A stretch of DNA of 64,000 nt, taken from Actinomycetota bacterium (GTDB lineage: Bacteria; Actinomycetota; Geothermincolia; Geothermincolales; RBG-13-55-18). Shown piece after piece: positions 1 through 64,000 of the stretch (positions are counted from its first letter, which is position 1; every line of letters begins with the position of its first letter). Both the position numbers and the translations under genes were made by a program. The notes under the pieces are model-generated. The model had not been told where the DNA came from, searched no databases, and saw only the letters and a list, made by a program, of their open reading frames with translations. Where the stretch lies: assembly GCA_040757835.1 (NCBI GenBank), contig JBFLWJ010000011.1:39856-103855 (forward strand), in the 5' to 3' direction.

Positions 1-375
1 GACCCCGCCGATGGCCGGCCCCAGGCTCTCGGTGTAGTTGTAACGGCCGAAGAACCAGCCGTAGTTGTGCCCGATGAACTCGCAGGACCAGCCGATGATG
101 ATGCAGATGGCGAAGAAAGCCACCGCCCGCGTCGTGCCCTTCACTACCACGGCGTGCCAGACGCAGATGGCCAGCATGGAGAGCATGGCGATGGCGACCC
201 AATATACCTGCAGCGGTGCCTCGTGGCGGGCCCAGGCGATGAGGTGGACGACGCAGACCGAGAGGATGAACAGTGGGAACAGGGCCACCATCACCCTGTG
301 CGATGCCGGCATCTCCTTCCATGTCTTCACGATGGAGACCCGTTCTCGTTCCTCGATAAGAGCGTTCTCCTCCAT
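1..375 (-). CDS. Carotenoid biosynthesis membrane protein (DUF422/CruF-like), 5' part only
   Basis: The minus strand is open from an ATG at 375 to the window edge, giving the first 125 codons. The protein has a short charged N-terminus followed by several hydrophobic segments. It ends in GHNYGWFFGRY followed by a LGPAIGGV stretch, which is the signature of the carotenoid biosynthesis / bisanhydrobacterioruberin hydratase family (Pfam Caro_biosyn, CruF-like membrane proteins). ATG 375 is preceded by a GGGAGG ribosome binding site; an in-frame ATG at 390 is the alternative start. The C-terminus lies outside the window, so family membership rests on this one motif block and the hydrophobic profile. 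The exact substrate cannot be told. Confidence 0.7.
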   Translation of the reverse strand, partial: MEENALIEERERVSIVKTWKEMPASHRVMVALFPLFILSVCVVHLIAWARHEAPLQVYWVAIAMLSMLAICVWHAVVVKGTTRAVAFFAICIIIGWSCEFIGHNYGWFFGRYNYTESLGPAIGGV

Positions 376-547
376 GCCGTCCCTCCCCATGACTAGGATA
401 TCCCTGCCTCGTACTCCCTAACAATATTCAGCCGCGGCGGACCAAACACCTTTGAACCCCGTTTGCGTGCGTGGGCGTAGAAACGGCATGGAAATGGGCA
501 TATTAGAGGTTGTCCATACGCAAGACCGTCGAAGGGAGGATGCGGCC

Positions 548-901
548 ATGAAGGTGATGATAGTATTGAACGACGCTCCATACGGCAGCGAGAAGGCCTT
601 CAACGCCCTGCGCCTGGCCTTGTTCCTGCAGAAGGAGCAGAAAGACCTGGACCTGAGGATATTCCTGCTGCAGGACGGCCCCTACTGCGCTCTGCCCGGC
701 CAGGCTCCTCCCACCGGCTTCTACAACGTGGAGGAAATGCTCGCGCGGGTGATCGAGGGCGGGGCGGTGGTGGAGGCGTGCGGGACCTGCGCGGGGGCCC
801 GGGGGCTGAAAGGACTGCCGCTTGTCAGGGGCGTGAAGATAACCTCCGCCAAGAGGATGGCGGAGTGGACCGCCGACTCCGACCGGGTCATCACCTTCTA
901 G
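548..901 (+). CDS. DsrE/DsrF-like sulfur-relay family protein
   Basis: A 117-residue soluble protein. It begins MKVMIVLNDAPYGSEKA and carries CGTCAGARG near residues 78-86, matching the DsrE/DsrF/YchN-like fold in which a conserved cysteine after the central strand carries sulfur. Related proteins take part in sulfur transfer or oxidation or act as small persulfide carriers; the partner here is not evident. The start is the ATG at 548, with a GGGAGGA site 8 bases upstream, rather than the longer reading frame that opens at 452. It stands alone: the gene to the left is divergent and the next gene is more than 400 bases away on the other strand. Confidence 0.8.
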   Translation: MKVMIVLNDAPYGSEKAFNALRLALFLQKEQKDLDLRIFLLQDGPYCALPGQAPPTGFYNVEEMLARVIEGGAVVEACGTCAGARGLKGLPLVRGVKITSAKRMAEWTADSDRVITF

Positions 902-1330
902 CCTCCAGGGCCGCCGATCCAATCCCGCGTTGGGGCGGCCAGCGCTCCGGAGAGCCGTTCCCGCCCGGGTCGAGGCGCGGGCGGTATCATGTCCAGGGCG
1001 GGATCGCCCATCATTCCCGGGGAGAGAGCGGCGCTGTCGACGGGAGGACGGGGATGGAGACCTGAGAGACCTGCGAGGACCGCCCCTGGTGGATCGTGGC
1101 CGCAAGTGACCTGGTCGCGCAAGCCATATACGGTCTGGGCGCTTACCTCGTCTGTCGGCTGGGATGGACCTGGATGGTCCTCCGCCTCGCCTATGCCCCA
1201 TCCTGAAGGTCAGGCTGCTGGGGCGGCGCGCTCCTCGCTGGCCTGCGTACGCTGCCATCAGCGCGAACAGGGCTGTCCCGCGGAACGGCTGTTCGATCGC
1301 ACCGAGGCCCGGGAAGGGTGGAAGGGCCGG
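902..1330. other. Intergenic stretch without a supported gene
   Basis: Gap between two genes that converge on it. No database-like protein is visible on either strand. The only coding-like trace is a hydrophobic 36-codon frame from GTG 1096 to TGA 1206 (ASDLVAQAIYGLGAYLVCRL), without a convincing ribosome site. It could be the remnant of a membrane protein, or chance in GC-rich DNA. Confidence 0.4.
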
Positions 1331-2119
1331 TCATCCCTCGGGCTGCTCGGGCTGCTGCTCCAGGTACTTCATCAGCTGCATGGTGAGCATGTAGGACTGG
1401 TTGCGGTTCTCCATCATCAGGGCCTCGTCCATGCTCGCGGCGTTGAGGCCGGCGTTGAGGGCCTCCTTGGTCAGGTGCAGCGCGAAGGGGCTCTTGTACG
1501 CGAGGTTCTGGGAGAGCGCGCCGGCCTTGGCCAGGAGCTCATCCCTTTCGTATAGATGGTCGGTGAGGCCGATGCGGTAAGCCTCCTCCGCGGGGATGCG
1601 GTCGCCGGTGTAGCACATCTCCGCCGCTTTTCCGAAGCCCACCAGGCGCCACAACAGGTAGCTGGAAGCCAGGTCCGCCCCGCCCACCCCGATGTTGATA
1701 TAGGCGGCGCAGAAGACGGCGTCATGGCTGGCCAGGCGGATGTCAGAGGCCATGGCGAAGGACATCCCGGCCCCCATGGCATAGCCGTGCACGGCGGCGA
1801 TGATGGGCTGGGGGCAGGTGCGCATGAGCTTGAGGATGGTCGAGAAGCGGGCCTGCTTGCGGTAGATGTTCTCTGGCGTCATCCCCTCCTGCGAGTAGCC
1901 CTCGGTGGCGTCCTTCATGTCGAAACCCGCGCAGAAACCCTTCTCGCCCGCGCCGGTGAGGATGATCACGCTGGTGTCGAAATCGGTGTGGCGCTGCTCC
2001 CAGAAATCGATGAGTTCCTCCATCATCCGCCGGTTTACGGCGTTCACCGACTTGGGACGGTTGAGGGTCAGCGTCCCCACCGCCCCCTCCACCTCGTACA
2101 GAATCGTTTCATATTCCAT
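1331..2119 (-). CDS. Enoyl-CoA hydratase/isomerase (crotonase) family protein
   Basis: 262 residues, full length for a crotonase. LTLNRP near the start, the oxyanion-hole region AVHGYAMGAGMSFAM and the following SDIRLAS place it in the family. By eye, both glutamates that activate water in enoyl-CoA hydratase are replaced: CEL is MSF, and the PE of the second block is AY. An aspartate in GVGGADLASS falls where dienoyl-CoA isomerases keep a catalytic Asp. It may therefore be an isomerase, a lyase or a hydrolase rather than a hydratase. The start is ATG 2119 with an AGGAGGTGGAG site; the frame stays open upstream to 2158. It is the last gene of the minus-strand CoA cluster, 280 bases after the dehydratase pair. 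Confidence 0.85.
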   Translation of the reverse strand: MEYETILYEVEGAVGTLTLNRPKSVNAVNRRMMEELIDFWEQRHTDFDTSVIILTGAGEKGFCAGFDMKDATEGYSQEGMTPENIYRKQARFSTILKLMRTCPQPIIAAVHGYAMGAGMSFAMASDIRLASHDAVFCAAYINIGVGGADLASSYLLWRLVGFGKAAEMCYTGDRIPAEEAYRIGLTDHLYERDELLAKAGALSQNLAYKSPFALHLTKEALNAGLNAASMDEALMMENRNQSYMLTMQLMKYLEQQPEQPEG

Positions 2120-2399
2120 AACTCCACCTCCTCGCATCGGACCAAACAATAAAAACACAAGCCGCTGGCTTGATGGCTCGGCAAGCCTTATAGTCGATAG
2201 GCCACAAGTCCGAGAACCGGGTGTCGGTCTGAAGCGAATTCGTCTGCCCTGCCGCCAGCCCGAGAACTACCGGGTCGGTCTCCGCGAGGCTTTGCGAGCG
2301 GGACCGTTACCCGGAGGCTCGGGCCGCCGAAGAAACCAGGAGCGAAGACCGTTACCACCGGGCCCGGGCCTAAAGACAATAAACAATCGGTCATGGCAA

Positions 2400-3587
2400 T
2401 CAGTCCAGCGACTCCAGGAACGCCTGGATGGTCTGCTTTACCTGCGCCTCGGAGTAGAACTTGGGGTCCACCATGTCCGCCTCCAGGACGATGCCGCGCA
2501 CCCCCGTCTCGGCGGTTATCCTGCGCGCTATCTCATACTCCCCCAGGCAGTAGGACTTGCAGGAGTGGTTGGAATGGATGACGTAGCCGTCGATGCCGTA
2601 GTCACGGATGTAGTCAACGTACATGGCCGCGCGCAGGGGCAGGCGCAGGTTGGGCATGATCATCTGGTAGCAGTCCGCGATGCTCTCCAGGGGACGCGCC
2701 ACGTCGAACTCGCCCTGCCACACGTTGGTGTAGGTGTCCACGGCGAAACAGGCTCCCAAATCGGCGCAGAAATCGAAGAGATCGCGCAGCGCGTACCAGG
2801 GGGGGATGTGGTCCCAGAGCAGGCGGTACCTCTCGTCTTCCACCGCCCCCTCGCCCCGCTCCACCCTTTCGCGCACCTGCTCCAGCATCTCCTGGTAATA
2901 CCTGTAGGCGGTTTCCGTACCCCGCAGGGTGACGATGAGCGCCATGTGCACGAACATGTCCGGGGAGTTCAGGGGAGAGGGGCGCGCTCGCCGCAGGCCC
3001 TGGATCTCCGTCCACAGCTTGGCAGTATCGCTGGAGATCTGCAGGGTCTCCCACAGGCGGTCGCGGTCCACCTCCCTGCCCAGGATACCGCCCAGCTCCG
3101 CGAGGATGCGCTCCAGCTGGCGCACCAGGTAGGCGCGGTCCTGCGGGGTGGGCTCTCCGGCGCAGTAGGGGGTGTCGAAGAAGAGTAGTGGCACCCCGAA
3201 GCGGCGGCTCAGCACCTCGTACCACTTGAACATGGTGCCGCAGCCGTTGTTGCACGCGAGCAGGAGGTCTGGAACCGGCAGGGCTCCCAGGGGTCCCTCC
3301 CCCCGCTCGGTGGAGGCGATGGTGCAGCGGGCGTAGGAGCAGACACAGTCGTCGAACCCCATGTCGCCGGCGGCGGAGCAAAGGTCCCCGCCCAGGTGCT
3401 GCGCTCCGATCATGGCGCCATAGTTCTCGGGGAAGATGGGGATGATGTCGGCGGCCAGCAGCAACTCCACCGGGGCGCCAGAGGTCACCCAGGCCTTGGG
3501 TTTGTCCGAGGTGAAGACATCGGTATAATAGGCGGTCATCACCTCTTTCATGGTCTTCTCGCAGGGCAGTTTCAGCCTCCTTGCCAT
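2400..3587 (-). CDS. 2-hydroxyacyl-CoA dehydratase subunit (HgdB/BcrB-like D component)
   Basis: 395 residues with the 2-hydroxyglutaryl-CoA dehydratase D-component layout: a cysteine-rich middle (GDLCSAAGDMGFDDCVCSYA at about residues 88-107, then ARC), LLLACNNGCGTMFKWYE around 145-160, and a C-terminal HSNHSCKSYCLGEYE that includes likely iron-sulfur ligands. Such enzymes dehydrate 2-hydroxyacyl-CoAs, or reduce benzoyl-CoA in the related family, using a [4Fe-4S] cluster and an ATP-dependent activator. It starts 6 bases after the stop of the sister subunit (3594-4694), so the two are probably translated together as a heterodimer. No activator ATPase is present in the window. The substrate is unknown. 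Confidence 0.85.
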   Translation of the reverse strand: MARRLKLPCEKTMKEVMTAYYTDVFTSDKPKAWVTSGAPVELLLAADIIPIFPENYGAMIGAQHLGGDLCSAAGDMGFDDCVCSYARCTIASTERGEGPLGALPVPDLLLACNNGCGTMFKWYEVLSRRFGVPLLFFDTPYCAGEPTPQDRAYLVRQLERILAELGGILGREVDRDRLWETLQISSDTAKLWTEIQGLRRARPSPLNSPDMFVHMALIVTLRGTETAYRYYQEMLEQVRERVERGEGAVEDERYRLLWDHIPPWYALRDLFDFCADLGACFAVDTYTNVWQGEFDVARPLESIADCYQMIMPNLRLPLRAAMYVDYIRDYGIDGYVIHSNHSCKSYCLGEYEIARRITAETGVRGIVLEADMVDPKFYSEAQVKQTIQAFLESLD

Positions 3588-3593
3588 ACGCCA

Positions 3594-4694
3594 TCACATC
3601 CCTTCCGAGAGGATCTCCGACAAGGCCTGCAAGCGCGTGCGCATCTGGCCGGAAGGCTGGAAGGGATGCTCAAGGTCCAGCCGCACCGAGGGGATGCCCT
3701 CCGCGTCCAGGCGTTTCTTCAGGCCCGGGTAGTCGAAGGAGTGGAATTCACAGAAGGCCTGCTGGGCGAAGACGACGCCCTCGGCCCCGCTCTCCCCGAT
3801 GCCCCGCATCATCTCCTCCTCCCGCCGGTTGGCGGGATCGCGCTTGGTGGGGCAGGGCTGTCTGGAGAGGTAGCGTTCGGCCAGGGCGCGCAGGGGATCA
3901 CCGTCCTTGGCCACCAGGCCCGCGGCGAAACGAGAGGCGGTGCAAAGGTCGTCCCATACCACCTGCATGCCGTATTCCTCCAGGAGCTCGAAGACGTCCA
4001 GTTGGGGTACCGGTCCGCCGACAACCGCGACGCGCCTGTCGCCGGCCTTTTCCTCACCGGTTTCAAGGGACGTTGCCAGGCCGAGGAAATCCTCGGGGGC
4101 GGTCAGTTGCAGGGCGAGGTAGGCGGCGTAGAGCATGCGGTCTCCCGTATTCAGCCCGCGCAGTCCTTCCAGGACGGAGCGGCAGCGGTTGTAAAGCGCG
4201 ATGCTCTCGCGCAGGGCGCTTTCAGTGACGTCCCTCCCGGCAACCTCCCCGAGCGACTGCTTGAGCACCGCCAGCTCCTCCACCATGAAGTCCGCCGCCT
4301 CGGGGGTGTGGGTGGTGGTGGGGACCATGAGGCGCAGCACGCGCAGGCCAGGGGACGCCGTCTCCACCAGGTCCGATAGGTTGCGGATTGTATCGCAGGT
4401 GTGGGGCATGACCACCGCCGCGAGGTGATCGTAGGTGCCGTCCCCCAATCCTTCCAGGAGGCTGCGGGCGAAAGAACAGCAGAACGGCTGCATGTACGCT
4501 CCCGCCACGTCGCCGGGGGCGGGACCCTGCAGCATGCGCAGCGGGATCAGGCCCGCCGCGTGGATGAGTTCCACCGGCACGTAAGAGCAGAAGTAACCCA
4601 CGACCTTGCCGCCCGCCTCTTTTGCGGCCCTCAGCGGGGTATGGGGGTCGCGCACGATCCCTATCATCTTCTCAGCTGCCTTCGCGTGCTCCAT
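3594..4694 (-). CDS. 2-hydroxyacyl-CoA dehydratase subunit (HgdA/BcrC-like)
   Basis: 366 residues, the second subunit of the dehydratase pair. Visible family features are VVGYFCSYVPVELIHAAGL (the first cluster cysteine), PFCCSFARS and MPHTCDTIRNLSDLV, and C-terminal FAQQAFCEFHSFDYP. ATG 4694 is chosen because an AAGGAGG site precedes it; the longer frame to 4811 would read through a dispersed repeat. The gene sits between repeat copy 4706-4830 and the other subunit. Two similar but non-identical subunits sharing a cluster between them are normal for this family; which 2-hydroxyacyl-CoA or aromatic-CoA is used cannot be read from the sequence. Confidence 0.85.
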   Translation of the reverse strand: MEHAKAAEKMIGIVRDPHTPLRAAKEAGGKVVGYFCSYVPVELIHAAGLIPLRMLQGPAPGDVAGAYMQPFCCSFARSLLEGLGDGTYDHLAAVVMPHTCDTIRNLSDLVETASPGLRVLRLMVPTTTHTPEAADFMVEELAVLKQSLGEVAGRDVTESALRESIALYNRCRSVLEGLRGLNTGDRMLYAAYLALQLTAPEDFLGLATSLETGEEKAGDRRVAVVGGPVPQLDVFELLEEYGMQVVWDDLCTASRFAAGLVAKDGDPLRALAERYLSRQPCPTKRDPANRREEEMMRGIGESGAEGVVFAQQAFCEFHSFDYPGLKKRLDAEGIPSVRLDLEHPFQPSGQMRTRLQALSEILSEGM

Positions 4695-4705
4695 GATCCC
4701 TCCTT

Positions 4706-4830
4706 GGGTCAGGTCTTGGATTTTGGATGCTCCGGTATGTCTGCGGGATCTCTCTGAAAACAGGCCTGTCTTGCAGGCATTTTGTCCGACATACCATATT
4801 ATGGGAACCAAAATCCAAGGCCTGACCCCC
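4706..4830. repeat. 125-bp inverted-repeat element, copy 1
   Basis: The ends are inverted: GGGTCAGGTCTTGGATTTTG on the left and CAAAATCCAAGGCCTGACCC on the right. The middle includes ACAGGCCTGTCTTGCAGGCA. It is a near match, in the opposite orientation, to copy 2 (5593-5717) and a distant match to copy 3 (28009-28134). It lies directly upstream of the ribosome site of the 3594-4694 gene. It looks like a non-autonomous miniature element; no transposase is nearby. Confidence 0.85.
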
Positions 4831-4853
4831 TAATATGAGTTTCGACCTATCCT

Positions 4854-5576
4854 CTACCTCTCTATCTCGAATACGCACCTGTCGGCTCCAGCGGCCCGGC
4901 ATTCCACCTCGCGGGCGCGCAGCTCCTCTCCGCTTATGGCGCTGGCGTAGCCGGCCACGATCCCCGCATAGAGGTGGCAGACCGGCTCCGGTGATGGTCC
5001 CAGCCATGCCGCCTCCTGGGAGTTGGTGAGGATGACCCGCAGCGGCGTGGATTCCACCTCGAACTCCAGGTGTCCCCACCCCCCCTCGTCGGTGATGAGC
5101 CGCGACACCTCGCCCATCACTTTGAGGAAGAAACGGGCCAGAAGAGGGTCGGAGCGCACGCCGTCGATGATGGTGCTGTTCCTGATCAGGGGCACCAGCA
5201 AGGCCGGGGCCCACTGCCCGCTCTCCAGGGCGGTGGAAACCTCCCACCGGCACAGGTTGTAGCCCATCTCGTAGAGGGCCGCGCGCTTCTCCGCTGCGGG
5301 GAGCCTCTTTTCCAGCACGCGGTGCATCTGTTCGATGACCTTTGAGCCGAAGAGGATCTCCTCAACCCCGCCGATGCCGATGCGCCCGCGTCCGCGGTCC
5401 ACGTCGTGCATCTCCAGGGCCCCGTGCCCCAGGAAGGCCTTGATGAGCACCATGAGCCTGCGGGAGAGGAAGGGGACCCGCGAGAGCGGCCGCAGCAGGA
5501 ACCTCACCAGCAGCGGGTGCGCGTCCAGGAACTCCATTCCCGCCAGCAGTATTCTCAGTTGGGCTTTCCTAAACAA
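4854..5576 (-). CDS. V4R-domain (4-vinyl reductase-like ligand-binding) protein
   Basis: 240 residues. The C-terminal part (CHLYAGIVAGYASAISGEEL, then EVECRAAGADRCVFEI) is the V4R signature: a small-molecule binding fold first seen in bacteriochlorophyll 4-vinyl reductase BchJ and in the sensor parts of XylR/DmpR. There is no output domain, so it is a free-standing binding or enzyme-accessory protein. The start is the TTG at 5576, preceded by AAAGGAGGACC; upstream in-frame codons fall inside a dispersed repeat. The gene is bracketed by inverted copies of that repeat (4706-4830 and 5593-5717) inside an otherwise tight catabolic operon, suggesting it was inserted or can move as a unit. Confidence 0.75.
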   Translation of the reverse strand: MFRKAQLRILLAGMEFLDAHPLLVRFLLRPLSRVPFLSRRLMVLIKAFLGHGALEMHDVDRGRGRIGIGGVEEILFGSKVIEQMHRVLEKRLPAAEKRAALYEMGYNLCRWEVSTALESGQWAPALLVPLIRNSTIIDGVRSDPLLARFFLKVMGEVSRLITDEGGWGHLEFEVESTPLRVILTNSQEAAWLGPSPEPVCHLYAGIVAGYASAISGEELRAREVECRAAGADRCVFEIER

Positions 5577-5592
5577 CGGTCCTCCTTTTTGT

Positions 5593-5717
5593 GGGGTCAG
5601 GTCTTGGATTTTAGATCCCATAATATGGCAAGGCGGACAAAGTGCCTGCAAGACAGGCCTGTTTTTCGAGAGATCCGGCAAACATACCGGAGTATCCAAA
5701 ACCCAAGACCTGACCCC
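5593..5717. repeat. 125-bp inverted-repeat element, copy 2
   Basis: Starts GGGGTCAGGTCTTGGATTTT and ends AACCCAAGACCTGACCCC. Its reverse complement aligns along the whole length with copy 1 at 4706-4830, including the inner ACAGGCCTGTCTTGCAGGCA. The two copies are inverted about the V4R gene. The right end lies just beyond the stop of the acyl-CoA ligase gene. Confidence 0.85.
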
Positions 5718-5722
5718 TTATA

Positions 5723-7249
5723 CTAATAGCTGGTTTGGTCGGAGAGCATGCGCACCAGGTCCTTCTTGACGATCTTGCCGATGGGGTTGCGCGGCAGCGC
5801 GTCCATGATCACCACCCTGCGCGGCACCTTGAAGCGGGCCAGCTTGTCCGAGAGGAACTCCACCAGCTCCCCCTCGGAGAGGGTTGCCCCTGGCTTCAGC
5901 GCCACCACCGCCACGGGTATCTCGCCCAGCCTGGCGTCGGGCTGGGGCACCAGGGCCGCCTCGGCGATGGCCGGGTGGGTGTACATCAGCTCCTCTACCT
6001 CGCGGGGGAAGACCTTCTCGCCCCCCACGTTGACCATCTCCTTCTTGCGGTCCACCATGAAGAAGTAGCCCTCGTCGTCGTAGTACCCCATGTCCCCGGT
6101 GTGCAGCCATCCTCCCCGCAGCGTGGCCTCCGTCTCCTCGGGGCGCTTGTAATAGCCCTTCATCACCAGCGGCCCCCTGATCACCAGCTCCCCCACCTCG
6201 TTCGGACCCAGCAGGTTGCCGGCGTCGTCCATGGCCCCCACCTCAACGCCGGGATGGGCTAGGCCCACGCTGCCCTCCTTGTAGGGCATGTCCATGCGCT
6301 GGATGGTGGCGGAGGCGGAGCACTCGGTGAGGCCCCACGCCTCCAGGATGGTGATGTTCAAGGCCGTCGAGCAGTCGTGCATCAGCTGCGCCGGCATGGC
6401 CGAGGCGCCGGAGATGCCGATGCGCAGGGAGGAGAGGTCGTACTTCTCCCGCTCCGGGTGGTGATAGACCATGAAGTACATGGCCACCACCATGGGCAGG
6501 AAGGTGACCCTGTACTTCTCCACCACCCGGAAGACCTCCTCGGCGTCGAAGGGGTCGAGGAGCACGAAGGAGGTGCCCACCCGGAAGCAGCACAGCATGA
6601 CGGTGATGCCGTAGCCGTGGAACATGGGCACCACCATGAGGGCGCGGTCATCGTCGTTCAGTTTCAGCACCTGGATGATGGCGTCGGCGTGGAAGAAGAG
6701 GTTGCCCTGGGTGAGCATGGTGCCCTTGGGCGCCCCGGTGGTGCCGGAGGTATACAATATCTCCGCCACGTCGTCCTCGCCGACCTCCACCGGCAACAGC
6801 CGGTCGGAGCCCCCGGCCTCCACCTCGCTGAACTGCAGCCCCTCCCCGTAATCCCCGTTGACGATGAGCCACTTGAAGAGGGGCGGCTTATCCGCGATCT
6901 TCGAGAAGAACTCCGCGAAGGTGGGGGTGGCCACCAGGGCCACGGCGTCCGAGTCGCGCAGCAGGAACTCCAGCTCCCTCTCCTTGTAGAAGATGTTCAC
7001 GGGCACGGCCACCGCCCCCAGGTAAGAACAGGCGAAGAAGGTGATGATGAACTCCGGGCAGTTGTTGAGCATCACCGCCACCTTGTCGCCGCGTTCCACT
7101 CCCAGGTCCGAAAGGGCGTTGGCGAAGCGCGTCACCCGCTCTTCCAGCTCCGCATAGGAGATGGGCTCATCCCGGTAGATGACCGCCGGGCTGTCGCCCA
7201 TATCGGCCGCGCGCGACTGCAGCAGCTCCTTCAGGGTCAAGGCCACCAC
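5723..7249 (-). CDS. Acyl-CoA synthetase (AMP-forming, fatty-acid/aryl CoA ligase family)
   Basis: 508 residues with the full ANL-family layout: ILYTSGTTGAPKGTMLTQGN (AMP/phosphate loop) near 165-185, AWGLTECSA near 305, GWLHTGDMGYYDDEGYF near 390, DRKKEMVNVGGEKVFPREVE (hinge), and PRNPIGKIVKKDLV with the C-terminal catalytic lysine. It would activate a carboxylic acid to its CoA thioester through an acyl-adenylate; chain length or ring type is not evident. It starts at a GTG (7249) immediately after the stop of the alcohol dehydrogenase gene, with GGGTAGG just upstream, so the two are co-transcribed. It probably feeds the CoA substrate to the dehydratase and crotonase genes downstream. Confidence 0.9.
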   Translation of the reverse strand: MVALTLKELLQSRAADMGDSPAVIYRDEPISYAELEERVTRFANALSDLGVERGDKVAVMLNNCPEFIITFFACSYLGAVAVPVNIFYKERELEFLLRDSDAVALVATPTFAEFFSKIADKPPLFKWLIVNGDYGEGLQFSEVEAGGSDRLLPVEVGEDDVAEILYTSGTTGAPKGTMLTQGNLFFHADAIIQVLKLNDDDRALMVVPMFHGYGITVMLCCFRVGTSFVLLDPFDAEEVFRVVEKYRVTFLPMVVAMYFMVYHHPEREKYDLSSLRIGISGASAMPAQLMHDCSTALNITILEAWGLTECSASATIQRMDMPYKEGSVGLAHPGVEVGAMDDAGNLLGPNEVGELVIRGPLVMKGYYKRPEETEATLRGGWLHTGDMGYYDDEGYFFMVDRKKEMVNVGGEKVFPREVEELMYTHPAIAEAALVPQPDARLGEIPVAVVALKPGATLSEGELVEFLSDKLARFKVPRRVVIMDALPRNPIGKIVKKDLVRMLSDQTSY

Positions 7250-8281
7250 CTACCCGATCTTTAAGAGTATCTTTAGGTACTTGCGGCGGTTCTCCTCGAA
7301 GTTGTCGAAGAACTCCACGATCTGGTCGAAGGGGATGACGTTGCTTATCACGTCGCCGGGGTGCAGGCCGCCCGAGCCCACCAGGTCCACGACCTCCTTC
7401 ATCTCCACGTTGTAGCCCATGGTGGCGAAGAAGTTGTATTCGCAGGCGAAGGCGGCCAGCAGCACCATGGGGTAGACGGGCGATTCATAGAACGCGAAGC
7501 CCAGCAGCCCGATGCGCCCGTTCTTGCGCGTGGAATACACGGCGGTGTCGATGCTGGCCTGCAGCCCCACGCAGTCGAAGCTCACGTCCGCCCCCATGCC
7601 GCCGTTGATCTCCGAGACCCGGCTGATGGGGTCCTCGGTCTCCGGGTTGAGGACGTGGGTGGCCCCCATCTCAAGCGCCTTCTGCCGCCGCGACTCCAGG
7701 GGCTCGCTGACGATGATGTTGCCCGCCCCCTTGTACTTCGCCACCATGGCCATGAGCAGTCCCACCGGCCCCGCGCCGACGATGAAGACGTTCTCGCCGG
7801 GCTGGAGGCCGGAGCGCTTGATGGCCCGGTAGCACACCGAGGTGGGCTCGATGGTGGCCGCTTCCTCCAGGCTGACGCCCTCGGGGAGCTTGTAGACCCC
7901 ACGGTGATGCAGGGGAACGTACTCGGCGAAGGTGCCATGGATGTGCATGCCGTGGGCCTTGGGGTTCAGGCACAGGTTCCAGTTGTCCTCCTGGCAGTAG
8001 ACGCACTCGTAACACGGGTAATAGGGGAGCCCGGTCACCGGGTCGCCCTTCTGCAGGCCGGTCACCGCTTCACCGACTTCCTCCACCACGCCCGAGAACT
8101 CGTGTCCGAGGGCGATGGGAGGGTTGAAGATGGTCTGCGGGCCGTACAGGTACTCGAAGACGTCGGTGTGGCAGATGCCCGCGTAAGCCACCTTGATCTT
8201 CACGTCCTCGGGTCCCACCTCTGGTTCCGGGATGTCCTCCAACCTCATGTCGCGCTGTGCGTGCCAGATCGCCGCTTTCAT
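7250..8281 (-). CDS. Zinc-dependent medium-chain alcohol dehydrogenase
   Basis: 343 residues. Catalytic zinc ligands are in GICHTDVFE (Cys, about residue 38) and ALGHEFSG (His-Glu); the structural zinc site is the four-Cys run CYECVYCQEDNWNLC. The NAD(P) Rossmann motif is VGAGPVGLL, followed by an acidic SEPLE that favours NAD. Family members oxidise secondary or primary alcohols, diols, or ring hydroxyacyl-CoAs; in this cluster a hydroxyacyl or 4-hydroxybutyrate-type substrate is plausible but unproven. The start is ATG 8281 with GAGAGGAAAGGGGG upstream; the frame extends further but without a site. It is the first gene of the minus-strand operon, directly downstream of the MarR gene. Confidence 0.88.
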   Translation of the reverse strand: MKAAIWHAQRDMRLEDIPEPEVGPEDVKIKVAYAGICHTDVFEYLYGPQTIFNPPIALGHEFSGVVEEVGEAVTGLQKGDPVTGLPYYPCYECVYCQEDNWNLCLNPKAHGMHIHGTFAEYVPLHHRGVYKLPEGVSLEEAATIEPTSVCYRAIKRSGLQPGENVFIVGAGPVGLLMAMVAKYKGAGNIIVSEPLESRRQKALEMGATHVLNPETEDPISRVSEINGGMGADVSFDCVGLQASIDTAVYSTRKNGRIGLLGFAFYESPVYPMVLLAAFACEYNFFATMGYNVEMKEVVDLVGSGGLHPGDVISNVIPFDQIVEFFDNFEENRRKYLKILLKIG

Positions 8282-8434
8282 GGCGTCCCCCTTTCCTCTC
8301 TCGCTTCTAAACCTCCACCGCGGGGTCTCTCCCGCGGATCTGCCCGCTGGTGGCAGCGGATCCACCGGCCCCCGCCTCCAGACCCGGGCCGGGGCTTCGC
8401 GCCCTCCCTACCGCCGACCGGTAATAATTCATTC

Positions 8435-8451
8435 TTTGAACTATATTCAAA
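8435..8451. promoter_or_regulatory. Inverted repeat between marR-like gene and alcohol dehydrogenase operon
   Basis: TTTGAA-CTATA-TTCAAA, six-base arms with a 5-base AT-rich spacer, in the gap between the MarR-family gene and the dehydrogenase start. Its size and dyad shape suit a MarR-type dimer, and it may overlap the promoter of the CoA operon. The arms differ from the upstream palindrome at 8959. Confidence 0.4.
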
Positions 8452-8464
8452 CCCAGAGGCCACC

Positions 8465-8941
8465 TCACCAGGGACGGTTGAGGTGCTCCAGGTAGGTGAC
8501 GCGGTCCTCCAGCGTCTCCACCACCGTGCGCAGTACGGTCATGAACCCCTCGATATCCTCCACGCTCACCTTCTCCCACACCGGGAAGAACAGCGCCTGG
8601 CGGTGGCTGACGATGTTGTCGATGAGCTTCCTGCCCTTGGGGGTGAACCTGAGCATGGTCTCACGGCGGTCGTTGGGGTTCTTTTCCCTCTTTACAAGGC
8701 CTTTTCTCTCGCATCTCTGGGCGATCTGGGTGAGGGTAGAGCTGTTGAGCGAGAGCAGCTCGGCCACGTCCTTCATGCGCATGTCCTCGCGGAAGCGCAT
8801 GAGCAGCAGGAGATAGAACTCCACCTTGTCGATGTGGTACAGTGACAGCTCCTTGGCCTCCCACAGGGTGGTGGTGTAATCGAAGAGGGTATAGAGCCTC
8901 TCGATCTCGGACAGGTGGGAGAAGATCTCCTTGCGCTTCAT
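8465..8941 (-). CDS. MarR-family transcriptional regulator
   Basis: 158 residues with a winged helix: MKDVAELLSLNSSTLTQIAQ forms the helix-turn-helix, and KREKNPNDRRETMLRFTPKG is the wing, with the family's DRR motif. MarR proteins bind dyad operators as dimers and often respond to aromatic or acyl-CoA ligands. The gene is transcribed towards the alcohol dehydrogenase operon and divergently from the 4-hydroxybutyryl-CoA dehydratase gene. A perfect 17-bp palindrome sits 17 bases upstream of its start codon (8959-8975), so autoregulation and control of both directions is the natural reading. It starts at ATG 8941. Confidence 0.9.
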   Translation of the reverse strand: MKRKEIFSHLSEIERLYTLFDYTTTLWEAKELSLYHIDKVEFYLLLLMRFREDMRMKDVAELLSLNSSTLTQIAQRCERKGLVKREKNPNDRRETMLRFTPKGRKLIDNIVSHRQALFFPVWEKVSVEDIEGFMTVLRTVVETLEDRVTYLEHLNRPW

Positions 8942-8958
8942 GCCAGGCCCCCCGGATT

Positions 8959-8975
8959 AATTCACAATGTGAATT
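8959..8975. promoter_or_regulatory. Perfect 17-bp palindrome, probable MarR operator
   Basis: AATTCACA-A-TGTGAATT, eight-base arms around one central base, in the divergent gap between the MarR-like gene and the 4-hydroxybutyryl-CoA dehydratase gene. The position, AT-richness and perfect symmetry fit a MarR-dimer operator; binding is inferred. Confidence 0.7.
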
Positions 8976-9103
8976 ATCCTGCGTTCTCCGCCCGCTGTCA
9001 ATGGTGCCGTGCGAGGAGACGGGTTAACCGCCGACATTTCACCTCGCATCAGGGATGGGTTAAACTTTTGTCCTGGACGGTTAATCGGAGAAAGGGGACC
9101 GCG

Positions 9104-10552
9104 ATGAAGATAGACAGCCCGGAAGCATATATCGACAGCCTGCGCAAGCTGGAGCGCAGGATATACGTCATGGGGGAGCGGGTGGACAACCCCACCGACC
9201 ACCCCATGATCAGGCCGTCGATAAACGCCGTCGCCGAGACCTACGACCTTGGCGAGGAGCCCGAGGCGGAGAACCTGCTCTTCGTGAAGTCCCATCTCAG
9301 CGGGGAGAGGGTCAGCCGTTTCACCCATATCCACCAGTCCACGGACGACCTGGTGAACAAGGTACTCATGCAGCGCATGCTGGGCCGGCGCACCTCCACC
9401 TGTTTCCAGCGCTGCGTGGGCATGGACGGAATCAACGCCCTGTACTCCGTCACCTACGAGTGCGACCAGGCGTGCGGCTCGGAGTACCACGAACGGCTCA
9501 AGGACTATCTCCGCTTCATCCAGTCCGAGAACGTGGTGGTGGACGGGGCCATGACCGACGTCAAGGGCGACCGCGGCCTGCGCCCCGCCGACCAGGCCGA
9601 CCCCGACATGTTCGTGCGCGTGGTGGAGCGCCAGGCGGACGGCATCGTGGTGCGGGGGGCCAAGGCCCACCAGACCGGCTCCCTCAACTCCCACGAGATC
9701 CTGGTCATGCCCACCACCGCCATGCGCGCCAGCGAGGGCGACTACGCAGTCTCCTTCGCGGTGCCGGCGGACACGGAGGGCATAACCTTCATACTGGGGC
9801 GGCAGCCCTCTGACACCCGCAAGATGGAGGGCAGCCCAATGGACGTGGGCAACCCCAGGTACGGCAGCCAGGAGGCGCTGGTCGTCTTCGACGACGTCTT
9901 CGTCCCCTGGGAGCGGGTGTTCATGTGCGGGGAGCACGAGCAGAGCGGCAAGGTGGTGGAGCGCTTCGCGGCCTACCACCGCCAGAGCTACGGCGGCTGC
10001 AAGGTGGGCGTCGGCGACGTACTGGCGGGGGCGGCACAGCTGGCGGCGTTCTACAGCGGGGTGGACCGGGTCAGCCACGTCAGGGACAAGATCACCGAGA
10101 TGGTCCACCTGAACGAGACCCTCTTCTCCTGCGGCATCGCCTGTTCTGCACGGGGGGAAGCCACGCCCTCGGGGTGCTACATGGTGGACGTGCTGCTGGC
10201 GAACATCTGCAAGCACAACGTCACCCGCTACCCTTTCGAGATCTCCCGCCTGCTGCAGGACATCGCCGGCGGGCTGGTGGTCACCATGCCCTCGCAGAAG
10301 GACTTCGAGAACCCCGAGGTCGCGCCCTACCTGGAGAAATACCTTAAGGGATCGGCCGATGTCCCCACCCTGGACCGCATGAAGGTGCTCAAGTTCATCG
10401 AGAACATGACCATGGGCTGCGGCGCGGCGGCCTACCTCACCGAGAGCATCCACGGGGCCGGATCGCCCCAGGCGCAGCGTATCATGATCTACCGCATGGC
10501 CGACCTCGACGAAAAAGTAAAATACGCCAAAAAACTCGCGGACATAGAATAA
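9104..10552 (+). CDS. abfD: 4-hydroxybutyryl-CoA dehydratase / vinylacetyl-CoA delta-isomerase
   Basis: 482 residues, about the length of the Clostridium enzyme (near 490). It belongs to the HpaB/4-hydroxyphenylacetate hydroxylase fold but keeps the [4Fe-4S] ligands that define AbfD: Cys100 and Cys104 in STCFQRCVG, plus a His and Cys seven apart in AAYHRQSYGGCKVG. The known enzyme is an FAD and iron-sulfur protein that reversibly dehydrates 4-hydroxybutyryl-CoA to crotonyl-CoA through a ketyl radical. The start is ATG 9104 with GGAGAAAGGGG upstream; the open frame begins earlier at 8915. It is divergent from the MarR gene. Together with the CoA ligase, alcohol dehydrogenase and crotonase across the promoter it suggests 4-hydroxybutyrate or 4-aminobutyrate type fermentation. 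Confidence 0.88.
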   Translation: MKIDSPEAYIDSLRKLERRIYVMGERVDNPTDHPMIRPSINAVAETYDLGEEPEAENLLFVKSHLSGERVSRFTHIHQSTDDLVNKVLMQRMLGRRTSTCFQRCVGMDGINALYSVTYECDQACGSEYHERLKDYLRFIQSENVVVDGAMTDVKGDRGLRPADQADPDMFVRVVERQADGIVVRGAKAHQTGSLNSHEILVMPTTAMRASEGDYAVSFAVPADTEGITFILGRQPSDTRKMEGSPMDVGNPRYGSQEALVVFDDVFVPWERVFMCGEHEQSGKVVERFAAYHRQSYGGCKVGVGDVLAGAAQLAAFYSGVDRVSHVRDKITEMVHLNETLFSCGIACSARGEATPSGCYMVDVLLANICKHNVTRYPFEISRLLQDIAGGLVVTMPSQKDFENPEVAPYLEKYLKGSADVPTLDRMKVLKFIENMTMGCGAAAYLTESIHGAGSPQAQRIMIYRMADLDEKVKYAKKLADIE

Positions 10553-10596
10553 GGTGTGATCTGCGCACCCCCGCCCGTTCCATAACCCGCTGGAAA

Positions 10597-10715
10597 GGCT
10601 CACGCGTTGCGTTTCGCGCCTGCGGCGCGAAACGTCAAGGCTGAGCCACCGACCTCCTGCCGGAGCAGAGCGACGCGTAGCGCCGAGGCCAGCATTTATA
10701 CTGGCCCCAGTCGCC
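10597..10715. repeat. About 120-bp structured repeat, copy A
   Basis: Shares its whole length with 59188-59307. It contains nested inverted repeats: GGCTCA...TGAGCC outside, TTTCGCGCC-tgc-GGCGCGAAA inside, then a second hairpin GGCCAG-catttata-CTGGCC. Differences between copies often fall at paired positions. It lies between the dehydratase gene and the next gene. Nature unknown: a miniature element or a structured RNA. Confidence 0.8.
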
Positions 10716-10877
10716 GTTTCCAGAGACCGACGTCTTAATGTATGGTCTTCCCTGTCGCTTGAGACCAACGCCTCTTCCAGCGGCGAGGTATGCCAGGACA
10801 CCCCCATCGCCCCGTCCTGCTATTATATTGTTTGTACGTTTCTGGTTCGCATGTTGCTGAAATACCCGGGAACAAAG

Positions 10878-11600
10878 ATGGAAGAAGAGGCAGGGCAACC
10901 GTTTACCTTCAGGGGTCGCTGGAGAGGGCGCAGGCTCTGGATACTGCTGTGCTCGTCTATTCTGGCGGCCGCTGCGGTGTTCGTCCTGGTGTGGATACCC
11001 GCTTCCGATAACGGTGCCGAAGAGGCCGCGTCGGCGACACAAGGGGAAGCCCGACTGCAGGCCTCTGACGAACTTACCAGCGGAAACACGGGCGGCGAAG
11101 GGAGCGGGCAGGCACAACAGCCCGCCGGCGAAGCGGGACAGCAGCCGACCATCACGCCTGGGCCGGGAGGAGATACATCCAGCATAGTGGTGCAGTTTCC
11201 CGATCCCGCGGGCAGCGCGCCCGAGGAGCCCCCGCCCGGCGGGTACCGGGACGTCTACGGCCACTGGGTCCTGGACATGACCGGTTCCGCCTACGGCCTC
11301 ACCAACTGCCACCTCGTCCTCAACCAGGACGGCACCATATCCTCGCCACCCGACTACGACCAGGTCTTCCAGATCGCGGCCAGCACGTTCACCTGGCGGC
11401 AGGGCGACCCCGCTTTCTCGGCCACCCTGCAGCTCACCCTGAAGATGGGGGGCGGCCAGATGCTCATACCGCTCAGCGTCGAGCTGACGGGGAGTGTCGC
11501 GGCTTCCTGCGCGGAGATAACCGGGGAGTTCATCGCCGAGCCCCAGGGCGAGGCCTATGCTCCCTACGCCCAGCAGGGCCCCTTCACCATGCGCCGCTGA
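10878..11600 (+). CDS. Membrane-anchored extracellular protein, unknown
   Basis: 240 residues, no family recognised. A basic N-terminus (GRWRGRR) precedes one transmembrane segment at about residues 21-42 (LWILLCSSILAAAAVFVLVW). A low-complexity Glu/Ala/Gly/Gln linker of about 70 residues follows, then a C-terminal domain of about 120 residues beginning YRDVYGHWVLDMTGS. It has alternating polar and hydrophobic strands and two cysteines that could pair. The topology is N-in, C-out. The start is ambiguous: ATG 10878 follows a weak GGGAA, and ATG 10851 has no site. It stands alone between the structured repeat and the liv operon. Confidence 0.6.
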   Translation: MEEEAGQPFTFRGRWRGRRLWILLCSSILAAAAVFVLVWIPASDNGAEEAASATQGEARLQASDELTSGNTGGEGSGQAQQPAGEAGQQPTITPGPGGDTSSIVVQFPDPAGSAPEEPPPGGYRDVYGHWVLDMTGSAYGLTNCHLVLNQDGTISSPPDYDQVFQIAASTFTWRQGDPAFSATLQLTLKMGGGQMLIPLSVELTGSVAASCAEITGEFIAEPQGEAYAPYAQQGPFTMRR

Positions 11601-12133
11601 GCTGCCCCCCGGACCACCTCTCCGCAGTCTGTCGTCACCGGGACGGATCGTGATGCTGCATGCGCGGTCATGGCGGCGGGCGGAAGGACAACCAGTACAG
11701 GCAAAGAATAATAATATGAAGCGCACTAGCGTATGCGGGCGGCCAGTATCCGGTCCGGTCCCGATCGAACGGTCACCCGCCCGTGATATACTGATAACGA
11801 GGGCGTTAGCGAGCTTCCGCAAATGGGTATAAATAAGGGCATCAACCGGCGAGTTGCGTTGCGGGGGAGGTGATGTCAGAGCAAAAAATCCGGGAGCGTA
11901 CCAGCAGGACAAATCTCTCGAAGCAGTTGATCCAGACACTTTACGCCGTACAAGATCCACCACATCGTCCATCGCCAGACCAAGCACAGAACGACTCTCA
12001 CAGCACAGGTATGCCCGCAAGGCTCCCATAAGCCGGGGATACACCTTTAACCTCGTACTGCCGGAGTACAGCAAGATCTTGAGACGGGACCGTAAGGTAA
12101 GAAGAGAGATCAAGGACAAGGGGGGTTGAGAAA
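11601..12133. other. Long leader/intergenic stretch upstream of the liv operon
   Basis: About 530 bases without a convincing full gene. It holds a possible small frame at 11873-12031 (listed separately). The rest shows no recognised RNA or strong promoter. Confidence 0.4.
11873..12031 (+). CDS. Possible 52-residue small protein
   Basis: ATG 11873 directly follows GGGGGAGGTG, one of the best ribosome sites in this gap. The frame gives a polar peptide beginning MSEQKIRERTSRTNLSKQLI and ends at TAA 12031. There is no transmembrane segment or known motif. It could be a small protein, a leader peptide for the liv genes about 100 bases downstream, or chance. Confidence 0.3.
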   Translation: MSEQKIRERTSRTNLSKQLIQTLYAVQDPPHRPSPDQAQNDSHSTGMPARLP

Positions 12134-13336
12134 ATGCGTCTGAAAGCGATCATCGTGCTGATCGTGGCCCTGATGATGGTCACCCTGGGACTGGCCTCGT
12201 GCGGAGAAAGCGGGGGCGGCGGTGAGAAGACCACCAAGAAGATAGGGCTGACCGCTCCGCTCAGCGGCGTTGCGGCAGCCTACGGGCAGGACATCAAGGA
12301 CGGACTGGAAATGGCCATCAACAGGATCAACCAGGAAGGTGGAATCACCATCGGCGACACCACCTACGTCTTTGAGCTGCTCGCCGCGGACGATGAGGCA
12401 ACGCCGGAGCCGGCCCTCTCCAACGCGCAGCGCTTCATCCTCGAGGAGGACATCCAGGCCATCTTCGATCCCGTGGCCACCTCCATCCAGCCGCTCATCG
12501 GCATCAACGAGAAGCCTGGCGAGGAGTTCCTGGTAATGGCCTACACCAGCGTGCCCCTGTACACGCAGAAGGTCAACAAGTACATGATCACCTTGCCCCC
12601 GCCCTTCTCCGTCTATATCCCGGAGTGGATCAAGCTGGCCATGGGCAAGGGCTGGATGAAGATGGGCATGCTGCAGACCACCGGGGCCTACGGTGACCTG
12701 TGGGGTTCGAGTATGGAAAAAGCCTGGACAGCCGCGGGAGGAACGGTAGTGGCAAAGGCTCCCGCCAGCTACTACACGGAGTCCGACTTCACGCCTTACC
12801 TGACCACGGTCCTCGCTGCCAACCCCGACGTCATCTTCTGCGGCGGTCCCTCGGACCCGACCGCACTGGTGATAGACCAGGCCAGGAGCCTGGGCTTCAA
12901 GGGAGGCTTTATCGTCATCGACCAGGCCAAGCTGGACGTCATCGCCGACACCACGGGCATGGAGAAGCTCGAGGGCGCCATCGGCGTGCTGCCGGTGGAG
13001 GACGCCTTCGACCTGTGGCCATACCTCAAGACCTTCAACGATGACTACGTGGCCGAATTCGGCGGCGAGAGGACGACCTGGGAGAGCGCCATCGCCTATT
13101 CCGGGATGATGATCCTGGCCAGGGCCATGGAAGCGGCGGAGAGCGTGGACGACGTGGCGGCCATCAGGGAAGGCTTCGACCAGAGCGGCGTCGCGGTGCT
13201 AGATCCCGAGCAATACCCCGTGGGCTACCAGGGTATCGATACCACCACCGGGGCCCTGTGGATGCCGGGAACCGCCACCATGGTGGAGGGGGGCGTGTTC
13301 GTGGAGATGGAACCGATTGAGTGGTGGCTGAAATAG
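12134..13336 (+). CDS. livK: Branched-chain amino-acid type ABC substrate-binding lipoprotein
   Basis: 400 residues. Lipoprotein signal peptide with lipobox LASC (Cys near residue 23), a Gly-rich spacer, then a type I periplasmic-binding fold (Peripla_BP_6): IGLTAPLSGVAAAYGQDIKD and GLEMAINRINQEGGI at the start of the mature protein. It captures the solute outside the cell for the LivHMGF complex encoded next. Members of this family bind branched amino acids but also amides, urea and aromatic acids, so the ligand is open. ATG 12134 follows AAGGGGGG. A hairpin after the gene (13378-13404) probably lowers expression of the permeases relative to this protein. Confidence 0.9.
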   Translation: MRLKAIIVLIVALMMVTLGLASCGESGGGGEKTTKKIGLTAPLSGVAAAYGQDIKDGLEMAINRINQEGGITIGDTTYVFELLAADDEATPEPALSNAQRFILEEDIQAIFDPVATSIQPLIGINEKPGEEFLVMAYTSVPLYTQKVNKYMITLPPPFSVYIPEWIKLAMGKGWMKMGMLQTTGAYGDLWGSSMEKAWTAAGGTVVAKAPASYYTESDFTPYLTTVLAANPDVIFCGGPSDPTALVIDQARSLGFKGGFIVIDQAKLDVIADTTGMEKLEGAIGVLPVEDAFDLWPYLKTFNDDYVAEFGGERTTWESAIAYSGMMILARAMEAAESVDDVAAIREGFDQSGVAVLDPEQYPVGYQGIDTTTGALWMPGTATMVEGGVFVEMEPIEWWLK

Positions 13337-13377
13337 CCCGATCATCAGGGCAAGCCTGAAAGAAGCGAATGTATTGA

Positions 13378-13404
13378 GGGAAGCCCCCCCCGCGGGGGCT
13401 TCCC
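13378..13404 (+). terminator. Hairpin between binding-protein gene and permeases
   Basis: GGGAAGCCCCC and GGGGGCTTCCC, perfect 11-base arms around a 5-base loop, without a T-tract. It is likely a 3' stabilising or attenuating hairpin, since the downstream genes have no obvious promoter. Confidence 0.65.
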
Positions 13405-13484
13405 GCTAAATAATCGTACCGGCGATGACGAAGCAATAGGAACGGTTGTTGCGGTAACGCGAGGAGGTCCCTGGGGGAGGGGAA

Positions 13485-14342
13485 TTGTCCTTTTTCTTGA
13501 ACCAGTTGGTGATAGGCATCCAGCTCGGCAGCCAGTACGTGATGGTCGCCCTCGGCCTGACCCTGATCTTCGGTATCCTGGACATCTCCCACTTCGCCCA
13601 CGGCCACATGTACATGATCGGCGCCTACCTGCTGTACATACTCATGGTCCTCGCCGGCATCAATTACTGGATCGCCTTCCTCATCTGCATGGCCGCGCTG
13701 GCCGTGGCCGGGACGGTGGTCGAGAGGACCGTCTACCGGCCCCTGCGGGGGCAGCCGCACATCAACACCTTCATCGCGGCCATCGGCCTCATCCTGGTGC
13801 TGGAGACCCTGGTCAGGGGCATCCAGCCCAACGCCCTCAGCGTCTCCAAGCCCATTGACAGGACACTGGAGTTCGCGGGCATCACCATGGAGGCGCAGCG
13901 CCTCATCGTCATCGTCGGCGCCATCGTCCTCATCATCCTGCTGCAGTTGTTCATCAAGCGCACCCGCCTGGGCACGGCCATCGAGGCGGTGGCCCAGGAC
14001 CGCGAGGGCGCCTCGCTGGTGGGGATAAGCGTCAACCGCATCTCCGCCCTCACCTTCGCCATTGCCACCGCGCTGGCCGCCGCGGCCGCGGTGCTCATGG
14101 CCCCGCTGGCCTTCATCTCCCCCGAGATGGGCAGCGTGCTCATCCTCAAGGCCTTCGTCATCGTGGTCATCGGCGGCCTGGGCAGCATGAAGGGGGCCAT
14201 CGTGGGCGGGTACCTGCTGGGCATCATCGAGGCCATGGCCATCGCCTATATCTCATCCGCCTACAAGGACGTCTTCGCCTTCGCGGTGCTCATCATCATC
14301 CTGGCCATCCGGCCCACCGGCCTCTTCCGGGGGAGGGATTGA
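13485..14342 (+). CDS. livH: Branched-chain amino-acid ABC permease LivH
   Basis: 285 residues, polytopic, opening FLNQLVIGIQLGSQYVMVAL, with the LivH-type GLTLIFGILDISHFAHGHMY and a C-terminal VIGGLGSMKGAIVGG loop that contacts the ATPases. About eight hydrophobic segments. It forms the membrane channel with LivM. The start is TTG 13485 behind GGGGGAGGGG. It ends one base before the livM start. Confidence 0.92.
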   Translation: MSFFLNQLVIGIQLGSQYVMVALGLTLIFGILDISHFAHGHMYMIGAYLLYILMVLAGINYWIAFLICMAALAVAGTVVERTVYRPLRGQPHINTFIAAIGLILVLETLVRGIQPNALSVSKPIDRTLEFAGITMEAQRLIVIVGAIVLIILLQLFIKRTRLGTAIEAVAQDREGASLVGISVNRISALTFAIATALAAAAAVLMAPLAFISPEMGSVLILKAFVIVVIGGLGSMKGAIVGGYLLGIIEAMAIAYISSAYKDVFAFAVLIIILAIRPTGLFRGRD

Positions 14343-14343
14343 G

Positions 14344-15318
14344 GTGGCCAAGTACGTTAAGGCCATCGCCCTCTTCATCCTCCTGGGACTGGCCGCGGCC
14401 ATACCCTGGATCACCAGCAAGTACAACGTCCGTATCCTGACCCTGGCCATGGCCTGGGCCATCGCCACCCTCAGCCTCAACCTCATCCTGGGTTACACCG
14501 GGCAGGCCTCCCTGGCCCATGGCGCCCTCATGGGCATCGGGGCCTATGCCTTCGGCATCCTGGCGCAGCGGGTCGGGCTGAACTTCTGGCTGGCCCTGCC
14601 CCTGGCCTGCCTCATCACCGCCTTCATCGGCCTGCTCATCGGGCTTCCATCGCTGCGCACCAAGGGCCCCTATTTCGCCATCGTCACCCTCTGCTTCAAC
14701 GTCATCGTCTACAAGGTCTTCGACAACTGGAAGTGGCTATCCGGCGGCATCCAGGGGCAGGTGGTGCCGCAGCCGGTTTTCCTGCAGCAGAGGTGGGCGC
14801 GCTACTACTTCGTGCTGGGCTGCCTGATCCTTACGCTGATCATCATGCGCTTCATCGTCAAGTCGCTGCTCGGGGTGACTTTCATGTCCATCCGCAGTAA
14901 CGAGAACCTGGCGGAGGCGACGGGCATAAACTCTTTCCGCACCAAGCTGCTCTCCTTTGTTGTGAGCTGCTTCTTCGTGGGGCTGGCGGGCTCCATGCTG
15001 GCCCTCGAGAACGGCCAGCTGGACCCGACCATCACCATGCACCTGAACTCGTTCTACATCCTCATCTTCCTGCTCATCGGAGGGGCGGCGACCCTCTCGG
15101 GGCCGGTGATAGGGGCCGTCGGGCTGTACTGGCTGCTGGACTACATGAAGAAGATCGGCATCAAGGGCATCGAGGAGTTCCGCTACCTCTTCTTCGGGCT
15201 CATCCTCATCGTGGTCATCATCTATATGCCCCGCGGCCTGGTGGGCGGCGCCAGACAGTTCTGGGATTGGGCGAAATCCAAATACAAGGGGCGCAAGACG
15301 CAAGAGGTGCTGGAATGA
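14344..15318 (+). CDS. livM: Branched-chain amino-acid ABC permease LivM
   Basis: 324 residues, polytopic. LNLILGYTGQASLAHGALMG and IGLPSLRTKGPYFAIVTLCF are LivM hallmarks, and LLIGGAATLSGPVIG is the coupling loop. The C-terminus ends in a basic cytoplasmic tail. It pairs with LivH. It starts at GTG 14344, directly after the livH stop, and its own stop overlaps the livG start (ATGA), so it is translationally coupled on both sides. Confidence 0.92.
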   Translation: MAKYVKAIALFILLGLAAAIPWITSKYNVRILTLAMAWAIATLSLNLILGYTGQASLAHGALMGIGAYAFGILAQRVGLNFWLALPLACLITAFIGLLIGLPSLRTKGPYFAIVTLCFNVIVYKVFDNWKWLSGGIQGQVVPQPVFLQQRWARYYFVLGCLILTLIIMRFIVKSLLGVTFMSIRSNENLAEATGINSFRTKLLSFVVSCFFVGLAGSMLALENGQLDPTITMHLNSFYILIFLLIGGAATLSGPVIGAVGLYWLLDYMKKIGIKGIEEFRYLFFGLILIVVIIYMPRGLVGGARQFWDWAKSKYKGRKTQEVLE

Positions 15319-16118
15319 CGACGCTGCTGCGCGTAGAGGGACTGACCAGGTTGTTCGGCGGCCTCGTGGCCGTGAACAAGGTGGACTTCGAGGTGCCCGA
15401 GGGCAAGATCATGGCCATCATCGGCCCCAACGGCGCGGGCAAGAGCACCCTCTTCAACCTCATCGGCGGCACCATCCCGCCCTCCTCGGGAAGGATAGTG
15501 TTCACGGAGAAGGAAACGGCGAACGGCGAGGACGTGTTCACGGAGAGAGATATAACCGGCTGGAAGCCGTACCGGGTCGCGCGCGAGGGCATCGCCCGCA
15601 CCTTCCAGACCACGGCGCTCTTCGAGGAGTTGCCCGTCTACGTCAACCTGGTCATCGGGCGGCGCATGCGCACCCGCTCCGGCCTCTGGGACGTCATCCT
15701 GCATACTCCCCGGCAGAAGCGGGAGAAGAACGAGACCACCGCCAAGGTGCTGGAGGTACTGGAGTTCACAGGGCTGGGGCAGTACGCCAACGCGCCGGCC
15801 GGCTCCATTCCCCAGGAGGCCCAGAAGCGGCTGGCCATTGGCATCGCCCTCATGGGCGACCCCAGGCTGTTGCTGCTGGACGAGCCCACGGGCGGGGTGG
15901 GGATGGAGGAGACGGATAATATCATAGCGCTTATCGACCGCATCCGCGCCAAGGGGATAACCGTCTGCGTCATCGAACACAAGATGCGCATGATCATGAC
16001 CCTGGCGGACAGTATCGTGGCGTTGAACTTCGGGGTGAAGATAGCCGAGGGCGACCCGCAGCGGGTGTGCGACGACCCCTCGGTGATCGAGGCTTACCTG
16101 GGTGAGTGCATTGCTTGA
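15315..16118 (+). CDS. livG: Branched-chain amino-acid ABC ATPase LivG
   Basis: 267 residues. Walker A IGPNGAGKSTLFNLI near residue 40, Walker B RLLLLDEPTGGVG near 185, switch His in CVIEHKM. The ABC signature is unusual: where LSGGQQRR is expected the protein reads GSIPQEAQKRLAIGIAL, so the LSGG core is absent. The liv transporter has two different ATPases, and the LivF partner (16102-16818) keeps a canonical LSGGEQQ, so the pair may have one degenerate site. ATG 15315 overlaps the livM stop by four bases. Confidence 0.88.
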   Translation: MTTLLRVEGLTRLFGGLVAVNKVDFEVPEGKIMAIIGPNGAGKSTLFNLIGGTIPPSSGRIVFTEKETANGEDVFTERDITGWKPYRVAREGIARTFQTTALFEELPVYVNLVIGRRMRTRSGLWDVILHTPRQKREKNETTAKVLEVLEFTGLGQYANAPAGSIPQEAQKRLAIGIALMGDPRLLLLDEPTGGVGMEETDNIIALIDRIRAKGITVCVIEHKMRMIMTLADSIVALNFGVKIAEGDPQRVCDDPSVIEAYLGECIA

Positions 16119-16818
16119 GATGAAAGACGTCCGCAGCTTCATAGGCAAACACGAGGTCCTGAGCGGGGTCTCCCTGGACCTGCAAGAGGGAGAACTCATC
16201 TGCCTGCTCGGCGCCAACGGCGCCGGCAAGTCCAGCCTCTTCAAGACCGTCAGCGGCCTGATCAAGGCCAGCGAGGGGACCATAACCTTCGAGGGGGATG
16301 TCATCAGCAAGAGGCCGGCGGACAGGATAGTGCGCATGGGCATCTCACTGTGCCCGGAGGGACGCAAGCTCTTCCCGCGCCTCTCGGTGAAGAAAAACCT
16401 CATGATGGGCGCCTATTCCCGCCACCGCGAGAAGGCGGACATCGCCGCCGCCCTCAAGGAGGTGTACGAGCTCTTTCCCATCCTGGGGGAACGCAGCGAC
16501 CAGGACGCCGGCACGCTCTCCGGCGGCGAGCAGCAGATGCTGGCCATCGGGCGCGCCCTCATGAGCCGGCCGCGCCTGCTGCTGCTGGACGAGCCGTCGC
16601 TGGGGTTGGCGCCGCTCATCGTAACCAAGATCATGGAGACCATCACCGGCATCAACCGCAAGGGGGTCACCGTCTTCCTCTCGGAACAGAACGCAAGGAT
16701 GGCGCTGGAGATCTCCTCGCGGGGCTACGTGCTGGAGAACGGGCGTATCGCGCTGCAGGGCACGGCGGAGGAACTCGCGGACAACGAGGAAGTGAAGAAG
16801 GCCTATATCGGGGCCTGA
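16102..16818 (+). CDS. livF: Branched-chain amino-acid ABC ATPase LivF
   Basis: 238 residues. Walker A LLGANGAGKSSLFKTV, signature TLSGGEQQMLAIGRAL, Walker B RLLLLDEPSLGLAP, H-loop replaced by SEQN, as is normal for LivF. It starts at GTG 16102, inside the last 17 bases of livG, the tightest overlap in the operon. It is the last transporter gene; the next gene on the same strand, a duplicated zinc-ribbon protein, follows after 131 bases. Confidence 0.92.
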   Translation: MSALLEMKDVRSFIGKHEVLSGVSLDLQEGELICLLGANGAGKSSLFKTVSGLIKASEGTITFEGDVISKRPADRIVRMGISLCPEGRKLFPRLSVKKNLMMGAYSRHREKADIAAALKEVYELFPILGERSDQDAGTLSGGEQQMLAIGRALMSRPRLLLLDEPSLGLAPLIVTKIMETITGINRKGVTVFLSEQNARMALEISSRGYVLENGRIALQGTAEELADNEEVKKAYIGA

Positions 16819-16949
16819 GAGCGGCCCGGAGGGCGCCGTCCGGAGGACCTGACCTGAGACCACCGTCAGCGGCGCTGATATAGAGGCGGACAAGGGCCTT
16901 TCGATGTTGGCGAAAGCTGTTGGGTAGACCTGTTTGGGGGGATGCGGTT

Positions 16950-18020
16950 ATGAAGATCACCAGGACCTGTGGGGAGTGCGGAGTCCCCCTGGGCATCGCG
17001 CGCAGTCTCAGCTGGAACACCAACGGCACCATCACCCAGCAAAACGACCCCATGCACCGCCTTATCTTCTTCGAGTGCGACAACCTGGACCGCCTGTGGA
17101 GCCGGCTCTCGGAGCAGCTCGGGGTGACCACCGAGCACATCTGGGAGGTGGTCATCGATTCCAAGAGCCGCGCCACCCGCGCTTTTCTGCACCGCACCCT
17201 GCCGTGGGGGATCAACCTGCTGGCCCATTTCATCGGCTACCGTTCCATGATCAAGACCATCGAGTCCCAGGGGCTGGTCATGGGCTACGGCAAGATAACC
17301 GTGGGCGGACAGTACCCGCGCCGCGGGCGCCCCGAGCGGGTCACCGTCTACATCGAGGACCCCTACTCCCTGCCCTTCTTCTGCGGCGACTTCAAGGGCG
17401 CCGCGGAGGTGCTGGAGAAGCGGCCCGCCTCCACCACCATGCAGGCGCTGGACTCACGGCGGCACCAGATCGACGTGACCGTCCGCCACGAACACCTTAC
17501 GGAGGAGTCCTTCCACATCAAAGAGGAGGCCGCGGGCAAGGATGGGGACATGTCCTTCAAGCGGTGCTCCGCCTGCGGCACCCCCCTGGAGATAAAGGAA
17601 TTCGCCTGGGACCTGGAGCGGGGGATCATCAAGGACGGCAGGAGCGGACGCAGGCTGGCTTTCTTCGGGACCTCGGGGATGCGGGCCGTCTTCGCTGAAC
17701 TCGCCCACGAGCTGGGGGAGCGCGTCTCCGACGCCATCATCGAGGTGGAGAGGGAGAACGGCCTTGCCGCCCTCAGCGCGGAGGAGGCCCGCAGCGGCTA
17801 CGAGGGCCTGCGCTTCCTGGCGGCCATCCGCGGCCTGGGCCTCATCACCAGCCTGGAGGTGAGCGAGGAGAACCTGCAGCTCCGCATGTCCAATCCCTCC
17901 GTCCCCGAGTACATCGTCGGCCTGGCCCTGGCCGTCTTCGAGCTGGTGACCGGCAAGCGGGGACACCACGCCTGGAGCATCGAACCCGATGGCGACCTGG
18001 TGGCGGAGATAACCCCCTAG
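16950..18020 (+). CDS. Tandemly duplicated zinc-ribbon/ligand-domain protein, paralog 1
   Basis: 356 residues, no named family recognised. It is made of two homologous halves. Each opens with a two-Cys knuckle (CGECGVPLG at about 7-15; CSACGTPLE at about 208-216), then W-x3-G-x-I, an R-x-x-F strand, an amphipathic helix ending in ELG (LSEQLG, LAHELG), and a later V-x2-P-[YS] strand with a small-residue loop followed by E. The layout is reminiscent of V4R/XylR-N ligand-binding folds (inference). Two more copies occur at 18898-19974 and 48482-49555. ATG 16950 follows GGGGGGATG. It is cytoplasmic: no signal or membrane segment. It lies just after livF and may share its transcript. Confidence 0.75.
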   Translation: MKITRTCGECGVPLGIARSLSWNTNGTITQQNDPMHRLIFFECDNLDRLWSRLSEQLGVTTEHIWEVVIDSKSRATRAFLHRTLPWGINLLAHFIGYRSMIKTIESQGLVMGYGKITVGGQYPRRGRPERVTVYIEDPYSLPFFCGDFKGAAEVLEKRPASTTMQALDSRRHQIDVTVRHEHLTEESFHIKEEAAGKDGDMSFKRCSACGTPLEIKEFAWDLERGIIKDGRSGRRLAFFGTSGMRAVFAELAHELGERVSDAIIEVERENGLAALSAEEARSGYEGLRFLAAIRGLGLITSLEVSEENLQLRMSNPSVPEYIVGLALAVFELVTGKRGHHAWSIEPDGDLVAEITP

Positions 18021-18026
18021 GGCTCC

Positions 18027-18677
18027 CTAGGGCATCGCCGCTTCTACGTTCGCCTCTATCTGCGCGAGGGCTGAGGCGTACCCGGACACCAGCGACTTTA
18101 TGGAGGAGGCGAGTTGCTGCTGGGCCTGGGTAATCGCCGCGGGCAGGTTCTCCAGCCTCTCCACGGGGCCTTCGGCCTGCTCCAGTTCCTGCATGGTCGG
18201 GACCAGGGCCAGCAGGTTCTCCATCTCACTTACGGCCTGCTCGGTGAGGCCGTAGAGGTATTCGTAATAGTCGTTGATGTAGGCGTAAAGCTCCTCATAG
18301 TCCTCCGACACCTCTATGGCGGCGTTGGCGGCCTCGTCCAGGTCCGCCAGGAGCTGATCGTAGGCGGTCAGCGCCTCCTCCAGTTCCTGTTCGTATGCAT
18401 CGGGGTCCGAGGCCGCCTCCTGCGACTCCAGGTCCTCCATCTCGGCCACGGCGGCATCCGCATCCTGTTTTATCTCCTCGTAGGTCTCGATCATCTCCTC
18501 CTCGGCGTCGGTCATCTCCCCGGCGCCGGCCGTGTCCCCACTCGCCTCCTCCTTGCCGCCCCCGTCTCCCAGCACCAGGGCCAGGGTCACCACGGTGGCG
18601 ATGACGGCCACGCAAACAGGGATGACCACGGCGAGTATCCTACCCGTGGTCCAGGTCCTCTCCTTGGCGGTATCCAT
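18027..18677 (-). CDS. Single-pass membrane protein with acidic coiled-coil extracellular domain
   Basis: 216 residues, no named family. One transmembrane segment at about 12-37 (TGRILAVVIPVCVAVIATVV) after a short cytoplasmic tail, a Gly/Glu linker, then about 160 residues of very acidic helix rich in Glu, Ala, Leu and Gln with heptad character (ETYEEIKQDADAAVAEMEDL). It probably forms an extracellular coiled coil or helical bundle. GAAGGAGG precedes ATG 18677. It is convergent with the duplicated zinc-ribbon gene on its left (6 bases between stops) and lies downstream of a second one on its right. Confidence 0.65.
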   Translation of the reverse strand: MDTAKERTWTTGRILAVVIPVCVAVIATVVTLALVLGDGGGKEEASGDTAGAGEMTDAEEEMIETYEEIKQDADAAVAEMEDLESQEAASDPDAYEQELEEALTAYDQLLADLDEAANAAIEVSEDYEELYAYINDYYEYLYGLTEQAVSEMENLLALVPTMQELEQAEGPVERLENLPAAITQAQQQLASSIKSLVSGYASALAQIEANVEAAMP

Positions 18678-18897
18678 CGCTGCCTTGCCTCCTTCTCGTT
18701 CGCATCCGCTTCCGGTTATCTATGGATAGTTATAGGTCGGAAGTGTTAGTTGCCGGTAATGTCCCTGTTAAGTTTCTGTTAATGGCGTTCTTTCGGTTTT
18801 CACTACGGAAGGCCGCATGGAGGATGCGCTCCACCGCGGCCAAGCCGGTCCTCGAGCCGGCTACATAATCGAGACAGGTCCTGGCTGACCGGGCGCT

Positions 18898-19974
18898 TCA
18901 AGACCCGGCGGGTCTGACCTCCAGCTCCAGCCTGCCGCCGCCGGATAATTCCCACTCCATGCGTGACGTGGTGCCGGTGGCCGCCTCGAAGGCTCCCTGC
19001 ATGTATCCCACGACGATGAGGTGGAGGACGGCGTTGTCCAGGCGCATTCCCAGGCCGTTCTTCCTCGCCTTGACCTCCTTCACGTTACCCAGTCCCCGCA
19101 GGGCGAACTGGGCGCGGAAGTCATCCTCGTCCATGATGTTCCACCGGGCGTGGAAGTTCTCGCGGGTGTAGCGGCGCTGTGACTCGACGACCATGCCGGG
19201 GATGGTCTCGCCCAGCTCTTCCTCCAGCTCCTGGAAGACCGGGTCCAGTTCGAAGGGCGTGGTCATGACCATGCGCCGCTGCGTGGACGCGTCGACGATG
19301 ACCCCCCGGTCCTGGTGCCACTTAAAGGCGGCGAGGGCCCGGGGCCCCCCGCACGACGGGCACCTCTCCAGCTCGACGCCGCCGCCGCGGTGCTGGTAGT
19401 CGTCGCGGAACATACGGTCCTGCTGTCCCTCGCAGTCGCGGGCGGGGGTGATGGTGATGTCGTATACCTTGGGCGAGACCTGCTCGTAGGTGACGTCGTG
19501 GGCGTAGCCCAGGATGGCCTCGATGCTGGCGGCGCGGGAGCCGCAGGTGAGGGGGAGGGAGAAGGGCTCCGAGATGCGGAAGGTGCAGAAGTCGTCCGCG
19601 TCCCCCTGGTAGCGCAGGTCCACCACCTCCAGCTTACCCCGCCCCATGTCGCGGGAGATGACCAGGAAGGTGTCCAGGACGGGCCGGTAGTCCGTCTCCC
19701 GGCTGCGTATGCGTTCGCGCGTTTCGTGGGGGATAAAGAGCCCGAAGCGCATGCGGTCGTTCTCCTGTACGCAGGCGATGACGATGCGCTCTATGGATAC
19801 CCCGATGAGCTCTTCGATGCCGATGAACAGCGGGTCGATGTTCTCGCTCTCAATGAAGACGAGGCGGCGCTCCTTATCCCGGCTGTGCACGATATCACCA
19901 TTGTCCAGCCAGCTGTGCTCCCGGGTGAAATACGCGGGCACGCCGCATTCCGGACATCTCTCCCATTCGCCCAT
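18898..19974 (-). CDS. Tandemly duplicated zinc-ribbon/ligand-domain protein, paralog 2
   Basis: 358 residues, same two-half plan as 16950-18020: CPECGVPAY at about residues 7-15 and CPSCGGPRA about 190 residues on, each followed by a tryptophan-glycine-isoleucine core (SWLDNGDIV; KWHQDRGVIV), an arginine-led strand, and a helix ending in ELIG or ELG. The strand RISEPFSLPLTCG matches VYIEDPYSLPFFCG of paralog 1. The start is uncertain: ATG 19974 or GTG 19983, both behind GGAAGGGGACG; the frame is open far upstream, over the neighbouring gene on the other strand. Cytoplasmic. It is divergent from the cyclase-family gene at 20131. Confidence 0.72.
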   Translation of the reverse strand: MGEWERCPECGVPAYFTREHSWLDNGDIVHSRDKERRLVFIESENIDPLFIGIEELIGVSIERIVIACVQENDRMRFGLFIPHETRERIRSRETDYRPVLDTFLVISRDMGRGKLEVVDLRYQGDADDFCTFRISEPFSLPLTCGSRAASIEAILGYAHDVTYEQVSPKVYDITITPARDCEGQQDRMFRDDYQHRGGGVELERCPSCGGPRALAAFKWHQDRGVIVDASTQRRMVMTTPFELDPVFQELEEELGETIPGMVVESQRRYTRENFHARWNIMDEDDFRAQFALRGLGNVKEVKARKNGLGMRLDNAVLHLIVVGYMQGAFEAATGTTSRMEWELSGGGRLELEVRPAGS

Positions 19975-20130
19975 CTTGGTCACCGTCCCCTTCCGCTTAA
20001 AGCCGTATACCATATCTATCGATGGTGCCTGCTCTTCTCTTGAGCCGGTACGGCAACGCCCGTCTCGCTTGGGGTATAGTAGTGAGAAAGCCGCTGCGTG
20101 GCGGACAACGCCCATGAGCAGGAGGTAAAA

Positions 20131-20910
20131 ATGGGTAGAAGATTTGTGGACCTCAGCATCACCATCGAGGACGGCCTTCCCTCCGACCCACCGGCCATGA
20201 TCCCCAGAGTCCTGTACATGGAACACGAGGCCGGGGCCGCCTCCATGGCCGAGTATTTCCCCGGCATAGACCCCGCCAAAGACCTTCCGGGAGGTCTGGG
20301 ATGGGCGGTGGAGATCCTCACCCTGGCCACCCACTCCGGCACCCACCTCGACGCCCCCTGGCACTACCACCCCACCATGGACCGGGGGCGCCCCGCCTTC
20401 ACCATCGAGGAGATCCCCCTGGAGTGGTGCATGGCCCCCGGGGTAGTGCTCGACTTCCGCCACTTCCCGGACGGGTACCGCGTCATGGCCGCGGACATGG
20501 AGGAGGCCTTCGAGAAGATGGGCTACGAGCTGGCGGAAGGGGACATCGTGCTGGTGATGACCGGCGCGGATAAATACTGGGGCAAGCCGGATTACCTCCT
20601 CAAGGGCTGCGGCATGGGCAAGGAGGCCACGCTGTGGCTGCTGGACCGCGGGGTCAAGATAACCGGCACCGACGCCTGGTCCTGGGATCGCCCCCTGCCC
20701 CTCATCGCCAAAGACTTCGAGGAGACCCACGACTCCTCGCTCATCTGGGAGGGCCACTTCGCGTCCATCGAGAAGGGCTACTGCCATATCGAGAAGCTGA
20801 CCAACCTGGACCAGCTGCCGCCCCACGGCTTTACCTTCTTCTGCTTCCCCATCAAGATAAAGAAGGCCAGCGCGGGCTGGATACGTGCCGTGGCCCTCAT
20901 CGAGGACTGA
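20131..20910 (+). CDS. Cyclase-family metal hydrolase (kynurenine formamidase-like)
   Basis: 259 residues of the cyclase/arylformamidase family (PF04199). The metal-binding signature H-x-G-T-H-x-D-x-P is visible in ATHSGTHLDAPWHYHP near residues 70-85, and VDLSITIEDGLPSDPP is the typical N-terminal strand. Relatives hydrolyse N-formylkynurenine, cyclic amides or isatin; the substrate cannot be told. There are no kynurenine genes nearby. ATG 20131 follows AGGAGG at ideal distance, so the frame from 20098 is not the start. Confidence 0.88.
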   Translation: MGRRFVDLSITIEDGLPSDPPAMIPRVLYMEHEAGAASMAEYFPGIDPAKDLPGGLGWAVEILTLATHSGTHLDAPWHYHPTMDRGRPAFTIEEIPLEWCMAPGVVLDFRHFPDGYRVMAADMEEAFEKMGYELAEGDIVLVMTGADKYWGKPDYLLKGCGMGKEATLWLLDRGVKITGTDAWSWDRPLPLIAKDFEETHDSSLIWEGHFASIEKGYCHIEKLTNLDQLPPHGFTFFCFPIKIKKASAGWIRAVALIED

Positions 20911-20965
20911 CGGCGGTCTGTTATATAATGTCCAGCAGCGGGCGGACCGAGAGCTGGAGGAGGCG

Positions 20966-21823
20966 TTGGACGAGGTCAGGGAAGTAGACGAGCAGCTTGC
21001 ACAGATGATGGAGAGGATCGCCGAGATTCACTCGTCCCATCCCGCCGCCATCTACCTGCCCTGCTTCTACCGCTCCGCGCCGCCGCGTATCTTCCTCTAC
21101 CGTGACGCGGTGCGCATCCTCACCAAGGGCTCGACGGTACTCCATTACGAGGTGGAGCCCTTGGACCTGGAGCGGGGCGGGTACCGGGAGGCCGAATCCG
21201 GGCGTTACCGCCTGGTCTACGAGTTCCTCCCCGGCAGGCGCTTCGAGCTGGAGCTGCAGGGGACGGTGATGGAGAAGGCCATCGCCCCCGGGGAGCTCAT
21301 CGAGGAAGTCCGCGTCCTCCGCGAATACCTGGGCATATACGGCCTGGTGCCCATGGTGGAGATAGAGCGGACCGTGAAACCGGCCGGCGGCGGCGTGCCG
21401 CTGCGCATCCGCAAGCTCGACCCGGAGGTGGCCACCCCCGCATACGCCCACGCGGGCGACGCCGGCCTGGATATATGCAGCGCGGAGGACCTGGTGCTGG
21501 AGCCGGGGGAGAGGGCCCTGGTGTCCACCGGGTTCGCCATGGCCCTGCCCGAGGGCTACGCCGCCTTCGTGCAGCCGCGCAGCGGGCTGGCTGCCCGCAG
21601 CGGCATCAGCATCGTCAACACCCCGGGCCTCATAGACTGCCATTACCGCGGTGAGGTCAAGGTCGTCCTGGTCAACCTGGGGAAAGAGCCCTTCACGGTG
21701 AAGAAGGGCGACCGCATCGCCCAGATGGTGGTGCAACAGGTGGAGACGGCCCGGATAGATGTGGTGGACGAGCTTGACGATACCGCGCGCGGCGAGGGAG
21801 GATTCGGCTCCACCGGCCTCTAA
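20966..21823 (+). CDS. dut: dUTPase (dUTP diphosphatase) with extra N-terminal domain
   Basis: The C-terminal 140 residues carry all five dUTPase motifs: GDAGLDICS, PRSGLAARSGI, GLIDCHYRGEVKV, RIAQMVVQ and RGEGGFGSTG. It hydrolyses dUTP to dUMP and pyrophosphate as a trimer. Ahead of this lie about 140 residues not found in ordinary dUTPases (usually about 150 residues in all): an acidic helix (ALDEVREVDEQLAQMMERI) and a beta-rich part with IYLPCFYRSAPPRIFLYRDA, which I do not recognise. The start is uncertain: TTG 20966 follows GGAGGAGG and is preferred; the frame opens at 20885 inside the previous gene; ATG 21005 lacks a site. Confidence 0.85.
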   Translation: MDEVREVDEQLAQMMERIAEIHSSHPAAIYLPCFYRSAPPRIFLYRDAVRILTKGSTVLHYEVEPLDLERGGYREAESGRYRLVYEFLPGRRFELELQGTVMEKAIAPGELIEEVRVLREYLGIYGLVPMVEIERTVKPAGGGVPLRIRKLDPEVATPAYAHAGDAGLDICSAEDLVLEPGERALVSTGFAMALPEGYAAFVQPRSGLAARSGISIVNTPGLIDCHYRGEVKVVLVNLGKEPFTVKKGDRIAQMVVQQVETARIDVVDELDDTARGEGGFGSTGL

Positions 21824-21877
21824 TAATAGGGTGAGGCCGCTTATCGCATGTTTATCGCGGGTGCAGGACGGCCCTCC

Positions 21878-21907
21878 TTTACATGCTCTGTGGAGTGTTC
21901 ATATAAT
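21878..21907 (+). promoter_or_regulatory. Sigma-70-like promoter of the oligopeptide ABC operon
   Basis: TTTACA and TATAAT separated by 18 bases. This would leave a leader of about 220 bases before the binding-protein gene at 22136. No riboswitch fold was recognised in the leader. Confidence 0.55.
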
Positions 21908-22135
21908 TGTCTGGGAAAGTCGACAGCAGACAACCGAGCCGGTAAACGGAGGGGGTGAATTCCTACCTAATACATCCGCTCGTTATCCACTCAGCATCGC
22001 ACGCGGTGATGCGTGAATTCCGGGGACCTCTACCGGATGAAGGGGGTGAGAGCAAGGATTGTATTTCAAATATGTGACTTGCACGAAAGGTATTCCTGAA
22101 AAAGTGTGGGAGAGACTCTAGCAAGGAGGTCATGC

Positions 22136-23749
22136 ATGAGAAAAGGCAAACTATTCGCAATCCTGCTGTTGGTGACGGTCCTGGCTGCTACCATGGCCAT
22201 CATGTACAGCGGATGCGGCGAGGAAGAGGGAGGAGGCGGCGGCAAGGCGCAGCAGGGCGGTACTTTCTACTATTGCCTCAACGCCGAGCCCGTTTCCCTC
22301 GACCCAGCCCAGTTGCAGGAGTCGGAGGGCATCGCCGTGGGCAAGGCGATCTTCGACGGCCTCATGGACAACGACCCGGAGACCATGGAGCTCACGCCCG
22401 CCATGGCGGAGTCCTACGAGATCAACGACGACGCCACCGAGATCACCTTCAACCTGAAGAAGGGCGTCAAGTTCCACAACGGCCGCGAGTGTACGGCGGA
22501 AGACTTCGTCTATTCCTGGAACCGCGTCTGCGACCCGGCGACGGCCAGCGAGGTGGCCTACCACCTGGCGCCGGTCAAGGGCTTCGACGAGTTCCAGGCC
22601 GGCACGGCCACGTCCCTGGAAGGCGTCGAGGCGGTGGACGACTACACCTTCAAGGTGACCCTCGCCTACCCCTACGCCGACTTCGTGTACCATACCGCTC
22701 ACCCCGTTACCTCGCCCATCCCCAAGGAGGTAGTCGAGGAGGTCGGTAGCGAGAACTTCAGCGAGAACCCGGTGGGGACCGGCCCCTTCATGTTCGACTC
22801 GTGGACGCACGAGCAGCAGGTGGTGACCAGCAGGTTCGACGACTACTACGGCGACGCGGCCTACCTGGACTCCGTGGTCTGGAAGATCTACATGGAGGAG
22901 GAGACTGCCTGGCAGGACTTCAAAGCCGGCACCCTCAACGACTGCCAAATCCCGCAGGGGCAGTTCGAGGCCGCGGCAGCGGAATACGGCGACCGCGCCC
23001 TCTTCGTGCCCATGATGGGCATCTACTACTACGGCTACAACATGACCGCCGCGCCGTGGGCCAACAACCGCGACCTGCGCCAGGCGCTGAACTACGCGGT
23101 TGACCGCCAGACCCTGTGCGATGTGGTCATGGAGGGCCAGCGCATCCCGGCTTCTGGCATTGTGCCCCCATCCATCCCCGGCTACCAGGAGGACGCCTCG
23201 GATTACACCTACGATGTGACCAAGGCCAACGAGCTGCTCACCAGCGCCGGTTTCCCCGGCGGCCAGGGGCTTCCCGCGCTCACGCTGGGATACAACACCG
23301 GCGGCGGGCACGAGGACCCGGCCCAGTTCATCCAGGGCAACCTGGCCGAGGTGGGCGTGAACGTCACCCTCGAAGGCTATGAGTGGGGCAGCTACCTCGA
23401 CCTCATCCAGGCCGGGCAGGTGACCTTCTTCCGCATGGGCTGGCTGACGGACTACCCGATCATGGACAACTTCCTCTACCCATTGTTCCAGTCGGAGTCC
23501 GTTGACAACTTCACCATGTATAACAACCCCGAGGTAGACTCGATGCTGGAGGAGGCGCGCAGCACGGCCGAGGAGGCCGCGAGGCTTAACCTCTACCAGC
23601 AGGTGGAGCGCATGGTCCTCGAGGACGCCCCCATCATCCCCCTGATGTACTACAAGACGTCGCGGGTCTACGGGGACGGGATCGGTGGATACATCCGCAG
23701 CGCCGACGACCTCACTCCCATGGAGCGGGTGTACTTCATCGCGGAATAG
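22136..23749 (+). CDS. Oligopeptide/dipeptide ABC substrate-binding lipoprotein
   Basis: 537 residues, the usual size of family-5 solute-binding proteins (SBP_bac_5). Lipoprotein signal with Cys in MYSGCGEEEG; mature start GGTFYYCLNAEPVSLDPAQL; the diagnostic TEITFNLKKGVKFHNGRECT, DFVYSWNRV and NPVGTGPFMFDSW follow. It captures peptides (or nickel, sugars or opines in some relatives) for the permease encoded downstream. ATG 22136 follows AAGGAGG. A strong hairpin with T residues (23778-23810) separates it from the permease genes, a common way to make more binding protein than membrane complex. Confidence 0.92.
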   Translation: MRKGKLFAILLLVTVLAATMAIMYSGCGEEEGGGGGKAQQGGTFYYCLNAEPVSLDPAQLQESEGIAVGKAIFDGLMDNDPETMELTPAMAESYEINDDATEITFNLKKGVKFHNGRECTAEDFVYSWNRVCDPATASEVAYHLAPVKGFDEFQAGTATSLEGVEAVDDYTFKVTLAYPYADFVYHTAHPVTSPIPKEVVEEVGSENFSENPVGTGPFMFDSWTHEQQVVTSRFDDYYGDAAYLDSVVWKIYMEEETAWQDFKAGTLNDCQIPQGQFEAAAAEYGDRALFVPMMGIYYYGYNMTAAPWANNRDLRQALNYAVDRQTLCDVVMEGQRIPASGIVPPSIPGYQEDASDYTYDVTKANELLTSAGFPGGQGLPALTLGYNTGGGHEDPAQFIQGNLAEVGVNVTLEGYEWGSYLDLIQAGQVTFFRMGWLTDYPIMDNFLYPLFQSESVDNFTMYNNPEVDSMLEEARSTAEEAARLNLYQQVERMVLEDAPIIPLMYYKTSRVYGDGIGGYIRSADDLTPMERVYFIAE

Positions 23750-23777
23750 CAGGAAAAACGGCTGATGTAGGTCAGTT

Positions 23778-23810
23778 GGGGGCTCGCGAGAATCCTTGCG
23801 AGCCCCCTTT
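23778..23810 (+). terminator. Terminator/attenuator after peptide-binding protein gene
   Basis: GGGGGCTCGC and GCGAGCCCCC, perfect 10-base arms with a 10-base loop, followed by TTT. Confidence 0.75.
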
Positions 23811-23866
23811 CCGTGTGCTAACTTAACAATGCTCTCATAGTAACAGGGAGAGGTCGTTCGATTTAG

Positions 23867-24829
23867 ATGCTTATTTTCATTCTGCGCCGGCTCTACCAGA
23901 CGGTTATCGTCGTGATCGGCGTCGTTTTTCTCATCTCCCTGCTCATGTCCATCCTCCCCGGGGACGTGGCTCTGATGCGCGCGCCCAAGGGGGCCACAGA
24001 GGAGATGCTCCAGAACATCCGCGATAAGTACAACCTGGACGAGCCGTTCATGACCCGGTTCTGGCTCTATCTCAAGGGCCTCCCCACCTTCGACCTCGGC
24101 GAGTCCTACACTTACAAGCGCCCGGTCATGGACATCATCGCGGAGAGCCTGCCCTGGTCCATCAAGCTGGCCCTCGTCGCCGAGGTCATCATCGTCATCT
24201 TCGGCCTTCTGGCCGGCATCATCTCCGCCATATCGCGCTATTCCTTCTGGGACGTGCTGGTGACCATAACCACCTCGGTCCTGGTCGCTTTCCCTATCTT
24301 CTGGATCGGGCGATTACTCCAGCTCGTCTTCGCCCAGTGGCTGGGCTGGCTGCCGGCTGCCGGGGCCCCGCCTCCAGGCACCGGTTTCCCCGCATCCATG
24401 CAGTACTACATCATGCCCGCCGTCGCCCTGGCGGCCATCTCCACCGCCTACGTGGCCCGCATGCAGCGATCGTCGCTGCTGGAGGTGATGCGCCAGGACT
24501 ATATCCAGACCGCCCGCGCCAAGGGGCTCTCCAACCGCAGGGTCACCTACAAGCACGCACTGAAGAACGGGCTCATCCCCGTGGTTACCTACATAGGAAT
24601 CGACTTCGGGGTGCTCATCGGGGCCGCCGTGCTCACCGAGTTCATCTTCAACTGGCCGGGGGTGGGGCACAAGCTCTACAACGCGGTCCTGCAGAGGGAC
24701 GCCCCCATGGTGCTGGGCCTGGTCTTCGTGCTGGTGCTCATCTTCGTCTTCATCAACCTGGTGGTGGACATATCGTATGCCTTCCTCGACCCACGCATCC
24801 GCCTGGGCGGGGGGGAGGAGGTGACCTGA
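23867..24829 (+). CDS. Oligopeptide/dipeptide ABC permease, DppB-type
   Basis: 320 residues. FILRRLYQTVIVVIGVVFLI is the typical DppB first membrane helix, followed by LPGDVALM. The cytoplasmic EAA-like loop reads DYIQTARAKGLSNRRVTYKH, and VLTEFIFNWPGVGHKLYNAV is conserved near the end. Six hydrophobic segments. It forms the channel with the DppC-type subunit, whose gene starts two bases after this stop. Confidence 0.93.
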   Translation: MLIFILRRLYQTVIVVIGVVFLISLLMSILPGDVALMRAPKGATEEMLQNIRDKYNLDEPFMTRFWLYLKGLPTFDLGESYTYKRPVMDIIAESLPWSIKLALVAEVIIVIFGLLAGIISAISRYSFWDVLVTITTSVLVAFPIFWIGRLLQLVFAQWLGWLPAAGAPPPGTGFPASMQYYIMPAVALAAISTAYVARMQRSSLLEVMRQDYIQTARAKGLSNRRVTYKHALKNGLIPVVTYIGIDFGVLIGAAVLTEFIFNWPGVGHKLYNAVLQRDAPMVLGLVFVLVLIFVFINLVVDISYAFLDPRIRLGGGEEVT

Positions 24830-24830
24830 T

Positions 24831-25826
24831 ATGCCCGACCGCAAGGATATCGACGACCTCGGCATGGGGAGGGAGCAGCCCGACTTTCTCGGACCCGAGA
24901 TCGAGGAGTTCGAGCAGGAGCTGGAGAAGGAGAAGGTGCACGGACGCACCGCCCTTTGGAGCGACGTCTGGTACCGTCTGCGCCATAACGTCCTGGCCAT
25001 GATCGGGCTGGGCATCATCGTCGTCATGCTCCTGGTGGCCATCTTCGCTCCCCTGCTGGCCAACTGGGACCCCTTGTACCAGACCATTCAAGACCAGTCG
25101 AAGACCGCGGCGGAGAAGGCGGAGGCGGTGAAACAGCCACCATCGAGTGAGCACTGGCTGGGCACGGACCAGCTGGGGCGCGACATCTACTCGCGCCTTA
25201 TCTATGGCAGCCGGGTCTCGGTGGAGGTGGGCATCGTAGCCGTGGCCATCTCCCTGGTCATCGGCCTCTTTTTCGGAGCCCTGGCGGGCTACTTCGGGGG
25301 CTGGGGCGACTCGGTGATCATGCGCTCCGCCGACGTCTTCTTCGCCTTTCCCACCGTGCTGGGGGCCATCGCCATCATGACCGTGCTGGGTGCGGGTCTG
25401 ATAAACGTCTTTATCGCCATCGGGGTGCTGGGCTGGGCGACCATCGCCAGGATCTTCCGCGGTTCCATCCTCTCGGTGAAGGAGAACGAATACACCGAGG
25501 CTGCGCGGGCCATGGGGGCGGGGCACACACGCATCATCCGCAAGCACATCATGCCCAACGCCATCCAGCCCATCATCGTCTACGCCACCATGGGGGTGGG
25601 AGGGGCGATCCTGGCCGAGGCCTGGCTGGCCTTCCTGGGCCTGGGCCAGCAGCTGCCCGCGCCGAGTTGGGGTAACATGCTCACCGAATACCTGGATTTC
25701 TACACCACCGACCCGTGGATGATGTTCATCCCCGGGACGGCGATAGTCATCAGCGTCCTGGCCTTCATCCTCCTGGGTGACGGGCTGCGGGACGCCCTGG
25801 ACCCGCGCCTGAAGGGGAGCGTCTGA
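24831..25826 (+). CDS. Oligopeptide/dipeptide ABC permease, DppC-type
   Basis: 331 residues. A long acidic cytoplasmic N-terminus (about 50 residues) leads to the first helix. HWLGTDQLGRDIYSRLIYGS is the DppC hallmark and EYTEAARAMGAGHTRIIRKH the EAA loop. FLGLGQQLPAPSWGNML precedes the last helix. It starts at ATG 24831 and ends two bases before the GTG start of the next gene. Confidence 0.93.
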   Translation: MPDRKDIDDLGMGREQPDFLGPEIEEFEQELEKEKVHGRTALWSDVWYRLRHNVLAMIGLGIIVVMLLVAIFAPLLANWDPLYQTIQDQSKTAAEKAEAVKQPPSSEHWLGTDQLGRDIYSRLIYGSRVSVEVGIVAVAISLVIGLFFGALAGYFGGWGDSVIMRSADVFFAFPTVLGAIAIMTVLGAGLINVFIAIGVLGWATIARIFRGSILSVKENEYTEAARAMGAGHTRIIRKHIMPNAIQPIIVYATMGVGGAILAEAWLAFLGLGQQLPAPSWGNMLTEYLDFYTTDPWMMFIPGTAIVISVLAFILLGDGLRDALDPRLKGSV

Positions 25827-25828
25827 GA

Positions 25829-26839
25829 GTGGATACGAACGGCGGCAAGCTGCTTGAGGTCAAGGACTTGAAGACCTATTTCCACACCCAGGAGGGAGTG
25901 GTCAAGGCGGTGGACGGCGTCTCCTTCGACCTGCACCGGGGCGAGGCCCTGGCCGTGGTGGGGGAGTCGGGGTGCGGAAAGTCCGTCACCGCCCTCTCCA
26001 TCCTGAACCTCGTCCCCGACCCGCCCGGAAAGATCGAGCAGGGGGAGGTCATCTTCGAGGGCAGGAACCTGCTGGAGATGGAGGACAAGGAGATCCGCCA
26101 GGTACGCGGCAACAACATCGGCATGATCTTCCAGGACCCCATGACCTTCCTCAACCCGGTGTTCACCATCGGCAACCAGATCAGGGAGCCCATCATGGTC
26201 CACCTGGGCCTGGACCGCAAGCAGGCGAAACAGCGCGCCATCGAGCTACTGGAGATGGTGGAGATCCCCCAGGCCGAGAAGCGCTACAAGATGTACCCGC
26301 ACGAGTTCTCGGGCGGCATGCGCCAGCGGGCCATGATCGCCATGGCCCTCTCCTGCGAGCCCAAGATGCTCATCGCGGACGAGCCCTCCACCGCCCTGGA
26401 CGTGACCATCCAGGCCCAGATCATGGAGCTCATCGGGCGGCTGCGCATGGAGAAGAACCTCGCGGTGATGCTCATCACCCACGACCTGGGGGTGGTCGCC
26501 GGGGTGGCGGAGACGGTGCTGGTCATGTACGCCGGCAAGGTTGTGGAGTACGCGAAGATAGACCGCATCTATTACAATTCGCGCCACCCCTACGCCTGGA
26601 GCCTGATGCGCTCCGTGCCCCGCCTCGACGAGAAGAGGGACCGCCTGATGACCATCGGGGGCTCGCCGCCCAGCCTCATCAACCTGCCGCCGGCATGCAG
26701 CTTCGCGCCGCGCTGCCCCTTCGCCGAGGAAATCTGCGACAACGAGGAGCCCCCCCTGGTGGAGGCGGAGCCGGACCACTTCTCCGCCTGCCATTTCGCC
26801 ATGGACTTCGAGCAGCACGGGCGGGAGGTGGCGAAGTGA
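25829..26839 (+). CDS. Oligopeptide/dipeptide ABC ATPase, DppD/OppD-type
   Basis: 336 residues. Walker [18 protein letters not shown], signature [16 protein letters not shown], Walker [21 protein letters not shown]-loop LITHDLGVV. The C-terminal oligopeptide-type extension holds [14 protein letters not shown] and CHFAMD, four cysteines that in some members bind an iron-sulfur cluster. It starts at GTG 25829 and overlaps the next ATPase gene by four bases. Confidence 0.93.
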
Positions 26840-27819
26840 CGGAGACACTTGTCGAGGCGCGCGGGCTGGTCAAGCATTTCCCGGTGGGAAAGGGCATCAT
26901 ACTCTCGAAGCTTGGGGGGACGGTAAAGGCGGTGGACGGGGTCTCCCTGGACGTGAAGGAGGGGACCACCCTGGGGCTGGTCGGGGAATCGGGGTGCGGG
27001 AAGTCCACCATGGCCAGGCTCATGCTCCGCCTCATCCCGGCGGACCAGGGAGAGGTCATCTTCGGTGGCCGGGACATCCTCAAGCTCAAACGCAAGGACA
27101 TGCAGGCGGTGCGCCGGTCCATGCAGATCATCTTCCAGGACCCCTACGCCTCCCTCAACCCCCGCATGAGCGTGGGCGCCATCATCATGGAGCCCATGAT
27201 AATCCATGGGGAGGGGACCAAGGAGGAGAGGGTGAACCGTGCCAAGGAACTACTGGACGTGGTGGGGCTGCAGCCGGAGCACCTCTTCCGCTATCCCCAC
27301 GAGTTCTCCGGTGGGCAGAGGCAGCGCATCGGGGTAGCAAGAGCTTTGGCTCTCAATCCAAGCCTGATCATCTGCGACGAGCCCGTTTCAGCCCTGGATG
27401 TCTCCATCCAGGCCCAGATACTCAACCTGCTCAAGGAGCTGCAGGAGGACTTCCAACTCACCTATATCTTCATCGCCCACGACCTCTCGGTGGTGCGGCA
27501 CATCAGCGAGGAGGTGGCGGTGATGTACCTGGGCAAGATCGCGGAGAGGGCCGAACACGACCTCCTCTATAGCAGCCCCAAACACCCCTACACCGTGGCC
27601 CTGATGTCGGCGGTGCCCCTGCCCGATCCGGTGAAGGAGAGGGAGAGGAAGCGCATCATCCTCGAGGGCGACGTGCCCAGCCCCATCGATCCCCCCACCG
27701 GCTGCCGCTTCCACACCCGGTGCTGGAAAAAGCAGGACATCTGCTCCGAGCAGGAGCCGCCCCTGGAGGAGAAGTCACCCGGCCACCTCGCCGCCTGCTT
27801 CTTTCCGGAGAACGCATAA
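26836..27819 (+). CDS. Oligopeptide/dipeptide ABC ATPase, DppF/OppF-type
   Basis: 327 residues. Walker [18 protein letters not shown], signature [16 protein letters not shown], Walker [18 protein letters not shown]-loop FIAHDLSVV. The C-terminal extension has [14 protein letters not shown] and CFFPE. It starts at GTG 26836, overlapping the previous stop (GTGA), with GGGAGG upstream; the frame is open much further upstream only because it runs as an antiphase shadow of the DppD gene. Last gene of the transporter operon. Confidence 0.93.
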
Positions 27820-28008
27820 CGGCAGATGTTGCGCAGGAAGCTCCTTCCATCGGAACGCGCGCCAGGCCTGAGACAAGTTCTATGAAGTCAATCGTAGAAA
27901 TCCTCGCGCTGGCCTGAACTTGTCCAGGCGACTGGCACCGTACCGCCGCCCTCCGGGCGTCGCCGCGCTTCCGCGCTGCAAACCACGAAGCTTAGTTCGC
28001 TGAATATA
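27820..28008. other. Intergenic stretch after the peptide transporter operon
   Basis: No gene seen. It contains a separated inverted repeat, GACAAGTTC at 27872 and GAACTTGTC at 27916, with a 35-base loop, of unclear meaning, and then runs into the dispersed repeat. Confidence 0.4.
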
Positions 28009-28134
28009 GGGGTCCAGGTCTTGGATTTTGGGTACCCCGGTATGTTGACGGCTTTCACCTGATTAACGCCTCTGTATACTACACTTTTGCAATATATACC
28101 ATAATATGGAATCCAAGATCCAAGACCTGAATCC
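28009..28134. repeat. 125-bp inverted-repeat element, copy 3 (diverged)
   Basis: Ends GGGGTCCAGGTCTTGGATTT and GATCCAAGACCTGAATCC match the ends of copies 1 and 2. CCCCGGTATGTTGACGG and ACCATAATATGGAATCC also align, but the centre is replaced. Same orientation as copy 1. It abuts the stop codon of the MFS gene. Confidence 0.75.
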
Positions 28135-29363
28135 TAGCCGCCCAGCTCTTCTTTCAGCTCGGGGAGGTTACGGGTGAGGGGGAAGCACAGCAAGGCCAGG
28201 ACGAACCCGATGGCGCTGAGCCAGATGCCGATGGTGGTGATGCTGGTCCTCTCGGCGAAGTAACCCACCACCAGGTATCCCAGGGGCATGGGCAGCAGCA
28301 CCATGGCGTCCATGATCGCGAACACCCGTCCCCGGTAGGCAGAGGGCACCACGCGCTGCCGCAGGTACTCGTAGGTGGTGAAGCCAAAGCCGTCCACTAT
28401 CCCCATGACCAGGCACACCAGCAGGGCCAGGACGAGCGTACCGCTGCCCGAGAGCAGCAACATGCACACCGCGTATCCCAGGAAGCTCACGAAGACCAGG
28501 TTCAGAGGCTTTAAACGTCCGAGGAGGCGGTAGGTGAAGATGCTGCCCAGGGCCAGCCCCGCCCCCAGGCTGGCACTGACCAGGGTATAGTAATTCACCT
28601 GCCCCAGTTTGTCCTCGCAGAAGAGAGGGAGGAAGACCTCGAAGGCCCCGAAGATGGGCATGAACATCACGTGCATGAGGGTGAGACTGCGCATATGGCG
28701 GTCCCTCCAGATGATCCTGAGGGCTTCCCTGAAGCCGCCGGGCACGTGCTCGCGGCCCCCTGGCGTTGCCGCCTTCCGCTCGACGCGGTCCCTCCTCAGC
28801 GCCAGGCAACCGAGCCCGGCCACGGCTATCAGGGCGGCGGAGACGAAGAAGATGTCGGCCTTTCCCATGGCCTTGATGAGGAAGTAGGCCGCGAGGGTGC
28901 TCACCAGGAAATCTACGGAGCGTAAAAATGAATACGCGGAGTTGGCCCTGGCCAGCTGGGTTATATCCACCAGCTCGGGGATGAGCGCGGAGATGCTGTT
29001 GGCGATGACCACCCCGTAGAGGGAGGCGGTGAAGGCGATGATGTAGATGAGCCATGCGGCGTGCACGAAAGGCAGGACGAACAGGAAGGCCGCATAGAGG
29101 AGGTTGCCCACGATGAGCAGGTCCCGGCGGGAGAACCTGTCCACGATGGCCCCCGCGAAGGGCCCGGCGATGGTGAAGGGCGCGAAACCCAGCAGCAGGG
29201 AGATGCTCATGGAGAAGGCGGAGCCGGTGCGCTCCAGCACGAATAGCGGCAACCCCACGAAGTAGATGCCACGGGCGATGTAGCCGATGCTCTGCGTGGT
29301 CAGCAGGACCATCAGCTGGCGGTTGGCCCTCAAGGGAGCTTTGGCGGCGGCGGTCGCGCTCAT
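28134..29363 (-). CDS. MFS transporter
   Basis: 409 residues with about 12 hydrophobic segments. The loop motif AGAIVDRFSRRDLLIVGNLL between helices 2 and 3 is the major-facilitator signature (G-x3-D-R-x-x-R-R). RFSRRD and a central basic loop (LRRDRVERKAATPGGREH) separate the two six-helix halves. It is similar in plan to the MFS_3 / enterobactin-exporter type; no substrate can be assigned. It starts one base after the Memo-family gene ends, so they are co-transcribed. The stop codon is at the edge of a dispersed repeat. Confidence 0.88.
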   Translation of the reverse strand: MSATAAAKAPLRANRQLMVLLTTQSIGYIARGIYFVGLPLFVLERTGSAFSMSISLLLGFAPFTIAGPFAGAIVDRFSRRDLLIVGNLLYAAFLFVLPFVHAAWLIYIIAFTASLYGVVIANSISALIPELVDITQLARANSAYSFLRSVDFLVSTLAAYFLIKAMGKADIFFVSAALIAVAGLGCLALRRDRVERKAATPGGREHVPGGFREALRIIWRDRHMRSLTLMHVMFMPIFGAFEVFLPLFCEDKLGQVNYYTLVSASLGAGLALGSIFTYRLLGRLKPLNLVFVSFLGYAVCMLLLSGSGTLVLALLVCLVMGIVDGFGFTTYEYLRQRVVPSAYRGRVFAIMDAMVLLPMPLGYLVVGYFAERTSITTIGIWLSAIGFVLALLCFPLTRNLPELKEELGG

Positions 29364-29364
29364 G

Positions 29365-30597
29365 CTAACGGGGGAAGACCATGGCGGCGAAGGTCACGGC
29401 CGAGCCCTCGCCGGCGTCGAACCAGTGCCCGTAGTCGATGAGTTCTCCCCGCCTGCCGTCCAGGGCCTTGACGAGGGTATAGATGGGGGAGAGCCCGCAT
29501 ATGTGCCGCGCGTCCTTCTCGGCCGCGACGTAGGAATAGAAACCATCGGCGTCCCCTTCCTCCACCTCAGCCAGCATCTCCTTGTCCTTGCCGGTGGTGG
29601 AGGATAGCAGCACGGCGTCCAGCGGCATGAGGCTGCCGAAACGGGCCCCCACGTGGGCCAGGTCGGCGGAGGCCATCAGAAGCACGCCTCCCTCCATGGC
29701 CGAGAGCAGCCCCTTGAGGGCGGCGATGAACGCGCCCACCTGCGGGTCCTCCGCGGGTGAGCGGCCGTCCGCCAGGAAGGGATGGAAGGAGTTGCAGGTG
29801 ATGGGGAGCAGGCGGAAGCGGTCCGCCCCGCCGAAGACCATGCTCAGCAGGGGGAGCTGCATCTCGATGGAATGCTCGGAGCGGTGGGACAGCTCGTCCC
29901 CCAGGCCGTCCATGCCCGCCGCGCGCGCGATGCCCTCGGCCAGGCCGGCATCGGTCTCCACCATGCCGAAGGGGGTGAGGTAGTTCTTGCGCGTGAGGGC
30001 GAAGGGGCCCTGCATCTCGCCGTGGCAGGTGCCGAGGATGACCACCAGGGGGCGCTGGTCCCGGTCGGCGGCCGCTGCCAGGGCCGCGTACAGCCTGCCG
30101 TAGCACTGGCGGCCACGCTCCAGGTCGATGTGGGGCGCGATGACGCCGAGGGGCATACCGCTCAGCTCGCGCGGCTCCCCCGCCTCCTCCAGCATGGCGC
30201 GCAGATGCTGCACCAGCTCGCGCGGGTCGGCGGCGTAACCGCTCCCCGCGCTGGTCATGGGGCGGTTGGGGAGGGTGAGGTACTCCTCGTCCAGCCGCCT
30301 CTTGTAGTCGCGGAAAGCGGCCGAGTCCAGGAGCAGCTTGCCCTCGAGTTCGGCGATGATGGCGGCCACCTGGTCGCTGGTGATGATATCGCCGAAGCGG
30401 CGCACGTAAGCCGCCTGCAGGTCACGCAGCGAACGGGTGCCGTCGCACAGGGAGGCGACGTAATAGATGGGGGGCGGCAATGCCACCATGCCCCTGATAT
30501 ATCCCTCGGGGTCTCGCAGGACGATCATGTCCCGTCCCTGCTGTTTGGCGGGAAATGCTTCCAGGCGCCGCAATAAAGGGAATTCGGATGCTTCCAT
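29365..30597 (-). CDS. Memo-family (AmmeMemoRadiSam protein B) protein with N-terminal PqqD-like part
   Basis: 410 residues. Residues about 130-410 are the Memo fold: VIAPHIDLERG, LGTCHGEMQGPFALTRKNYL, HRSEHSIEMQLPLL and ASADLAHVGARFG hold the metal-type His residues of the family (related to extradiol dioxygenases). The first 115 residues read like a PqqD-type winged helix (PPPIYYVASLCDGTRSLRDL, then YVRRFGD). In other genomes Memo proteins go with AMMECR1 and a radical SAM enzyme; neither is adjacent here. There is no strong ribosome site at ATG 30597. It sits between a HEAT protein gene and an MFS gene, all on one strand. Confidence 0.82.
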   Translation of the reverse strand: MEASEFPLLRRLEAFPAKQQGRDMIVLRDPEGYIRGMVALPPPIYYVASLCDGTRSLRDLQAAYVRRFGDIITSDQVAAIIAELEGKLLLDSAAFRDYKRRLDEEYLTLPNRPMTSAGSGYAADPRELVQHLRAMLEEAGEPRELSGMPLGVIAPHIDLERGRQCYGRLYAALAAAADRDQRPLVVILGTCHGEMQGPFALTRKNYLTPFGMVETDAGLAEGIARAAGMDGLGDELSHRSEHSIEMQLPLLSMVFGGADRFRLLPITCNSFHPFLADGRSPAEDPQVGAFIAALKGLLSAMEGGVLLMASADLAHVGARFGSLMPLDAVLLSSTTGKDKEMLAEVEEGDADGFYSYVAAEKDARHICGLSPIYTLVKALDGRRGELIDYGHWFDAGEGSAVTFAAMVFPR

Positions 30598-30608
30598 GGG
30601 AGGTTAAC

Positions 30609-30881
30609 CTATTTCCAGTCGGTGCGTTTCTTCGACTCCCGCTCGATCCCCACATCCAGGGCCAGCCACGCCTTGGCCCGGATGAGGTCTCTGGTGGACG
30701 CGTCGGCCACCAGCGTCATCATCGCCTCGATGCCCCGGGGGTCGCCGATGCGGGTCAAGGCCTCGATGGCCTCGAAGACGACGTTTTCGTCCTCGTCGTA
30801 GAGGAACTCGACGATGCCGTCTATGTCGCGTTCCCGCTCCATTTTCTTGATGTCGCGTTTGCCCAATCCGAATTTTGGCAT
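30609..30881 (-). CDS. Small HEAT-repeat protein
   Basis: 90 residues. IDGIVEFLYDEDENVVFEAI followed by EALTRIGDPRGIEAMMTLV is a HEAT/PBS-lyase-type helical pair, with a second partial unit after it. Such short proteins act as protein-binding scaffolds. It lies 11 bases upstream of the Memo gene in the same operon. Function unknown. Confidence 0.75.
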   Translation of the reverse strand: MPKFGLGKRDIKKMERERDIDGIVEFLYDEDENVVFEAIEALTRIGDPRGIEAMMTLVADASTRDLIRAKAWLALDVGIERESKKRTDWK

Positions 30882-31000
30882 ATTATCACCGCATCCAATT
30901 CTAACGAGTTTTTCGCTGCCTCGCTACCGTGCGAACAGGCTTTCGAGTAGATCTTCTATTGACGCAACGGTCCGCGCACATCAGGCCGCGTTGCCTCTTC

Positions 31001-32398
31001 TCAACCCCCCGCCTTTATGCCGGAGAGGCGGTAGAGGTCCACCAGGACCTTGCCCATCTTCTCGGGAGTGCTCAGGGCTATGGCCCCTCCCTTCTGGGCG
31101 TCCGCTATCTCCTGCACCAGGGCGCAGGGGGTGATGAGGCAGATGAAGACCGGCTTGCCGTGGCGGCGCCCGATCTCGGCATATTCCCGGGCGGGAAAGG
31201 CCGGCCCCGCCCCGCCGCCGGTGACGAAGACCGCCACGGCGCAGTGGATGTCGTCCTGGGCCAGGGCCAGGTCGGTGGCCCGCAGATAGAGGTCTGTGTC
31301 GGTCCAGGCGAAGGCGAACATGTCCAGGGGGTTGGCGGCGACGGAGTGCTCGGGGAGGAACTCGGCTATGGCCGCGGCGATCTCCGGCCTCAAGGGAGGG
31401 AAGCGCAGCCCTCCCCGCTCGCAGATGTCGCAGATGGCCACCACCGGGCCGGCGGAATGGGTGGAGATGAAGACCCCGGGGCCCGCTAACTCGCCGCCCA
31501 GGGAGATGGCCTTGGCGGCGGCGGCCATCTCGGAGCTGGAGCGCACCTGCAGCAGCCCCGCCTGGCGGAAGGCGCCCTCGTAGACGGCCTCGGAGCTGGC
31601 CACCGACCCGGTATGGGAGAGGGCGGCCCGCGAGGAGCTCTCGGTATAGCCGCGCGTGTAGACCAGGATAGGCTTCGTGCGCGAGGCTTCCCGCGCCCTG
31701 GCCAGGAAGGCGGCGCCGTCGTCCAGGCCCTCGATGAAGAGGCAGATGACGCCGGTGTCGGGGTCCGCGGCGAGGTATTCCAGCATGTCCGCGAACTCCA
31801 CGTTGGCGCGGTTGCCGATGCTCACGAACTTCGCCAGGCCCACCTGCTCGTCCATGATCTCGTTGAGGATGCTGTTGCCCATGCCGCCGCTTTGGCTGAC
31901 CACCGAGACGTTTCCGCGCGGGAACCAGACCAGGGGGCTGGCGAAGGTGGCGTTTAGCCCGGCGTGCATGTTTACCACCCCGATGCAATTGGGGCCGATG
32001 AGTTTCATGTCCCCCGCGTCCGCGATCTCGATCAGTTCCCGCTGCAGGCGCCCGCCCTCGGGACCCGTCTCGCGGAAGCCGCCGGCGAAGATGACCCCCG
32101 CTTTCCCCCCCATCTCCACCGCCTCGCGCACGGAGGGGACGACCTGCCTCTCCGGGATGGCGTAGACGAAGAGGTCGACCCCGTGGGGCAGCTCCGATAT
32201 GGAGCGGTAGGCGCGCAGCCCCTGGATGCTCTCCCCGGCCCTGGGATTGACGGGATAGACCTCGCCCCGGAACCCGGCCGAGGTGACGGCGGTCAGGGAA
32301 TGGAACCCCAGCTTGAAGGGATTGTCCGTCGCTCCCACCACGGCTATGCTGCGGGGCTCGAAGAGCGGGCGGAAGCGCTCCAGCACTTCTGAGGACAT
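31001..32398 (-). CDS. ADP/NDP-forming acyl-CoA synthetase, alpha-type subunit
   Basis: 465 residues, the size of stand-alone alpha subunits. CoA-binding Rossmann part SIAVVGATDNPFKLGF; KLIGPNCIGVVN; succinyl-CoA ligase-like VSVVSQSGGMGNSIL; and RAALSHTGSVASSEA, whose His corresponds to the phosphorylated His. It would convert acyl-CoA, ADP and phosphate to acid, ATP and CoA, a typical energy-conserving step of anaerobic fermenters. The ATP-grasp beta subunit needed for the reaction is neither fused nor adjacent, so it must be encoded elsewhere. ATG 32398 follows GGAGCGGTG; the longer open frame upstream is not coding-like. Confidence 0.85.
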   Translation of the reverse strand: MSSEVLERFRPLFEPRSIAVVGATDNPFKLGFHSLTAVTSAGFRGEVYPVNPRAGESIQGLRAYRSISELPHGVDLFVYAIPERQVVPSVREAVEMGGKAGVIFAGGFRETGPEGGRLQRELIEIADAGDMKLIGPNCIGVVNMHAGLNATFASPLVWFPRGNVSVVSQSGGMGNSILNEIMDEQVGLAKFVSIGNRANVEFADMLEYLAADPDTGVICLFIEGLDDGAAFLARAREASRTKPILVYTRGYTESSSRAALSHTGSVASSEAVYEGAFRQAGLLQVRSSSEMAAAAKAISLGGELAGPGVFISTHSAGPVVAICDICERGGLRFPPLRPEIAAAIAEFLPEHSVAANPLDMFAFAWTDTDLYLRATDLALAQDDIHCAVAVFVTGGGAGPAFPAREYAEIGRRHGKPVFICLITPCALVQEIADAQKGGAIALSTPEKMGKVLVDLYRLSGIKAGG

Positions 32399-32594
32399 AT
32401 ATATCACCGCTCCGGATCGCGTTTTTCGGGGCCGCGATGTGCCGTGACCCCGCGCTCGTACAAGGCCCCTCCATACTATCACCAAAGAGAGCGGTCTGTT
32501 GCCCCCCGGTGTAATCGGTGACGTGGCGTGCGGCCCGGTTGACGTCCGTGCCGACATCACCGCACGAGCGGCCGCTGCGCGCCGACGATAGTGC

Positions 32595-32620
32595 GGGCCT
32601 CCGGACGGATCCGGAGGCCC
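32595..32620. other. Perfect hairpin in intergenic gap
   Basis: GGGCCTCCGGA and TCCGGAGGCCC, 11-base perfect arms with a 4-base loop, in the 358-base gap 32399-32756. There is no T-tract on either strand immediately after it; role unknown. Confidence 0.6.
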
Positions 32621-32686
32621 AAAAGCCGACTGCCGAGAACCTTGAGTTCTCCCTCTATATATACCACGAAGTACCCTCCATGAAAC

Positions 32687-32729
32687 CCCCGAAAAAGGAA
32701 AAACCCGCCTGCGTTGTGCAAGCGGGTTT
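32687..32729 (-). terminator. Terminator of the helical-repeat protein gene
   Basis: Read on the minus strand: AAACCCGC, 13-base loop, GCGGGTTT, then TTCCTTTTTC. A classical stem followed by a T-rich run, 28 bases after the stop at 32757. Confidence 0.75.
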
Positions 32730-32756
32730 ACCATCCGAAACTGGCTTTCCGGCCCC

Positions 32757-33146
32757 CTATTCGTCGCTGGGGGACAGGAGATTGGGGCGGTAGGTGGCCT
32801 TGCGCATCTTGTTGAAGACCACGTTCACGGAGCGCGAGAATACGTTGGGGTCGGTGTTCTCGATGAGCTGGGTCACGAAGCGCTGGTTGCTGTTCATGGC
32901 CTTGGCGATGGCGGCCGCGTCCAGGTTGCGCATGAGCTTGGCGATGAAGTCGGGGTTGCTGCTCATGACCTCCGCCAGGACCGCGGGGTCGAGATGGTTC
33001 ATGGTCTGGATCAGCAGGTCCTTGTTGTCGTTGACGGCACCGGCAACGACCTTGGGATCCACGGCTGACATCATGCCCGAGATAAGGTCCTTGTTGTTGG
33101 CCAGCTTACCGGCCATGGCGCCCAGTTTGCGTTGCAGCTCGCTCAT
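32757..33146 (-). CDS. Small all-helical protein of about 23-residue repeats
   Basis: 129 residues, no named family. It consists of about four consecutive units starting [VL]D or TD: VDPKVVAGAVNDNKDL, LDPAVLAEVMSSNPDF, LDAAAIAKAMNSNQRF and TDPNVFSRSVN, each about 23 residues. Each reads as two short helices (DP..VA..M, N..F...L) with a conserved Asn between. No signal peptide or membrane span. It probably folds as a small alpha solenoid that binds another protein. It stands alone and has its own terminator. SELQRK follows the ATG at 33146. Confidence 0.7.
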   Translation of the reverse strand: MSELQRKLGAMAGKLANNKDLISGMMSAVDPKVVAGAVNDNKDLLIQTMNHLDPAVLAEVMSSNPDFIAKLMRNLDAAAIAKAMNSNQRFVTQLIENTDPNVFSRSVNVVFNKMRKATYRPNLLSPSDE

Positions 33147-33655
33147 TGTTACCCCCTTGGTAATCAGTATTGACTAACCGGTTCTTGCAGATAACGTAAC
33201 CTCATACATATTCTACAATAAAATACGCTATGATTTGAACCGCTATTTAGCTGGCAATATGAAATCAGCCACTAATAATGACCAAACTGGACTACCTACT
33301 AGCTGTAATTATGGATGCGTTTGATACTGCGGTTTCCTCCCTGTGGATGCTCCCGGAACGTGCAGGTGGCGTTCCCTGGCCTGCCTTTCGGTGGAAGCCC
33401 ACGGCGCCGTCGGGGAACGCGGAGCGGCGTGGCGGCCTGCCCCCTCTGATTGCGGTAGCGGATCCCGCTCGGGCCCGGCGATCATGCCGGGCAACGCCAG
33501 GTTATCCGAGAGCGGACCGCATGTGATCCGGTTTGGGCCGCGAGGACCGTCCGGAGGGGGCACCATCAGAATTAAGGATGTTCACGTTTATGCCCCATGG
33601 CGGCGGGAATAATGTGCAATTGAGGCAAGGGCGCCCGAGGAAGAAGGAGATAGGT
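33147..33655. other. Intergenic stretch with AT-rich core
   Basis: 509 bases without a supported gene. 33160-33330 is markedly AT-rich for this genome and probably carries the promoter of the minus-strand repeat protein. The right half is GC-rich, with no recognised element. Confidence 0.4.
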
Positions 33656-33946
33656 ATGTACGAGGAGCACTTGGAGATCGTGGAGGGTGAAGAAGGTGGG
33701 CACGAGCTGGTCCTCTTCGCTCTTTCCACCTGCGGCTGGTGCCGCAAGGCAAGGTCTTTCCTGGACGAGAACAAGCTGAAGTACCGCTACGTGTACGTCG
33801 ACCTCCTGGAGGGTGACGCCCAGAAGGAGGTGTTCGAGGAGGTCAAGACGCGCAACCCGCGCAAGACGTTCCCGACCCTTATCGTGGACGGCGAGGAAGT
33901 GATCGCGGGCTTCAACGAGGACAAGTACAAGGAGTCGCTTCTTTGA
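33656..33946 (+). CDS. Glutaredoxin-family protein
   Basis: 96 residues with the thioredoxin-fold active site STCGWCRKARSFL near residues 22-34 and the cis-proline segment KTFPTLIVDGEEVIAGFNED. The CGWC motif (both cysteines present) suggests a dithiol reductase or a low-redox-potential electron carrier. ATG 33656 follows AAGAAGGAGA; the longer frame from 33533 is not coding. Its stop overlaps the start of the ferredoxin-thioredoxin reductase gene by four bases, so it is the likely thioredoxin-like partner of that enzyme. Confidence 0.9.
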   Translation: MYEEHLEIVEGEEGGHELVLFALSTCGWCRKARSFLDENKLKYRYVYVDLLEGDAQKEVFEEVKTRNPRKTFPTLIVDGEEVIAGFNEDKYKESLL

Positions 33947-34581
33947 GTCCTGGGTACACGCCGGAGGTCCTGGCCCTCTACGAGCGCCTCAACGAGGACG
34001 CCGAGGCGGGAGGGTACCACCTGAACCCCGACCGCGACTTCGTGCTCACGCTGGCCGAGGGCCTCAACACCAACCAGGACAGGTACGGCTATATGCTCTG
34101 TCCGTGCCGCATGGGCGAGGGGGACCGGGAGGCGGACCTGGACATCATCTGCCCCTGCGACTACCGCGACGCCGACCTCGAGGAGTATGACCAGTGCTAC
34201 TGAGGCCTATACGTTACCCAGGAGGTCCTGGAAGGCAGGAAAGAGGTCGAGGGGCAGGTGCCGGAGAGAAGGCCCGAGCCCGAGGAACTGGAGAGGATGC
34301 GGTCCGAGAAGAAGACCGCCGCGGGCAAGGGCGGAGACGGTATGCCCGTATGGCGCTGCAAGGTCTGCGGCTACCTGGCCGCGCGGGACAGCGCTCCCAA
34401 GGTCTGTCCCATCTGCAAGGCGACCCAGGACCGCTTCGAACCCTTCCCCCTGCGGGCGGGACCGTCCCTGCCCGTATGGCGCTGCAGGGTCTGCGGCTAC
34501 CTGGCCGCGCGTGACAGTGCCCCCAAGGTCTGTCCCATCTGCAAGGCGGCCCAGGACCGCTTCGAACCCTTCCCGCTATAA
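33943..34581 (+). CDS. Ferredoxin-thioredoxin reductase catalytic subunit with UGA (probable Sec87) and two fused rubredoxin domains
   Basis: Read through one in-frame UGA (34201-34203) this gives 212 residues. Residues 1-92 are an FTR catalytic chain: CPC at 53-55, CPC at 70-72, then QCY-UGA-GLYVT where the family has C-x-C followed by a similar hydrophobic run. Six positions (53, 55, 70, 72, 85, 87) match the four cluster and two active-site cysteines of known FTR; UGA replaces the last, an active-site Cys. The same frame continues without interruption into two rubredoxin-like domains (CKVCGY...CPICK near 139-160, and a near copy 42 codons on). A SECIS-like hairpin follows the UGA. It starts at TTG 33943, overlapping the glutaredoxin stop. 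Alternatives: a truncated FTR plus a separate rubredoxin gene from GTG 34258, or a sequencing error. Confidence 0.8.
34201..34231 (+). promoter_or_regulatory. UGA codon and candidate bacterial SECIS in the FTR gene
   Basis: After the UGA come 14 bases, then CCAGG-AGGT-CCTGG (34218-34231). The apical loop starts 20 bases past the UGA and contains GGU, as in the E. coli fdhF SECIS loop. The spacing is identical to the hairpin behind the formate dehydrogenase UGA at 62404. The fold was made by eye; the 5-bp stem is short. Confidence 0.6.
34345..34578 (+). repeat. Tandem duplication of a rubredoxin domain (126-bp period)
   Basis: 34345-34452 and 34471-34578 are near-identical at the DNA level (about seven differences over 108 bases) and encode VWRCKVCGYLAARDSAPKVC-type domains. 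Few differences mean a recent duplication or ongoing homogenisation. Confidence 0.9.
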
Positions 34582-34598
34582 CGGGGTCAGTCACGGAC

Positions 34599-34750
34599 GG
34601 GGTCAGCCCCTGACATGCGACATAGAGCAAAGATCCGTAAAACCGCTCATGACGAAGATCGAACAGCCCACCTTTAACAGCAGGCACTTTATTAACGGCA
34701 GGCCTCCCTCTCTTCTCAGGCCTTTTTGTCACATGTCAGGGGCTGACCCC
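34599..34750. repeat. 152-bp element with perfect 19-bp terminal inverted repeats
   Basis: GGGGTCAGCCCCTGACATG at the left end and its exact complement CATGTCAGGGGCTGACCCC at the right. The inside is AT-richer than its surroundings and non-coding. A partial extra end, GGGGTCAGTCACGGAC, lies at 34583. It resembles a non-autonomous transposable element and ends one base before the stop of the gene at 34752. Confidence 0.8.
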
Positions 34751-34751
34751 A

Positions 34752-36158
34752 TTACTCCTCCAGGAGGAGGGTTATGTCCCCGCTGGATACCTCCACGTCG
34801 ATCTGGAGAGTGATGATGGAGCGGCGGAAGGCGTCGTTCACGTATACCGCGCCCTCTCCGTCCTCGGAGTCCACGGTCATGCCAGGAGCGTTTATATCGC
34901 CGGAGCGCGTCCGGGCTCGCACGCGCACCCCCACGTCCCTGGGCAGGCGCAGGGTGACGTCGCCGGAGCTGTTGGTGATGGTCGCCCCCAGGGCGCTTAC
35001 CCACTCTCCGAGCAGGTCCACGTCGATCTCGCCGCTCGAGTTCTCGACATCCATCTCGATGTAGGTGCTGTACCGGCCCTTAAGCTCCACGCTCACGTCT
35101 CCGCTGCTGGAATCGATCTCCACCCGCCTCAGCTCGGGCTTGTCCCCGGAGAGGTCGACGGCGATGTCCCCGGAGCTGGCGTCCACCTTCAGGCTGCGCA
35201 GCGCCAGGGGCCGCAGGTCGAACTCCCCGTCGCCGCTGGAGAGGGTGGCGCCCAGGTCCAGGGGAACGCTGTCCGCGAAGCGCAGGTCCCAGTCGTTGTG
35301 GATGAACCAGAAGGCGGGGACCCACCAGTCGCCGCCCTGCCGCACGCTCAGCTCGCCCACGCCCTGCTTCACGCTGTAGTCGATCTCGGGCTCCCAGCGC
35401 CTGATGTTATAGGTGAAGGTGCCCTCGAACATGAGGTCCGCGCCGCCGCCTACGTTTAGGTTGCCCGAGTCTATCTCCAGTTCGGCGGAGACGCTCTGCG
35501 CCCCCTGCAGTGACACCGAGCGCTCGACCGTCTCGGTGTCGCCGATGTTGATGATCATCCACGGCACCATGGCCGCCACGAATATGAGCAGCAGGGCCAG
35601 GTTGACGATGCCCAGGACGATGCCCGCCGTGGCCAGGCCGGAGCCGCCCATCTCGCCGCGGGAGCGCTTGATGCCGCTCCTGGCGATGGCCCCGAAGACG
35701 ATGGCCAACGCGGCCGCGATGAAGGGCAGGCACATGAAGGAGAGGATGCCCAGGACCAGGGAGGCCACCGCCCAGCCGCTGGTCCTCGCCGGTGCGGGAC
35801 GGGGCGCCAACGGCGGGGGATAGGGCGGGGGAGGCATGGCCGGGGCGGCCGGAGGCGGGACGAACGCGGCCGCCGCTCCCTCCGGCGCGGTCCCGGCTTC
35901 CGGAGCCTCCGCTTCCGCTGCAGGCCCTGCTTCCTCCCCGACGGGCCCTTCCACAACCGGCTCCCAGGCCGTCTCCCCGGCCCCCGCGGCGGCGGCTTCC
36001 CCTTCCCCGGGTTCCCAGGCCGTCTCCGCGCTCGCGGCCGTGCCGTCCCCCGTGCCCTCCGCGGCTGCGGGGCCCTCCCCGCCCGCGAGCCTGGCTCCGC
36101 ACTGGCGGCAGAAGACGTCGCCGGGGCGGGCTTCCTTTCCGCAGTCCTCACAGAGCAT
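34752..36158 (-). CDS. Zinc-ribbon membrane protein with DUF4190 and DUF4097-like domains
   Basis: 468 residues. N-terminal zinc ribbon MLCEDCGKEARPGDVFCRQC; about 110 residues of Ala/Glu/Gly/Pro-rich linker; a DUF4190-type pair of membrane helices (GWAVASLVLGILSFMCLPFI, then LATAGIVLGIVNLALLLIF); and a C-terminal part of about 250 residues of repeated short strands (SLKVDASSGDIAVDLSGDK, VEIDSSSGDVSVELKG, IDVDLLGE) as in DUF4097 beta-solenoids, probably outside the membrane. Envelope-stress or surface role is suggested but not shown. ATG 36158 follows GAAAGGG; ATG 36179 would overlap the previous gene. It lies 14 bases after another zinc-ribbon membrane protein gene. Confidence 0.75.
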   Translation of the reverse strand: MLCEDCGKEARPGDVFCRQCGARLAGGEGPAAAEGTGDGTAASAETAWEPGEGEAAAAGAGETAWEPVVEGPVGEEAGPAAEAEAPEAGTAPEGAAAAFVPPPAAPAMPPPPYPPPLAPRPAPARTSGWAVASLVLGILSFMCLPFIAAALAIVFGAIARSGIKRSRGEMGGSGLATAGIVLGIVNLALLLIFVAAMVPWMIINIGDTETVERSVSLQGAQSVSAELEIDSGNLNVGGGADLMFEGTFTYNIRRWEPEIDYSVKQGVGELSVRQGGDWWVPAFWFIHNDWDLRFADSVPLDLGATLSSGDGEFDLRPLALRSLKVDASSGDIAVDLSGDKPELRRVEIDSSSGDVSVELKGRYSTYIEMDVENSSGEIDVDLLGEWVSALGATITNSSGDVTLRLPRDVGVRVRARTRSGDINAPGMTVDSEDGEGAVYVNDAFRRSIITLQIDVEVSSGDITLLLEE

Positions 36159-36171
36159 CTTTAACACCCTT

Positions 36172-36633
36172 TCACGCATCCTGACGGCGCTGCAGCCTGT
36201 CCATCTCTTTCTGGATCATGCGCTGCCGTCTCGACTCGCCGTGTACGTCCATGAAGTAGTGCATGAGGTGGAAGGCCACACCGATGCCCCAGCCGATCAT
36301 CACCCACACGAACCAGGGGTAGCCGGCACCGGTGATGGCCCAGATGATGATGAGAAAGACGTTTACGATGACGTAGGAGCCAAGGTGCCACCACAGCTCC
36401 AGCTTCTGCTTCACCCGGCGCTCCGCTATCTCCTGCGGTGTCTCCGCCCGCGCCTGCTCTCCGTAGGGCTGCGCCGCCCGGGGAGGCATGGGCGCCGGCG
36501 GCGCCGTCGCGTCCGTGGCGGCAGCCGCTTCGCCAACGGCGACCCTGGCAGTGCCGGATATGGCGCTGCCGCAGGCATGGCAGAAGGCGTCTCCCGCCTC
36601 GACTTCCTTGCCGCATCTATGGCAGTAGGCCAT
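36172..36633 (-). CDS. Zinc-ribbon protein with 2TM domain
   Basis: 153 residues. N-terminal ribbon YCHRCGKEVEAGDAFCHACG, an Ala/Pro linker, then the 2TM domain (PF13239-like) with KLELWWHLGSYVIVNVFLI and WAITGAGYPWFVWVMIGWGI, ending in a basic helix. In other bacteria 2TM domains occur beside histidine kinases or alone; function unknown. ATG 36633 with GAAGGAGG upstream; the open frame before it is a shadow of other DNA. It forms an operon with the DUF4190/DUF4097 gene downstream. Confidence 0.8.
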   Translation of the reverse strand: MAYCHRCGKEVEAGDAFCHACGSAISGTARVAVGEAAAATDATAPPAPMPPRAAQPYGEQARAETPQEIAERRVKQKLELWWHLGSYVIVNVFLIIIWAITGAGYPWFVWVMIGWGIGVAFHLMHYFMDVHGESRRQRMIQKEMDRLQRRQDA

Positions 36634-36782
36634 GTCGTCCTCCTTCACCGGTGGCCGATATCCTTTCAGGCGCCGGCGCAGGTACTCGTTCCCGGGCGGT
36701 GCCGTCCGCGAATCCCCCATGCGGCGCCGTGCCGTTCGCTTGCCGCAGCGCCATCGTCTCCCGTGCGACGGTCGCCGCGAAG

Positions 36783-37049
36783 CTAGTCTTTCTTCCTGAG
36801 ACCCGCCAGCTTCTTGTAGATCTTGTACAGGCCGTTCAGGTAGATGAGCGCGAAGGCGGCCAGCGCGGCGTAAAACCCCGCCGTGCTCTTCTCGCGCAGG
36901 GTGGCGAAGTTCACCGTCCAGCCCGCCCCGAAGACGCGCGGCACGATGACGCGGGGGTCGCCGGGGTTCCACATCCTCTCCCTGATCCTGGACGGGGTGG
37001 GAAACCTGAGATCGTAGGGTACGCCCAGGAACTTGCCGTATCTTTCCAC
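36783..37049 (-). CDS. DUF5808-like small membrane protein
   Basis: 88 residues. GVPYDLRFPTPSRIRERMWN followed by FGAGWTVNF matches the proline/tryptophan pattern I associate with DUF5808 proteins; one membrane segment at about 58-74 (GFYAALAAFALIYLNGLYKI) and a basic tail. It starts at GTG 37049 with GAGGAGGTGAG upstream, 19 bases after the alpha/beta hydrolase gene, so they share a transcript. Function unknown. Confidence 0.65.
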   Translation of the reverse strand: MERYGKFLGVPYDLRFPTPSRIRERMWNPGDPRVIVPRVFGAGWTVNFATLREKSTAGFYAALAAFALIYLNGLYKIYKKLAGLRKKD

Positions 37050-37068
37050 GCCCTCACCTCCTCGGGCT

Positions 37069-37872
37069 CTAGGAAATGCCTCCGAGCATGAACGCCTCGA
37101 TGAAGCCCACCACCAGGTCGGGGTACTCGTAGTTGGGGCAGTGGCCGCAGCCGGGCACCATCTGCAACTGGGCGTCCGGGATGAGGCCCCGCAGGCGTCC
37201 GGCCTCGGCTGGCCTCACCGAGGGGTCCCGGTCGCCGTAGATGATCAGGGTCGGGGCCATTATCCCCGGCAGCAGCGGGTCGAGGTCGAGCTGCGCCAGC
37301 ATATGGGTGGTCTCCACCAGCGCCTGCTTCTTGACCTTGCTCCCCTGCTCCACCGCCTCCTCCAGGAAGGTCGGCGGGAGGTCGTCGGGGTAGAGCACCG
37401 AGGACTTGATTAGGCGGGCGGTTATGCGCGGCCCCCAGAAGATATGCAGGAGGCCGGCCAGGTGGTGGACCAGGGGCACCCGCGCCGGCCACCCCAGCGC
37501 GCTGCCCTTGCCGGGGGTGTCGATGAGCACCAGCCGCTCCACCATGTCGGGATGGGTCGCCGCGAAATGAACGCAGATGCTGCCGCCCATGGAGTGCCCC
37601 ACCAGGCTGACCCGCTCCAGCCCCAGCTCCCGCAGCAGGTCCGCGAGGAACGCGGTGAAGCCCTCCAGGGTGAACCGGAAACCGTCCGGGATGCCGGAGT
37701 CGCCGTGGCCCGGCAGGTCGGGGGCGATGACGTGAAAACGCTCGGAGAGCCAGGGCGCCACCATGCCCCACAGGGCACCCGAGCCGATCCAGCCGTGCAC
37801 CAGCAGCACCGCTTCGCCCTTGCCCATGGCGCCGTAGCTGATCTTCGCCCCGCCCATGCGTATCTCCGGCAT
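37069..37872 (-). CDS. Alpha/beta-fold hydrolase
   Basis: 267 residues. LLVHGWIGSGALW (oxyanion His-Gly), APDLPGHGDS, the nucleophile elbow LVGHSMGGS (Ser near residue 93), an acid residue in IIYGDRDPSV, and the catalytic His in GCGHCPNYEYP complete the triad. Related enzymes are esterases, epoxide hydrolases or C-C bond hydrolases; the substrate is not evident. First gene of a short minus-strand operon. Confidence 0.88.
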   Translation of the reverse strand: MPEIRMGGAKISYGAMGKGEAVLLVHGWIGSGALWGMVAPWLSERFHVIAPDLPGHGDSGIPDGFRFTLEGFTAFLADLLRELGLERVSLVGHSMGGSICVHFAATHPDMVERLVLIDTPGKGSALGWPARVPLVHHLAGLLHIFWGPRITARLIKSSVLYPDDLPPTFLEEAVEQGSKVKKQALVETTHMLAQLDLDPLLPGIMAPTLIIYGDRDPSVRPAEAGRLRGLIPDAQLQMVPGCGHCPNYEYPDLVVGFIEAFMLGGIS

Positions 37873-38112
37873 GTGCCTCTCCTTTGCCCTCCCCGCAAGA
37901 GCCCCGCAGCAGCGTGAATATTCCTGTCTATAAGGTATCCGAGCGGGGGTTAGAATTCAACGGCGGCGTAGCGCCCCGGCCGCCTCGAACGGGCAGCTGA
38001 TGCGCCTGCACAGTATTTTGACCGGGGGTAATCAAAACAAGGCAACGATGATATAATGGCGTCACCTCGTTTCTTCCCCACTATATTAATAAACTAGTAC
38101 AACATTATCATC

Positions 38113-38139
38113 TTGACAGATAAATATTTATTGTATAGA
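38113..38139 (+). promoter_or_regulatory. Promoter with palindromic spacer upstream of the pseudokinase gene
   Basis: TTGACA, then TATAGA 15 bases on. The spacer holds the perfect palindrome ATAAATATTTAT (38120-38131), which could be an operator or chance in AT-rich DNA. The leader to the ATG at 38199 is about 55 bases. Confidence 0.5.
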
Positions 38140-38198
38140 ATTTCAGAGCTTGCTTTAACTCGGGGCAATGTGCTGGTAAGCGATGGAGCGAGGGGCAT

Positions 38199-39683
38199 AT
38201 GGGCGGAGACATCATCGCCGAGAAGTTCGCTCTACTCAAGACAAGGGGCAGCAACGGGGTGGCCTGCACCCATATCGTGGAGGATACCCTGTTGGGCCAG
38301 CGGGCCGTGGTCAAGGTCAGCGACGCCGTCGAGGACCTCGGGTTCGATTATCTCAAGGCGGTCAACCTGGCGCGCGAGTGTTCCATACCCGGCCTGCTCG
38401 TGCCCTTCGAGGGGGGCATCCTGGAGGAAGAGGCCGGTTACTATCTCGCCTTCCCCGAACTGGGGGAGCCTTCCCTGGAGAACTACCTGCGCATGGGGGC
38501 GCCCATCACCGCCTGCGATGTCCTCGGCATAGGCGAGAAGGTGCTGCGCATACTGGAGGAGATGCACGGGGCGGGCTTCTGTCACCTCTTCATCAACACC
38601 CGCAACGTCTTCTACCGCCCGCGCGGCGAGGTCACCCTCAAGGACCCGGCCCTCAAACGGGAGTTCTTCCATCCCCTGCTCGAGCTGGTGGCGGCGCCGG
38701 ACTTCTCCTACTTCAGTCCCGAGGTCATGGACGGCGGCATGCCGGGAGAGGAAGCCGACCTCTATGCCCTGGGAAGGCTCATCGAGAGGTGTCTCGAACA
38801 GGCCGACGGTTCCCCGGGGTCTCGCGGGGAGCGCCTCGCGCGCTGGCTGGCGGAGAGGTGCCGGGCGGCCGGGGCGGGCGAGGGCTCTACCGCGATGGAG
38901 ATCAGGAGCGGGTTGGAGCACGGGCCCATGGCTGACGGGGACGCCGCGGAAGCGGACATCGCCAGCGCCCGCCGGACGGGCGGATGGAGGGAGGAGCCCG
39001 CGGGGCGTATGGAGGAGGAGGCAAGCGCCCCCGCCATGCGGGCACTCCGCTCACCCCCTGCCCGGAGGGGCGGCAAGGGCAGGGCGGCCAGGGCCGTGCT
39101 CGCCCTGGTTCTGGTCTTGGTCCTGCTGGGCGGGATCGCCGGCGCGTACCTCTTCGGCGTCGGTGGAGACGCGCCGCCCGCGCAGGCGCGCGGGGGCGGC
39201 TCGCAGGTGGGGGAGGAGGCCTCGGGGGAGGCGTCTCGTAACATAAGAGGCGTCTGCGCGGCGGGGGCGGCGGCCGATAGCGCCGGGGACGGCGGCGACA
39301 CGCAACAGGTCCAGGCGGCGGAAAGCGCGGCTGGCGACGCCGCATCAAGCGGCAAAGGCTCGGGAGGAACCGAGGAGGCGGGGGCGGTCCAGACCCCCGC
39401 GGCCGCCCCTCCGGCCGATCCCAGCGCGGCGGCGCCGGTGGCCGCGTTCACGCTGTCGCCGGGCGAGGGGGAGTCACCGCTGCGCGTTTACCTGGACGCC
39501 TCCGCCAGTTACGACCCGGACGGGAGCATCGTCTCCTACGCCTGGAGCTGCGGCGGCAGCGGCGCGGGCGTCTACCACGTCTTCGAGAGCAACATCATCC
39601 CCGCCGTCATCCCCGTGACCCTGACGGTCACCGACGACGGCGGCCACAGCGCACAGGCCACCCTGTGCGTGACCTTGTACTAG
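38199..39683 (+). CDS. Transmembrane pseudokinase with extracellular PKD domain
   Basis: 494 residues. Residues 1-215 follow the Ser/Thr kinase plan: the ATP-binding Lys39 in QRAVVKVS, LENYLRMG, and a catalytic-loop region where HRDLKPEN reads HLFINTRN (no catalytic Asp). DFG is KDPALK, and YFSPEVMDGG with EEADLYALGRLIERCL keeps the APE and subdomain IX shape. It is therefore probably inactive, or a binding module. A Pro/Ala/Arg linker leads to one membrane helix at about 295-315 (ALVLVLVLLGGIAGAYLFGV), a low-complexity spacer, and a C-terminal PKD domain (SPLRVYLDASASYDPDGSIV, then SYAWSCGG). Topology: kinase in, PKD out. ATG 38199 follows GGAGCGAGGGG. It is followed by secreted repeat proteins on the same strand. 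Confidence 0.75.
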   Translation: MGGDIIAEKFALLKTRGSNGVACTHIVEDTLLGQRAVVKVSDAVEDLGFDYLKAVNLARECSIPGLLVPFEGGILEEEAGYYLAFPELGEPSLENYLRMGAPITACDVLGIGEKVLRILEEMHGAGFCHLFINTRNVFYRPRGEVTLKDPALKREFFHPLLELVAAPDFSYFSPEVMDGGMPGEEADLYALGRLIERCLEQADGSPGSRGERLARWLAERCRAAGAGEGSTAMEIRSGLEHGPMADGDAAEADIASARRTGGWREEPAGRMEEEASAPAMRALRSPPARRGGKGRAARAVLALVLVLVLLGGIAGAYLFGVGGDAPPAQARGGGSQVGEEASGEASRNIRGVCAAGAAADSAGDGGDTQQVQAAESAAGDAASSGKGSGGTEEAGAVQTPAAAPPADPSAAAPVAAFTLSPGEGESPLRVYLDASASYDPDGSIVSYAWSCGGSGAGVYHVFESNIIPAVIPVTLTVTDDGGHSAQATLCVTLY

Positions 39684-39755
39684 AGGGATGTTCCGCCGCG
39701 GCGGCGCGTGCGGCATGAGGGACCGCCCCGCGGCGGGCGGGAAAGGAGAGGCGCG

Positions 39756-40262
39756 ATGCAGGTGATCATTGTGAGCCCGGGGAAGGTGCTGGTGGCGGGG
39801 GCGGTCGCGGCCGTGCTCGTCGCGTCGAGCATGCTGGGGGCCCTGGCCCTGGCCGGGGCCTTCCGCGGGGAGACGGCCCAGGCCTACGGGACGGACGGCG
39901 TGGGCGCCAGGACGTGGTTCTTCGCCGAGGGCTACACCGGCCCCGGCTTCGACGAATGGATCCTCGTGTATAATCCCCCGGCCAATAAGGGCGGCGTGGG
40001 AGTGACCATCGCTCCGGTGATTAACATGTACAGCAATACTGGTCCTATAGGGTTCTATACTGTTGGTAGTGTCTCCCCGGGCCAGAGGCGCTCGGTGAAC
40101 ATCAACGCCGCCGCCGCCTACTACGGCTACGCCGGGGACGTCTCCATCGTGGTCTACGACGACCAGCCCTTCATCTGCGAGCGCGCCATGTACTTCGACT
40201 ACGCGGGGCGCATAAGCGGGGGCAGCCAGGTCTTCGGCTACCAGGAAGGCGCGGCGGAGTAG
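39756..40262 (+). CDS. Exported single-unit AEG-repeat protein
   Basis: 168 residues: an N-terminal membrane anchor/signal (VLVAGAVAAVLVASSMLGAL), then one copy of the repeat found in three other proteins of this window: TWFFAEGYTGPGFDEWILVY NP at its start, RRSVNIN in the middle and FICERAMYFDYAG at its end. The repeat looks like an Ig-like beta sandwich of about 100 residues (inference). ATG 39756 with AAAGGAGAGG. It ends 13 bases before the large repeat protein gene, so they form an operon. Confidence 0.75.
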   Translation: MQVIIVSPGKVLVAGAVAAVLVASSMLGALALAGAFRGETAQAYGTDGVGARTWFFAEGYTGPGFDEWILVYNPPANKGGVGVTIAPVINMYSNTGPIGFYTVGSVSPGQRRSVNINAAAAYYGYAGDVSIVVYDDQPFICERAMYFDYAGRISGGSQVFGYQEGAAE

Positions 40263-40275
40263 GGGGAGCGGGAAG

Positions 40276-43200
40276 ATGCATGCCGGGATGAAGAAGGCCG
40301 CTCTCCCCGTGCTCGCGCTGGCCCTCTGCCTCGCCGCCTGCGCCGCGGGCACCCGGACGGCGCACTCCTACCCCGCCGAGACGGAGTCGCAGACGGGCTG
40401 GACGGGGGAGAGCGACTGCGGGCCCAACAACCCCCGCCACGCGCAAATGGACCGCGGCGCGGGCTTCCTGCACCTGGTCGCGGACAACGGCGGCAACGTC
40501 TACTACCTGCGCGCCGCCGACGGGGACATCCTCGACTGGGGGTCCGCGCGCTGCCTGGACCTGAAGAAGGAGCGCAAGGCGGCGGACCCCTACGTCGAGG
40601 CCGCGGGGAGCTACGTCGTCGTCTCCTGGAAGGAGCTGGTGGGCTCCACCTGGGCCCTGGCCCTGGCCGTCTCCGCCGACCGCGGGGAGACCTGGGCCAC
40701 CTGGGCCGACCCCAACCCCGCCTGCAACAACTACGAGGCCCACGTGGCCTTCGCGGGCAACAAGGTACACGCCGCCTACGTCTCCGACTACGACGCCGGG
40801 CAGGGGCGCCGCAACGAGGTCTACTACCGCCGCTTCTCCGCCGCCCTGGTGCCGGAGGCCGTCTCCTGCCCCTCGGGTCAGCTCGACGGCACCGCCGCCT
40901 CCTTCCCCTGCCTCGAGGCCGCCTCGGCCTCCGCCGTCAACGTCTTTTACCAGCACGGCGGCTCCGCCCCCCACCCCATCTACGAGTCCTGTACCGCCGA
41001 CGCCGGCGTGAGCTGGGTCCGGTCGGAGCTTATCCCGACGGGGGGCTGCGTCGATCTCTCCCACCCGGAGGTGGGGGTGTGGATGGACGGCGCCGACCGC
41101 CGCAAGATGGTGGTTGCTTCAGGTGCCAATGCTGGCAGCTACGAAGTCTGGTACCGAAGGTATATTAACTCAAAGTGGGACATGGAAGAGCAACTCGTAG
41201 ACAAGTGCACAGTACGCCCCTACCCGCAGATAGCCACCTGCGGCAGCGACATCCTGGTGGTCTACCGCCAGGCGGGCGAGTCCCTCGACCGCGGCGTCGC
41301 CGGCAAGGTCAACCGCAACTCCGGCGTGGATGCCTGGAGCCACATCGAGGGCCTCTTCTACTCGAACCTCTCCTTCGACGACTGCGGCTCCGTGGACTGC
41401 TGCTCCGACGGCACCAGGTTCTACGCCGCCTCGGCGGGCACCGGCGCGGTCAACCGCGTCCTCACCAAGCGCGAGGACACGCAGGACCCCACCGTGGTCA
41501 TCGCCGACCCCGGCGCCTATCACAACGCCGACTTCGCGGTCACTGCGGCCGCCGCCGACGACTTCGGCCGCAGCGCCGACTGGCTGCTATCCCCCTCCCC
41601 CGAGCACTACGACGCCGGCATCCTCCACGCCGACTACTTCTACCGCAAGGCGGGGGCCCCGGGCTGGACGGAATGGCCCGGGGGCGCCCGGGACGCCGAC
41701 GCCCCCTGGTCCAGGAACTTTCCCGGGGCGACGGTAAAGGAGGGCGCCTACGATTTCCGGGTGACGGTTGAGGACACGGCCGGGCACGTGGCCGAGAACG
41801 TGCTCACCGGGGTGATCGTGGACCGCACCCCTCCCGTGGATGTCAGGTTGCAGATATCGCCGCCGGACGGCGAGGACGGCTGGTACGTGGCGCAGCCTAA
41901 GGTGGGGCCGTCCGTGCTCGCCAGGGACGTCATCTCCGGCGTCAAGGCCACCTATTACCGCTTCGACGGCGCGGCGGACTGGACCGTGTACGCCGAGCCC
42001 TTCGACCTCCTGGAGGGGGAGCATGCCATCGGGTATTACGCCGAGGACAACGCCGGCAACGCCTCCGCCGCACAGGCCTTCTCCTACAAGGCCGATTTCA
42101 CCGACCCGCGGGGGGAGATCGTCTCTCCACCGCCCGGTGAGTATTTCCAGATGAGGGTGGCGGCCGAGGTGTCCTGCGCGGACGCGGGTTCGGGGGTGGC
42201 CGCCATCACCTGGCTGGTGGACGGAGCACCCCTCGAGGAAGGGCCCGAGGCCAAAGCCGACCTGGACATCTCCGGCCTGGTGGACGGGCAACACTCGCTT
42301 CAGGCCGAGATCAGGGACAGGGCGGGAAGGAAGTGCCGCACCCAGGCCGTGCTCTTCTACAAGGACACCACTCCCCCCAGCGTGAGGGTGGAGGAGCCCA
42401 CGGGGCTGGAGTGGGTGCGGGGCATTGTCGCCATCAAGGCCGATATAACGGACAACCTCAAGGTGGGCCGGGCGGAGTTCCGGGTGGACGGCGCCAGGGT
42501 GGACGGGCGCACCTCCGCCCCCTGGCTTGGCACCTGGGACACCTCGACGGCCGTGAACGGCTATCACGTGGTCCAGGTGGAAGCGTGGGACGAGGCGGGA
42601 AACCATGCGGAGCATACCGCCGCGAGCGAGGTGGCCGTGTACGTGGGCAACAACATCTCCGAGACCAACCATTTCGCGGAAGGGTGCACCCGCCCGGGTT
42701 TCGACACCTGGCTGTGCCTGCAGAACCCCGGGAGCGAGGCCGCCTCGGTGACCGTCAACTATTACCTGGGCGAGGGGCAGGGCACGGCCGCCCCGCGCAC
42801 CTACTCGCTTCCGCCCCACTCCCGCAGCACCATCTACGTGAACGGAGAGGTGGGCACGGGCAAGGACGTGTCCATACAGGTCACGTCCTCCAGGCCCATC
42901 GTCTCCGAGCGTCCCATGTACTTCGATTATGCGGGCGCGGCGGACAACCACTGGAAGGGCTGCCATGTGGCGCAGGGGGCCCACTTCCCCCGCTCAGACT
43001 GGTACTTCGCCGAGGGCTGCACCCGCACGGGCTTCGACACCTGGCTGTGCCTGCAGAACCCCGAGGGACGCGAGGCCGGGGTCCGGGTGGAGTACATGAT
43101 GGAAAACGGCGCTTCCCTGCAGCGCTACTACAGGGTGGCCCCCTGGAGCCGCGGTACGGTGCTGGTGAACGGCGAGGTGGGGTCGGGACACGACGTGTCC

Positions 43201-43941
43201 ATGCATGTCTCCTCCGACGTGCCCATCGTGGCCGAGAGGCCGGTCTACTTCCTCTACCAGGGGATGTGGGACGGCGGCCACAACGTCATGGGCGCCGCCA
43301 GGCCGGAGACGGAGTGGTTCTTCGCGGAGGGGTGCACGCGCACCGGCTTCAACCAGTGGCTGTGCCTGCAGAACCCCAACGAGGAGGCGACGCTGGCGGA
43401 AATCACATATGTGATGGAGGACGGCGGCCGCATCGAGCGGGAATACCGGCTGGAGCCGCGCTCCCGCTTCACCGTCAACGTCAACAACGACGTGGCGCGG
43501 CAGCACGACGTCTCCGCCTGCGTCACCTCGGAGCTGCCCATCGTGGCCGAGAGGCCCATGTACTTCCTCTACGACTCGCGCATCGACGAGGGGTCCAACG
43601 CCATGGGGGTGTGCAGGCCCGGCTCATCCTGGTACCTGGCCGAGGGGTGCACGCGGTCGGGGTTCGAGGAGTACATATGCCTGCTCAACCCGGGTGAGGC
43701 CGCGGCGGAGGTGGTGCTGCGCTTCATGCTCGAGGACACCTCCCAGCGCGAGCACACGGTGAGGGTGCCGCCCTCGGCGCGGGTGACGGTGAGGGTGAAC
43801 GACGTGGTGGGGTCCGAGCACGACGTCTCCTGCGAGGTGATGAGCGACCGGCCGGTGGTGGTGGAGCGGCCCATGTACTCCATGTACGGGGGCGCCTGGC
43901 CCTCCGGCGACACCCTCTCCGGCTACACCTTCAACCCCTAG
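40276..43941 (+). CDS. Large exported protein: propeller-like head, Ig-like domains and four AEG repeats
   Basis: 1221 residues. Signal peptide with possible lipobox (CLAACAAG). Residues about 40-390 have sialidase/BNR-like character (VSADRGETWATWADP, VNVFYQHGGSAPHPIYESC). About 395-790 holds Ig-like modules with the phrases YYRFDGAADWTVY and YYAEDNAGN, typical of surface-adhesin repeats. The last 420 residues are four AEG units beginning HFAEGCTRPGFDTWLCLQNP, YFAEGCTRTGFDTW, FFAEGCTRTGFNQW and YLAEGCTRSGFEEY, each ending near ERPMYF. No cell-wall sorting signal. It probably binds glycans or other cells; no enzyme activity is claimed. ATG 40276 follows GGGGGAGCGGGAAG. Confidence 0.8.
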   Translation: MHAGMKKAALPVLALALCLAACAAGTRTAHSYPAETESQTGWTGESDCGPNNPRHAQMDRGAGFLHLVADNGGNVYYLRAADGDILDWGSARCLDLKKERKAADPYVEAAGSYVVVSWKELVGSTWALALAVSADRGETWATWADPNPACNNYEAHVAFAGNKVHAAYVSDYDAGQGRRNEVYYRRFSAALVPEAVSCPSGQLDGTAASFPCLEAASASAVNVFYQHGGSAPHPIYESCTADAGVSWVRSELIPTGGCVDLSHPEVGVWMDGADRRKMVVASGANAGSYEVWYRRYINSKWDMEEQLVDKCTVRPYPQIATCGSDILVVYRQAGESLDRGVAGKVNRNSGVDAWSHIEGLFYSNLSFDDCGSVDCCSDGTRFYAASAGTGAVNRVLTKREDTQDPTVVIADPGAYHNADFAVTAAAADDFGRSADWLLSPSPEHYDAGILHADYFYRKAGAPGWTEWPGGARDADAPWSRNFPGATVKEGAYDFRVTVEDTAGHVAENVLTGVIVDRTPPVDVRLQISPPDGEDGWYVAQPKVGPSVLARDVISGVKATYYRFDGAADWTVYAEPFDLLEGEHAIGYYAEDNAGNASAAQAFSYKADFTDPRGEIVSPPPGEYFQMRVAAEVSCADAGSGVAAITWLVDGAPLEEGPEAKADLDISGLVDGQHSLQAEIRDRAGRKCRTQAVLFYKDTTPPSVRVEEPTGLEWVRGIVAIKADITDNLKVGRAEFRVDGARVDGRTSAPWLGTWDTSTAVNGYHVVQVEAWDEAGNHAEHTAASEVAVYVGNNISETNHFAEGCTRPGFDTWLCLQNPGSEAASVTVNYYLGEGQGTAAPRTYSLPPHSRSTIYVNGEVGTGKDVSIQVTSSRPIVSERPMYFDYAGAADNHWKGCHVAQGAHFPRSDWYFAEGCTRTGFDTWLCLQNPEGREAGVRVEYMMENGASLQRYYRVAPWSRGTVLVNGEVGSGHDVSMHVSSDVPIVAERPVYFLYQGMWDGGHNVMGAARPETEWFFAEGCTRTGFNQWLCLQNPNEEATLAEITYVMEDGGRIEREYRLEPRSRFTVNVNNDVARQHDVSACVTSELPIVAERPMYFLYDSRIDEGSNAMGVCRPGSSWYLAEGCTRSGFEEYICLLNPGEAAAEVVLRFMLEDTSQREHTVRVPPSARVTVRVNDVVGSEHDVSCEVMSDRPVVVERPMYSMYGGAWPSGDTLSGYTFNP

Positions 43942-43961
43942 GCCCTATCTCATAATATGTT

Positions 43962-43986
43962 GGGCGGAGGGCAACCCCCTCCGCCC
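43962..43986 (+). terminator. Terminator-like hairpin after the large repeat protein gene
   Basis: GGGCGGAGGG and CCCTCCGCCC, perfect 10-base arms with a 5-base loop, without a T-tract, 20 bases after the stop. Confidence 0.65.
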
Positions 43987-44084
43987 GGTTCAGCCAGGTA
44001 CCCTATCCCTTGCCGGGAACATGGCTGGTAGGGAATCTGCTAACATGGCATATACGGCAAGGGTCTGGCGGAAAGGCACCGGGC

Positions 44085-44411
44085 ATGGGAACCGTTTATG
44101 TGGAAGAGAAGGATACCGCCGCGCGGGGCGCGGCACGGCGGGAAGCGGCGGGGGAGACGGCCGAAGCGTCTCCCGGTTCATCCCTGTGCGCCGCCGCCAT
44201 GGTCCTCGGCATCGTGGCGGTGGTCGTCCCCCTCGCGGAGCTGCTGCTCGCCATACCCACCGTCGTCCTGGCCGCCGCCGCCCTTACGAGAGCCCGCAGG
44301 CAGCCGGGGCTCCGCGGCGGCAGGGGGATGGCGGTGGCCGGCCTCGTCCTCGGCCTCGTCGCCCTGGCCATGTGCGTCCCCGCGGTCATCATCCTCGTCC
44401 AGATAATCTAG
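44085..44411 (+). CDS. DUF4190-type small membrane protein
   Basis: 108 residues. A charged N-terminus of about 30 residues, then two hydrophobic blocks (LCAAAMVLGIVAVVVPLAEL and GMAVAGLVLGLVALAMCVPA) separated by a basic loop, the DUF4190 pattern also present inside the 34752-36158 protein. ATG 44085 follows GGAAAGG. Function unknown. Confidence 0.75.
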   Translation: MGTVYVEEKDTAARGAARREAAGETAEASPGSSLCAAAMVLGIVAVVVPLAELLLAIPTVVLAAAALTRARRQPGLRGGRGMAVAGLVLGLVALAMCVPAVIILVQII

Positions 44412-44593
44412 GCGGCGGGCCCGTCCCCACCTCCCGCCGCGTGAAAGCGAGCAGGCCCCGGCCATTCCCGTTCACTCCCGCGCAAAGGTGCCGGCCTCCC
44501 CGTGCTTGAATATTCAAGTGTCCGGGCCGCTCCCCGGGCCGCCCGGGGAGCGTGCATGCGTAGCCGAAAGACGGAAGGGCGGAGGTGATCCCG

Positions 44594-47098
44594 ATGAAAG
44601 ACGGCAAGCTGTCCATCCTGTTCGCGTTGGTCCTCCTGGCGGGGTTCCTGCTGGCCGTGCTCTCGCCGCCGGAGCCCGCCGCCGCCGCGACCCTGGTCTG
44701 GGAGGCGACGGGGGGCATGGGCAACGTCAACAACGCCCAGGCCTGGTCCCAGGCGGTCTTCCAGTCCGGGCTCTACGTCGGCACGGTGAACGTCATCGAC
44801 GGTCCCGAGATCTACCGCTTCGACGGCGAGACGTGGGAGACGCTGGTGGGCGCCGGGGCGCCCGAACCCTCCGGCTTCGGGGACCCGAACGCCGTCGCCA
44901 TGGCCTGCATGGCCGTATACGACGGCCATCTCTACGTGGGCACGGGGACCATCGCGGGGGCCTGCGAGGTGTGGCGCTACGACGGAGCCGCATGGACCGC
45001 CGTGGTAGGGGGAGGCTCCGCGGTCCCCGCCGGATTCGGGGGCAACAACGTCGACGCCATGAGCATGGCGGTCTACGGCGGTGAGCTGTACCTGGCCACC
45101 AGGAACTACAGTGACGGCGTGGAGATCTGGGGTTACGACGGCACCACCTGGACGCAGTCGGTGGGCAACCTGCCGTCGGCCATCGTCGCCGCGGGCTTCG
45201 GCGATGTCAGAAACGCTGCCACGTTCGGGATGTTCGCTTACCGCGATAACCTCTATGCGGGCACGTTCAACATGATGAGCGGCTGCGAGGTATGGGCCTT
45301 CGACGGCACTGCCTGGACGCAGTCGGTGGGCAACCTCCCGCAGGCCCTCATCGCTTCCGGTTTCGGGAGCGCGAACAACACCATCGTCCTGAGCATGGAG
45401 GAATACGAGGGCTCGCTCTACGTGGGGACGCAGAACATGGCGGGCGGCTGCGAGGTGTGGTCCTTCGATACGGTCAACTGGACCCAGGAGGTTGGGGCCC
45501 TGCCTTCCGCCACCATTGGCCCCGGTTTCGGCGACGCCACCAACGATGCGGCCAGCAGCCTGCACGTCTACGATTCCAGGCTGTTCGTGGGGACGAACCG
45601 GGGGGGCGGCTGCGAGGTGTGGAGCTTCGACGGCACGGGGTGGAGGCAGGATGTGGGCGGGGGGGCGCCCGCGGACTACACCAGCGCCGGCTTCGGGGAT
45701 GCCGCGAACACGACCGCCAACAGCACGGCGACCTTCGGCAACCGCATGTATTTCGGGACGTCGAACCCGACCGGCGGCTGCCAGCTCTATTCCTACAGCT
45801 CCTCCACCACCTGGTACCTGGCGGAGGGCTCCACCGCCACCGGCTTCGAGACCTGGGTGCTGGTGCAGAACCCCAACCCGAACCCCGTGAACGTGGAGCT
45901 GACCTTCCAGACCCGCGCGGGCCCGCTGCCCGGCCCCACCGACACCATCCCCGGGGACACACGCAAGAGCTACCTGGTGAACACCTATGTCCCCGACAAC
46001 GACAACGTCTCCACCCGGGTGGAGGCCGACGCGGATATCTACTGCGAGCGGGCCATGTACTGGACCGAGCCGGGGACCACGCCGCGCCGCCTCGGCCACG
46101 ACTCCATCGGGGTGGTCAACCCATCCCCCGTATGGTACCTGGCCGAGGGCGCCACCATCGGCGGCTTCGAGACCTGGGTGCTGGTACAGAACCCCAACCC
46201 CAACTCCGTCAACATCGACCTCGTGTTCCAGACCGACCTGGGGGAGGTACAGGGGCCCCAGGAGGCGCTGGGCGGCTACTCACGCAAGTCGTACCGCCTC
46301 AACGACTACGTCAGCACCTATGACGTCTCCACCACGGTCACCTCCTACATGGGGGACGTGGTGTGCGAGCGGGCGGTCTACTACACCCCGCCCGTGCCCG
46401 GGTTCGACGGCTGGGAACTGGGCACCGATTCCATCGGCGTGGTCAGCCCCTCCACCACCTGGTACCTGGCCGAGGGGGCCACGGCCGGGGGGTTCCAGAC
46501 CTGGATACTGGTGCAGAACCCCAACGACGACCCGGTCGATGTCACCCTGACCTACCAGACCGGCGGCGGGGAGGTGCCGGGTCCGGTGGACAACATCCCC
46601 GGCGGGGAGCGCAGGTCGTACCTCGCCGATGCCACCGTTCCCGCTTCCTACGACGTCTCCACCATGGTCACCTCCACCGGGGGCCCTGTGGTCTGCGAAC
46701 GGGCCATGTACGAGGCGCCCAGCGCGTCCGGGGTGCTCACCATCGGCCACGACTCCATCGGGGCCACCGTGGGCGGGCTCGAGTGGTTCCTGCCGGAGGG
46801 CGCTACCCTGGGCGGCTTCACCACCTACGTGCTGGTGCAGAACCCCAACGCCTTCCCCGTCACCATAACCCTGACCTTCCAGACGGAGCGTGGCGAGGTG
46901 GCGGGGCCCACCGACACCCTTGACCCGGAGTCCCGCAAGACCTACGCCGTGAACACCTACGTCCCCGATACCTACGACGTCTCCACCAGGGTGACCTCGG
47001 CGGGAGGATACATCATCTGCGAGCGGGCCATGTACTGGCGGCCGTTCCCCGGCGCCCTGGACTACCTGGGCACCGACTCCATCGGTTATCGCCCCTGA
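44594..47098 (+). CDS. Exported propeller protein with four AEG repeats
   Basis: 834 residues. Signal peptide (LFALVLLAGFLLAVLSPPEP, AAAA cleavage region). About 40-400 consists of propeller blades with the recurring phrases YVGT, GCEVWSFDG, W-T-Q-x-VG and GFG (about 75-residue period). From about 410 four AEG units follow: WYLAEGSTATGFETWVLVQN, WYLAEGATIGGFETWVLVQN, WYLAEGATAGGFQTWILVQN and WFLPEGATLGGFTTYVLVQN, each ending CERAMY or CERAVY and HDSIG or TDSIG. The repeat subtype (VLVQNPN, CERAMYW) differs from that of the 40276 protein. ATG 44594 follows GGAGGTGAT, preferred over GTG 44585. It ends in a good terminator. Confidence 0.8.
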   Translation: MKDGKLSILFALVLLAGFLLAVLSPPEPAAAATLVWEATGGMGNVNNAQAWSQAVFQSGLYVGTVNVIDGPEIYRFDGETWETLVGAGAPEPSGFGDPNAVAMACMAVYDGHLYVGTGTIAGACEVWRYDGAAWTAVVGGGSAVPAGFGGNNVDAMSMAVYGGELYLATRNYSDGVEIWGYDGTTWTQSVGNLPSAIVAAGFGDVRNAATFGMFAYRDNLYAGTFNMMSGCEVWAFDGTAWTQSVGNLPQALIASGFGSANNTIVLSMEEYEGSLYVGTQNMAGGCEVWSFDTVNWTQEVGALPSATIGPGFGDATNDAASSLHVYDSRLFVGTNRGGGCEVWSFDGTGWRQDVGGGAPADYTSAGFGDAANTTANSTATFGNRMYFGTSNPTGGCQLYSYSSSTTWYLAEGSTATGFETWVLVQNPNPNPVNVELTFQTRAGPLPGPTDTIPGDTRKSYLVNTYVPDNDNVSTRVEADADIYCERAMYWTEPGTTPRRLGHDSIGVVNPSPVWYLAEGATIGGFETWVLVQNPNPNSVNIDLVFQTDLGEVQGPQEALGGYSRKSYRLNDYVSTYDVSTTVTSYMGDVVCERAVYYTPPVPGFDGWELGTDSIGVVSPSTTWYLAEGATAGGFQTWILVQNPNDDPVDVTLTYQTGGGEVPGPVDNIPGGERRSYLADATVPASYDVSTMVTSTGGPVVCERAMYEAPSASGVLTIGHDSIGATVGGLEWFLPEGATLGGFTTYVLVQNPNAFPVTITLTFQTERGEVAGPTDTLDPESRKTYAVNTYVPDTYDVSTRVTSAGGYIICERAMYWRPFPGALDYLGTDSIGYRP

Positions 47099-47125
47099 GC
47101 CGGGCTTTACGCTGGTAATACGGCG

Positions 47126-47156
47126 GCGGGCGGGGGCAGCGTCCCCCGCCCGCTTT
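47126..47156 (+). terminator. Terminator after the propeller/AEG gene
   Basis: GCGGGCGGGGG and CCCCCGCCCGC, perfect 11-base arms with a 6-base loop, followed by TTT; 27 bases after the stop. Confidence 0.8.
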
Positions 47157-47214
47157 CGCGCGGCTGGCGGACCGTCCCAAGGAAACCTTCAAGCATGGCG
47201 GAGTATTTCCGATA

Positions 47215-48186
47215 ATGAATATGTCCGGGTGGGTTTCCCCTTCTTCGAAAACGGTGGTTATGGAAGCAGAACGAGGCGACGAGCAGATCAGAAAAGAACT
47301 CGAGGAGTTGCGCCAGCGCGTGGCCGAGCTGGAGGCGGCCGAACCCTCGCACAGGAAGGAAGACACCCCCGGGTTGAGCGACGGCTACTTCCGCCACCTG
47401 GTCGAGAACGCCTACGAACTCATCCTGGTCATCAACCGCGACTTCAGCCTGCGCTTCGTCAGCCCTTCGGCGAAGCGCATGACCGGGTACGAGCCCGAGG
47501 AAGTGTTGAGCATGAACGCCTTCGAGTTCGTGCACCCCGATGACATCCCCGAACTGGTGGAGAAGTTCACCGCCGGTATCCAGGAGCCTGGGCGCGTGGA
47601 GCATATCGAGTACCGCACCCGCCGCAAGGACGGCTCCTATTTCATCACCGAGGCCGTGGCCGTGAACATGCTCGATAACCCGAACGTGGAAGCGGTGGTG
47701 GTGAACCTGCGCGACATCACCGAGTACCGCAGGATAGAGAAGGAATTGAGGGAGTCAGAGGAGAGGTACCGCTTCCTGGTGGAGAACTTGAACGACGTCG
47801 TCTTCACCGTCGACACCCAGGGGACCGTGCTCTATATGAGCCCGGCCATCGAGCGCATCAGCCACTACACCGCCGGGGAGGTAATGGGGCAGCCCTTCAT
47901 GCACTTCATCCACCCCGAGGACCTGCCCGGCCTGCTGCAGAGCTTCCAGAGGACCATGGACGGCTTCCTCGAGCCCCACGAGTTCAGGGTCATCGACAAG
48001 GACGGCTCGCTCATCCACGTGCAGACCTCGAGCCGGCCCTTCGACGAGGAAGGCCGTGCGGCCGGACTCATCGGGGTCATGTCCGAGATCACCGAGCGCA
48101 AGCAGGCGGAGGAGGCGCGCCGGCGCTCCGAGGAGAGCTTCCGCGCCATGATCCGCAAGAACATCCACTACTACCGCGGCTCCTGA
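47215..48186 (+). CDS. PAS-domain protein without an output domain
   Basis: 323 residues. A coiled coil (QIRKELEELRQRVAELEAAE) leads into two PAS domains with PAC motifs: FRHLVENAYELILVINRDFS to VVNLRDITEYRRIEKELRES, and YRFLVENLNDVVFTVDTQGT to GVMSEITERKQAEEARRRSE. A third PAS seems to begin (EESFRAMIRK) but the protein stops within 15 residues. No kinase, GGDEF or DNA-binding part follows in any frame nearby, so this is either a stand-alone sensor or the truncated front of a histidine kinase. The start is unsure: ATG 47215 or ATG 47260, neither with a strong ribosome site. Soluble. Confidence 0.8.
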   Translation: MNMSGWVSPSSKTVVMEAERGDEQIRKELEELRQRVAELEAAEPSHRKEDTPGLSDGYFRHLVENAYELILVINRDFSLRFVSPSAKRMTGYEPEEVLSMNAFEFVHPDDIPELVEKFTAGIQEPGRVEHIEYRTRRKDGSYFITEAVAVNMLDNPNVEAVVVNLRDITEYRRIEKELRESEERYRFLVENLNDVVFTVDTQGTVLYMSPAIERISHYTAGEVMGQPFMHFIHPEDLPGLLQSFQRTMDGFLEPHEFRVIDKDGSLIHVQTSSRPFDEEGRAAGLIGVMSEITERKQAEEARRRSEESFRAMIRKNIHYYRGS

Positions 48187-48481
48187 CCCGCCTGAAGGGA
48201 AGAGTCCGAGTCCGCGGGGGCGGTCCCGACCCTGCACCCGCACGGCATATTGCCTGTCGGCGTGCGCGGCGCGTTCCGGCATCCCTTGCGTGCAGGCGGT
48301 CTTCGTTCCGCCCGGAACCGGGAGCTTTCCGTCACCTTCCCCGTTTTCGCGCATATATTTGGCGCAAAAGTGGGATAATCAGATTAGCCGATGCACTGGG
48401 CGGGAATGGGACTCGACAAATACGAAAGATATTATGAGCCTGCACTCGGTGTGGGAAGGCAGGTCAAGGGGGTGAGGGGCA

Positions 48482-49555
48482 TTGTATTGTGAGGCCTGCG
48501 GCGTGCCCCTGGGCATCACCAGGGGCAACATGTGGCATGCGGACGGGTCCATAAACGGCAGGTTCCCACCCTACATCAAGGGCACCTTCTTCGACGTGGA
48601 CGAGCTGAACCACCTCTTCCGCTCCCTCTCCGACCTCATGGACTACGATATCGGCGACATCGTGGCCAGCGGCAAGTACATCGATGCCAGGGACTACATG
48701 ACCGCCACGGTCGAGAAGATGAAGGAAGGCGGCGGAGGGCTGCCTTCCGACGAGGACCTCTATCGCATGATGCTCTATCCGGTGTCCATCTGGGGCATCG
48801 CCGACGTGAAGTTCAAGAGCATCGAGCCGGACAGGATGGTCATCGAGGTAAAGGACCCCTACTCCACGGACCTGCTGCGCGGGGACGTGACCGCCGTGGC
48901 CGACGTGGTCTCGGGGCGCGAGAACGCGGCCGTCTGGGAGGGCGACGAACACGCGGGAGTGATGACCGTCGTCCCCGGCGAGGGTTTCGCGGGAAAGAGC
49001 GGTCTCATCGAGGAGTCGTCGCGTGACGTCGCCGGGCCGGCAGCGGGCGAGCTCGCGTGCGAGCACTGCGAGAGGTGCGGCGCCCCCAGGGGGGTGTCCC
49101 GCCTCTTCGAGTGGAGACAGGGCGGTTGCCGCATCGAGGAACGTTTCTCCGGGAGGCGCTACTGTTTCAACAACACCCAGGGCATCACCGCGGTTCTGAG
49201 GATGCTAGCGGGGCAACTGGGTGAGGACATCGAGCGGAAGATGGTGGAGGTCACCCGCGGGCACGCCCGCTCGCTCTACGGGGGCATAGCGGGCAAGCCC
49301 GAGGGCAATGGCGGGCACGGCGGCATGGACCTGGCGGCGCACCTGGAGAGCTTCCCCTACCGGGGATGGGGAAAGGTGACGGACCCGTCCGAGCCGGAGG
49401 GTGCCCGGGCGATATGCGTGGAAAACCCCTACAACGACGTCCTGCTCACGGGCCGGTTGTGGGGGATGCTGGAGGCCTCGGGCGGCCTCGACCTGCGGAT
49501 AGCGGCCAGAGAAACCGACGCCACCTCCCTACGCCTCGCCTTCTCTCCGGTCTAG
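48482..49555 (+). CDS. Tandemly duplicated zinc-ribbon/ligand-domain protein, paralog 3
   Basis: 357 residues, same architecture as 16950-18020 and 18898-19974. CEACGVPLG at residues 3-11 and CERCGAPRG at about 197-205, each followed by W-x3-G (MWHADGSIN; EWRQGGCRIE), a hydrophobic strand, and a helix (LFRSLSDLMD; VLRMLAGQLG). Strands VIEVKDPYSTDLLRGD and AICVENPYNDVLLTGRLWGM match the P-[YF]-S...G blocks of the others and show that the two halves also align at their ends. It starts at TTG 48482 behind GGGGGTGAGGGG. The B12-type radical SAM gene follows after 13 bases, the only functional link available for this family. Confidence 0.75.
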   Translation: MYCEACGVPLGITRGNMWHADGSINGRFPPYIKGTFFDVDELNHLFRSLSDLMDYDIGDIVASGKYIDARDYMTATVEKMKEGGGGLPSDEDLYRMMLYPVSIWGIADVKFKSIEPDRMVIEVKDPYSTDLLRGDVTAVADVVSGRENAAVWEGDEHAGVMTVVPGEGFAGKSGLIEESSRDVAGPAAGELACEHCERCGAPRGVSRLFEWRQGGCRIEERFSGRRYCFNNTQGITAVLRMLAGQLGEDIERKMVEVTRGHARSLYGGIAGKPEGNGGHGGMDLAAHLESFPYRGWGKVTDPSEPEGARAICVENPYNDVLLTGRLWGMLEASGGLDLRIAARETDATSLRLAFSPV

Positions 49556-49568
49556 GGAGGAATGTTGT

Positions 49569-50822
49569 GTGAGGGTCGCGCTGGTAAACCCGAACCGCTA
49601 CGTCGAGCCCCCGGTCATACCGGTGGGCGTCGAGTACCTTGCCCACTACCTCGAGCGCGAGGGGCACGAGGTGGGGGTTATCGACCTCACCTTCGCGGAC
49701 GACCCCGAAGCCGCTCTGGGCGAGGCGTTGCAGGGCTTTGACCCTCATGTAGCCGGCTTCTCCCTGCGCAACGTGGACACCTCCCTCTACTTCGACAACG
49801 CCTTTCTGCTGGACACCTCAGCGGCGCTCATCGCCGCCTGCCGCCGCGAGTGCGAGGCCATGGTAGTGGTAGGGGGGAGCGCCCTCCTGGCGGGTCCCCG
49901 CGAGGTCATGGAGTACGTGGACGGCGATTACGCGGTACACGGGCCGGGGGAACGGGCCTTACCCGCGCTCCTGCGCGACCTGGAGCGGGGCGCGTCTCCG
50001 CCCCGCCTCCTCGACGGCTGGAGCCATTCCTTCGACGCCGCGGAGGTGCCCGCGCGGGGGCGCTGGGTGGATTATGCCCCTTACCTGGCCGGGAGGGGGG
50101 TCGCCGGTTTCGCCACCCAGGTGGGGTGCATGGGGAGATGCAGCTTCTGTATCGAAGCCGGCTTGCCCTGGAAACCCCGCAGCCCGATGGCGGTGGTGGA
50201 GGAACTGGCGGTGCTGCGGGCGCAGGGCTGCACGGAACTCCACCTCTGCGACTGCGAGTTCAACCAGGACCTGGATACCGCGAAGGAGATGCTGCGGCAA
50301 ATGGAGGAGGCCGGGCTCGGGCTGAGCTGGTCTCTCTATATGAAGCCCCTGCCCCACGACGCGAAGCTCTTCCGCATGCTGGCCGCCTCGGGCGCCGCCT
50401 CGCTGACCCTGTCCGTAGATTCCGCCTCCCTCGCCGCCGGCGCCTACGGCCTCGCGGACCTGGGAAGCTTCATCGCCCTGGCGCGCGGGGAGGGTATAGG
50501 GGTGGCGGTGGACCTGCTGGTGGGGTTCCCCGCCGAGACGCTACAGGGCCTGCGCCCCCTCTTCGACTTCTTCCGGGAGGCGGAGCCGGACACGGTGGGG
50601 GTGAGCGCCGGGATCAGGGTCTTCAAGTACACCGAGCTGGGGAAGGCCATGCGTGAACGCGCGCCGTCCGAGGGGAGCCTGGAAGGCGGCGACCCTGATT
50701 TTATCCGCCCCGCCTATTTTAACCTGCTTTCCCTGGAGGACTGCCGCGAGCTGGTGGGCGGCGACCCCCTCTTCCGCATCGAGGGCCTGGAACGCCGTAG
50801 CAACTACGAGCGTCTGTCCTGA
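49569..50822 (+). CDS. B12-binding-type radical SAM enzyme
   Basis: 417 residues. An N-terminal cobalamin-binding-like Rossmann part (MRVALVNPNRYVEPPVIPVG, LAHYLEREGHEVGVIDL, VVGGSALLAGPREVM, DYAVHGPGE) is followed by the radical SAM cysteines in QVGCMGRCSFCIEAG (C-x3-C-x2-C near residues 184-191) and a TIM-barrel continuation (ELHLCDCEFNQDLDTAKEML, LLVGFPAET). This class includes methyltransferases, methylthiotransferase-like and ring-forming enzymes; the substrate is unknown. It starts at GTG 49569 with GGAGGAATG upstream, in an operon with the duplicated zinc-ribbon gene. Confidence 0.85.
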   Translation: MRVALVNPNRYVEPPVIPVGVEYLAHYLEREGHEVGVIDLTFADDPEAALGEALQGFDPHVAGFSLRNVDTSLYFDNAFLLDTSAALIAACRRECEAMVVVGGSALLAGPREVMEYVDGDYAVHGPGERALPALLRDLERGASPPRLLDGWSHSFDAAEVPARGRWVDYAPYLAGRGVAGFATQVGCMGRCSFCIEAGLPWKPRSPMAVVEELAVLRAQGCTELHLCDCEFNQDLDTAKEMLRQMEEAGLGLSWSLYMKPLPHDAKLFRMLAASGAASLTLSVDSASLAAGAYGLADLGSFIALARGEGIGVAVDLLVGFPAETLQGLRPLFDFFREAEPDTVGVSAGIRVFKYTELGKAMRERAPSEGSLEGGDPDFIRPAYFNLLSLEDCRELVGGDPLFRIEGLERRSNYERLS

Positions 50823-51008
50823 GTATGGCGGCGCATGCCGTGGCCGGGGCCATCAACATGCTCGCCGATAAAGACGATAGAAGGTTATGCGCCGCGTGGA
50901 AGGGAATACGGATAAACAGGCGTTATGCCACCGTTGCCGCATTGAATAGAAGGGCCATTTATATATATAATGAAAACCCAACCTTATGGGGAGCAAAAAG
51001 GGGGGAAG

Positions 51009-54000
51009 ATGAGAACGCGCCACAGGCAGGCAAAAGGCGCACTGACAATAGCGGCGGGTGCGTTACTGGTAGGTATCCTGATCCTTTCCAGTGCTTTCGC
51101 GACGGCCGATGCGCCGTGGCCCCAGCGTTCCCCCGCCCAGGACCCCAACCGCTACGAGCAGTACGGTTACAGCTCCGTCCTGCCCAACGATTATGGGCCC
51201 GGCAGCAGCGAGTACTGGAAGCTGACCGGGGAGGAGAGCAACACCCTCTACCAGACCCTCGTAGGCCTATTCCATCCCGAACTGGACCGGCGCGAACTGG
51301 AGGGGGTGATGGGGGCCGGCGTGGACAAGGCCTGGAGCGTCACCACGGGCCGGCCCGACGTGGTCATCGCCGTGCTGGACACCGGCATGGCGTGGCGCGA
51401 CGCCGCGGCCATGACCGAGCTCCGGCGCAAATGTTACCTCAACCCCGGCGAGCTGCCCCCGCGCCAGGCGGCGCCCATCTGGGACGCCAACGGCGACGGC
51501 GCCTTCAACGTGGACGATTACGTGGGTGACCCCCGGGCGGTGGACCTCAACGGCAACGGCGTCCTGGACCCCGAGGACATCATCTGGGCCTTCTCCGACG
51601 GAGAGGACGACGACGGCAACGGCTACGTGGATGACATCTGCGGCTGGGACTTCCTGGAAGACGACAACGACCCCTGGGACGAGACCGGGGACGGCCACGG
51701 TACCGCCGGGGCGATGTGGTCGGCGGGGGAGGCCAACAACGCCAGCGGCATCGCGGGCGTATGCCCCAGCGCCATGCTGCTGCCGGTAAGGGTAGGCGAC
51801 ACCTACATCGTCGACGCCAATGATTTCGCCCAGGGGACGGTCTTCGCGGTGGACTCGGGCGCCTGGCTGGTGCAGGCGGCCCTGGTCAGCCTAAACAACA
51901 CACCCCTCGCCCGGGATGCCGTCGACTACGCCGCCACCAGGGGCGTGGCGGTGATCGCCTCCGCCGGAACGGGCGAGTCGGCCCAGAGCAGTTACCCGGC
52001 CGCCTACGAACACGCCATCCAGGTTAACGCCCTGCAGAAATACGCCGCATCGGGTTCCTCCACGGCGGAGCAGTTCCCGTCATCCTACCTCTACCTGGGC
52101 GGAGAGACCGGCTACGGGGCGAAGACGGTGGTCTCCGCGCCCTCGGACGGCCATTCCTCGGGCGCGGCCGCCAGGCTAGCGGGCATCGCCGCCCTCATCT
52201 ATGCAGCGGCCGCCAACGACGTGCAGCGGGGCGAGCTGTGGAACTACCCGGGCCAGGAGCTGCCGCTCTCGGCCTGCGAGGTGAAGCAGGTCATCGCCAT
52301 GACCGCGGACGACATCGACTTCTCGCCCGGCTATTACGGCACCACCCTGGGTGAGCTCGACTCACTCATCGGTCCGTCCGAGCGCTTCGAGTCGCACCGG
52401 GGATGGGACCCGTATTTCGGCTACGGCCGCGTCAACGCCTACGAGGCGGTCATGGCCGTGGACCAGGGGCGTATCCCGCCCGAGGCGGAGATAACCTACC
52501 CCGCGTGGTCCGAGTCGCTCAACCCCGGACAGGTCACCCTGGAGGTGGCCGGCAGGGTAGCCGCGGTGCGCGCTGAGAGCTTCCACTACACGGTGGAGTG
52601 GGCGCCGGGCTGGGACCCCGCCGATGACGAGTGGATAACGGTCAGCGAGACCGAGGAGCAGTACGAGCCCGTGGAAGGCGTCCTGGCCAACCTGGACCTC
52701 GGGGAGGTCTATGGCGCGGTGCTCGATACCATGCAGGCCCGCGGGGGCGCGTCCGACCCCAACCGCTACGCCTTCACCGTGAGGGTGAGGGTGCGGGACA
52801 ACCGCGGCAACTGGGGCGAGGACCGCAGGACCGCGTACTGCTTCGACGACCCTGACGCCTACGCCGCTACCCCCGTGGACCTCTCTTCCGACATATCCGC
52901 ATCGCCGCGCTTCGCGGACATCGATGATGACGGCGAAGACGAACTCATCGTAGCCACAGGAGCGGGAGTGGTGCACGCCTACAACCCCGACCTGAGCGAA
53001 GTCCCCGGCTGGCCGGTGCGCACGGCCGCCCTGCCCCTGCACGAGGAGTCCAGGGGTTACAAGGACGGCCATATCGGCATGGACGCCCGCGCCTCCATCG
53101 CCGGGACCCCCGCCGTGGGCGACCTCGACCGTGACGGTACCCTGGAGGTGGTGGTGGGAGACATGCAGGGAAGGCTGTACGCCTGGAACGCGGCGGGAGA
53201 GCTGCTGCCGGGTTTCCCGGTGCGCTCCAACCCGCTCTATTCCATCCCAGACCGCACGGAGTGGTGGACGGAAGGGGCATTGCCGGCGGAGTGGTTCGCC
53301 GCCCGCCTCGTGCCCGACCGCGTGCACGGGCTTGATAAATGGAACCGCCTCGACCGCACTTTCGCGAGCGCGCCCGTCCTCTGCAACCTGGACGCATCCC
53401 TCGACGGCAGCCTTGAGATCGTGGCCTCCTGCGCGGACCAGCACCTCTATGCCTGGCATGCCAACGGCACCGCCGTACGGGGGTGGCCGGTTAAGCTGGT
53501 GGACCCGGGCAAGGTGGCCTCCCTCGACCCCCTCACCCATACCTGCACCTACGCCGACAAGGACAGCGCCTCCCGTGGCGGGAAGCTGGTCGCCGCCCCC
53601 TGCGCGGCCGACCTGGAGGGGGACGGCGACATCGAGATCATCTGCGGCACCGGCGAGGTCTACCTGGGCGAGGGATGCAACGTCTCACCGCTCACCTTCG
53701 ACCTCGGGGCTTTCCTCCCCTCGCTGCAGGCTTTCACCGGCACGGGGAAGCCGTTCGAGCCCGCCAACACGCGCGTCTATGCCGTGCACCACGAGGGCGC
53801 GGCGTACGGCCTCGACGCGAGCGCGCAGCCGGCGGCCGACAAGGTCCCCGCCCAGGCGTTCCTGCCGGGCTGGCCGGTGAAGCTGGCCACCGCCGCCCCG
53901 GGCATGCTCCCCGGCATCCTGGCGGGAGTCAACGCGGCGGCGGCGGCGGCCGATATCGACGGCGACGGGCGCATGGAGGTCGGCATATCATCGTCGGCCG

Positions 54001-55004
54001 GCCCCGGCTTCCTGCTCCGCTCTGACGGGACCTCGCTGCTGGGGAGCGATGAGGCGGGACTGCCCTTGAGCCTGCAGTCACGCGAGGCGGGCGCCGCGTC
54101 GCCCTGTAAGGACGTCCCCCTGATGTGCGCGTGGGGGAGCGGATGCTTCGCCACGCTCGGTGGCGGCGCCCTTTCCTTCTTCGCGCCCACCATGGGCCTA
54201 GGCAGGGCGGCGGACATGTACCTGCCCGCCGACCAGACCAGGTCAGAAAACGCCGTCACTGCCTGGAATGCCGCGGACGGCAGCATGCTCGCGGCCTTCC
54301 CCGCCCTGCTCAACGGCGACGCCCTCTTCGCAGCCCCCGGCGCGGCGGACGTGGACGGCAACGGCTCCCAGGAGGTCCTGGTGGGTGGCGCCGGGTACGA
54401 CCTCCATGCCATCGGCGCGGACGGCACCGAACCGGCGGGATGGCCGAGGTTCACCGCCGGGAGCAGTACGGTCACCCCGGCCGTCGCGGACTTTGACGGC
54501 GACGGCTCGCGCGAGGTGGTCATTGGCACCCGGGAGGGGTGGCTGTTCATCTGGAAGACCCCGTCTTTGGGGGGCGACGCGGCGGACTGGCCGCAGTACG
54601 GGCACGACGCCTGGAACACCGGTTGCCTGGGGAGCGATGCCGCCAGGCCGGGGCGGGTAATGGATCTCTCCGCCGAGGCGCTCGGCGACGGCGGGGAACC
54701 GTCCGGGGTCAAGCTCGCCTGGACCGCGCCGGGTGACGACGCGGGCCTCGGCCAGGCGCTGTGCTACGAGATACGCTTCCTCGACCGCCCCATCGACGCC
54801 GGCAACTGGGACGACGCCGTCTCGCTGACCACGGGAAAACCCATGCCGGGAGAGCCCGGGGCCCCGCAGGAATACGCCTACGACGCCTTCCCGTTCATCT
54901 ATGCCCGGTCCGGGACCACCTTCTACTTCGCCCTGCAGACCAGGGACGAGGCGGGCAACTTCTCCGCCATCTCCAACCTGGCCACGCTCTCATGGGGCAA
55001 GTGA
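51009..55004 (+). CDS. Large secreted subtilase with EF-hand insert, FG-GAP propeller and C-terminal Fn3-like domain
   Basis: 1331 residues. Signal/anchor at about 12-33. Subtilisin (S8) triad: Asp124 in VIAVLDTGMAW, His230 in GDGHGTAG, Ser384 in HSSGAAARLAGIAALIY (the usual GTS is HSS). Between Asp and His lies an insert with three calcium-loop phrases: DANGDGAFNVDD, DLNGNGVLDPED and DDDGNGYVDD. After about residue 600, FG-GAP/VCBS-type propeller phrases recur (FADIDDDGEDELIVATGAGV, VGDLDRDGTLEVVVGD, DVDGNGSQEVLVGG). The end has a Fn3-like module (GVKLAWTAPGDDAG). Probably a calcium-stabilised extracellular protease. ATG 51009 follows GGGGGGAAG; the frame opens at 50970. Its end overlaps the convergent gene by 15 bases. 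Confidence 0.85.
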   Translation: MRTRHRQAKGALTIAAGALLVGILILSSAFATADAPWPQRSPAQDPNRYEQYGYSSVLPNDYGPGSSEYWKLTGEESNTLYQTLVGLFHPELDRRELEGVMGAGVDKAWSVTTGRPDVVIAVLDTGMAWRDAAAMTELRRKCYLNPGELPPRQAAPIWDANGDGAFNVDDYVGDPRAVDLNGNGVLDPEDIIWAFSDGEDDDGNGYVDDICGWDFLEDDNDPWDETGDGHGTAGAMWSAGEANNASGIAGVCPSAMLLPVRVGDTYIVDANDFAQGTVFAVDSGAWLVQAALVSLNNTPLARDAVDYAATRGVAVIASAGTGESAQSSYPAAYEHAIQVNALQKYAASGSSTAEQFPSSYLYLGGETGYGAKTVVSAPSDGHSSGAAARLAGIAALIYAAAANDVQRGELWNYPGQELPLSACEVKQVIAMTADDIDFSPGYYGTTLGELDSLIGPSERFESHRGWDPYFGYGRVNAYEAVMAVDQGRIPPEAEITYPAWSESLNPGQVTLEVAGRVAAVRAESFHYTVEWAPGWDPADDEWITVSETEEQYEPVEGVLANLDLGEVYGAVLDTMQARGGASDPNRYAFTVRVRVRDNRGNWGEDRRTAYCFDDPDAYAATPVDLSSDISASPRFADIDDDGEDELIVATGAGVVHAYNPDLSEVPGWPVRTAALPLHEESRGYKDGHIGMDARASIAGTPAVGDLDRDGTLEVVVGDMQGRLYAWNAAGELLPGFPVRSNPLYSIPDRTEWWTEGALPAEWFAARLVPDRVHGLDKWNRLDRTFASAPVLCNLDASLDGSLEIVASCADQHLYAWHANGTAVRGWPVKLVDPGKVASLDPLTHTCTYADKDSASRGGKLVAAPCAADLEGDGDIEIICGTGEVYLGEGCNVSPLTFDLGAFLPSLQAFTGTGKPFEPANTRVYAVHHEGAAYGLDASAQPAADKVPAQAFLPGWPVKLATAAPGMLPGILAGVNAAAAAADIDGDGRMEVGISSSAGPGFLLRSDGTSLLGSDEAGLPLSLQSREAGAASPCKDVPLMCAWGSGCFATLGGGALSFFAPTMGLGRAADMYLPADQTRSENAVTAWNAADGSMLAAFPALLNGDALFAAPGAADVDGNGSQEVLVGGAGYDLHAIGADGTEPAGWPRFTAGSSTVTPAVADFDGDGSREVVIGTREGWLFIWKTPSLGGDAADWPQYGHDAWNTGCLGSDAARPGRVMDLSAEALGDGGEPSGVKLAWTAPGDDAGLGQALCYEIRFLDRPIDAGNWDDAVSLTTGKPMPGEPGAPQEYAYDAFPFIYARSGTTFYFALQTRDEAGNFSAISNLATLSWGK

Positions 55005-56825
55005 GCGCGAGGCGAAGAGAAAATACACGGGGCGCTCCACCACGATACCTGAACTTGAGCTGATCACCGCGGAGATGTCGTGCTCCCCTCCCACCAGGTC
55101 ACCCGTGCACAGGGTGGTGCGCGAGGCGGGGGCCACGCTAAGCTCCAGGCCATACCTCCGGCCCGCCTCGTCCAGCAGGGTGACACTCACCTCCGCCGCG
55201 CGCGGGCCGGGATTGGCGATACATAGGAACGTGTCGAAACCGGCCCGCGAGCAACCCTCGGCAAAGCACCACATGGGGGCGGTGACGGCGACCCCGGCCG
55301 CGCAGTGCCCGCCGCTGGCGCGCGCGGCATACCTGAAATACATGGGCCTCTCGGCGAGGACGGGGGCGTCGCTCGAGATGGCCATGGAGACGTCACGCCC
55401 CACACCCACCTCCTGGTTGAGCGATAGCGAGAGCCGGCTCCCCGCCGGCACCGCGTAGGTGCGCCACGTGGAGGGCCCTCCGCCGAAGAGATACTCCACG
55501 CTCACCCGCGCCGCCTCCTCCCCGGGGTTCGCCAGGCAGAGGTAGGTGTCGAAGCCGGGTCGGGTGGTGCCCTCGGCGAAATACCAGGCGGTGCCGGGCG
55601 ACGCCACCCCGGCCGCGCAGTGGCCCCCCGACCACTGGCCCAGGTAGCGGAAGTAGACCGGCCTCTCGGCCAGGATGGGCCGCTGCGAGGTGACGCGCAT
55701 GGCGATATCCAGGTCCGGACCCACCAGGGCGTTCATGTTCAGGGAGGTTCTGCTCCCGGCGGGGACGGTCACCGGGAGGTCGTGGGAGCGGCCGTATTGG
55801 TCCATGGCGGTGACCAGGGCCCGCGCCGCCTCCTCCCCGGGGTTCGCCAGGCAGAGGTAGGTGTCGAAGCCGGGTCGGGTGGTGCCCTCGGCGAAATACC
55901 AGGCGGTACCCGGAGCCGTGGTGCCGGTCTCGCAGTGGCCGCCGCCGCAGCAACCGCAGGCGATGGCCTCGTAGACGTTCCTGGAGACCTCCACATGCCC
56001 GCCGTCACCGGAGGCGCCCGAGGAGAGGACGCAGAGGAAGTAGGTGACGTCCCCCTCGAAGACCACCGCCGCGTCGTTCAGATAGCCGCCGTAATCGCCG
56101 GTCTTGTTGCCCACATCCACCCCCGCTGGCAGCCCGGCCGGTATGCGGCTCTTATAGATGCTGCGGCGCAGAAAACCGACGATCTCCTGCCCCAGGGGAT
56201 CGGCCGCCGCGAACCGCATGAGGCGGTCGAGGCCGGTGCACATCTCCCTCGCGGTGGTCAGGTCGAGGCCGTAGGTGGCGGTCACCACGCAGCCGAGGGA
56301 CCTGGCGTAGTCGCGGAAGGCGTGGTAGCCGTAGACGCGCTTGAGCATCTTCGCCGCGATATTGTCGCTGTAGACGATGGCATAGTCGCAGAGCTGGCGG
56401 ACGGTGAAGGCGCGGTCGCCGGACATGAACTGGATGATGCCGGTGCCGTCAGCATGATCCCCGCCCTGATAGGCGATGACGGTGTTGAGGTCGATGCGGC
56501 CCGCGGCGGCGCTCTCGTATATATACATCACCAGGAAGAGCTTGTAACAGCTGGCGGCGTAGAAAGGCCTGTCGGGCTGGTAACCCGCTTCCTCTCCCGT
56601 CTCCAGCACCCTGAGATATATGCCGTAGTCCCCCGGGTACCTCTCCGCCACGTCCCGCATCATGCCGCTTAGGGAAGTGGGGTCGATCACTCCCGCCGTC
56701 TCGGCCGCAACACCGGGCGGACCGTCCGGGGTGGACCCCGCGCCCGCCCCGACAGCATGGGAGTTCAGCAGAAAAGACGCAATGAGCAGGAGAGGAAGGA
56801 AAGCCCATATGCCGCACCGTCCCAT
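54990..56825 (-). CDS. Secreted beta-lactamase-fold protein with three AEG repeats
   Basis: 611 residues. Signal peptide (AFLPLLLIASFLLNSHAVGA). Residues about 50-300 are a class-A beta-lactamase / DD-peptidase fold: Ser92-x-x-Lys95 in AASCYKLFLV, Ser153-Asp154-Asn155 in YSDNIAAK, Lys241-Thr-Gly in GNKTGDYGG. The omega-loop E-x2-LN of true class A enzymes is not apparent, so a peptidoglycan or other serine-acyl activity is as likely as antibiotic hydrolysis. Then three AEG repeats (WYFAEGTTRPGFDTYLCLAN twice, WCFAEGCSRAGFDTFLCIAN), each ending ERPVYF or ERPMYF. ATG 56825 follows GGAGGCC. Convergent 15-base overlap with the subtilase gene. Confidence 0.82.
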   Translation of the reverse strand: MGRCGIWAFLPLLLIASFLLNSHAVGAGAGSTPDGPPGVAAETAGVIDPTSLSGMMRDVAERYPGDYGIYLRVLETGEEAGYQPDRPFYAASCYKLFLVMYIYESAAAGRIDLNTVIAYQGGDHADGTGIIQFMSGDRAFTVRQLCDYAIVYSDNIAAKMLKRVYGYHAFRDYARSLGCVVTATYGLDLTTAREMCTGLDRLMRFAAADPLGQEIVGFLRRSIYKSRIPAGLPAGVDVGNKTGDYGGYLNDAAVVFEGDVTYFLCVLSSGASGDGGHVEVSRNVYEAIACGCCGGGHCETGTTAPGTAWYFAEGTTRPGFDTYLCLANPGEEAARALVTAMDQYGRSHDLPVTVPAGSRTSLNMNALVGPDLDIAMRVTSQRPILAERPVYFRYLGQWSGGHCAAGVASPGTAWYFAEGTTRPGFDTYLCLANPGEEAARVSVEYLFGGGPSTWRTYAVPAGSRLSLSLNQEVGVGRDVSMAISSDAPVLAERPMYFRYAARASGGHCAAGVAVTAPMWCFAEGCSRAGFDTFLCIANPGPRAAEVSVTLLDEAGRRYGLELSVAPASRTTLCTGDLVGGEHDISAVISSSSGIVVERPVYFLFASRSLAP

Positions 56826-56933
56826 AGAAGGCCTCCGGCGAAACCTACGGCAACGACCGACCCAAGCCTGCTCCGAGTTGGCTGCCCCACCCGCGTTATT
56901 TTAACATCAACGTGTCGGCCGGCGCACGGGTGC

Positions 56934-56962
56934 TTGACTAAAAAAGTATCTGCATATATTAT
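56934..56962 (+). promoter_or_regulatory. Sigma-70-like promoter of the Phd-like gene
   Basis: TTGACT, 17-base spacer, TATTAT; 35 bases upstream of the ATG at 56998 and in an AT-rich patch. Confidence 0.65.
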
Positions 56963-56997
56963 AACATGTATAACTTTAGAGGTTTAAAGGAGAGGAA

Positions 56998-57198
56998 ATG
57001 GCAGTCAGGATAATCAGCACCACGGAATTGAGGTCCAAGGCAGCGGACATGGTACTCGGACTGCGCCGCGGCGACACCTTCCTCATCCAGCACTACAACG
57101 ACATCGTCGGCTACATCACCCCCGAGATACCGTCTGACCTGCTCAAGAAAATGGGCGGCAAATCAAAGCGCGAAGAGGCCTTCAAGGTCGTAGATTAG
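56998..57198 (+). CDS. Phd/YefM-like antitoxin-type protein without adjacent toxin
   Basis: 66 residues. RIISTTELRSKAADMVLGLR followed by FLIQHYNDIVGYITPE matches the prevent-host-death/YefM N-terminal DNA-binding fold (a beta strand, then the ELR..A helix, then the R-x..G-Y-I strands). The C-terminal tail is short and basic. No PIN, Doc or RelE toxin gene follows; the next gene is a TadE-like pilus protein. It may be an orphan antitoxin or a small repressor. GGAGAGG precedes ATG 56998. Confidence 0.65.
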   Translation: MAVRIISTTELRSKAADMVLGLRRGDTFLIQHYNDIVGYITPEIPSDLLKKMGGKSKREEAFKVVD

Positions 57199-57285
57199 GC
57201 ACAGACCCCCAACGGATCAGCGCCCTTGCCGGATGCGGCATGGCCCCGTCCTCCGCCGCTCCCACCGTACGCAAAGGAGTGTTCT

Positions 57286-57711
57286 TTGCTCCGCCGTCAC
57301 CCGTCTTTCGCGCGGCGCCTCGCGGGCTCCGACCAGGCCCAGGCCACGGCCGAGTTCGCGCTGGTCCTCCCCCTGCTCCTGCTGGTCTTCCTGCTCTTCG
57401 CCCAGGCGGTGATGGTGATGAGGGCCCAGATAGCGGTGACGGCAGCGGCGCGGGAGGGGGCGAGGAAGGGAGTGGAGACGGGCAACCCCGTGCTCATCGA
57501 GGGGGCGGCGCTGAGGTCGGCCGCCGGGCTCGACCCCGATAAGGTCAGGGTGGAGGTCTCCAGCGGGCCGCGGAAGCGCGGCGAATGGGTCCGGGTGCGG
57601 GTCGAATACGAGGTGCCCGTGGCCATACCCGCGGTGAGCAGGTTCTTCCCGGCGGTGACGGTGAGCGGAAACGCGGAGATGCGCATCGAGAACGACCGGG
57701 AGGGGAGTTGA
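57286..57711 (+). CDS. TadE-like pilus/secretion protein
   Basis: 141 residues. A basic leader, then AQATAEFALVLPLLLLVFLL, the TadE signature: a type-IV-prepilin-like site with Glu followed by a long hydrophobic helix. REGARKGVETG and a beta-rich tail ending FFPAVTVSGNAEM complete it. Such minor pseudopilins belong to tight-adherence (Tad) systems or, in actinobacteria, to a DNA-translocation-related locus. It starts at TTG 57286 with AAAGGAG six bases upstream; ATG-type starts further up have no site. The stop overlaps the next gene (TTGA). Confidence 0.82.
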   Translation: MLRRHPSFARRLAGSDQAQATAEFALVLPLLLLVFLLFAQAVMVMRAQIAVTAAAREGARKGVETGNPVLIEGAALRSAAGLDPDKVRVEVSSGPRKRGEWVRVRVEYEVPVAIPAVSRFFPAVTVSGNAEMRIENDREGS

Positions 57712-58103
57712 GGAAAGGCCTCGCCCGGGACGAGCACGCAGGGGCCAGCGTGGTGGCCGCCGCCCTCATGCTGGTGATGCTACTAGTGGGGGTGGTCCTG
57801 CACGATGTGGCCGCCCTCTATACCGCCCGGGGCAGGGCGCAGACCGCCGCCGACGCCGCCGCCAAGGCGGCCGGCCTGGAACTCACCCCCTGTTTCGGAG
57901 TCGGCAACGATCCCGGGGCGGCGGCACGCGAGTACGCGGTGCGCAACGGCTCCGACCTTCTCGAGTGCTCGTTCGGGGCGCGGGAACGCTATCTCTGGGT
58001 GACGGTGCGCGTCTCGCGCCGGGTCGAACTCCTGGTCATGGGGAACAGGGAGGCGGCGGTCACTGCCACCGCCCGCTGCTACCTCGACCTGGCTCCCCCT
58101 TAG
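57708..58103 (+). CDS. TadG/Rv3655c-like pilus-assembly protein
   Basis: 131 residues. GASVVAAALMLVMLLVGVVL is the single hydrophobic helix and DVAALYTARGRAQTAADAAA the conserved segment after it seen in actinobacterial helicase/secretion neighbourhood TadE-like proteins (TIGR03816-type). The C-terminal part has two Cys (LTPCFG, LLECSFG). It starts at TTG 57708, overlapping the tadE-like stop. The Tad ATPase and membrane core genes are not in the window. Confidence 0.75.
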   Translation: MRKGLARDEHAGASVVAAALMLVMLLVGVVLHDVAALYTARGRAQTAADAAAKAAGLELTPCFGVGNDPGAAAREYAVRNGSDLLECSFGARERYLWVTVRVSRRVELLVMGNREAAVTATARCYLDLAPP

Positions 58104-58296
58104 GGGGCCTCATGCGTGACCGTGTGTCACGTAGCCCGGGACGATGACCCCCGATGTCAGGGTCGTGGATACCCCCCCTCCCGGGCAGGTCGAGGGCTCC
58201 CCGAGGGGAGCGCAGGGGGCGGGGCCCCCGGGAGAAATCGAACGCGTTTTGGCCATGGGGTGCCGTGTCCGGGTCTAAACGAGCCATGGGGTGGGT

Positions 58297-59091
58297 TCAA
58301 TAGATGAAAAAAGGAAAAGTCTCTATCAGCCAGGCCGAGCCTTCTTTGACCAGCCCCACACGGGCGGTCTCGGATTCCAGGTTCCCCCTGGTGCCGAACT
58401 CAACGGTGACGTCGATCTCCACGCTGCCGTCCTCCACCTTCAGGTCCTCGGCGTTGAAGTCGAAGGAGCGGGCGGTCCCGAAGATGCCGGAGAACTCCGC
58501 CGGGGTCCAGGGCTCGTCCAGGTGGCGCTTCTCCTTATAGGCGGGGCTCAGGTGCTCGAATATGAAGTCCGTGTCGCCGTCGATACAGGCGATGAGGAAA
58601 TCGCGCAGGGCCTGTTCCGCCTCCACCTCGTCCGTGTTCTCTTCCATCACCACCGGTTTTTTGGACCAGTCCAGGGCCGTGAAGGCGTCCACCTTCCACG
58701 TCCCGTCCTCGCGCACCAGCGCCATGGTCTCCTCTCGCTCTCCCTTCTGCGCCAGCTCGATATCCACGGTGATGACGGCCCGGTCCCCCTCGATGGTGAT
58801 GTCCTCCTCGGGGATGAAGCGGTAGGAGTTCATGTAGCCCAGTGCCGCGACGAGCTGCTCGCTGCTGATGGGATCCGGAACTCCACTGGATTCCAGGTAG
58901 TCCTGGGACATCAGGGAGCGCAACAGCTCCACGTCGCGGTCTCCCAGGGCGTTGAGGAAGGTGGTGGTCGCCTCGGTCACCGCAGCGCTGTCGTCCCCTG
59001 GGGCGTCCCCGCATCCCGCCAGCGCGGACACGGCAAGCACCAGGACGGCGCAAACCGCGGTCAAGACGAAGCGCTGGCAGCCTGCTCTCAT
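58297..59091 (-). CDS. Lipoprotein with two NTF2-like (DUF4878-type) domains
   Basis: 264 residues. Signal peptide with lipobox LAGC, then two consecutive alpha+beta domains, each beginning with a helix of the form EATTTFLNALGDRDVELLRS (first) and EQALRDFLIACIDGDTDFIF (second) and ending in strands with REDGTWKVDAF and KEGSAWLIETF. This is the NTF2-like DUF4878/lumazine-binding pattern of secreted ligand- or protein-binding lipoproteins. ATG 59091 follows AAAGGAG; the frame is open to 59172. Function unknown. Confidence 0.75.
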   Translation of the reverse strand: MRAGCQRFVLTAVCAVLVLAVSALAGCGDAPGDDSAAVTEATTTFLNALGDRDVELLRSLMSQDYLESSGVPDPISSEQLVAALGYMNSYRFIPEEDITIEGDRAVITVDIELAQKGEREETMALVREDGTWKVDAFTALDWSKKPVVMEENTDEVEAEQALRDFLIACIDGDTDFIFEHLSPAYKEKRHLDEPWTPAEFSGIFGTARSFDFNAEDLKVEDGSVEIDVTVEFGTRGNLESETARVGLVKEGSAWLIETFPFFIY

Positions 59092-59187
59092 ACGGACTCC
59101 TTTCCCCCACTCATTTCTCCACATCCGTCCGCATCCCCTCCCAACCGCTATGATGACAGATGGCCACGACACAGTTCCACGTCGGTG

Positions 59188-59307
59188 GGCTCACGCGTTG
59201 CGTTTTGCGCCTGCGGCGTGAAATGTCAAGGCTGAGCCCCCCGCTTGCCCATGCAGCCGGCGACGCGCAGCGCCACGGGCCAGCGTTTATACTGGCCCCG
59301 GTCGCCA
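59188..59307. repeat. About 120-bp structured repeat, copy B
   Basis: Matches 10597-10715 over its whole length with nearly all internal hairpins kept: GGCTCA...TGAGCC, TTTTGCGCC-tgc-GGCGTGAAA (G-T pairs or compensating changes relative to copy A), and GGCCAG-cgtttata-CTGGCC. It lies in the gap upstream of the tatA promoter, in the same orientation as copy A. Confidence 0.8.
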
Positions 59308-59392
59308 TTACGTGAGTCTGGGCCGGGTCTATGGAGCCTCACGATACATAGCAACCCCGATCTTCCAGTACCAGCGCTGGATGGCAGTCCCG

Positions 59393-59421
59393 TTGACTAA
59401 TAAATTGGCTGAGTCTAATAT
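59393..59421 (+). promoter_or_regulatory. Sigma-70-like promoter of tatA-tatC
   Basis: TTGACT, 17-base spacer, TAATAT; 43 bases upstream of the tatA start. Confidence 0.7.
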
Positions 59422-59464
59422 ATTCTAACGTTGTAGATAACGGCGAAAAGGAGGGAAAGAGCAT

Positions 59465-59713
59465 ATGCTCGCGCTTTTTCAGAGTTTCGGTCCCACCGAG
59501 CTGCTTATCATCCTGGGGATCGCCCTGATCATCTTCGGGCCCACGCAGCTGCCCAAGCTGGGACGCTCCGTAGGCAAGGCCATCAGGGAGCTGCGGGGAG
59601 CCAGTTCCGAGGTCACCAAGGCCGTGCAGGAAGGCCTGGAGGGCAAGGCTGAGGAAGAAGAGGAAGAGAAGGAAAGCAAGAAAAAGAAGAAGACCGAAGA
59701 GGAAGAGGAATAG
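59465..59713 (+). CDS. tatA: Twin-arginine translocase subunit TatA
   Basis: 82 residues: one N-terminal membrane helix (GPTELLIILGIALIIFGPTQ), the FGP hinge, an amphipathic helix (LPKLGRSVGKAIRELRGASS) and a charged tail of Glu and Lys runs. It oligomerises to form the pore for folded proteins. AAGGAGG precedes ATG 59465. TatC follows after 64 bases, and a Tat substrate (formate dehydrogenase) lies 2 kb downstream. No TatB is seen; many Gram-positives work with TatA and TatC only. Confidence 0.93.
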   Translation: MLALFQSFGPTELLIILGIALIIFGPTQLPKLGRSVGKAIRELRGASSEVTKAVQEGLEGKAEEEEEEKESKKKKKTEEEEE

Positions 59714-59777
59714 GCAAACCAGAGAGACCGCTGGAAAACACCCCTTTCCCTACCCCCTGAACGCCCCGGAGGCTTTC

Positions 59778-60548
59778 TTGGCCGACCAGAAGATGACCTT
59801 TATCGAGCACCTCGAGGAGCTCCGAAGGCGCATTATCGTGATGTTCCTCTCCCTCGTGGTAGCCATAACGGTGGGATATATATTCTCCTGGGAGATACTC
59901 GGCTTCCTCAAGGAGCCGGCGGCCAAGGCGGGGATCCCCCTCAACCTCTATTACCAGACCGTCCTCGAGCCCTTCATGGTCCGCTTCAGGATCGCCATGT
60001 ACGCGGCCATCGTCCTGGCCTTGCCGGTGGTGATCTACGAGATAATAGCCTATATCGCGCCGGCCCTGCGCAAGCGGGAGAAGCGTTTCATGTTCTACGC
60101 CCTCTTCTTCATCATCGTCTTCTTCCTGGCGGGCGTGGCCTTCTGCTACATGTACATCCTCCCGGTGGGCCTGGAATGGCTGACGGGACAGTCCGGAGGA
60201 CAGATAACGCCGGTGCTCATGGCCAACCAGTACGTGAGTTTCGTAGCGCTGCTCATGGTTGGAGTGGGCTTGTCTTTCGAGACCCCCCTGGTGGTTTGGC
60301 TGGTGGTGAGGCTGGGCATCGTCACCCCCCAGAAGCTGCATAAGAACTGGCGCTTCGCGGTGATCATCATCCTCGCCTTCGCGGCGCTGATCACCCCGGA
60401 CTGGAACCCGGTGACCATGGTCCTGGTGGCGGCGCCCATGTTCCTGCTCTACGAGGGGAGTATATTCTTCGCCAGGTTCGGCATGCGGAGCGCCAGTAAA
60501 CGCAGAGAGGCCTTCGAGGCGGAAACGGAATCCGGTGAGGAGGAGTAA
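59778..60548 (+). CDS. tatC: Twin-arginine translocase subunit TatC
   Basis: 256 residues with six membrane segments. MTFIEHLEELRRRIIVMFLS near the start (the signal-peptide-binding Glu region), FMVRFRIAMYAAIVLALPVV, and ITPDWNPVTMVLVAAPMFLL near the end are TatC hallmarks. It recognises the S-R-R-x-F-L-K signal of exported proteins. It starts at TTG 59778 with GGAGG just upstream. A long charged tail follows the last helix. Confidence 0.93.
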   Translation: MADQKMTFIEHLEELRRRIIVMFLSLVVAITVGYIFSWEILGFLKEPAAKAGIPLNLYYQTVLEPFMVRFRIAMYAAIVLALPVVIYEIIAYIAPALRKREKRFMFYALFFIIVFFLAGVAFCYMYILPVGLEWLTGQSGGQITPVLMANQYVSFVALLMVGVGLSFETPLVVWLVVRLGIVTPQKLHKNWRFAVIIILAFAALITPDWNPVTMVLVAAPMFLLYEGSIFFARFGMRSASKRREAFEAETESGEEE

Positions 60549-60558
60549 GAAGGGCTAC

Positions 60559-60585
60559 TTGCTCCCGTGCGCAATGGCATATAAT
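60559..60585 (+). promoter_or_regulatory. Possible promoter upstream of fdhE
   Basis: TTGCTC and TATAAT with a short 15-base spacer, in the gap between tatC and fdhE. Confidence 0.35.
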
Positions 60586-60734
60586 AGATGACCTTGGCGC
60601 CGGATAGGGCAGGACGCGCGCCGCGGCGCCGGTGCACGGAATGGTCAGCGAGATGGAAAAGCGATGGAAGACCTGGGAGGTAGATCGAGATCGCAGAATT
60701 CGACCTCAAGCAGCGGAAACTGAACAAGAGCCTG

Positions 60735-61586
60735 GTGAGCCGCCAGATCAAGAGGTATGTCGAGGAGAACCCACGGCTCAAGGGGGTCATGGGCCTCTAT
60801 CGCGAGGTCTTTTCCACCCAGAGAATGCTCTCGCGGGACATCCCCGACCAGCTCCCCCATATTGAGGGGGCCCAGGTGGCGTACCGCGTCGAAGAGGGCA
60901 GGTTGCTGGTAGAGGCGGACGAGCTGGCGGTGGATCTGACCGTGCTCAAGGAGATGCTGCGCGAGCTGGGCAGGGTGCTGGAGAAGAAGGGAGGGGGCCC
61001 GGTAGAGGGCATGGAAAAGTTCCTGGGGGAGGAGATCGAGGACGACACCAGGCTGCGCGGCCTCGTCGACGCTTTCCTCGCTCGTGAAGATGCCGAGATG
61101 GAAGTTCTCCTGGGAAAATACTCGCTGGACGGCACGGTCCTCCTGATGCTGCTGCACATATCCTTGGCTCCCTTTTACTGGAAGATGGCGGGGTCCCTGG
61201 TGCGCAAGGCGGACCTGGGGCAGGTGCCGCGGGGCCGCTGCCCGGTCTGCGGAGACCTGCCGATCATGGGCCTGTTGCGGCCAGAGGAGGGACTGCGCGT
61301 GCTGGAATGTTCCCTCTGCGGGACCCGCTGGGGCTTCCCGCGTATCATGTGCCCGTTCTGCAACACCACGGACCAGGAGAAGCTCAAATACATCTTCGCG
61401 GGGGAGGATAATGACCGCCGCGTCTATCTCTGCGACGCCTGCGGTAAATACATCAAGGTGAGCACTCCACTGAGCGAGAAAGACGAGGAATTTGTGCTGC
61501 CCCTGGAGGATCTGGCCACGGCGCACCTGGATATCGCGGCGGAGAAAAGGGGTTACGAAAGAGGGTGCAGGACGGTGTTTTCATAA
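60735..61586 (+). CDS. fdhE: Formate dehydrogenase accessory protein FdhE
   Basis: 283 residues. The C-terminal half carries the rubredoxin-like FdhE zinc/iron sites: CPVCGDLPIMGLL, LECSLCGTRWGFPRIMCPFC and YLCDACGKYIKV, four C-x2-C pairs. FdhE binds and helps mature Tat-exported formate dehydrogenases. The annotated start is GTG 60735, but residues before it also look coding (EFDLKQRKLNKSL), and the best ribosome site, GGGAGG at 60675, points to an ATC codon at 60690; upstream TAG 60681 closes the frame. The true start may therefore be non-canonical or there may be a sequence error. It lies between tatC and its client enzyme. Confidence 0.88.
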   Translation: MSRQIKRYVEENPRLKGVMGLYREVFSTQRMLSRDIPDQLPHIEGAQVAYRVEEGRLLVEADELAVDLTVLKEMLRELGRVLEKKGGGPVEGMEKFLGEEIEDDTRLRGLVDAFLAREDAEMEVLLGKYSLDGTVLLMLLHISLAPFYWKMAGSLVRKADLGQVPRGRCPVCGDLPIMGLLRPEEGLRVLECSLCGTRWGFPRIMCPFCNTTDQEKLKYIFAGEDNDRRVYLCDACGKYIKVSTPLSEKDEEFVLPLEDLATAHLDIAAEKRGYERGCRTVFS

Positions 61587-61620
61587 CCGGCGCAGCGGCC
61601 AGCCGTCTGCCAGATGATGT

Positions 61621-61650
61621 TGCCATGCGGTAACCGGGGATAGTATAATC
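61621..61650 (+). promoter_or_regulatory. Possible promoter of the formate dehydrogenase gene
   Basis: TTGCCA, 18-base spacer, TATAAT. It would give a leader of about 165 bases before the ATG at 61822; no known regulatory motif was recognised in it. Confidence 0.45.
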
Positions 61651-61821
61651 CTTGAGATTATAGATTGGACAAGGTGTTCTTTGAAAACCAAGCTTGTGAG
61701 GGAAGGAGCTGCGTAAGCAGGGAAATCAAATCCCGCATGGGTTTAAACATAGACCGCGAGTGACCGTAAGTTTTGTATTTTCTTAAAGGACAGGAATCGA
61801 CCTAGGAAAGTGGGGGGAAGT

Positions 61822-64000
61822 ATGGAACTTTCGCGAAGAGGTTTCCTCAAGCTGTCGGGCGCCGGCATCGGCGTCGCGGCCCTCGCGCAACTCGGATTCT
61901 CCACCCCCGCCTTCGCCGCTGGCGAGGAGCTTCGCATCAGCGAGGCCAAAGAGAGCACCACGATATGCCCGTATTGCTCAATGGGTTGCTCCGCCATCGT
62001 CAGCGTGATGGACGGGAAGGTGGTGGGTCTCGAGGGTCTGCCCGACAGCCCCATCAACCGGGCTAGCCTTTGTTCCAAGGGCCAGTCCATCTACCAGGTC
62101 GCCAATAACGACAGGCGACTGCAGAAAGTCTGGTACCGTGCACCCGGCGGGACCGAGTGGGAGGACAAGACGTGGGAGGAGGCCATCCCGGCCATCGCCC
62201 GTCTCATCAAGGACACCCGGGACGCCACCTTCGTGGAGACGGAGGAGATCGACGTCAACGGTACCAAGAGCAAGGTCACGGTCAACCGCTGCGAAGGCAT
62301 CGCCCAACTTGGAGGGGCGGCCCTGGACAACGAGGAATGCTACCTCGCTATCAAGTTCGCCCGCGGCCTCGGCCTGGTGTACATAGAGCACCAGGCGCGA
62401 ATATGACACTCGGCCACAGTCGCCGGTCTCGGCGGCACGTATGGCCGGGGAGCCATGACCAACCATTGGGTCGACCTCAAGAACGCCGACGCCTTCATGA
62501 TCTGCGGCGCCAACCCCAGCGAGAACCATCCCTGCTCATGGAAGTGGCTGGAGAAAGCCAGGGAGGATCACGGCGCCAAGATTATCGTCGTCGACCCGCG
62601 TTTCACGCGTTCCGCCGCCAGGGCGGACGTTTTCGCCTTTATCCGGCCCGGCACGGATATCGCCTTCTTCGGGGCCCTGATCAATTACGCCATCGACAAG
62701 AACTATCTCAACTGGGAGTATATCCAGAACTACACCAACGCCCCCATCCTGGTGAACCCGGAATTCAAGGGCCCGGCGGAGCTTGACGGCCTCTTCAGCG
62801 GCTACAATGCCGAGACGAGGAAGTACGACACCAAGACCTGGTCGTACCAGACCGATGCGGCGGGGGAGCCCAAGCGCGTACAGCTCATACCCATCGCCGA
62901 GGACGCCTTCTACAAAGGGCGCGGCGTGCCCAACGGACCCAAGGACTCAAACGGCAACTTCATCCCCAACGATGACGCTGCCGTCGCTGGAAGCGTATGG
63001 GCCAAGCTCAAGCAGCACTACGCGCGCTACACCTATGAGGGTACGGACAGCATCGTCTCCAGGGTCTGTGGCATGACCCCCGAGAGCTTCAAGGCGGTCG
63101 CCGAGGCTTATGTGGGTACCACCCACAAGCGGGAGAAGACGGGCAACCTCATGTATGCCATGGGCTTGACTCAGTTCACCATAGGCACGGAGAAGATACG
63201 CACCTTCGCAATCCTCCAGAGCCTGCTGGGGAATACCGGCCTTCCGGGCGGGGGCATCAACGCCCTGCGCGGGGAGAGCAACGTGCAGGGGTCCACGGAC
63301 TACGGCCTTCTCTCCCATATCCTCACCGGTTACATGCCGGTCCCCAACTCCACCGACAACCCTGACCGCGTCAAGTACCTTGAGAAGACGACGCCGAAGG
63401 TCGGTATCTGGACCTGGCAACCCAGGTTCTTCAACAGCTACCTCATGGCCTATTACGGCCCCTATGCCAAGAAGAACGGCCTGGACAAGGCCTACGACCT
63501 CCACCCCAAGGTGAAAAAGGGCAAGAACTACACCCACATCGGCCTCTTCGAGGACATGTACGCGGGAGTGATCAAAGGCCTTATCGCCTGGGGCCAGAAC
63601 CCCGTGGTGGGAGGTCCCAACTCAAACCTGGAGGCCGCGGCCATGGACAAGCTGGACTGGTTCGTGGCGGCCGACCTGTGGGAGACGGAGTCCATGGACT
63701 TCTGGAGGCGTCCCGGCACCGATCCCAAGGACATCAAGACCGAGGTCTGGGTGCTCCCCGCGGCTTCCTCGGTTGAAAAGCCGGGTTCCGTATCCAACTC
63801 GGGCCGCCTGGCGCAGTACCGCTGGAAGGCGGTGGAGCCGCCGGGCGATGCCGAGCCTGATGCCTTTATGATCCACCAGATCATGAAGGCGGTGAAGGAA
63901 CTCTACGAAACCGAGGGCGGCAAGGGCAAGGAATCGGTGACCGAGCTCTTCTGGGCCTACGACGAGGACGAGCATGGGGAGCCCAACCTGGACCAGGTGA
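61822..64000 (+). CDS. fdnG: Selenocysteine formate dehydrogenase alpha subunit, Tat-exported (3' end outside window)
   Basis: Open from ATG 61822 to the window edge through one in-frame UGA at codon 195 (62404-62406); 726 full codons visible of about 1000 expected. The twin-arginine signal SRRGFLKLSGAG is followed by a hydrophobic run and AFA. The [4Fe-4S] motif is CPYCSMGCSAIVSVMDG...CSKG. QARI-UGA-HSATVAGLGG, then RGAMTNHWVDLKNAD, is the active-site Sec block of FDH-N/FDH-O, where Sec binds Mo or W beside the conserved His. KWLEKAREDHGAKIIVVDPR and GQNPVVGGPNSN are MGD-binding regions. It oxidises formate on the outer face of the membrane. GTG 61810 is an alternative start. tatA, tatC and fdhE lie directly upstream. 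Confidence 0.95.
62404..62436 (+). promoter_or_regulatory. Sec UGA codon and bacterial SECIS hairpin of formate dehydrogenase
   Basis: UGA at 62404-62406. Hairpin 62419-62436: arms GTCGCCG and CGGCGGC (7 pairs, one T-G) around loop GTCT, giving GGUCU at the tip as in E. coli fdhF. The loop starts 20 bases past the UGA. Confidence 0.8.

Follow-up and report, generated by a model that had tools for sequence, protein, structure and literature searches.

The ferredoxin:thioredoxin reductase (FTR) of plants and cyanobacteria works with a variable-chain partner and has thioredoxin as its substrate. In this family four cysteines hold the cluster, one cysteine attacks the substrate, and the residue equivalent to Cys87 contacts the cluster. 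Among related enzymes of solved structure, the ferredoxin-dependent disulfide reductase of Methanosarcina acetivorans (4tpu) carries a cysteine at the 87 position and one rubredoxin, and the glutaredoxin/ferredoxin disulfide reductase fusion of Desulfotalea psychrophila (7pwe), also a Cys form, joins both proteins in one chain, the 196 residues of which leave no room for a rubredoxin. FTR has been listed as a selenoprotein as well: two GOS marine sequences, one of them with two selenocysteines, were reported in 2008 (PMC2398784), and FTR with a CxU motif is included in selenoprotein tables from 2022 and 2026 (PMC9312934, PMC13188914). An earlier note on the DNA studied here, which did not count FTR among the commonly listed selenoprotein families though without claiming certainty, needs correction on this point. 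The word rubredoxin is absent from the main text of these three papers, and among the matches listed in the literature searched there was no selenoprotein FTR that is fused to rubredoxin or comes from the class Geothermincolia.

The gene described here lies in a stretch of 64,000 nucleotides (the window) from the genome of an Actinomycetota bacterium of this class (Table 1). It starts with TTG, is preceded by AAGGAG at 33929-33934 and, with its single TGA at codon 87 read as a residue, runs through 212 residues to a TAA stop. We consider it highly probable that it encodes an FTR-family protein with two rubredoxins in which the UGA at the active-site cysteine specifies selenocysteine (Sec).

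Table 1. Features of the reductase locus and of the selenocysteine machinery. Positions are those of the window unless a contig of the source genome is named.
Feature	Position	Strand	Basis
Glutaredoxin-like protein, LSTCGWC active site, 96 aa	33656..33946	+	Pfam, PDB relatives
FTR-type disulfide reductase plus tandem rubredoxins, 212 aa; residue 87 predicted to be Sec	33943..34581	+	
FTR catalytic domain, residues 17-101	33991..34245	+	Pfam FeThRed_B; alignment to 4tpu, 7pwe and plant-type FTR
In-frame TGA, predicted selenocysteine codon, residue 87	34201..34203	+	TGA/Cys in class genes
Candidate SECIS apical hairpin CCAGG-AGGU-CCUGG, within the coding sequence	34218..34231	+	Local folding energy
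Rubredoxin domain 1, residues 137-168	34351..34446	+	Pfam RUBY_RBDX
Rubredoxin domain 2, residues 179-210	34477..34572	+	Pfam; DNA 95% identical to domain 1
selD, carries its own TGA	Contig 5, 138355-139278		374.4 bits
selA	Contig 5, 140241-141611		600.4 bits
selB	Contig 5, 141706-143589		373.4 bits
tRNA-Sec, anticodon TCA	Contig 5, 143795-143886		76.2 bits

Translation and Pfam searches confirmed the FTR-rubredoxin frame with in-frame TGA that the earlier note had described, including its FTR motifs (CPC at residues 53-55, CPC at 70-72, Cys85 and the UGA at position 87), the GLYVT segment that follows and the in-phase run into two rubredoxins. The Pfam model of the FTR catalytic chain (PF02943) scored 77.8 bits against a cut-off of 22 over a match that spans position 87, a search of the source genome returned the same FTR match with one TGA inside, and the rubrerythrin-type rubredoxin model RUBY_RBDX matched the reductase in two stretches. 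The best sequence match among solved structures was 4tpu (E 2.4e-55, residues 8-168), followed by 7pwe, and these two were also nearest by structure model; the structure prediction, which was of middling confidence (pLDDT 77), served for the fold only. Plant and cyanobacterial FTRs were lower-ranking matches (1dj7, 2puk and 7bzk among others; Cys form, 21-26% identity in the model alignment). An FTR domain followed by rubredoxin in one chain is the architecture of 4tpu, but the redox centre of the latter is a Cys pair, the second residue of which is replaced by the TGA in the source gene. In five alignments to solved structures the TGA fell on the second cysteine of the CxC motif. Following plant and cyanobacterial FTR, we take Cys53, Cys70, Cys72 and Cys85 to be the cluster ligands and Cys55 and Sec87 to be the redox pair. 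Cys53, Cys55, Cys70, Cys72, Cys85 and position 87 were invariant among 26 aligned class proteins, with U counted as C. The predicted Sec at the redox-active cysteine is shared with the GOS sequences (PMC2398784) and with NCBIfam NF041072 (FtrB_double_U). Membership in the latter was rejected because the source protein, which has one Sec only, scored 58.4 bits, below the cut-off of 160.

The distribution of the TGA was followed through a sample of 32 genomes of the class, the named members of which include Candidatus Solincola and Candidatus Geothermincola. The FTR family was present in 27 of these genomes and not found in five. When each gene was read individually, codon 87 was TGA in 19 and TGC/TGT in eight, so that the comparison of Cys and UGA among homologues suggested in the earlier note yielded both forms at one position with the frame kept on either side. 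All 27 genes, TGA and Cys forms alike, continue into at least one rubredoxin. The class protein alignment, which comprised 26 of the 27 proteins (G079 was left out for an assembly gap), was used as the query for a scan of named relatives, and among the best 80 of 547, which represent close relatives only, TGA was observed in eight and Cys in 72. These eight consist of six class members already counted and two Chloroflexota (L107 and L177). TAA or TAG in place of the TGA was rejected as a further recoded form; in the three listed matches that contain one (G181, G277 and G443) it is an ordinary end stop after a Cys-form CxC. In a wider phylum sample the family was found in 60 of 397 genomes, 27 of which are those of the class; among the other 33 a TGA inside the match was seen in one (G396), which has two. 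A tree of 100 FTR domains, 27 from the class and 73 from named relatives, required seven changes of the Sec/Cys label, four of them forced by well-supported branches; the alignment behind it had few columns and its bootstrap values had not settled. Neither this tree nor the hairpin counts given below include seven named loci that match class genes already counted.

The earlier note had suggested looking for selA, selB, selC and selD in the rest of the genome, and all were present on contig 5, where selD, selA, selB and tRNA-Sec are clustered within 5.5 kb. Each of the 19 class genomes with the TGA form has selA and selB as well as a tRNA-Sec match of at least 75 bits. Searches for selA and selB found neither in four of the 32 class genomes (G030, G230, G263 and G322), one of which has no FTR match (G030) while the other three have the Cys form. 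The association between the TGA form and the presence of selA/selB gave a Fisher p of 0.019, with the qualification that related genomes are not independent, and the absence is not firm since G230, G263 and G322 are only 82 to 86% complete. Within one genus both traits differ together, G101 having TGA and the sel genes and G263 having Cys and none found. In another genus, one genome has TGA (G177) and two have Cys (G166 and G188) while the Sec genes are kept in all three, so Cys forms also occur beside intact machinery. The Chloroflexota TGA genome G398 had no SelB match at E <= 1e-60. The SelD of the source genome itself contains an in-frame TGA near its N-terminus (KSGUAAKVG; L181 586-588), as do 26 of the 28 class SelD matches over the cut-off.

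A hairpin follows the UGA, and its 4-base loop begins 20 bases past the A of this codon. As the earlier note had pointed out, the same offset recurs elsewhere in the window, where a formate dehydrogenase-like frame has a predicted 4-base loop (GUCU) after its TGA at 62404-62406. Folding energies of -7.5 or lower in the local folding window were obtained for all 19 class TGA genes vs three of the eight Cys genes (G230, G274 and G304; G230 is a genome in which selA/selB were not found), and with the named relatives included for 19 of 21 TGA vs 6 of 79 Cys genes. The 3' arm GTCCTGGA is present in 19/19 class TGA genes and in three of the eight Cys genes (G188, G263 and G274). Families f1 and f3 pair as CCAGG-AGGU-CCUGG, and in families f4 and f5 the 5' arm is one base off (UCC[A/G]GG-CGNGU-CCUGGA), which means that the pairing is kept through a different route. 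Taken singly, the hairpin is weak: about 8% to 13% of synonymous recodings of the source gene fold equally well, the upper figure (0.13) being that of the test with per-gene codon use, and in the other test the per-gene probability was 0.05-0.09 in 12 of the 13 own-family Sec genes (0.0165 in G294) and 0.0025-0.055 in the five Sec genes of families f4 and f5. The hairpin was accordingly rejected as proof on its own, the fold of the source gene by itself lying within synonymous chance. What exceeds chance is that the relatives retain both the TGA and the hairpin, the latter being kept in every class Sec gene. In the two Chloroflexota TGA genes (L107 and L177) no hairpin was found at this offset.

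If the TGA were a true stop, the gene would produce an 86-residue FTR piece without the last active-site cysteine, and the rubredoxins would form a separate gene. The frame does end at the TGA under translation table 11 (33943-34203) and an ORF with a GTG start at 34258 exists; this GTG, however, is the valine of QVPERRP where most aligned relatives have isoleucine, so a start at this site is not shared, and the FTR and 4tpu matches extend through position 87. The earlier note had named a rubredoxin with its own conserved start as an observation that would speak against the fusion, but there was no internal start common to all genes and the eight Cys relatives are each one continuous protein, for which reasons a separate rubredoxin gene was rejected. 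Sec and Cys genes alike keep the protein sequence that is encoded past the TGA. Pairwise comparison of 12 own-family TGA genes, from which G331 was left out for its contig end, counted 409/351/1515 differences at first, second and third codon positions over the 60 codons before the TGA, 245/119/562 over the 27 codons after it and 266/258/812 over the first rubredoxin. Third positions dominate on both sides of the TGA, which indicates that the DNA after it is under protein-level selection, and we regard a true stop as very improbable. The TGA might alternatively have arisen by mutation or assembly error in a Cys gene of the source genome, which is a draft of 35 contigs. The TGA recurs in three other genomes of the source genus and, overall, in 19 of the 27 class genomes that carry the gene, which argues against sequencing or assembly error, and six of the TGA genes were also found as named records from several accession series, making this origin extremely improbable.

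Decoding as an amino acid other than selenocysteine (tryptophan, glycine or near-cognate cysteine) would be in keeping with the weakness of the single-gene hairpin, Sec being a prediction here. Such decoding is nevertheless very unlikely, considering that the position aligns with the cysteine of Cys-form relatives, that the genome has a complete Sec gene set and that no TGA form occurs in the class genomes where selA/selB were not found. TGA is, moreover, the commonest stop of the window, terminating 19 of its 36 long coding frames (picked by length and GC3), on which count a global reassignment of UGA was rejected. The reading best supported by these comparisons is that of an FTR joined to two rubredoxins with selenocysteine in the place of Cys87.

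The glutaredoxin gene directly upstream ends in a TGA stop that shares bases with the TTG start codon of the reductase. The Pfam glutaredoxin model matched at 50.2 bits (cut-off 22.9; longer frame 33533-33943), and the relatives in the PDB were 3nzn and the N-terminal part of 7pwe (frame from 33653). A glutaredoxin gene whose end coincides with the reductase start or lies a few bases from it was found at 18 of the 19 TGA and five of the eight Cys loci of the class; in the position directly upstream none was found at one Sec and three Cys loci. The two proteins of the window match the two halves of the 7pwe fusion, differing from it in being encoded by separate overlapping genes, and the glutaredoxin is for this reason the predicted substrate of the reductase. 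The earlier note had likewise suggested this partner, a suggestion that gains support from the gene pair and the natural fusion. In G210 (L046) the Sec-type FTR has no ATG, GTG or TTG start in the range searched; translation could begin at a CTG that shares bases with the stop codon (TGA) of the glutaredoxin gene before it.

From the architecture only, we propose that the rubredoxins are the point of electron entry. The four cysteines of the CxxC/CxxC motifs of domain 1 (139, 142, 155 and 158) are invariant in 26 class proteins. Alternatively, the protein may be a selenoprotein in which the rubredoxins are a storage, docking or peroxide-related module rather than an electron path and in which a different redoxin acts as partner. 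The class alignment shows a variable linker between FTR and rubredoxin, the number of rubredoxins among class genes is one or two, and Sec-type FTRs of a Chloroflexota class lack rubredoxin, all of which would suit such a module. On the other hand, at least one rubredoxin is kept in 27/27 class genes and in the 80 named relatives (best 80 of 547; one recognized by sight), although these relatives were gathered partly with a rubredoxin pattern, and the placement of the glutaredoxin at 18 of the 19 Sec loci, together with its fusion to the reductase in 7pwe, speaks against another redoxin as partner. We regard this alternative as possible but rather doubtful.

With rubredoxin as electron entry and glutaredoxin as partner, the reaction might proceed as follows. 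SelB and tRNA-Sec(UCA) would decode the UGA with the aid of the hairpin, and in the resulting protein a selenenyl-sulfide between Cys55 and Sec87 would lie next to a [4Fe-4S] cluster with Cys53, Cys70, Cys72 and Cys85 as its ligands. Electrons would arrive singly from ferredoxin, perhaps via the rubredoxin domains, and the cluster would reduce the Se-S bond in two steps, between which the Sec87 selenolate would rest on the cluster. Cys55 would meanwhile attack the disulfide of the neighbouring glutaredoxin. A selenolate would be both a better leaving group and a better transient ligand.

Sec-type FTRs were observed outside the class as well. In Dehalococcoidia, the Chloroflexota class of L107, the FTR family was present in 191 of 393 genomes. 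Thirty loci were taken (L182-L211) and 24 of them read, among which 20 have the TGA at the corresponding position (YCHU[L/M]LFC) of an FTR that lacks rubredoxin and four have Cys; six further loci were read for TAG or two TGA. There are at least 20 TGA matches in Dehalococcoidia, with many more among the matches listed. Five two-TGA loci of this class (L213-L217) have the motif CPU...CIU, in which a TGA encodes each of the two redox positions, a double-Sec pattern as reported for one GOS sequence (PMC2398784). Judging by these 20 of 30 loci, Sec FTRs look common, apparently commoner than the literature examined says and in more than one architecture. Another rubredoxin-less FTR (L093, G396:C74:9500-12500) has two TGAs. 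The first of these to be noted occupies the CxU position, and the other replaces the initial residue of the first CPC (CUPC), with an extra Cys immediately ahead of it; the genome has a SelB match. The TGA in CUPC presumably sits at a cluster-ligand position and not at a redox cysteine.

Within the reach of our literature searches, a Sec form of the FTR branch that carries rubredoxin is new, as is its retention through a lineage, and the Sec/Cys exchanges and the doubled rubredoxin were likewise absent from the literature searched. We lean towards the broader view that this is a lineage-wide selenoenzyme, fed by tandem rubredoxins, in which the selenolate is a transient [4Fe-4S] ligand and the Se-S bond is reduced in one-electron steps, and that Sec FTRs are common. 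Selenium at the Cys87 equivalent would tune potential and rate and, as the atom touching the cluster, would offer a 77Se spectroscopic handle on an intermediate that is difficult to observe in the sulfur form. The close Sec and Cys orthologues would permit a test of the effect of selenium beside an iron-sulfur cluster in native proteins, and the repeated Sec/Cys exchanges, some as recent as between species of one genus, would represent a natural experiment on why Sec is kept. The locus and its relatives place the FTR selenoprotein family in a genomic lineage, give it a likely partner gene and supply a record of its evolution. A gene caller that halts at UGA shortens the reductase and loses its rubredoxins.

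The two rubredoxin copies of one gene, which form a 126-base repeat in the source gene, are more alike than the copies of different genomes. Within genomes, the DNA of the copies (34343-34574 and the corresponding region in 11 other genomes of the family) showed a mean identity of 0.985, and of 0.963 at third positions (11 genomes; G079 was left out of the mean), compared with 0.775 and 0.598 for first rubredoxin copies between genomes. This pattern suggests concerted evolution through gene conversion or repeated fresh duplication. Directly past the gene, at 34599-34750, there is an inverted pair of TGTCAGGGGCTGACCCC. Genome-wide, 98 copies of this sequence were counted with up to one mismatch (51 forward and 47 reverse; backward control 0), many of which face each other in pairs about 75 bases apart, as would befit a dispersed, REP-like element.

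Other frames with in-frame TGA were encountered in the course of the analysis. The frame with TGA at 62404-62406 (QARIUHSATVAGLGG), which we call formate dehydrogenase-like in keeping with the earlier note, has a stronger hairpin after the TGA and, judging by these features, is likely a second Sec gene of the window. At two loci (L051 and L013), a flavoprotein frame directly downstream of the FTR gene contains an in-frame TGA at SGUGMPY; the frame resembles CoA-disulfide reductase, and the TGA presumably occupies the place of the active-site cysteine.
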